Made by a program: the position numbers and the translations under genes
Notes under the pieces: generated by a model
The model's database searches: none
Seen by the model: only the letters and a program-made list of their open reading frames with translations
What the model was told of the DNA's origin: nothing
Part shown: piece by piece, positions 1 to 18,267 of the stretch
Numbering within the stretch: position 1 is the stretch's first letter
Layout of the letters: each line of letters begins with the position of its first letter
Assembly (NCBI GenBank): GCA_900540595.1
Contig: UQGL01000040.1
Span: 1-18,267, forward strand
Direction of reading: 5' to 3'
Length of the DNA stretch: 18,267 bases
Source: an uncultured Oscillospiraceae bacterium
GTDB taxonomy: Bacteria > Bacillota > Clostridia > Oscillospirales > Ruminococcaceae

Positions 1-2
1 TG

Positions 3-182
3 GGACCTCTTGCAGGAAAAATGCTGGGCAGTATGTTCTGGTTCTTTGAGTATCGATTCACCATTCTGCCTGTCCTGCTGACAATTCCGGTATTTCTTCT
101 GCTGGGGTGGCTGATTCCTTGCATGATGTGTGACAATGCAGCGAAATGCAGTGTTGTAGAGCAATTAAGGGATGCTCAATAA
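3..182 (+). CDS. FtsX/MacB-type ABC transporter permease, C-terminal fragment
   Basis: Only the last 59 codons are in the window, and the frame is open from the left edge to TAA at 180-182. The peptide has a strongly hydrophobic stretch (ILPVLLTIPVFLLLGWLIP) followed by a short polar tail containing SVVEQLRDAQ. A final membrane helix followed by a tail of the type SVVERLR is characteristic of FtsX-family permeases of the bacitracin/antimicrobial-peptide exporter kind (BceB-like, MacB-like), which work in the inner membrane with an ATPase partner. The partner would lie upstream, outside the window. The gene is AT-richer than the core genes to the right and ends at a bidirectional terminator shared with the convergent gene. 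The family call rests on the C-terminal pattern alone; another polytopic membrane protein is possible. Confidence 0.65.
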   Translation, partial: GPLAGKMLGSMFWFFEYRFTILPVLLTIPVFLLLGWLIPCMMCDNAAKCSVVEQLRDAQ

Positions 183-198
183 CTGTTAAGCAAAAAAC

Positions 199-236
199 GG
201 CCCTCTGCCAAGGAAAAGGCAGAGGGCTGAGTTTTA
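199..236. terminator. Bidirectional Rho-independent terminator between convergent genes
   Basis: The arms 199-209 and 218-228 are complementary (GCCCTCTGCC with GGCAGAGGGC, closed by one G-T pair) around an 8-base loop. A T run follows on the plus strand (GTTTT, 231-235). On the minus strand the reverse reading gives CGTTTTTTG, an even better T tract. It ends the permease gene (+) and the DUF6061-like gene (-). Confidence 0.9.
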
Positions 237-479
237 ATCTAAGGGTTTACATTCAGTTACAGTTTTTAGATAAATTTCGGGGTTTCCGTTCAATATCAAG
301 TCTGCATATCCAATCGGATCATTGTAGATCAGATAGTCCAATTCTGACCGCTGATACATATTATCGGCAACCTCATTCTCCACGGCGATGGTATCAATGG
401 CAATCATGCTGCCATTTGCAAATTTTAGTTCCACACAAGCATTATCCATGTTGAACTCACAAGAAATCAATCTATCCAT
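234..479 (-). CDS. Small conserved protein, DUF6061-like
   Basis: An 81-residue acidic soluble protein with no signal peptide or membrane segment. The text MIAIDTIAVENEVADNMYQR followed by SELDYLIYNDP and a C-terminal YLKTVTECKPLD resembles, from memory, small Firmicutes proteins filed as DUF6061. No biochemical role is known to me. The start is set at the ATG of 479-477 because GGAGG (490-486) sits six bases upstream; a TTG two codons earlier would abut the GGAGG and is rejected. The gene lies 24 bases downstream of rlmD on the same strand and is probably the last gene of that transcript. Its GC content is near 37% in hand-counted 241-360, far below the core genes, so it may belong to the mobile DNA proposed at the left edge. 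Confidence 0.75.
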   Translation of the reverse strand: MDRLISCEFNMDNACVELKFANGSMIAIDTIAVENEVADNMYQRSELDYLIYNDPIGYADLILNGNPEIYLKTVTECKPLD

Positions 480-503
480 AAGCAACCTCCATAATATGGG
501 ATA

Positions 504-800
504 TTAAATCATCCCAAAATATTTCATAGCTTCTCGGATTGCTTTCTCTTTTTCCGGCGGACACTGGGGCTGTCTGGAATCTTCGGATTTGGGCAGATTG
601 TAGTTCTTGCCGACCTCAATCCCACATTTTCGTTTAATCTGCGAGATATAAAGGTTGGATACCTTTAACCCGCTATGCTCCAGCACATAGTCCTTGATCT
701 GGGTGTAGGTTGCCCCATCCTGAAATTCGGACATATCCATATCTTCCAAAGAGAACTCAACCCGAATCTTTTTCGAGTCGACCTCACCCTTGGAAAGCAA
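504..800 (-). other. Compositionally foreign 3' segment of rlmD
   Basis: This part of rlmD encodes roughly residues 449-546, starting just after the conserved HVETVVLL motif. Hand-counted GC is 112/240 (47%) for 541-780, against 123/180 (68%) for 841-960 plus 1021-1080 in the same gene. The reading frame stays open across the change. The segment joins the AT-rich DUF6061-like gene and the permease, so the change looks like the edge of integrated DNA that supplied a new 3' end to rlmD. The boundary is approximate (about 780-830). Confidence 0.55.
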
Positions 801-2144
801 GACAACCGTCTCTACATGCCGCGTCCGGGGGAAGAGGTCCACCGGCTGGACCTCCACGGCCTTGTAGCCATGCTCGGTCAGCCATTTGGTGTCGCGTGCG
901 GCGGTGGCTGCATTGCAGCTGACCATGACCACTGTGCGGGGGGCCATCTCGGCAATGGCGGTCAGGGCAGCCTCGTCGCAGCCCTTGCGCGGCGGGTCCA
1001 CTACGATCACATCGGGGCGGGCACCCTCGGCGGCCAGCTGTGCGGCTGCCGCACCGGCATCCTGACAGCGGAAATCCGCCCGGTCGTCATCCAGCCCCAG
1101 ACGGGCGGCTGTCTGTTTGGCACCGTCCACGGCCTGCGGCACGACCTCGACACCGACCAGACGCCGGCAGTCGGGCAGCATCGAAAGTCCGATCGTGCCC
1201 ATGCCGCAGTAGAGGTCAAGCAGAAAATCTGTCTCCTTCAGCCCGGCATACTCCCGTGCCTTGGCGTACAGTGTTTCGGCAGCGGGGGTGTTTACCTGAT
1301 AAAATTCATGCACGCCCATGCGCAGCGGGACGCCGGCAAGTGTATCCTCAATGACGCCGGGGCCAAGCACGGTGCGGGTTTTGCGGCCCAGAATCACATT
1401 GGTGCGCTCACTGTTGCGGTTAATTAAAATCGTTGTTAAATCAAATTCTTTTTGCAAAATAGCGCAAATCTCTGTTTCGTTGGGCAGGCCGTTACCGTTC
1501 ACAACAAAGCAGAGCAGCCGCTGGCCGCTGTGCCAGCCCTGCCGCATGTAGAGATGCCGCACACGGCCGGTGTGCGTTTCCTCGTTGTAGGCAGTGATGC
1601 CGTTTTCCTCAAGCAGCGCGCAGGCGCGCGCGGCCAGTTGGTTCATCCACTCCGGCTGCAGGCGGCAGTCGGCACAAGCGACAATGCGGTGGCTGCGTCC
1701 GGCAAAGAAACCGGTCACGATATGCCCATTCTCATCCGTGCCGACCGGCAGCTGAACCTTGTTGCGGTAGCGGTCGGCAGCGGGGGCGGCCAGCACCTCC
1801 CGCACGGGAACATCCAGCTTGCCAATGCGCGCAAAGGCATCCCGCACAAACTGTGTCTTGGCGGCGCACTCAGCCTCGTAGCGGATATGGCGCAGCCCGC
1901 AGCCGCCGCAGGGGCCGGCAACGGGGCAGTCCTGCCGGATGCGGTCCGGACCGGGGGCCAGCAGCCGCTCCACACGGCCGAAGGCATAGCTTTTCATCGG
2001 CTTTACGATGCGAACCTCGGCAATGTCGCCGGGGGCGGTCAGCGGCACAAAAACGGCCTGACCGTCCTTGTGGGCCACGCCGTTTCCGTCATTGGAGATG
2101 GATTTGATCTCGAGGGTGATGATCTGATTTTTCGTAAAAGGCAT
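504..2144 (-). CDS. rlmD: 23S rRNA (uracil-C5)-methyltransferase RlmD/RumA family with C-terminal extension
   Basis: A 546-residue protein that transfers a methyl group from S-adenosylmethionine to C5 of a uracil in 23S rRNA (U1939 in E. coli). A TRAM-like RNA-binding domain covers about 1-60. Cysteines C73, C79 and C82, with C157 or C160, form the usual iron-sulfur ligand pattern. Motif I is LLDLYCGMGTIGLS (308-321). DPPRKGCD is at 383-390. The nucleophile is C410 in VSCNAATAARD, and the base is E445 in RHVETVVLL. Residues from about 455 to 546 are an extra domain (QIKDYVLEHSGLKVSNLYIS, then KRKCGIEVGKNYNLPKSEDS) seen on RlmD homologues of gut Firmicutes. The DNA for this tail is much poorer in GC than the rest. 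AAGGAG precedes the ATG. The start is 21 bases after the araC-type gene, so the two are probably co-transcribed. The rRNA position is inferred from the family and may differ. Confidence 0.92.
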   Translation of the reverse strand: MPFTKNQIITLEIKSISNDGNGVAHKDGQAVFVPLTAPGDIAEVRIVKPMKSYAFGRVERLLAPGPDRIRQDCPVAGPCGGCGLRHIRYEAECAAKTQFVRDAFARIGKLDVPVREVLAAPAADRYRNKVQLPVGTDENGHIVTGFFAGRSHRIVACADCRLQPEWMNQLAARACALLEENGITAYNEETHTGRVRHLYMRQGWHSGQRLLCFVVNGNGLPNETEICAILQKEFDLTTILINRNSERTNVILGRKTRTVLGPGVIEDTLAGVPLRMGVHEFYQVNTPAAETLYAKAREYAGLKETDFLLDLYCGMGTIGLSMLPDCRRLVGVEVVPQAVDGAKQTAARLGLDDDRADFRCQDAGAAAAQLAAEGARPDVIVVDPPRKGCDEAALTAIAEMAPRTVVMVSCNAATAARDTKWLTEHGYKAVEVQPVDLFPRTRHVETVVLLSKGEVDSKKIRVEFSLEDMDMSEFQDGATYTQIKDYVLEHSGLKVSNLYISQIKRKCGIEVGKNYNLPKSEDSRQPQCPPEKEKAIREAMKYFGMI

Positions 2145-2165
2145 GTCTGCTCCTTAAAAACAAAG

Positions 2166-3029
2166 TTACGGGTTGGTGTTCTGCGGGGTGGTTTCCTTTT
2201 CCAGCGCGGACAGATACTTGCTCGGCGGCACGCCCTTGACCTTTTTGAACACGCGGGAGAAGTAGAACTGGTCAAAGAAGCCCACCGACACGGCGATCTC
2301 AGCAATAGAAAGGCCGGAGTTTTTCAGCAGGCTGCAGGCCTCACTGACACGGTAGTTCGTCAGGTAGTCGATGGGGCTCTGCCCGACATTCGACATGAAA
2401 ACACGATACAGATGGCTGCGGCTGACGCCGACCGCCTTGGCAATGTCGTCCACCGAGATGTCGTGCGAGTAGTTGAACTGGATAAACTTGATGGCGGCCA
2501 GCACATACTGGCTGCTCGACGAGCCTACATTGGGCATGGCCTCGCGGGCTTCCTTCATCAGGTGCGCCATAAATATGTACAGGTAGCCCGTCATCATTGC
2601 CTCGCAGTGAGGCTCCGGCCCGCGGGAAAGATAGATGTTGTACAGCGCTTCCCGCGCGGTCTGCAGATCCCGGCAGTGGTGTACAGGGTGCGCCTCGGAA
2701 AACGGGGTCTGCTGCACAAGCTTATTGGCGCACGCGCCGTTGAAGCCGACCCAGTAATACTCCCACGGGTCGGTCTCATCAGCGGCGTAGGTGATGAGCT
2801 GGTTCGGCTTGGCGAGGAACAGATCACCCTCCTGCAGGGTGTGCGATGCACCGTTGACCTGATAGACACCCTTGCCCGCTACGACCAGATGGATCAGGTA
2901 GTGGTCGCGCACGCCGGGGCCCCAAGTGTGGCCCGGCTGGCACTGCTCACGTCCGCAGTTAAAGATTGAGAGCTCGACATTATCTGTGTAGCTCTGCTTG
3001 TAGGATTGCTTCATCTCATTGATGGTCAT
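2166..3029 (-). CDS. AraC-family transcriptional regulator (cupin plus two HTH)
   Basis: A 287-residue regulator. An N-terminal cupin-like sensing domain (about 38-95) has RDHYLIHLVVAGKGVYQVNG and then LQEGDLFLAKPNQLITY, the usual pattern of sugar-sensing AraC proteins. Two helix-turn-helix motifs follow: ISVDDIAKAVGVSRSHLYRV at about 191-210, and SIAEIAVSVGFFDQFYFSRV at about 241-260 followed by FKKVKGVPPSKY. GAGGTG lies about six bases before the ATG, and a strong promoter reads into it. It is divergent from the galactokinase across a 219-base gap, so galactose or an alpha- or beta-galactoside is the likely inducer; this is inferred from context. It may also be co-transcribed with rlmD downstream. 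Confidence 0.9.
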   Translation of the reverse strand: MTINEMKQSYKQSYTDNVELSIFNCGREQCQPGHTWGPGVRDHYLIHLVVAGKGVYQVNGASHTLQEGDLFLAKPNQLITYAADETDPWEYYWVGFNGACANKLVQQTPFSEAHPVHHCRDLQTAREALYNIYLSRGPEPHCEAMMTGYLYIFMAHLMKEAREAMPNVGSSSSQYVLAAIKFIQFNYSHDISVDDIAKAVGVSRSHLYRVFMSNVGQSPIDYLTNYRVSEACSLLKNSGLSIAEIAVSVGFFDQFYFSRVFKKVKGVPPSKYLSALEKETTPQNTNP

Positions 3030-3057
3030 GGCTGCACCTCACTTCTGTGATATTCCT

Positions 3058-3086
3058 ATTATAGCAAGCTATTCATCAAAAGTCCA
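3058..3086 (-). promoter_or_regulatory. Promoter of the araC-type gene
   Basis: On the minus strand TGGACT (3086-3081) is followed after 17 bases by TATAAT (3063-3058), with TGC directly before the -10 box (extended -10). The predicted start is near 3050, leaving a short leader before the ATG at 3029. Confidence 0.75.
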
Positions 3087-3092
3087 TAAAAG
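3074..3092. promoter_or_regulatory. Short direct repeat in the araC/galK divergent region, possible operator
   Basis: CATCAAAAG (3074-3082) and CATAAAAG (3085-3092) repeat with an 11-base start-to-start spacing, one helical turn. The pair overlaps the -35 box of the regulator and lies 16 bases upstream of the galK -35 box, where an AraC-type protein could act on both promoters. The match is short and AT-rich, so it is only a candidate. Confidence 0.3.
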
Positions 3093-3107
3093 AGCCTGAA
3101 ATTATGT

Positions 3108-3135
3108 TTGCTTTTTTTGCAGGATTTGCTATACT
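3108..3135 (+). promoter_or_regulatory. Promoter of galK
   Basis: TTGCTT (3108-3113), a 16-base spacer and TATACT (3130-3135) with an upstream TGC (extended -10). The weak -35 box fits a promoter that needs an activator. The transcript would begin near 3142 and carry a leader of about 105 bases. Confidence 0.6.
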
Positions 3136-3190
3136 GAAAACAAGAAATCGACAGAGAGCTGTTCGTTTGGCTGTCTGCCTAAAAAAGAAA

Positions 3191-3222
3191 GGCTCATTTT
3201 GTGCATATCTACGAAAAGAGCC
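3191..3222 (+). promoter_or_regulatory. Hairpin in the galK leader just upstream of the ribosome binding site
   Basis: GGCTC and TTTT pair with AAAA and GAGCC (one bulged A), around a loop of about 13 bases. It ends seven bases before the AGGAAAGGTGAG ribosome binding site of galK. A weaker hairpin precedes it at 3152-3178 (CAGAGAGC with GCTGTCTG, one mismatch). There is no T run, so it is not a terminator. A role in translation or RNA stability is possible. Confidence 0.4.
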
Positions 3223-3248
3223 GCCCGACAGGAAAGGTGAGTGGAATC

Positions 3249-4550
3249 ATGGCAAATACCATTGAACTCAAACAGCAGATCGCACAGGGCGAATATGACG
3301 CCGCCTTTACCAAGCTGTACGGTGCATCCGCCGTGCAGGAGCAGCGCAAGCGCTATACCGACCTGATCGATGAATTTGAAAAGAAGTACGGCACCTCCCG
3401 CACGGTCCGTCTTTACTCTGCCCCCGGCCGCACCGAGATCGGCGGCAACCACACCGACCATAACAACGGCGTGGTGCTGGCCGGCTCCGTCAATTTGGAT
3501 ATGGTTGCGGTCGTTTCCCCCAATGAGGATAACATCATCCGCGTCAAGTCCCTGGGCTTTGACAAGATCGATGATGTCGATGTCAATGTTCTGGTTCCGC
3601 AGCCGCAGGAGGCTGAGCACTCCGCCTCTCTGATCCGCGGCGTGGCAAAGGGCATTGTGGATGCCGGCGGCAAGGTGGGCGGCTTTGACTGCTACAGCAC
3701 CAGCAATGTGCTGCGCGGCTCCGGCCTGTCCAGCTCTGCAGCGTTTGAGGTCTGCATCGGTGCCATCCTGCGCGGCGAATATAACAACAATGACATGGAG
3801 AAGTTCAGTCAGGTCAAGATCGCACAGATCGGCCAGTTTGCGGAGAATGTTTTCTTCGGCAAGCCCTGCGGACTGATGGATCAGACGGCCTGCGCGGTCG
3901 GCGGTGTCATCACCATCGACTTTAAGAATCCCGAAAAGCCTGTTGTTGGCCAGACTGCCATTGATCTTGCCAAGCACGGCTTTGTCATGTGCATCAGCGA
4001 TACGAAGGGCAGCCATGCTGACCTGACTGACGACTATGCCGCCATCCGCCGTGAGATGGAGAGTGTTGCAGAGCAGTTCGGCAAGAAGGTCCTGCGCGAT
4101 GTGGACGAGGACGAGTTCTACAAGGCTATCCCGCAGCTGCGCAAGGCTGTGGGTGACCGCGCTGTTGTCCGCGCTATCCACTTCTACAACGACTGCCGCC
4201 GCGCCGCGCAGCTCTGCGACGCCGTGCGCGATGATGATTTTGATACCTTCCTCAAACTCATCATCGAGGGCGGCCACTCCAGCTTTGAGTTCAACCAGAA
4301 TGCCTACAGCATCAAGGCCCCGCAGGAGCAGGGTGTGCCGCTGGCGCTGGCGCTGAGCCAGAAGGTGCTGAACGGCCGTGGTGCATGGCGCTTGCAGGGC
4401 GGCGGCTTTGCAGGCACCATTCAGGCGTTTGTCCCCGTCGATCTGCTGGATACCTACAAGGCGGCCATTGACGGCTGCTTCGGCGAGGGCAGCTGCCATG
4501 TGCTGAACATCCGCAACTACGGTGCTGTGCCCGTCACGCCCGACATGTAA
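3249..4550 (+). CDS. galK: Galactokinase (GHMP kinase family)
   Basis: A 433-residue cytoplasmic sugar kinase, expected to convert galactose and ATP to galactose-1-phosphate at the entry to the Leloir pathway. The galactokinase signature appears as APGRTEIGGNHTDHNNG near residue 60, then the GHMP ATP-binding loop LRGSGLSSSAAFEVCIGA near residue 157 and the C-terminal GGGFAGT motif near 389. The EIGGNHTDHN form differs from the E. coli-type NLIGEHTDYN and is typical of a Firmicutes subgroup, so substrate choice could differ somewhat. The start is the ATG at 3249, after AGGAAAGGTGAG. A GTG at 3201 would add 16 residues with no family match and would lie inside a leader hairpin. It stands alone, divergent from the AraC-family gene, and ends at a strong terminator. 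Confidence 0.9.
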   Translation: MANTIELKQQIAQGEYDAAFTKLYGASAVQEQRKRYTDLIDEFEKKYGTSRTVRLYSAPGRTEIGGNHTDHNNGVVLAGSVNLDMVAVVSPNEDNIIRVKSLGFDKIDDVDVNVLVPQPQEAEHSASLIRGVAKGIVDAGGKVGGFDCYSTSNVLRGSGLSSSAAFEVCIGAILRGEYNNNDMEKFSQVKIAQIGQFAENVFFGKPCGLMDQTACAVGGVITIDFKNPEKPVVGQTAIDLAKHGFVMCISDTKGSHADLTDDYAAIRREMESVAEQFGKKVLRDVDEDEFYKAIPQLRKAVGDRAVVRAIHFYNDCRRAAQLCDAVRDDDFDTFLKLIIEGGHSSFEFNQNAYSIKAPQEQGVPLALALSQKVLNGRGAWRLQGGGFAGTIQAFVPVDLLDTYKAAIDGCFGEGSCHVLNIRNYGAVPVTPDM

Positions 4551-4566
4551 AATTGGATAAAGCATA

Positions 4567-4610
4567 AAAATACCGTACCAGTGCAGAAATGTGCCGGTAC
4601 GGTATTTTTT
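4567..4610. terminator. Terminator after galK, probably bidirectional
   Basis: AAAATACCGTACC (4567-4579) pairs with GGTACGGTATTTT (4596-4608), and TT follows to give a six-base T run. On the minus strand the same stem ends in TATTTTTATG, so it can also stop the coaX transcript coming from the right. Confidence 0.9.
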
Positions 4611-4619
4611 GTTATGTCT

Positions 4620-4643
4620 GTAGGGTCCGGGCATGCCCGGCCC
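4620..4643. repeat. GTAGGG palindromic repeat unit
   Basis: GTAGGG at 4620-4625 leads into the perfect 14-base palindrome CCGGGCATGCCCGG (4627-4640), with two more G-C pairs outside one mismatch. It shares the GTAGGG edge with the other intergenic hairpins in this window. Confidence 0.6.
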
Positions 4644-4704
4644 GTATGCTTACGGCAGACACCCTCTTATCCGTAGATTTATAGGGAAGAATTTTGCTCC
4701 CTCC

Positions 4705-4732
4705 GCGGCGGCCTGAGGACAGGCCGCCCTAC
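4705..4732. repeat. REP-like hairpin, copy A
   Basis: A 28-base hairpin unit: stem GCGGCGGCCT/AGGCCGCC around GAGGAC, ending in CCCTAC. It is 26/28 identical to the reverse complement of 9110-9137, and the two differences are a compensatory pair in the stem. Bases 4643-4704, between this unit and the GTAGGG unit at 4620, hold nothing else I recognise. Confidence 0.75.
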
Positions 4733-4736
4733 AGGA

Positions 4737-4958
4737 TTACATTTTCTTCCGCAAGATCCATATTCCCAGTGCCAGCATCCCGCAAACCACTATGGTAAAC
4801 ACCGCATGAATCTGTATGCTCAGATACCATGGCGCAGATTGCAGCGCATACAGCCCGGGGTGGGCGTGGTAGTCCCAGCAGGTGTACAGGCTGACGCCCA
4901 GAAACACCCCGATAAAGCACCAAAACGCAGCGTTTAAAATAATGTACAGATTTTTCAC
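4737..4958 (-). CDS. Small two-helix membrane protein coupled to coaX
   Basis: A 73-residue protein with two hydrophobic segments, about residues 5-25 (NAAFWCFIGVFLGVSLYTCW) and 50-70 (LSIQIHAVFTIVVCGMLALG). Between them is a polar loop with WDYHAHPGLYALQSAPWY, and the tail is basic (RKKM), so both ends are probably cytoplasmic. The GTG start at 4958-4956 overlaps the coaX TGA stop (GTGA), with GGGAGAAG upstream, which implies translational coupling. An ATG at 4976 inside coaX is the alternative start. The WDY, HP.LY and SAPWY pattern looks conserved rather than random. I do not recognise a function. Pairing with coaX hints at a tie to pantothenate or CoA metabolism, but this is only context. 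Confidence 0.7.
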   Translation of the reverse strand: MKNLYIILNAAFWCFIGVFLGVSLYTCWDYHAHPGLYALQSAPWYLSIQIHAVFTIVVCGMLALGIWILRKKM

Positions 4959-5731
4959 TGTTTGTTCTTCTCCCAAATCAGCGCCAGCCCCTTAAACAGC
5001 AGGTCTGCGTCATAGATGACTTTGCGCTTGCAGCAGGGGGTGATGTACGGTGCAAGCCCGCCGGTCACAACCACGGTCAGCGGCTGGCCAAGCTCTGTCT
5101 CGACTCGATCAGCCAGTCCGTCCAGCTGGGCGGCCGTGCCGAACATCGCCCCGTTGTTCAGCGCGGCTACCGTGTTGGCACCGATGAGATGCTCCGGCGG
5201 CTCGGGTGCAATGGGCGGCAGTTGGGCTGTGCCTGCGCTGATGGCCCGCAGACTGGTTTGCACACCGGGTACGATGAAGCCGCCCAGAAACTCCCGCTGT
5301 GCAGAGATGACATTGTAGGTCGTGGCGGTGCCCAGATCGACTGTCATGCAGGGCAGGGGATAGTGTGCAGCGGCAGCGGCGGCATCGGCAATGCGGTCAC
5401 GGCCAACTTTGGCAGGCTCGTCAACCTGAAAGCTAAGCCCCATGTCCAGACCACAGCTGACGATCAGCGGCTCCTGCCCGGTCAGCCGCTTGCAGGCCGC
5501 TGCCAGCACCTCGGTCAGCTGGGGGACAACGCTGCAGACAATGACGCCCTCGCAGGCGACAGGGTCTACCTGCAGGCGGCGCAGCAGGAATTTCATCTCG
5601 GCGGCATACTCATCCGCTGTGCAGCGGGGCCGCGTGACCATTCGCATTGTGAACTGGATAGAGCAATGCTCTGCCCCCGTCAGACCGCCGATACAGATGT
5701 TGGAGTTGCCGATGTCAACTGCTAAAACCAT
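4955..5731 (-). CDS. coaX: Type III pantothenate kinase
   Basis: A 258-residue cytoplasmic kinase that makes 4'-phosphopantothenate from pantothenate and ATP, the first step of CoA synthesis. Type III signatures of the ASKHA fold are in order: DIGNSNI at 6-12 (phosphate 1), VGRDRIAD near 108-115, DLGTATTYNVI near 132-142 (phosphate 2), GGFIVPG near 150-156 and VTGGLAPY near 223-230 (adenosine region). Length matches the family. AAGGA lies eight bases before the ATG. The gene is divergent from coaBC, the next enzyme activity of the pathway, across a shared symmetric promoter region, and it is followed by a coupled small membrane protein. Type III enzymes are generally insensitive to CoA feedback, so transcript-level or leader control may matter here; that is inference. 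Confidence 0.95.
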   Translation of the reverse strand: MVLAVDIGNSNICIGGLTGAEHCSIQFTMRMVTRPRCTADEYAAEMKFLLRRLQVDPVACEGVIVCSVVPQLTEVLAAACKRLTGQEPLIVSCGLDMGLSFQVDEPAKVGRDRIADAAAAAAHYPLPCMTVDLGTATTYNVISAQREFLGGFIVPGVQTSLRAISAGTAQLPPIAPEPPEHLIGANTVAALNNGAMFGTAAQLDGLADRVETELGQPLTVVVTGGLAPYITPCCKRKVIYDADLLFKGLALIWEKNKQ

Positions 5732-5814
5732 AATAAATTCCTTTTATAGATAAAAGATAAGAGATAATAGATAAGAAATATGGTGGATCGCGTCGCTTTG
5801 CGCCGCTCAAAATT

Positions 5815-5843
5815 ATTATACTTGTTTGCATATAAGGCGTCAA
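5815..5843 (-). promoter_or_regulatory. Promoter of coaX
   Basis: On the minus strand TTGACG (5843-5838), 17 bases, then TATAAT (5820-5815). The leader of about 75 bases carries the left-arm hairpin. Its -35 box lies inside the spacer of the coaBC promoter, so the two cannot be occupied at once. Confidence 0.8.
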
Positions 5844-5854
5844 TCTGCTATAAT
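5826..5854 (+). promoter_or_regulatory. Promoter of coaBC
   Basis: TTGCAT (5826-5831), 17 bases, then TATAAT (5849-5854) with TGC before it (extended -10). Its -35 box lies in the spacer of the divergent coaX promoter. The leader is about 95 bases and carries the right-arm hairpin. Confidence 0.8.
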
Positions 5855-5955
5855 AACCACAATACAAATTTTGTTTTCGCCAAAGGCGAAAGCTCCACCA
5901 ATTTTATTGTCTTTTATCTAGTATCTCTTATCTAGTTAGTAAGGGTGTTGATTTT

Positions 5956-7149
5956 ATGTTACTTACCGGAAAAACCATCGTCCTCGGCATCACCGGAGGC
6001 ATTGCGGCCTATAAAATGCCCAATGTGGCGCATGCGCTGGTCAAGCTGGGGGCCGATGTTCATGTCCTGATGACCAAAAATGCCACCGAGTTCATCTCTC
6101 CGCTGGTATTTGAAACGCTGACCCGCCGCCGCTGTCAGGTGGATACCTTCGACCGCAACTTCCAGTACGATGTGGCGCATATCAGCCTTGCCAATGCGGC
6201 GGACCTCATGCTCATTGCGCCTGCCACGGCCAATGTCATCGCCAAGCTGGCCCACGGTCAGGCCGATGATATGCTGACCACCGTCACGCTGGCTGCGACC
6301 TGCCCCAAGCTGGTTGCGCCCGCCATGAACACCCACATGCTGGAAAATCCCATCACGCAGGATAACCTCAAAACACTGCAGCACTATGGCTTCACCGTCA
6401 TTCCGTCCGGCTCCGGTATGCTGGCCTGCGGCGATGTCGGCTCCGGCCGGCTGCCTGAGGAGGGCGTGCTGGTGGACTATGTGCTGCGCGAGCTTGCCTG
6501 TGAAAAGGATCTGCGCGGCAAAAAGGTCGTTGTGTCGGCCGGTGCAACGCAGGAATCCATGGACCCGGTGCGCTACCTGACAAACCATTCCACTGGCAAG
6601 ATGGGCTATGCCGTGGCGCGTGCCTGTATGCTGCGCGGCGCAGAGGTCACGCTTCTTGCCTCAACCGGCTGCACGCTGCCGCCTGTTCCGTTTGTCAAGA
6701 CTGTGCCGTTCACAACAGCAGCCGACCTCTTTGAGGCTGTAAAGACCCATGCCATGGACGCCGATGCACTGGTGATGGCGGCTGCCGTGGCGGACTACCG
6801 CCCTGCCACCGTGGCAGCTGACAAGGTGAAAAAGCATGACGGCGAGATGAGCATTGCCCTTGAGCGCACCGAGGACATCCTTGCGTGGGTGGGCGCACAC
6901 AAGCCGGAAAAGCTGTTTGTCTGCGGCTTCTCGATGGAGACGCGCGATCTGATCGAGAACTCCACTGCCAAGCTGAAGAAGAAAAACATGGATATGATCG
7001 TTGCCAATAACCTGAAGATCCCCGGTGCGGGCTTCGGCGTCGATACCAATGTCGTGACGATCATTACCGGGCAGGGCATCACCGAGCTGCCCCTGCAGAG
7101 CAAGGACGGCGTTGCCGGGCATATCGCAGACGCAATCGCCAATAAATAA
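5956..7149 (+). CDS. coaBC: Bifunctional phosphopantothenoylcysteine synthetase/decarboxylase
   Basis: A 397-residue flavoprotein that ligates cysteine to 4'-phosphopantothenate and then decarboxylates the product to 4'-phosphopantetheine. The CoaC half (about 1-180) has GITGGIAAYK at 11-20, active-site H75 in HISLANAAD, PAMNTHM at 122-128 and the redox cysteine C158 in GMLACGDVGSGRLPE. The CoaB half (about 188-397) has VVVSAGATQESMDPVRYLTN, STGKMGYAVA, the AAAVADYRP motif at about 275-283 and the KVKK lysines at 290-293. All expected residues are present. The CoaB half of bacterial enzymes normally uses CTP. The start is the ATG at 5956 with AAGGG ten bases upstream. It follows the symmetric control region and may be co-transcribed with asnB, 60 bases downstream. 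Confidence 0.96.
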   Translation: MLLTGKTIVLGITGGIAAYKMPNVAHALVKLGADVHVLMTKNATEFISPLVFETLTRRRCQVDTFDRNFQYDVAHISLANAADLMLIAPATANVIAKLAHGQADDMLTTVTLAATCPKLVAPAMNTHMLENPITQDNLKTLQHYGFTVIPSGSGMLACGDVGSGRLPEEGVLVDYVLRELACEKDLRGKKVVVSAGATQESMDPVRYLTNHSTGKMGYAVARACMLRGAEVTLLASTGCTLPPVPFVKTVPFTTAADLFEAVKTHAMDADALVMAAAVADYRPATVAADKVKKHDGEMSIALERTEDILAWVGAHKPEKLFVCGFSMETRDLIENSTAKLKKKNMDMIVANNLKIPGAGFGVDTNVVTIITGQGITELPLQSKDGVAGHIADAIANK

Positions 7150-7209
7150 CACATACCCCCGCTCCCTCCCGCATATTCATTTATGAATCATGCAAAGGGG
7201 GGCTTTTTT

Positions 7210-9057
7210 ATGTGCGGAATTGCGGGGCAGGTCGGGCGCGACCCCCGGACGATACAGAGCCGGTATGCGGCCTACTGCGCCATGCAGCAGACGCTGGCGC
7301 GCCGCGGCCCGGACCAGCGAGGCATGTTCATCAGCGGCCGGGCGGCGCTGATCCATGCACGGCTGGCGGTCGTGGATCTTGAAAACGGCCTGCAGCCCAT
7401 GCAGCTGGACTGGCAGGGGGAAACCTATGTGCTGGTCTATAACGGAGAACTGTACAACACGCCTGAGCTGCGGGCTGCGCTGCTGCACCGCGGCCACCGC
7501 TTTGCCGGGCACTCCGACACCGAGGTGCTGCTCCATGCCTTTGCGGAATGGGGCGAAAGCTGCACGGCAATGTGCAACGGCATTTTTGCGTTTGCGGTCT
7601 GGCAGGTAAATGCGGGCAGGCTGTTTCTGGCGCGGGATCGCTGCGGTGTCAAGCCGCTGTTCTATACCCTGACAGAGCAGAGCCTGATCTTCGGCAGCGA
7701 AATCAAAACCCTGCTGGCCCACCCGGCCGTGCCGCCGCGGGTGGATGCCGCCGGTCTGGCGGAAGTGCTGCTGCTCGGCCCCGGCCGCACACCCGGCTGC
7801 GGCGTGTTCTGCGGGGTAGAGGAGTTACTGCCCGGGCAGTATGCTATCTACGAGGCCGACACGGCTCGACTGACACTGCATACCTACTGGTGGCTTGAGG
7901 ATCATGAGCATCCCGATGATTTTGCGGCCACGACGCGAAAAGTCCGTGACCTGGTGACGGATGCCATTGAGCGCCAACTTGTCTCTGACGTACCCGTGGC
8001 GACATTCCTCTCGGGCGGGCTGGACTCCAGCCTGATTTCTGCCATTGCGGATGCCAATTTTACAGCCCACGGCAGGCAGCTGCAGACCTTCTCGGTGGGA
8101 TACCGGGATAACCGGAAGTATTTTCATGCTACAAAATTTCAGCCCGGTGCGGATGCCCCTTATATCCGCAAAATGAATGAATTTCTCCATGCCCGCCACC
8201 ATTGGATCACACTGGACACCCCGGAGCTGGTCCCGGCGCTGTATGCAGCGGTGGATGCGCGTGACCTGCCCGGTATGGCGGATGTCGATGCATCGCTGCT
8301 GCTGTTCTGCCGACAGATCAAGCCCCATGCCACGGTGGCGCTGTCGGGAGAGTGCGCCGATGAGATTTTCGGCGGTTACCCGTGGTACCGCGACCCGGCA
8401 GTGCGGGAAAAATATGGCTTCCCATGGGCGCAGTCCACAGCCTATCGCGCCTCCTTCCTCAAGCCCGGTGTGCTGGGCAGCATTGACCCGGCTGCTTTTG
8501 TGGATGCCCGCTACCGCCAAACGCTGGCAGAAACCTCCGTCCGACCCGGCCTGTCGGCAGAGGAACAGCGTATGCGCCAGATGATGAACCTGAATTTCAA
8601 ATGGTTTATGCAGACCCTGCTTGACCGTAAGGATCGCATGAGCATGTACAGCGGGCTGGAGGTCCGGGTGCCGTTCTGCGACTACCGCATTGCGGAGTAC
8701 CTCTACTCTGTCCCGTGGGAATATAAAGACTACCGAAATCAGGAAAAAGGCCTGCTGCGCGAGGCAATGCGGGGCGTACTGCCGGATGAGGTGCTGTGGC
8801 GGCGCAAAAGCCCTTATCCTAAGACATGGAATCCCAGCTACCTTGCGGCCGTCTCGGCCGAGCTGCGCGGTGTGCTGGCTGACCCGGCCGCGCCAATTTT
8901 GCGCATTATCAAGGCCGACGCACTGGAAAACCTGCTGGCATCGGGCGCGGATAACCCCATCCCGTGGTATGGCCAGCTGATGACAACGCCGCAGACCATC
9001 GCATGGTTTGTCCAGCTGAACTACTGGCTAGAGAAGTATAAGGTGGAGCTGGTGTGA
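7210..9057 (+). CDS. asnB: Asparagine synthetase, glutamine-hydrolysing
   Basis: A 615-residue enzyme making asparagine from aspartate, ATP and glutamine. The N-terminal class II glutaminase domain begins MCGIAGQ, so C2 becomes the N-terminal nucleophile after Met removal. RRGPDQRGMF, YNGELYNT at 77-84, GHSDTEVLLHAF and FLARDRCGVKPLFY follow. The C-terminal synthetase domain has the ATP pyrophosphatase loop SGGLDSS at 268-274 and GECADEIFGGYPW at 380-392. The start must be the ATG at 7210: the ATG at 7183 would bury the catalytic cysteine nine residues inside. GGGGGG at 7197-7202, seven bases upstream, is the ribosome binding site. It may be read from the coaBC promoter, since I see no strong promoter or terminator between them. 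REP-like repeats follow it. Confidence 0.94.
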   Translation: MCGIAGQVGRDPRTIQSRYAAYCAMQQTLARRGPDQRGMFISGRAALIHARLAVVDLENGLQPMQLDWQGETYVLVYNGELYNTPELRAALLHRGHRFAGHSDTEVLLHAFAEWGESCTAMCNGIFAFAVWQVNAGRLFLARDRCGVKPLFYTLTEQSLIFGSEIKTLLAHPAVPPRVDAAGLAEVLLLGPGRTPGCGVFCGVEELLPGQYAIYEADTARLTLHTYWWLEDHEHPDDFAATTRKVRDLVTDAIERQLVSDVPVATFLSGGLDSSLISAIADANFTAHGRQLQTFSVGYRDNRKYFHATKFQPGADAPYIRKMNEFLHARHHWITLDTPELVPALYAAVDARDLPGMADVDASLLLFCRQIKPHATVALSGECADEIFGGYPWYRDPAVREKYGFPWAQSTAYRASFLKPGVLGSIDPAAFVDARYRQTLAETSVRPGLSAEEQRMRQMMNLNFKWFMQTLLDRKDRMSMYSGLEVRVPFCDYRIAEYLYSVPWEYKDYRNQEKGLLREAMRGVLPDEVLWRRKSPYPKTWNPSYLAAVSAELRGVLADPAAPILRIIKADALENLLASGADNPIPWYGQLMTTPQTIAWFVQLNYWLEKYKVELV

Positions 9058-9065
9058 TGTGGAGG

Positions 9066-9093
9066 ACGGCGGTCAGGGGACTGACCGCCCTAC
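9066..9093. repeat. REP-like hairpin, copy B
   Basis: The stem CGGCGGTCAG/CTGACCGCC around a GGGA-type loop, ending in CCCTAC, is directly downstream of asnB. It matches copies A and C in layout and length, with a C-to-T change in one arm balanced by G-to-A in the other. Confidence 0.75.
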
Positions 9094-9109
9094 GGCCTTT
9101 GCCCCGCGG

Positions 9110-9137
9110 GTAGGGCGGCCAGTCCTCTGGCCGCCGC
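9110..9137. repeat. REP-like hairpin, copy C, inverted relative to copy B
   Basis: GTAGGGCGGCC (9110-9120), then a short GTCCTC loop region, then GGCCGCCGC. It is the reverse-complement form of copy A with one compensatory base-pair change. Copies B and C face each other across 16 bases. From 9138 to about 9196 I see nothing further. Confidence 0.75.
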
Positions 9138-9216
9138 AGCTCGTTCCCGTCACTGCAGACCTTCCCCGCAAAAATAATTTATTTTTCCTCCCCATCTGTT
9201 CAAACCTTGCCCGATG

Positions 9217-9225
9217 TGCTATAAT
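9217..9225 (+). promoter_or_regulatory. Extended -10 promoter of guaA
   Basis: TGC directly before TATAAT (9220-9225). The -35 region is weak (TGTTCA at 9197-9202, 17-base spacing), as expected for an extended -10 promoter. The leader is about 30 bases, too short for a purine riboswitch. Confidence 0.65.
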
Positions 9226-9263
9226 AACTCAATAGGACTACAAATAGAGAAGGGAGACCCCTC

Positions 9264-10808
9264 ATGCAGCAGGAAACCGTTATCGTTCTGGATTTCGGCG
9301 GCCAGTATAATCAGCTGATCGCGCGCCGCGTCCGCGAATGCAACGTATATTGCGAGATCTATTCTTACCGTACCGACCTTGCCAAGATCAAGGCCAAAAA
9401 CCCGAAGGGCATCATCTTCACCGGCGGCCCCAACAGCGCCTATCTGCCGGATTCGCCCACGATCGACCCCGAAATCTTTACTTGGGGTGTGCCCATCCTC
9501 GGCATCTGCTACGGCAGCCAGCTGATGATGCATATGCTGGGCGGCAAGGTCTGCAAGGCCCCCGAGCGTGAGTACGGCAAAACGCTGGTCGATCTGGATA
9601 CTGCCAGCCCGCTGTTTGATACGCTGCCCGCCCAGAATGTCTGCTGGATGAGCCATAACGATTATATCGAGCAGGCAGCCCCCGGCTTTGAGATTATTGC
9701 CCATACCCCAAACTGCCCGGTGGCCGCTGCGCAGGATAAGGCCCGTGGCCTGTATGCTGTGCAGTTCCACCCCGAGGTTCTGCACACTGAGAACGGCACC
9801 AAGATCCTGCACAACTTTGTGTATAAGGTCTGCGGCTGCGCCGGTGACTGGAAGATGGACTCCTTTGTCGAGAACTCCGTCAAGGCCCTGCGCGAGAAGA
9901 TCGGCGACGGCAAGGTGCTGTGCGCCCTGTCCGGCGGTGTCGATTCCAGCGTCTGCGCGGCTATGCTGGCCAAGGCCATCGGCAAGCAGCTGACCTGCGT
10001 TTTCGTTGACCACGGTCTGCTGCGCAAGAACGAGCGCGAGCAGGTCTGCGAGGTCTTTGGCGAGGGCGGTCAGTTTGACATCAACTTTGTCTGCGTTGAC
10101 GCCCGCGACCGCTTCTACAAGAAGCTGGCCGGCGTAGAGGCCCCCGAGAGCAAGCGCAAGATCATCGGCGAGGAGTTTATCCGCGTATTCGAGGATGAAG
10201 CAAAAAAGATCGGCGCTGTGGACTTTTTGGCACAGGGCACGATCTACCCCGATGTCGTGGAGAGCGGCCTCGGCGGCGAAAGCGCCACTATCAAAAGCCA
10301 CCACAATGTCGGCGGTCTGCCCGATTATGTTGACTTCAAGGAGATCGTGGAGCCGCTGCGCGACCTGTTCAAGGACGAGGTCCGTCAGGCCGGCCGCGAG
10401 CTGGGTCTGCCAGAGTACCTTGTTGCCCGCCAGCCGTTCCCCGGCCCGGGTCTGGCTATCCGCATTATTGGCGATGTGACCCCCGAAAAGGTCGCCATCG
10501 TGCAGGATGCCGATGCCATCTGGCGTGAGGAGGTCGATAAACTCCCCATGGCCCAGCGCCCCAGCCAGTACTTTGCCGCGCTGACCAACATGCGCAGTGT
10601 CGGTGTCATGGGTGATGAGCGCACCTACGATTACGCCATTGCCCTGCGCGCCGTAACCACCACCGATTTTATGACCGCCGAGGTCACAATCCTGCCGACC
10701 GAAACCATCACCACCGCAGCCAACCGCATCGTGAACGAAGTCAAGAACATCAACCGCGTCATGTTCGACTACACCACGAAACCGCCGGCAACGATTGAGT
10801 TTGAATGA
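9264..10808 (+). CDS. guaA: GMP synthase, glutamine-hydrolysing
   Basis: A 514-residue enzyme converting XMP to GMP with ATP and glutamine, the last step of guanine nucleotide synthesis. The class I glutaminase domain (about 1-195) has nucleophile C82 in GICYGSQ and the H169/E171 pair in QFHPEV. The ATP pyrophosphatase domain has SGGVDSS at 223-229. The C-terminal dimerisation domain has [15 protein letters not shown] and ends [11 protein letters not shown]. All catalytic motifs are intact and the length is normal. AAGGGAG lies seven bases before the ATG. The 3' end of guaA is a known integration site for several mobile elements (Tn5801 is one), and an integrase module starts just downstream here. 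Confidence 0.97.
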
Positions 10809-10917
10809 TTTGAAATCGTTGATAATCATTGCAGTAACGATAAAATTTGAAACATTGATAGTTGTCTGATACTGCTTTGATACTAACTGAAGATTATTCG
10901 CACTGAGAGACGCAGAA
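10809..10917. other. guaA-distal spacer with 11-base phased TGATACT repeats
   Basis: This AT-rich spacer between guaA and its terminator contains TGATAGT (10856), TGATACT (10867) and TGATACT (10878) at exact 11-base intervals. TTGAAATCGTTGATA (10810) and TTGAAACATTGATA (10847) also resemble each other. Helically phased short repeats beside an integration target suggest protein binding, for example integrase or excisionase arm sites. I see no ORF here. Confidence 0.4.
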
Positions 10918-10957
10918 CGCCCTCTGAAAAACGGTGAGTTTTTCAGAGGGCGTTTTT
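10918..10957 (+). terminator. Strong Rho-independent terminator downstream of guaA
   Basis: A perfect 15-base-pair stem (10918-10932 with 10938-10952, arms CGCCCTCTGAAAAAC and its complement), a 5-base loop GGTGA and then TTTTT. The minus strand lacks a matching T run after the stem. It lies 110 bases beyond the guaA stop, with the XRE gene ending right behind it. Confidence 0.93.
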
Positions 10958-10961
10958 GTCT

Positions 10962-11468
10962 CTATTTTTCTTTTCGCCACTTTCTGTGGTATGTTTCAGG
11001 ATAACAGGCATCAGCAGTTGCAGGCCAGTTGAGTCTCCATTCGGTGTATTCTTCTTGTGTAATTTCTCCATTTGCAAGTTGCTCTTTGCGCAACTTCCAT
11101 TCCCCTAGATAGTCTTCCATGCGGTCATAATCATAAATAATAGCGATGCGTTTTTTGGGCTGCTGAGAACCACTGTCATCAAGCACATCGACTAGTCTAA
11201 TACCGGGATGTTGGTCGTCTTGATCGAAAAGAGTATACATAACATCTTCTGCGCAATACATATCAGGTTCATAAAGAGCATAGAAACTGACATCTAAGAC
11301 ATCCGCAATTTTATGAAGTAAAGCATCTTTAGGCTTACGGGTATTGCTTTCGTATTGTGCGATACGAACATCGGCGCCTCGTTTATTAAATCCAACTGCA
11401 ACGCCTAACTCCTTTTGAGTCATACCGCGAAAGACGCGCGCTTTCTTTATTCGATCACCAATTGACAA
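10962..11468 (-). CDS. XRE-family repressor of the integration module
   Basis: A 168-residue protein with an N-terminal helix-turn-helix of the Cro/CI type (SIGDRIKKARVFRGMTQKEL, then VRIAQYESNTRKPKDALLHK and IADVLDVSFYALYEP). An acidic middle region and a C-terminal helical part (LRKEQLANGEITQEEYTEWR) follow. The C-terminal part does not match the metallopeptidase-cleaved ImmR type in any way I can see. The preferred start is the TTG at 11468-11466, with AAGGAG nine bases upstream. An ATG at 11510 lies just after the predicted transcription start and lacks a ribosome binding site. It is divergent from the excisionase/integrase genes and probably represses them and itself. Moderate GC and position suggest it belongs to the mobile element. 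Confidence 0.85.
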   Translation of the reverse strand: MSIGDRIKKARVFRGMTQKELGVAVGFNKRGADVRIAQYESNTRKPKDALLHKIADVLDVSFYALYEPDMYCAEDVMYTLFDQDDQHPGIRLVDVLDDSGSQQPKKRIAIIYDYDRMEDYLGEWKLRKEQLANGEITQEEYTEWRLNWPATADACYPETYHRKWRKEK

Positions 11469-11531
11469 CGTTAATAACTCCTTCGTACTGTGAGTGTACA
11501 AGCGCAGCATTGCATGAACGACTGCATGAGT

Positions 11532-11560
11532 ATTATACCATTAAACTATTAAAATCGCAA
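11532..11560 (-). promoter_or_regulatory. Promoter of the XRE gene
   Basis: On the minus strand TTGCGA (11560-11555), 17 bases, then TATAAT (11537-11532). The predicted start is near 11525. Bases 11561-11593 between the two divergent promoters are AT-rich, with no other signal seen. Confidence 0.75.
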
Positions 11561-11593
11561 CAAAAATTTAACAAAAAAGTTTAGGAAAAAAGA

Positions 11594-11681
11594 GCTTAGA
11601 TAATTGGCTTAACTAGATATGCTTAGTATAATGGAGAAAACGTTAAACATATAAGCTTAGTCAAAAAGAAAAAGGACTTAA
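11594..11681. promoter_or_regulatory. Repeated GCTTAG/GCTTAA boxes, likely repressor operators
   Basis: GCTTAG at 11594, GCTTAA at 11607, GCTTAG at 11621 and GCTTAG at 11655, plus ACTTAA at 11676, all on the plus strand. The second box overlaps the -35 element and the third sits in the spacer against the -10 of the excisionase promoter. Bound repressor would therefore block it. The adjacent XRE protein is the natural candidate. Confidence 0.5.
11604..11632 (+). promoter_or_regulatory. Promoter of the excisionase/integrase operon
   Basis: TTGGCT (11604-11609), 17 bases, then TATAAT (11627-11632). The transcript would start near 11639 and have a leader of about 150 bases before the excisionase ATG at 11790. 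Confidence 0.75.
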
Positions 11682-11696
11682 CTGGCAAAAGGTCAA

Positions 11697-11741
11697 GCTT
11701 CAAATAGGAAAGGACTATGTGGGGCGACATAGGTGTGAAGC
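11697..11741 (+). promoter_or_regulatory. Two-part stem in the excisionase leader
   Basis: The outer arms GCTTCA (11697-11702) and TGAAGC (11736-11741) enclose a perfect inner hairpin CTATGT-GGGGCG-ACATAG (11715-11732). No T run follows, so it is not a terminator. The inner stem contains the start codon of a possible 16-residue leader peptide. Confidence 0.5.
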
Positions 11742-11767
11742 GTCAATCATTCAGCCAGTTGAAATAA
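11717..11767 (+). CDS. Possible 16-residue leader peptide before the excisionase gene
   Basis: The reading frame MWGDIGVKRQSFSQLK runs from ATG at 11717 to TAA at 11765-11767. AGGA at 11706-11709 lies seven bases upstream. The start codon is inside the perfect hairpin 11715-11732, so initiation could depend on RNA folding. It stops 22 bases before the excisionase ATG. Its short length makes chance occurrence possible. Confidence 0.35.
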   Translation: MWGDIGVKRQSFSQLK

Positions 11768-11789
11768 ATATTTGAATGAGGAACATAAA

Positions 11790-12137
11790 ATGGATAAAAG
11801 TATTTTTATCAGAGCAGACGAACTTGCTGTAGAATTAGATGTTTCTAAGGCATTGGCTTATAAGATGATCAACCAGTGGAACGAGGAACTGAAAGCCAAA
11901 GGCTATACCACTGTGGGTGGCCGTGTAAGCCGCCAGTACTATTACGAAAAGATTTACGGTGCGGAAAAGGAGAAAGTCGATGCCTGCGTACAAGGATGCC
12001 CAAAAGGGTACATGGTATGCAGCCTTTTACTATCAGGATTGGAAAGGCATCAAGAAAAAGAAATTAAAGCGCGGCTTTCCCACAAAGAAAGAAGCCTTGG
12101 CGTGGGAACGCACATTTCTTCTTCAGCAGGCTGCTGA
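11790..12137 (+). CDS. Excisionase-like winged-helix protein with run-on C-terminus
   Basis: The first about 57 residues (SIFIRADELAVELDVSKALA, then GGRVSRQYYYEKIYG) match the small helix-turn-helix proteins that sit before tyrosine integrases in Firmicutes elements and direct excision. These are normally near 65-70 residues long. Here the frame continues to 115 residues and overlaps the integrase out of frame by 158 bases. The extra residues look like an incidental reading of integrase DNA, so the natural stop was probably lost through a small indel. The start is the ATG at 11790 (GAGGAA six bases upstream), not the TTG at 11772. The function of the N-terminal domain may be kept. Confidence 0.75.
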   Translation: MDKSIFIRADELAVELDVSKALAYKMINQWNEELKAKGYTTVGGRVSRQYYYEKIYGAEKEKVDACVQGCPKGYMVCSLLLSGLERHQEKEIKARLSHKERSLGVGTHISSSAGC

Positions 12138-12969
12138 CTTGACCATGACATTTGAAGCCTTTGTAGAAATCTATATTGTTGACAAGCAGAACCGTCTGCG
12201 TGAGAATACATGGTCCACTAAAGAGCATATCATTCGCACTAAGATACTGCCGTACTTCAAAGAAAAACGACTTTGCGATATTAAACCGCAGGATGTCATC
12301 GCGTGGCAGAATGAATTGTTAAACTACCGCGGCAAAAACGGAGAACCGTATTCTCCAACGTACCTGAAAACACTGCACAGTCAATTCAGTGCGATTCTGA
12401 ACCACGCGGTACGATTCTATGGACTGAACAAAAATGCAGCAACGACTGCGGGCAATATGGGCTCTTCCAAGCACCAAGAGATGCTGTTCTGGACAAAAGA
12501 GGAATATCTCAAATTTGCAGAAGTGATGATGGACAAGCCGTTATCTTACTATGCGTTTGAAATCCTCTACTGGTGCGGTATCCGCGAGGGAGAACTGCTG
12601 GCGCTGACACCCGCAGATTTTGATTTGGACAAAGGGCTACTCTCTATCACAAAATCCTATCAGCGTTTGAATGGCAAAGATGTGATTACAGACCCCAAGA
12701 CACCGAAAAGCGTTCGGGTCGTTCAAATGCCGGATTTTCTGACAGAGGAAATCCGAGACTATCTGAAATCGCTTTACAAGGTGAAGCCGACTGACCGAAT
12801 CTTTGAGGTGACTAAGTATTATTTACATCACGAAATGGACAGGGGCGCAAAAGAGGCCAGGGTCAAGCGCATCAGAATCCACGATTTGCGGCACCCGTAT
12901 GTCAAGCCCAAGACAAAAAAATTTATAACTTTTTTTGAAGTTTTTGGGCAGCTTCATAGCTGCCCATAG
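11980..12969 (+). pseudogene. Tyrosine integrase, truncated within the HxxR catalytic box
   Basis: The start is the ATG at 11980 with AAAAGGAG seven bases upstream. An N-terminal AP2-like arm-binding domain (YKDAQKGTWYAAFYYQDWKG, then GFPTKKEALAWERTF) is followed by the SAM-like core-binding domain (about 55-160) and the catalytic domain. That domain retains the first arginine in WCGIREGELLALTPADFDL and the beta-strand lysine region (TDPKTPKSVRVVQMP). The sequence reads normally to RIRIHDLRH (codons ending at 12894), where relatives continue with SHAS, the second H/W and the tyrosine nucleophile. Instead 24 unrelated residues follow and then TAG. The nucleophile is missing, so this copy cannot recombine. 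The break marks the edge of the serine-recombinase element. Confidence 0.9.
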
Positions 12970-12990
12970 CTGTTTCAAATGGGTGTTCAC
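12823..12990 (-). CDS. Junction-spanning small ORF after the first serine recombinase
   Basis: A 55-residue reading frame starting with GTG at 12990, two bases after the recombinase stop, with a consensus AAAAGGAGG seven bases upstream. The first about 30 residues (MNTHLKQLWAAMKLPKNFKK, then SYKFFCLGLDI) are basic and aromatic and are encoded by the end of the serine-recombinase element. The remaining about 25 are antisense to the disrupted integrase and depend on the insertion site. The ribosome binding site suggests the element translates a terminal peptide whose tail is supplied by the target. Function is unknown and I recognise no domain. Confidence 0.5.
   Translation of the reverse strand: MNTHLKQLWAAMKLPKNFKKSYKFFCLGLDIRVPQIVDSDALDPGLFCAPVHFVM
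12907..12965. other. Structured terminal segment of the serine-recombinase element
   Basis: A long imperfect inverted repeat (CCCAA at 12907-12911 with TTGGG at 12944-12948, A7 with T7 inside) overlaps a perfect hairpin, GGGCAGC-TTCATA-GCTGCCC (12946-12965). It lies between the recombinase operon and the junction near 12895. This is where the attachment site and its binding symmetry are expected. No T run follows the GC hairpin on either strand, so it is not a standard terminator. Confidence 0.45.
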
Positions 12991-12992
12991 GG

Positions 12993-14534
12993 TTATACCT
13001 CCTTTTCGGATTCCTTAGTTTCTAAGAAATCCTGTGTTGCATATTCAATCTCAATCCGATCTCCTGGAAAGACGTAAACTTTGTTGATAAGCCGGTCAAT
13101 CAGAGCTTTTGTCAGAATGTTGGCGTTTCCGACTTCCTGCACAATTTCCTGTTGTTTCAGCTTAATCTCATAATCACTTTTTATCTGCTTTGTCTGTGCA
13201 GTGATGACAGCATGAACATTTTTGGCTTGTACCAGTTCCGTGTCATAAACCGCTTTTCGTGTTCGATAGGTTTCCAAATCAATCTCTCCGAGTGCATACT
13301 GCTCATAAAGATGCCGCTTGCTGTCTTGAATAGAACGGAGTTTTTCTTCATGTTCGGCCTGCTGGACTGTCTGCAAATCCAATTTATCCTTATTGCTATC
13401 AATTCCCAATGCCGGACACATTTGAGCCCGAATTGTTTCAAATACAACCTGCTCCAGATCTGCCATCTTTATGCGCACACCATGACAAGGAAGCGTTTCA
13501 GCCACCTCGGAATGACGGCAATAAAACCACGCACCATTTCGTAGAGACATTGCATGATCGCAGCATCCACAGAATACCTTACCACGGAGCAGATAATCAC
13601 GCGGCTTTTTATTTAACAGAGAGAAACGCTTAATAGAAGCATTGGCTTTCTCAAATAGATCCACACTTACAATAGCCGGATGATGGTTCGGTATTTTGAA
13701 CCACTCACTTTCATCCTTTAACTGTGTATGTCGGCTGCCAATCTCTTTTACCTTTCTCTTGCCAATTACATAGGTACCGATATATCTTTGATCTTCTAAA
13801 ATACGCAGGACCGTTGATGTACTCCAAACGCCGTTTGTTCGGGAAACATTGTAATAGTCCTTGCCTTTAAGTTTGCGATATTCCCCAGGGGTGGGGATAT
13901 TCATAGCATACAATCTTCTTGTGATCTCGGCTGCGGTGTTGCCTTCAGACGCCCATTGAAATATCATCTGCACATTCGGGGCAACATCCTCGTCCGGTTC
14001 CATACGTCCGTCTGCACTCTTGCGATAGCCGTAAGGACAGATGACACTCTGATATTCTCCACGACGCATCTTTGCGTATTTTGCACTTTTGGTTTTCATG
14101 GACATATCCCGGCTATAACACTCGCTAATAAGATACTTGAAAGCAATATCAATCCCTCCGGTATCACCTTTGAAATTAGCCGTGTCAAAATCATCACTGA
14201 CGGAAATAAAACGGGTGTGGTAAAGAGGAAATACCCGCTCAATAAAATAGCCGGTTTCAATGCTGTTACGTCCAAATCGGGAAAGGTCTTTTACAATAAT
14301 ACAGTTGATCTTTCCAGCCTGAACCATTGTTAAAAGTTCCTGCACCGCCGGACGCTCAAAGTTTGTCCCTGTATGACCATTGTCAATAAATTCCAAAATC
14401 TCACTGTTATCCCATTCCGGCAGAGACATAGCTTTTTCACGAAGAATCAGTTTTTGATTTGGTATACTCAAACTTTCGGTTTTGAAATCTTCCACAGAAA
14501 GACGGATATAAAGGGCAATCACATAGTTGCGCAC
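12993..14534 (-). CDS. Large serine recombinase, junction-proximal (third in operon)
   Basis: A 513-residue site-specific DNA recombinase. The N-terminal resolvase-type catalytic domain (about 1-150) has the nucleophile S13 in ALYIRLSVED and the conserved VKDLSRFGRNSIETGYFIE at 81-99. A recombinase domain spans about 165-290 (PYGYRK, then STSTVLRILEDQRYIGT). A zinc-ribbon DNA-binding region has C322, C325, C339 and C350. A coiled-coil segment follows, with the tail RIEIEYATQDF. The GTG start at 14534 overlaps the previous recombinase stop by 16 bases, with GGTGG upstream; a GTG directly on the stop codon is an alternative. Catalytic residues look intact. It probably acts on this element's ends, alone or with its two neighbours. 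Confidence 0.95.
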   Translation of the reverse strand: MRNYVIALYIRLSVEDFKTESLSIPNQKLILREKAMSLPEWDNSEILEFIDNGHTGTNFERPAVQELLTMVQAGKINCIIVKDLSRFGRNSIETGYFIERVFPLYHTRFISVSDDFDTANFKGDTGGIDIAFKYLISECYSRDMSMKTKSAKYAKMRRGEYQSVICPYGYRKSADGRMEPDEDVAPNVQMIFQWASEGNTAAEITRRLYAMNIPTPGEYRKLKGKDYYNVSRTNGVWSTSTVLRILEDQRYIGTYVIGKRKVKEIGSRHTQLKDESEWFKIPNHHPAIVSVDLFEKANASIKRFSLLNKKPRDYLLRGKVFCGCCDHAMSLRNGAWFYCRHSEVAETLPCHGVRIKMADLEQVVFETIRAQMCPALGIDSNKDKLDLQTVQQAEHEEKLRSIQDSKRHLYEQYALGEIDLETYRTRKAVYDTELVQAKNVHAVITAQTKQIKSDYEIKLKQQEIVQEVGNANILTKALIDRLINKVYVFPGDRIEIEYATQDFLETKESEKEV

Positions 14535-16168
14535 GGTTCCACCGCCTTTCCCTGAAATTCATTTTTGAAACGGAAGGTTACATGAATATTCCGCTCGTGG
14601 TCGATCTCAATTCGTTCAATGAGCCGTTCAATCAGTTCTGCAGTCAGTACATGATCCTGTGCCAGTGTTTTTGCATCCTTTTCCATTGCACGGTATCTGG
14701 CAAGCTGGTTGTCCAGGGAGTCCATAGATTTTTCAAATACTTCAATCTCACCAGACAGAGCATTGATAGCATGTTCATAATCCGCTTTCAATTCAAAGTA
14801 TTCGTCATTTGTCAAAATACCCTGTACAAAATTTTCATATAGGCCACGGATCAGCCGGCGTGTTTTTTCAATTTCCTGTCGTTTGGCCGACATCTGAATT
14901 TTCAGCTTATCTTTTTCCTGTTTTTGTCTTGCCTCCAACTGAAAGAGTGGCAGCGACATTCCCAGCGCAACTGTCAGCTCTTTTTCAAGAATATCCGTAA
15001 CAGTAGAAATCAGTTCTTTCTCCTGTATCATCGCACCTTTGCAGCTATCTTTTTCTACCCGGCTGTTTGTAAGGCAGTGGAACCAGTAAGTGTCGGGTCC
15101 TTTCCGGCGCTCGGCGCGTTGCCTGTGAAGGCTTCTGCCACAATCAGTACAGAACACTTTACCTTTGAAAATGTTTGGTGTGTAGGGACGTTTTGGAGTT
15201 GCTTTGCTTTCTTCACAGATCTGTTTTCTGTATTCCTGAACTGCATGAAACAACTCATGGCTGATGATCGGTTCATGGGTGCATTTTACAATAATCAGAT
15301 TATCTTCTCCAGCCTTGACCTGCTGATGATCTACAATCTTTGTTTTCCCTTGCACCAGATCGCCTGTATAAACTTCGCTTTCTAAGATTTTCATCACTGT
15401 ACGGGTCTGCCATTTGCCGCTTCCGATCAGTCCCGGACTGGTAATCTCGCCAGTGGTCTTTTTATAATGGCTCGGTGCCGGAATCCCCATCTCATTTAGG
15501 TTGCGGACAATCCGGTTCAGTGCCACATGTTCATGTGCCCATTCAAAAATCTGTTTTACTACAGGGGCAGTATTTTCATCAATCAGAAGTTTATGGCAAT
15601 CATCCGGGTCTTTCCTGTAACCGTAAGGTGCCCGTGCACCAATATAGTCGCCATCTTTCATAGCCTGCCGCGCCTGTGCTTTGATTTTTCGCCCAATGTC
15701 CAGAGCATAGGCTTCATTGATCATATTTTTCAAAGGCAGCATGATACCGCCATGAAGATTTCCGGAATCCGCTGTGTCAAACTGATCCGTAACAGCAATG
15801 AACCGAACATTATGCGCATGAAAATATTGTTCGATATAATAACCTGTGTCAATAGAATTTCGCCCTAATCGGGAAAGATCCTTAACAATCACACAGTTAA
15901 TGTGGCCTGCTTCAATATCAGATAGCATTTGCTGAAATCCAGGGCGGTGAAAATTTGTCCCTGTTGCTCCGTTGTCGATATAAGTATCATACACAACGAA
16001 GTCCGGTTTATCTGAAAGAAAGTCATTCAGTACCAACTTTTGGTTTTCTACTGAGCAGCCCCGCTTTTTGTTATCCTCCACAGAAAGACGGATATACAGA
16101 GCCACATGTACATACAAAGATGGTGCCGGCATGGGAGCTGCCGTCTGTTTTCTGCTTTTTCTTGCCAT
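14519..16168 (-). CDS. Large serine recombinase, middle gene
   Basis: A 549-residue recombinase with an N-terminal basic extension (MARKSRKQ) ahead of the resolvase-type domain. Nucleophile S29 is in ALYIRLSVED and VKDLSRLGRNSIDTGYYIE is at 96-114. The recombinase domain is at about 180-310. Zinc-ribbon cysteines are C340, C343, C365 and C376, followed by coiled coil (EARQKQEKDKLKIQMSAKRQ) and the tail RNIHVTFRFKNEF. Its ATG directly abuts the TAA of the upstream recombinase (TAAATG), with AGAAAGGATGG as ribosome binding site. It is closer in its catalytic motifs to the junction-proximal recombinase than to the first gene, so a paralogue by duplication is likely. No lesion is seen. Confidence 0.95.
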   Translation of the reverse strand: MARKSRKQTAAPMPAPSLYVHVALYIRLSVEDNKKRGCSVENQKLVLNDFLSDKPDFVVYDTYIDNGATGTNFHRPGFQQMLSDIEAGHINCVIVKDLSRLGRNSIDTGYYIEQYFHAHNVRFIAVTDQFDTADSGNLHGGIMLPLKNMINEAYALDIGRKIKAQARQAMKDGDYIGARAPYGYRKDPDDCHKLLIDENTAPVVKQIFEWAHEHVALNRIVRNLNEMGIPAPSHYKKTTGEITSPGLIGSGKWQTRTVMKILESEVYTGDLVQGKTKIVDHQQVKAGEDNLIIVKCTHEPIISHELFHAVQEYRKQICEESKATPKRPYTPNIFKGKVFCTDCGRSLHRQRAERRKGPDTYWFHCLTNSRVEKDSCKGAMIQEKELISTVTDILEKELTVALGMSLPLFQLEARQKQEKDKLKIQMSAKRQEIEKTRRLIRGLYENFVQGILTNDEYFELKADYEHAINALSGEIEVFEKSMDSLDNQLARYRAMEKDAKTLAQDHVLTAELIERLIERIEIDHERNIHVTFRFKNEFQGKAVEPCATM

Positions 16169-17797
16169 TTAGCCCACCATCCTTTCTTCGTTTTTTGTAG
16201 CAATCTGTTCCGCCAAAGAGATTGCTTTCTGATACTCATCCTGGTAATTAAATTCAATATGCAGTTCATCTTTACCCATTACCCGTATGCTTCGGATAAG
16301 CTGCATGACTGCCCGACGGTCAATACCCTCCATAGTAGAAAATTTCATAAAATGGTTGATCCAACGGTTTCGTTCGCTTCGGTTTTCTAATACATCTGTA
16401 AGTTTTTCGTTCCATTCAGCGATTGCTTTTTGGAACAGTTCAATATCTGCATTGTATTTTCGCTTGTAAGAGAGAAATTCTTCCTTTGTCAGAATTCCAC
16501 TCACCAGATTTTCATAGAGTTTTGCCTTAAAGCCCTCGGTCTGTGCCACACGCTTTTCATTTACTCTGATCTGTGCGGCATATTCCTGCGCCAATTCCCG
16601 GTTAATCCGTTCTTGACTGATACTGGACAGCAGGGCATCCAGAGAAGCAACATTTTCAATATGTCCTTTCAAACTGTCCTGTACACATTCAATCAGATCC
16701 GACTCTTTCAGCATGACCGACGATGTGCAGCCATTCTTTTTACCGGTCGGGCAGTAATAATAGTGATACTCTTTATCTTTATAGCGGTTCGTCTTGCGGG
16801 TCATACGGCAGCCACAGCAGCCGCAGATCAAAATGCCGGAAAACAGGTAAACCTTATCCGATTTAGGAGAAGTCCTTGTGTCAATCCTGCGGAGCCTTTG
16901 CACCAGATCAAAATCGTGCTTTTGTATGATTGCCTCATGGGTTCCCTCCACACGAATCCATTCCGAAGAAGGTTTGTCCTCACGCTCTTTTAATTTGAAA
17001 TGGGGCGTTGTCTGCTTGCCCTGGACCAGTGTTCCGGTGTAAGTTTCATCCTGTAAAATGCGGATGATTGTAGTTGCAGACCATTTGCAATCCTTTCGGT
17101 CTGTATAGCCACCTTTTGCATGAGGCATTCCGTGATTGCGCTTATACGCCAACGGTGAAAGAATTCCTAATCGGTTCAGTTCATCCGCTATATGGGAAGC
17201 GCTGAATCCTTCCAGCCGTTTTCTGAAAATATCCCGCACAACATTGGCAGCATATTCGTCTACTTCCAGGCTCTTGTGTTTATCGCCGACTTTCACATAA
17301 CCATAGATGGTAAAAGCACCTACAAAATCCCCGCTGCGCCGTTTTACTTCCAGGGCACTCCGTGTCTTAACGGAAATATCCCGACAGTAAGCCTCATTCA
17401 TAATGTTTTTGACAGAAACCGTGAGATCATCGGCAGCGTCATTTTCCGTATCCACATTATCGTTAATTGCGATAAAACGCACTCCATAGGCTGGAAACAC
17501 CCTGCGCATATAGCGGCCTGTTTCTATGTACTCACGACCTAAGCGGGAGAGGTCTTTGACAATCACGCAATTAGCTTCGCCTTGTTCGATCATCTGCATC
17601 ATTTCCTGAAATGCCGGGCGATCAAACAAAACGCCACTATAACCATCGTCAATTTTTTCTGCCACAACCTCAATTTCCGGGTGTCGGGCTATGTAATCAT
17701 CGATCAGGCGCCGCTGATTGGCAACGCTGTCACTTTCTACTGTTTTATCATCCGTATAAGAAAGACGGATGTACTTAATCGCTTTGTAAACCTGCAT
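16169..17797 (-). CDS. Large serine recombinase, first gene of operon
   Basis: A 542-residue recombinase starting MQVYKAIKYIRLSYTDD, nucleophile S13, then VKDLSRLGREYIETGRYMRR at 80-99. Recombinase domain at about 160-300 (YGYVKVGDK, WSATTIIRILQDETYTGTLV). The zinc ribbon is cysteine-rich (C325, C327, C328, C330, C349, C357). Coiled coil follows, and the tail is LHIEFNYQDEYQ. The start is the ATG at 17797-17795 after GAAAGGAGTG; a longer reading from 17842 starts with TTG and includes the ribosome binding site, so it is rejected. It has its own promoter at 17884-17912 and leads the three-gene operon. It is the most divergent of the three, which suggests a distinct task such as accessory or excision activity; that is inference. 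Confidence 0.95.
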   Translation of the reverse strand: MQVYKAIKYIRLSYTDDKTVESDSVANQRRLIDDYIARHPEIEVVAEKIDDGYSGVLFDRPAFQEMMQMIEQGEANCVIVKDLSRLGREYIETGRYMRRVFPAYGVRFIAINDNVDTENDAADDLTVSVKNIMNEAYCRDISVKTRSALEVKRRSGDFVGAFTIYGYVKVGDKHKSLEVDEYAANVVRDIFRKRLEGFSASHIADELNRLGILSPLAYKRNHGMPHAKGGYTDRKDCKWSATTIIRILQDETYTGTLVQGKQTTPHFKLKEREDKPSSEWIRVEGTHEAIIQKHDFDLVQRLRRIDTRTSPKSDKVYLFSGILICGCCGCRMTRKTNRYKDKEYHYYYCPTGKKNGCTSSVMLKESDLIECVQDSLKGHIENVASLDALLSSISQERINRELAQEYAAQIRVNEKRVAQTEGFKAKLYENLVSGILTKEEFLSYKRKYNADIELFQKAIAEWNEKLTDVLENRSERNRWINHFMKFSTMEGIDRRAVMQLIRSIRVMGKDELHIEFNYQDEYQKAISLAEQIATKNEERMVG

Positions 17798-17883
17798 AAA
17801 AAAACACTCCTTTCGTTGCACAGAAAAATCCCCGCAATTCAAGAAGTGTGGTTAGTCCATATTCAATTCCTTTTCCGATTCTT

Positions 17884-17912
17884 ATTCTACCATGCTTTTA
17901 CGGAAAAGTCAG
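17884..17912 (-). promoter_or_regulatory. Promoter of the serine recombinase operon
   Basis: On the minus strand CTGACT (17912-17907), 17 bases, then TAGAAT (17889-17884). The start would be near 17877, giving an 80-base leader before the ATG at 17797. The leader includes AAAAGGA followed by a two-codon frame, ATG GAC TAA. Confidence 0.6.
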
Positions 17913-17932
17913 CCCCTTTCTTAAAATTGCGC

Positions 17933-18148
17933 CTATCGTAAAATACCCTTGATACATTCTTCCAGGGTAGCACCTTCAGCAGAAAAGCTGGCCTGTACAG
18001 TAAAACGGCCACACTTAAAATGGTATGGATTTTTTATCTGCTGAACAAATTCTGCAATCCGTTCATCACGGGAAAGTTCTTTGTTGACAGAAACATCCCG
18101 AATGTCTACCAGCGTACCCACTTCACTGACAATGGTGTTCATTTCCAT
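17933..18148 (-). CDS. Small conserved mobile-element protein, DUF6870-like
   Basis: A 71-residue acidic protein. The text TLVDIRDVSVNKELSRDERI, then EFVQQIKNPYHFKCGRFTVQ, matches from memory a family of small proteins (DUF6870 or a close relative) that sits near recombinases in gut Firmicutes elements. No function is known to me; no membrane segment or HTH is evident. AGAAGGGAG lies eight bases before the ATG at 18148; a second ATG two codons on is less well placed. It is read toward the recombinase operon, with a 135-base gap containing that operon's promoter. Confidence 0.75.
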   Translation of the reverse strand: MEMNTIVSEVGTLVDIRDVSVNKELSRDERIAEFVQQIKNPYHFKCGRFTVQASFSAEGATLEECIKGILR

Positions 18149-18222
18149 AGTATCAACTCCCTTCTGAAAACTGTGTTATCAAAACCACATGAATAGGTCG
18201 GATCTACGGTTGTTACACACAT
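18139..18222 (-). CDS. Possible 27-residue ORF overlapping its neighbours
   Basis: A frame beginning MCVTTVDPTYSCGF from ATG at 18222 to TGA at 18141-18139. Its start overlaps the stop of an upstream frame, and its stop overlaps the start of the 71-residue gene (ATGGAAATGA), the tiling expected of coupled genes. It lacks a clear ribosome binding site and resembles nothing I know for certain. Confidence 0.3.
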   Translation of the reverse strand: MCVTTVDPTYSCGFDNTVFRRELILWK

Positions 18223-18267
18223 AAATCCGGCCCATTATATCTGATTTCGATTTTACTGCCGTATTTG
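18213..18267 (-). CDS. Possible C-terminal end of an upstream gene
   Basis: A frame open from the right edge ends KYGSKIEIRYNGPDLCV at TAA (18215-18213). The KIEIRYN pattern resembles the ends of the three serine recombinases (for example RIEIEYATQD), so it could be the tail of a fourth recombinase-like gene. Seventeen residues are too few to decide. Confidence 0.3.
   Translation of the reverse strand, partial: KYGSKIEIRYNGPDLCV

Follow-up and report, generated by a model that had tools for sequence, protein, structure and literature searches.

The window, an 18,267-bp stretch of DNA from an uncultured Oscillospiraceae bacterium, contains a tyrosine integrase gene that breaks off at its catalytic box, next to three large serine recombinase (LSR) genes, R1, R2 and R3 (Table 1). 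The integrase ORF (11959–12969, +) matches Arm-DNA-bind_4, Phage_int_SAM_3 and positions 10–134 of the 172 of Phage_integrase in Pfam. Its family homology ends at ...RIHDLRH (12894), with the cut falling within the histidine codon (12892–12894), and is followed by a 24-residue tail, PYVKPKTKKFITFFEVFGQLHSCP. Homologues of 95% and 85% identity (P0140 and P0172) read RHSHVSLLIEMGFSA(V/L)AIADRVGHES... in place of this tail, and close homologues continue past HDLRH with SHVSLLIEMGFSA...GHES.... Among the 120 homologues listed, HDLRH is followed by (S/T)(H/F) in 86 and by a PYVK tail in 21; seven read otherwise, six of these being SAVSLL... and intact-looking, and the motif is absent from six. The extent of the Pfam match and the homologues P0140 and P0172 bear out the preliminary description, in which the integrase read normally to HDLRH and then acquired an unrelated tail of 24 residues. 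One protein 99% identical to the window integrase (P0123) has a RhuM-like C-terminus after HDLRH and no PYVK tail. The split integrase lies downstream of guaA (9264–10808), and the region 10809–12137 also contains an HTH gene (10962–11510, -) and a small ORF that is excisionase-like by eye. In streptococci, ICEs have been reported to target guaA (PMC4701971).

Table 1. Features of the window at the interrupted integrase and the adjoining recombinase genes.
Feature	Position	Strand	Basis
Tyrosine integrase, 5' half, ending after Arg-His of the HDLRH box	11959..12894	+	Pfam matches; intact homologues read SHVSLL... next
CA, inferred crossover dinucleotide within the His codon	12892..12893	+	Base counts in left and right flanks
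End of the element, the left attP arm within attL: CCCGTATGTCAAGCCCAAGACAAAA	12894..12918	+	Common to 69 genome and 11 viral loci
24 foreign codons and a stop fused onto the integrase	12895..12969	+	PYVK tails on homologues (see text)
R3, 513-aa LSR closest to the element end	12993..14534	-	Pfam PF00239, PF07508, PF13408
R2, middle LSR, 549 aa	14519..16168	-	Pfam
R1, inner LSR, 557 aa	16169..17842	-	Pfam
Small DUF6870 protein, encoded upstream of R1; might be a directionality factor (a guess)	17933..18148	-	Pfam PF21757

Each of the three recombinases has Resolvase, Recombinase and Zn-ribbon domains by Pfam, and all are transcribed toward the break, as had been described for this operon. In relatives with enough length to show it, the order R1-R2-R3 is preserved, and R3 starts ~100–200 bp from the element end in most copies where it was found. 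A database cluster 100% identical to R3 holds 18,096 member sequences. Several metagenomic proteins (P0007, P0008, P0012, P0018, P0048, P0051 and P0056) are R3 pieces of 93–99% identity joined to unrelated sequence, and fusions of R3 with topoisomerase, phosphorylase and other domains were set aside as likely assembly chimeras of a very abundant element.

The same join recurs with different integrases in MT837243.1 (from human faeces, Mexico) and IMG/VR 2740892380_000018, where an element 99.8% identical over 5.4 kb is inserted at the same codon; it is therefore no assembly accident of the window. To survey such joins, a first left-end pattern conditioned on CAC yielded 11 loci in a viral collection, and the pattern CCGTATGTCAAGCCCNNGACAAAAA, which leaves the flank unconditioned, yielded the same 11 viral loci and 69 loci among 84,980 species genomes. 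Six loci (L015, L016, L017, L021, L001 and L003) had been dropped as second copies before counting, and the reversed pattern, used as a control, had zero matches in 27 genomes. An in-frame HxxRH directly precedes the element end in 56 of the 69 genome loci. As HxxRH is a sequence criterion only, this count includes L025, L029 and L058, in which the frame before the box is short and the right flank has no integrase half. Four other left ends are placed on the end of another such element (three after a type B and one after a type C right end, described below), one is at a contig start and not assessable, and eight are elsewhere (L032, L047, L052, L055, L071, L081, L089 and L091), several of them near misses such as HDLRP or HDLPH. 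Thirteen further left ends (the 11 viral loci, MT837243.1 and the window) follow HxxRH in 11 cases and are at a contig start in two. The preliminary description had proposed a serine-recombinase element in the integrase catalytic box, with the box as a possible portable target, and had suggested looking in other genomes for the same element end at integrase HDLRH sites; these counts agree with that reading.

PF00589 is matched by 46 of the 58 left flanks scanned, these being the flanks with an open frame of at least 60 aa among 82 left ends; the other 24 frames are below 60 aa and were left unscanned. The interrupted genes are diverse: 45 N-halves of at least 150 aa form 22 clusters at 50% identity (single linkage), 33 at 70% and 37 at 90%. 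Five elements, including that of the window, have R3 proteins 97.9–100% identical to the window's, while their host-integrase N-halves align at only 22.6–50.6% identity (two of the ten pairs over only 67–80 aa). By record title, the hosts are mostly Lachnospiraceae and other Clostridia, together with an Erysipelotrichaceae MAG (L027) and Longibaculum muris (L087). The element end is present in 12 of 397 genomes from one family, a number that includes the centre genome and others already counted as known. In one contig (G002:C2), left ends at 177444 and 229737 point toward one another across 52 kb, each preceded by the same integrase fragment, an arrangement that could be an inversion or a misassembly.

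Searching downstream for the missing integrase half located the far end of the element in relatives, where ...TTTGTCGTTATTATACCGTAAYGG-CA is followed by the integrase C-half. With three mismatches, the right-end pattern gave 33 matches, compared with 7 hits of the reversed control. Two three-mismatch matches were taken as chance, G013 (L166) and G011:C1:1425619 (no locus), and L166 is excluded from the right-flank counts. A loose C-half motif fits 30 of 34 distinct right flanks; L163 and L175 start C-half-like and then lose the likeness, and L025 and L174 (G011) are unlike it. The 3' half of the integrase (SHAS..., LGH...) that was expected beyond the element is found there in relatives, with both ends and both halves on one contig and in direct orientation in G006, G017 and G027 (copies of 69,468, 71,927 and 58,512 bp, respectively). 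G006 is E. plexicaudatum ASF492, and its copy lies inside a 6.3-Mb contig. A copy of 57,505 bp in G011 also has both ends, with no integrase in its right flank, and the contig ends coincide with the element edges of a 54,651-bp copy in G022. Complete copies of these triplet-LSR elements, referred to as type A, thus span 54–72 kb.

N- and C-halves were compared in 13 genomes, namely one IMG genome and 12 of the 19 genomes that matched the right-end pattern, giving 14 combinations, with two right ends in G005. In 13 of the 14, the N-half ends and the C-half starts at consecutive residues of one intact homologue (e.g. 1-305/306-352 in G007, 5-309/310-364 in G017 and 117-443/444-492 in G021), which means that the cut residue is the same, not that halves on different contigs belong to one gene. 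The exception is G015, whose N-half alignment stops before the junction. Of the G005 combinations, one or both must be a mismatch, because the right end in G005 points the other way.

Such junctions could in principle be relics of non-specific insertion, or chimeras assembled from a common element and the common genes beside it. Many of the records are indeed MAGs, some database proteins with R3 fused to unrelated domains look chimeric, and contigs start or end at an element edge (G022:C20; IMG/VR 3300010261_000108). However, one codon is the junction in the large majority of the genome loci counted above, both halves occur on single contigs, including the 6.3-Mb one, and the reversed left-end control is empty. 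This explanation is already contradicted, and we consider it scarcely credible.

The base composition of the flanks defines the exchange site. The attB logo comprises 79 left flanks, including the eight off-target and four tandem left ends, and omits L010, L013 and L087, which have fewer than 30 bases upstream. In these flanks C is present in 79/79 and A in 77/79, and the next base is C in 79/79, which is read as the element's own; in the right flanks CA is present in 34/34 and the next base is T or C in 33/34, which is read as the target's own. With CA constant and the following base belonging to the element on the left and to the target on the right, the shared core is therefore CA. The crossover dinucleotide, which the preliminary description had left to be defined by comparison with empty sites, is inferred from these relatives to be the CA of CAY. 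No repeats beyond CA were seen at the junctions in the 79 left and 34 right flanks, and a repeat of 2 bp lies within the range of 2–8 bp by which ICEs with a serine recombinase triplet are recognized. Upstream of the core, third codon positions (-13, -7 and -4) vary, and T at -8 (78), G at -5 (75), C at -15 (76) and A at -14 (75) are near-invariant among the 79 left flanks. Around the CA core, the inferred attP arms are identical in 14 of 24 positions, compared with ~6 expected, and ACGACAAA is mirrored on both arms 17–24 nt from the core, with AAGACAAA in the window copy. The sequence thus has the symmetric attP around a central dinucleotide that is characteristic of integration by large serine recombinases. 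A second variant of the right arm, TTTTCCGAT or TTTTCCGGT with AGG or GGG before CA, is present in L173, L177, L182 and L187, and may point to further subfamilies with the same target.

The complete copy in G022 contains a relaxase (PF03432), a coupling protein (PF02534), a P-loop_TraG ATPase and an M23/NLPC_P60 hydrolase, as well as a topoisomerase, a sigma-70 region 4 protein and a sortase/SpaA surface protein. Judged by gene content this copy is an ICE, a statement that applies to the single copy annotated, which is not the window's. Among the features that mark an ICE with a triplet, a relaxase, a coupling protein and a T4SS ATPase between the ends are present in the G022 copy, and three adjacent LSR genes in the same orientation at one element end are present in the window. 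R3 or a piece of it (at least 43% identity) faces the end in 39 of the 69 genome loci, and all three LSRs (at least 43% identity over at least 200 aa) are found in 15 of 69, many loci being cut by the locus edge. Apart from those 39, the loci consist of nine of type B, three of type C and 18 left unassigned, many of which are too short. Apparent deletion derivatives that retain both type A ends are 3,515, 4,895, 2,238 and 338 bp long. The smallest, in L085 (oriented 2916-3253; G424:C13), is a mini-element with a scrap of R3 that directly follows a type B cassette.

Type B cassettes (2.5–5.4 kb) share the left end of the larger elements and have a different right end, AATTTCATGACTTAGRCA, which resembles an attB half. 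The pattern for this right end gave 8 matches, compared with 1 control hit, in 27 genomes; a viral contig also found with it (L229) was unrelated. R1–R3 had no tblastn match in type B cassettes, and neither a recombinase nor a relaxase was found among their ORFs of at least 90 aa and the seven proteins scanned. They thus show neither the integrase of their own nor the relaxase of an IME, by tblastn, ORFs and protein scan. By the preliminary description, the same fused tail on elements that lack serine recombinases would refute its reading, and the tail does occur on such elements. Its main claim stands, because the elements in question are small, distinct ones that have this left end in common with the larger elements. 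As these LSR-less elements carry that end, the site is therefore shared beyond the triplet-LSR elements.

The presence of the left end on LSR-less 2.5–5.4 kb elements, and on the 338-bp mini-element, would also be compatible with an element of a different kind (IS, group II intron or DDE transposon) that targets integrases and carries the LSR triplet as a passenger. We regard this as very improbable, given the close and regular position of R3 with respect to the end, the LSR-like mirroring of the attP arms about a 2-bp core and the absence of junction repeats longer than CA; in addition, a scan of seven type B proteins gave no match to a transposase family. The existence of LSR-less copies had suggested a group II intron or an IS for the element end, which was discarded on the mirrored arms and the LSR position.

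One LSR-less type B cassette of 5.06 kb is present at five different sites (G014:C34, G005:C34, G023:C76, G179:C9 and L055:2134-7193) with 96.2–99.0% identity. It encodes a KAP NTPase with a strong PifA match, a RhuM/PDC-S05 protein and a Fic/SoFic protein. Integrase-like sequence is found on both sides in G014, G023 and G179 and not in G005 and L055, and the NTPase frame is broken in G179. Among the other type B cassettes, that of G025 encodes Septu PtuA and PtuB, that of G026 a protein with a caspase domain and that of G424 a STAND NTPase of 1,315 aa that includes an LmuA-like part; in G018 the only ORFs are RhuM-like and Fic-like. Pfam identified the right-end Fic gene in one cassette, and in the others it was recognized by similarity. 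Type C cassettes (4.5–6 kb) have one LSR and a box-like right end, TTTGTCGCTTCCACGAGCTT..CA; two are in tandem in G014:C12 and one is in G024. The tandem pair (L131:7964-18567) lies inside one integrase with a defence-type gene in each cassette, a PDC-S53 helicase in one and, in the other, a 1,315-aa STAND protein that shares 75% identity with its G424 counterpart. Two stops interrupt the second LSR of this pair. Compared among complete elements, the triplet member nearest to the type C LSR is R2 (38%) rather than R3 (30%).

In L039, L076, L085 and L062 elements are joined in tandem, and the rebuilt sites are therefore in use. A search of nine genomes that have a type B right end gave no intact R3 orthologue: hits at E≤1e-50 are 28–42% identical, apart from a 77% identical R3 remnant in G005; a type C LSR was found at E≤1e-60 only in G014 among the nine. 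On balance, we favor the view that the integrase catalytic box is a common docking site for a guild of elements, comprising conjugative elements with an LSR triplet, 4.5–6 kb cassettes with one LSR and 2.5–5.4 kb cassettes with none. The small members would carry interchangeable systems of anti-phage type (PifA-like KAP NTPase, Septu PtuAB, caspase, STAND NTPase with an LmuA-like part, PDC-S53 helicase), with the right-end Fic gene retained in the LSR-less ones. A right end that mimics an attB half would rebuild the site with each insertion, such that defence arrays can build up in dead integrase genes and be mobilized in trans by recombinases absent from the cassettes.

SCC and cis-mobilizable cassettes are likewise small, occur with or without a recombinase, have one end that rebuilds attB and form tandem arrays. 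The cassettes described here resemble SCC in all these respects, but their site is in accessory integrase genes instead of one housekeeping gene, and a Fic gene recurs in them. A related passage on the att-site pairs of SCC is found in PMC5595907.

The box-like sites rebuilt by type B and type C right ends raise the question of a regulated switch, in which excision restores a working integrase when needed, as for skin and gin in sporulation genes. A precedent is gin, in which three serine recombinase genes interrupt gerE and which restores gerE in sporulation, as stated in a passage of PMC5595907. However, the integrases hit are numerous and unrelated (22 clusters at 50% identity), and intact and occupied alleles coexist, a pattern more suggestive of parasitism than of a single co-evolved switch. 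Either reading allows precise excision, and we judge a switch unlikely.

The elements have clear counterparts in streptococci. ICEs with a serine-integrase triplet that target mutT, traG and hsdM have been described there (Ambroset et al. 2016, PMC4701971), and the passages drawn on here report three adjacent LSR genes in the same orientation at the element end, an ICE backbone, conserved genes disrupted by insertion (traG of another ICE among them) and direct repeats of 2–8 bp, all as in the present elements. In contrast to those ICEs, the target here is the RH codons of many tyrosine integrase families, the hosts are gut Clostridia and Erysipelotrichia, and the core is CA. Tn1806-like ICEs target genes of methyltransferase type (snf2, hsdM, Eco57I-type) with 4-bp repeats, and their nesting has been shown by mating (PMC12942858). 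They share with our elements triple serine integrases, several related targets, insertion within other ICEs (of the ICESa2603 family) and sizes of 49–72 kb, but the passages of that report drawn on here mention neither an integrase target nor recombinase-free defence cassettes. IMEs that insert site-specifically into conserved genes or oriT of resident ICEs are also similar (PMC5704250); unlike type B cassettes, they have their own recombinase, and the targets named in the relevant part of that paper are Maff2, SNF2 and traG genes or oriT, not the integrase gene. In the portions of the open-licence literature covered, which include passages of PMC10083194, PMC6814731 and PMC13089153, no integrase gene is named as the target of a serine-recombinase element, nor were recombinase-free defence cassettes at an integrase site found. 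Triplet-LSR ICEs as such are thus known, and the targeting of the integrase box and the recombinase-free defence cassettes found there are new in so far as neither was seen in the open-licence literature covered. Since the elements work like the known triplet-LSR ICEs and show the structural features examined, they are counted as a variant of those ICEs.

We conclude with high confidence that the break in the window is the attL of an ICE that uses its LSR triplet to integrate into the tyrosine integrase genes of other mobile elements. The LSRs would recognize the DNA of the HxLRH box with third codon positions ignored and exchange strands at CA, so that the resident integrase is split and serves as a portable attB. 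Both junctions, the crossover site, many targets, intact and occupied alleles and the ICE gene content of one complete copy are directly observed. In the proposed mechanism, the LSRs would pair attP with the box by reading its conserved codon positions, and strand exchange at the CA of the histidine codon would integrate the element and leave two half genes, an N-half ending in ...RH and a C-half beginning with (S/T)(H/F)A.... The resident element, its integrase deprived of the half with the tyrosine nucleophile, would be locked unless the nested element leaves. With the Tyr-bearing half lost to its integrase, independent integration or excision of the resident element is very probably impossible. 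From sequence, we infer catalysis by the LSRs, the locking of the resident and an aid to spread from free targeting.

Few parts of this very common gene family are as conserved as the box, and the attB is therefore portable across unrelated hosts and lies in DNA that the host does not need. Using the most conserved codons of a rival enzyme as the recombinase site is a simple way of obtaining an attachment site that is portable: every genome that harbors a mobile element of this kind offers a target, and insertion should be cost-free to the cell and crippling to the resident. A naturally degenerate LSR with a short consensus could be of use in genome engineering. Elements in the integrase box represent a testable conflict between mobile elements and account for some of the broken integrases in gut genomes. 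If the proposed role of the recombinase-free defence cassettes at this site is true, they would constitute a new route by which anti-phage systems move and accumulate.
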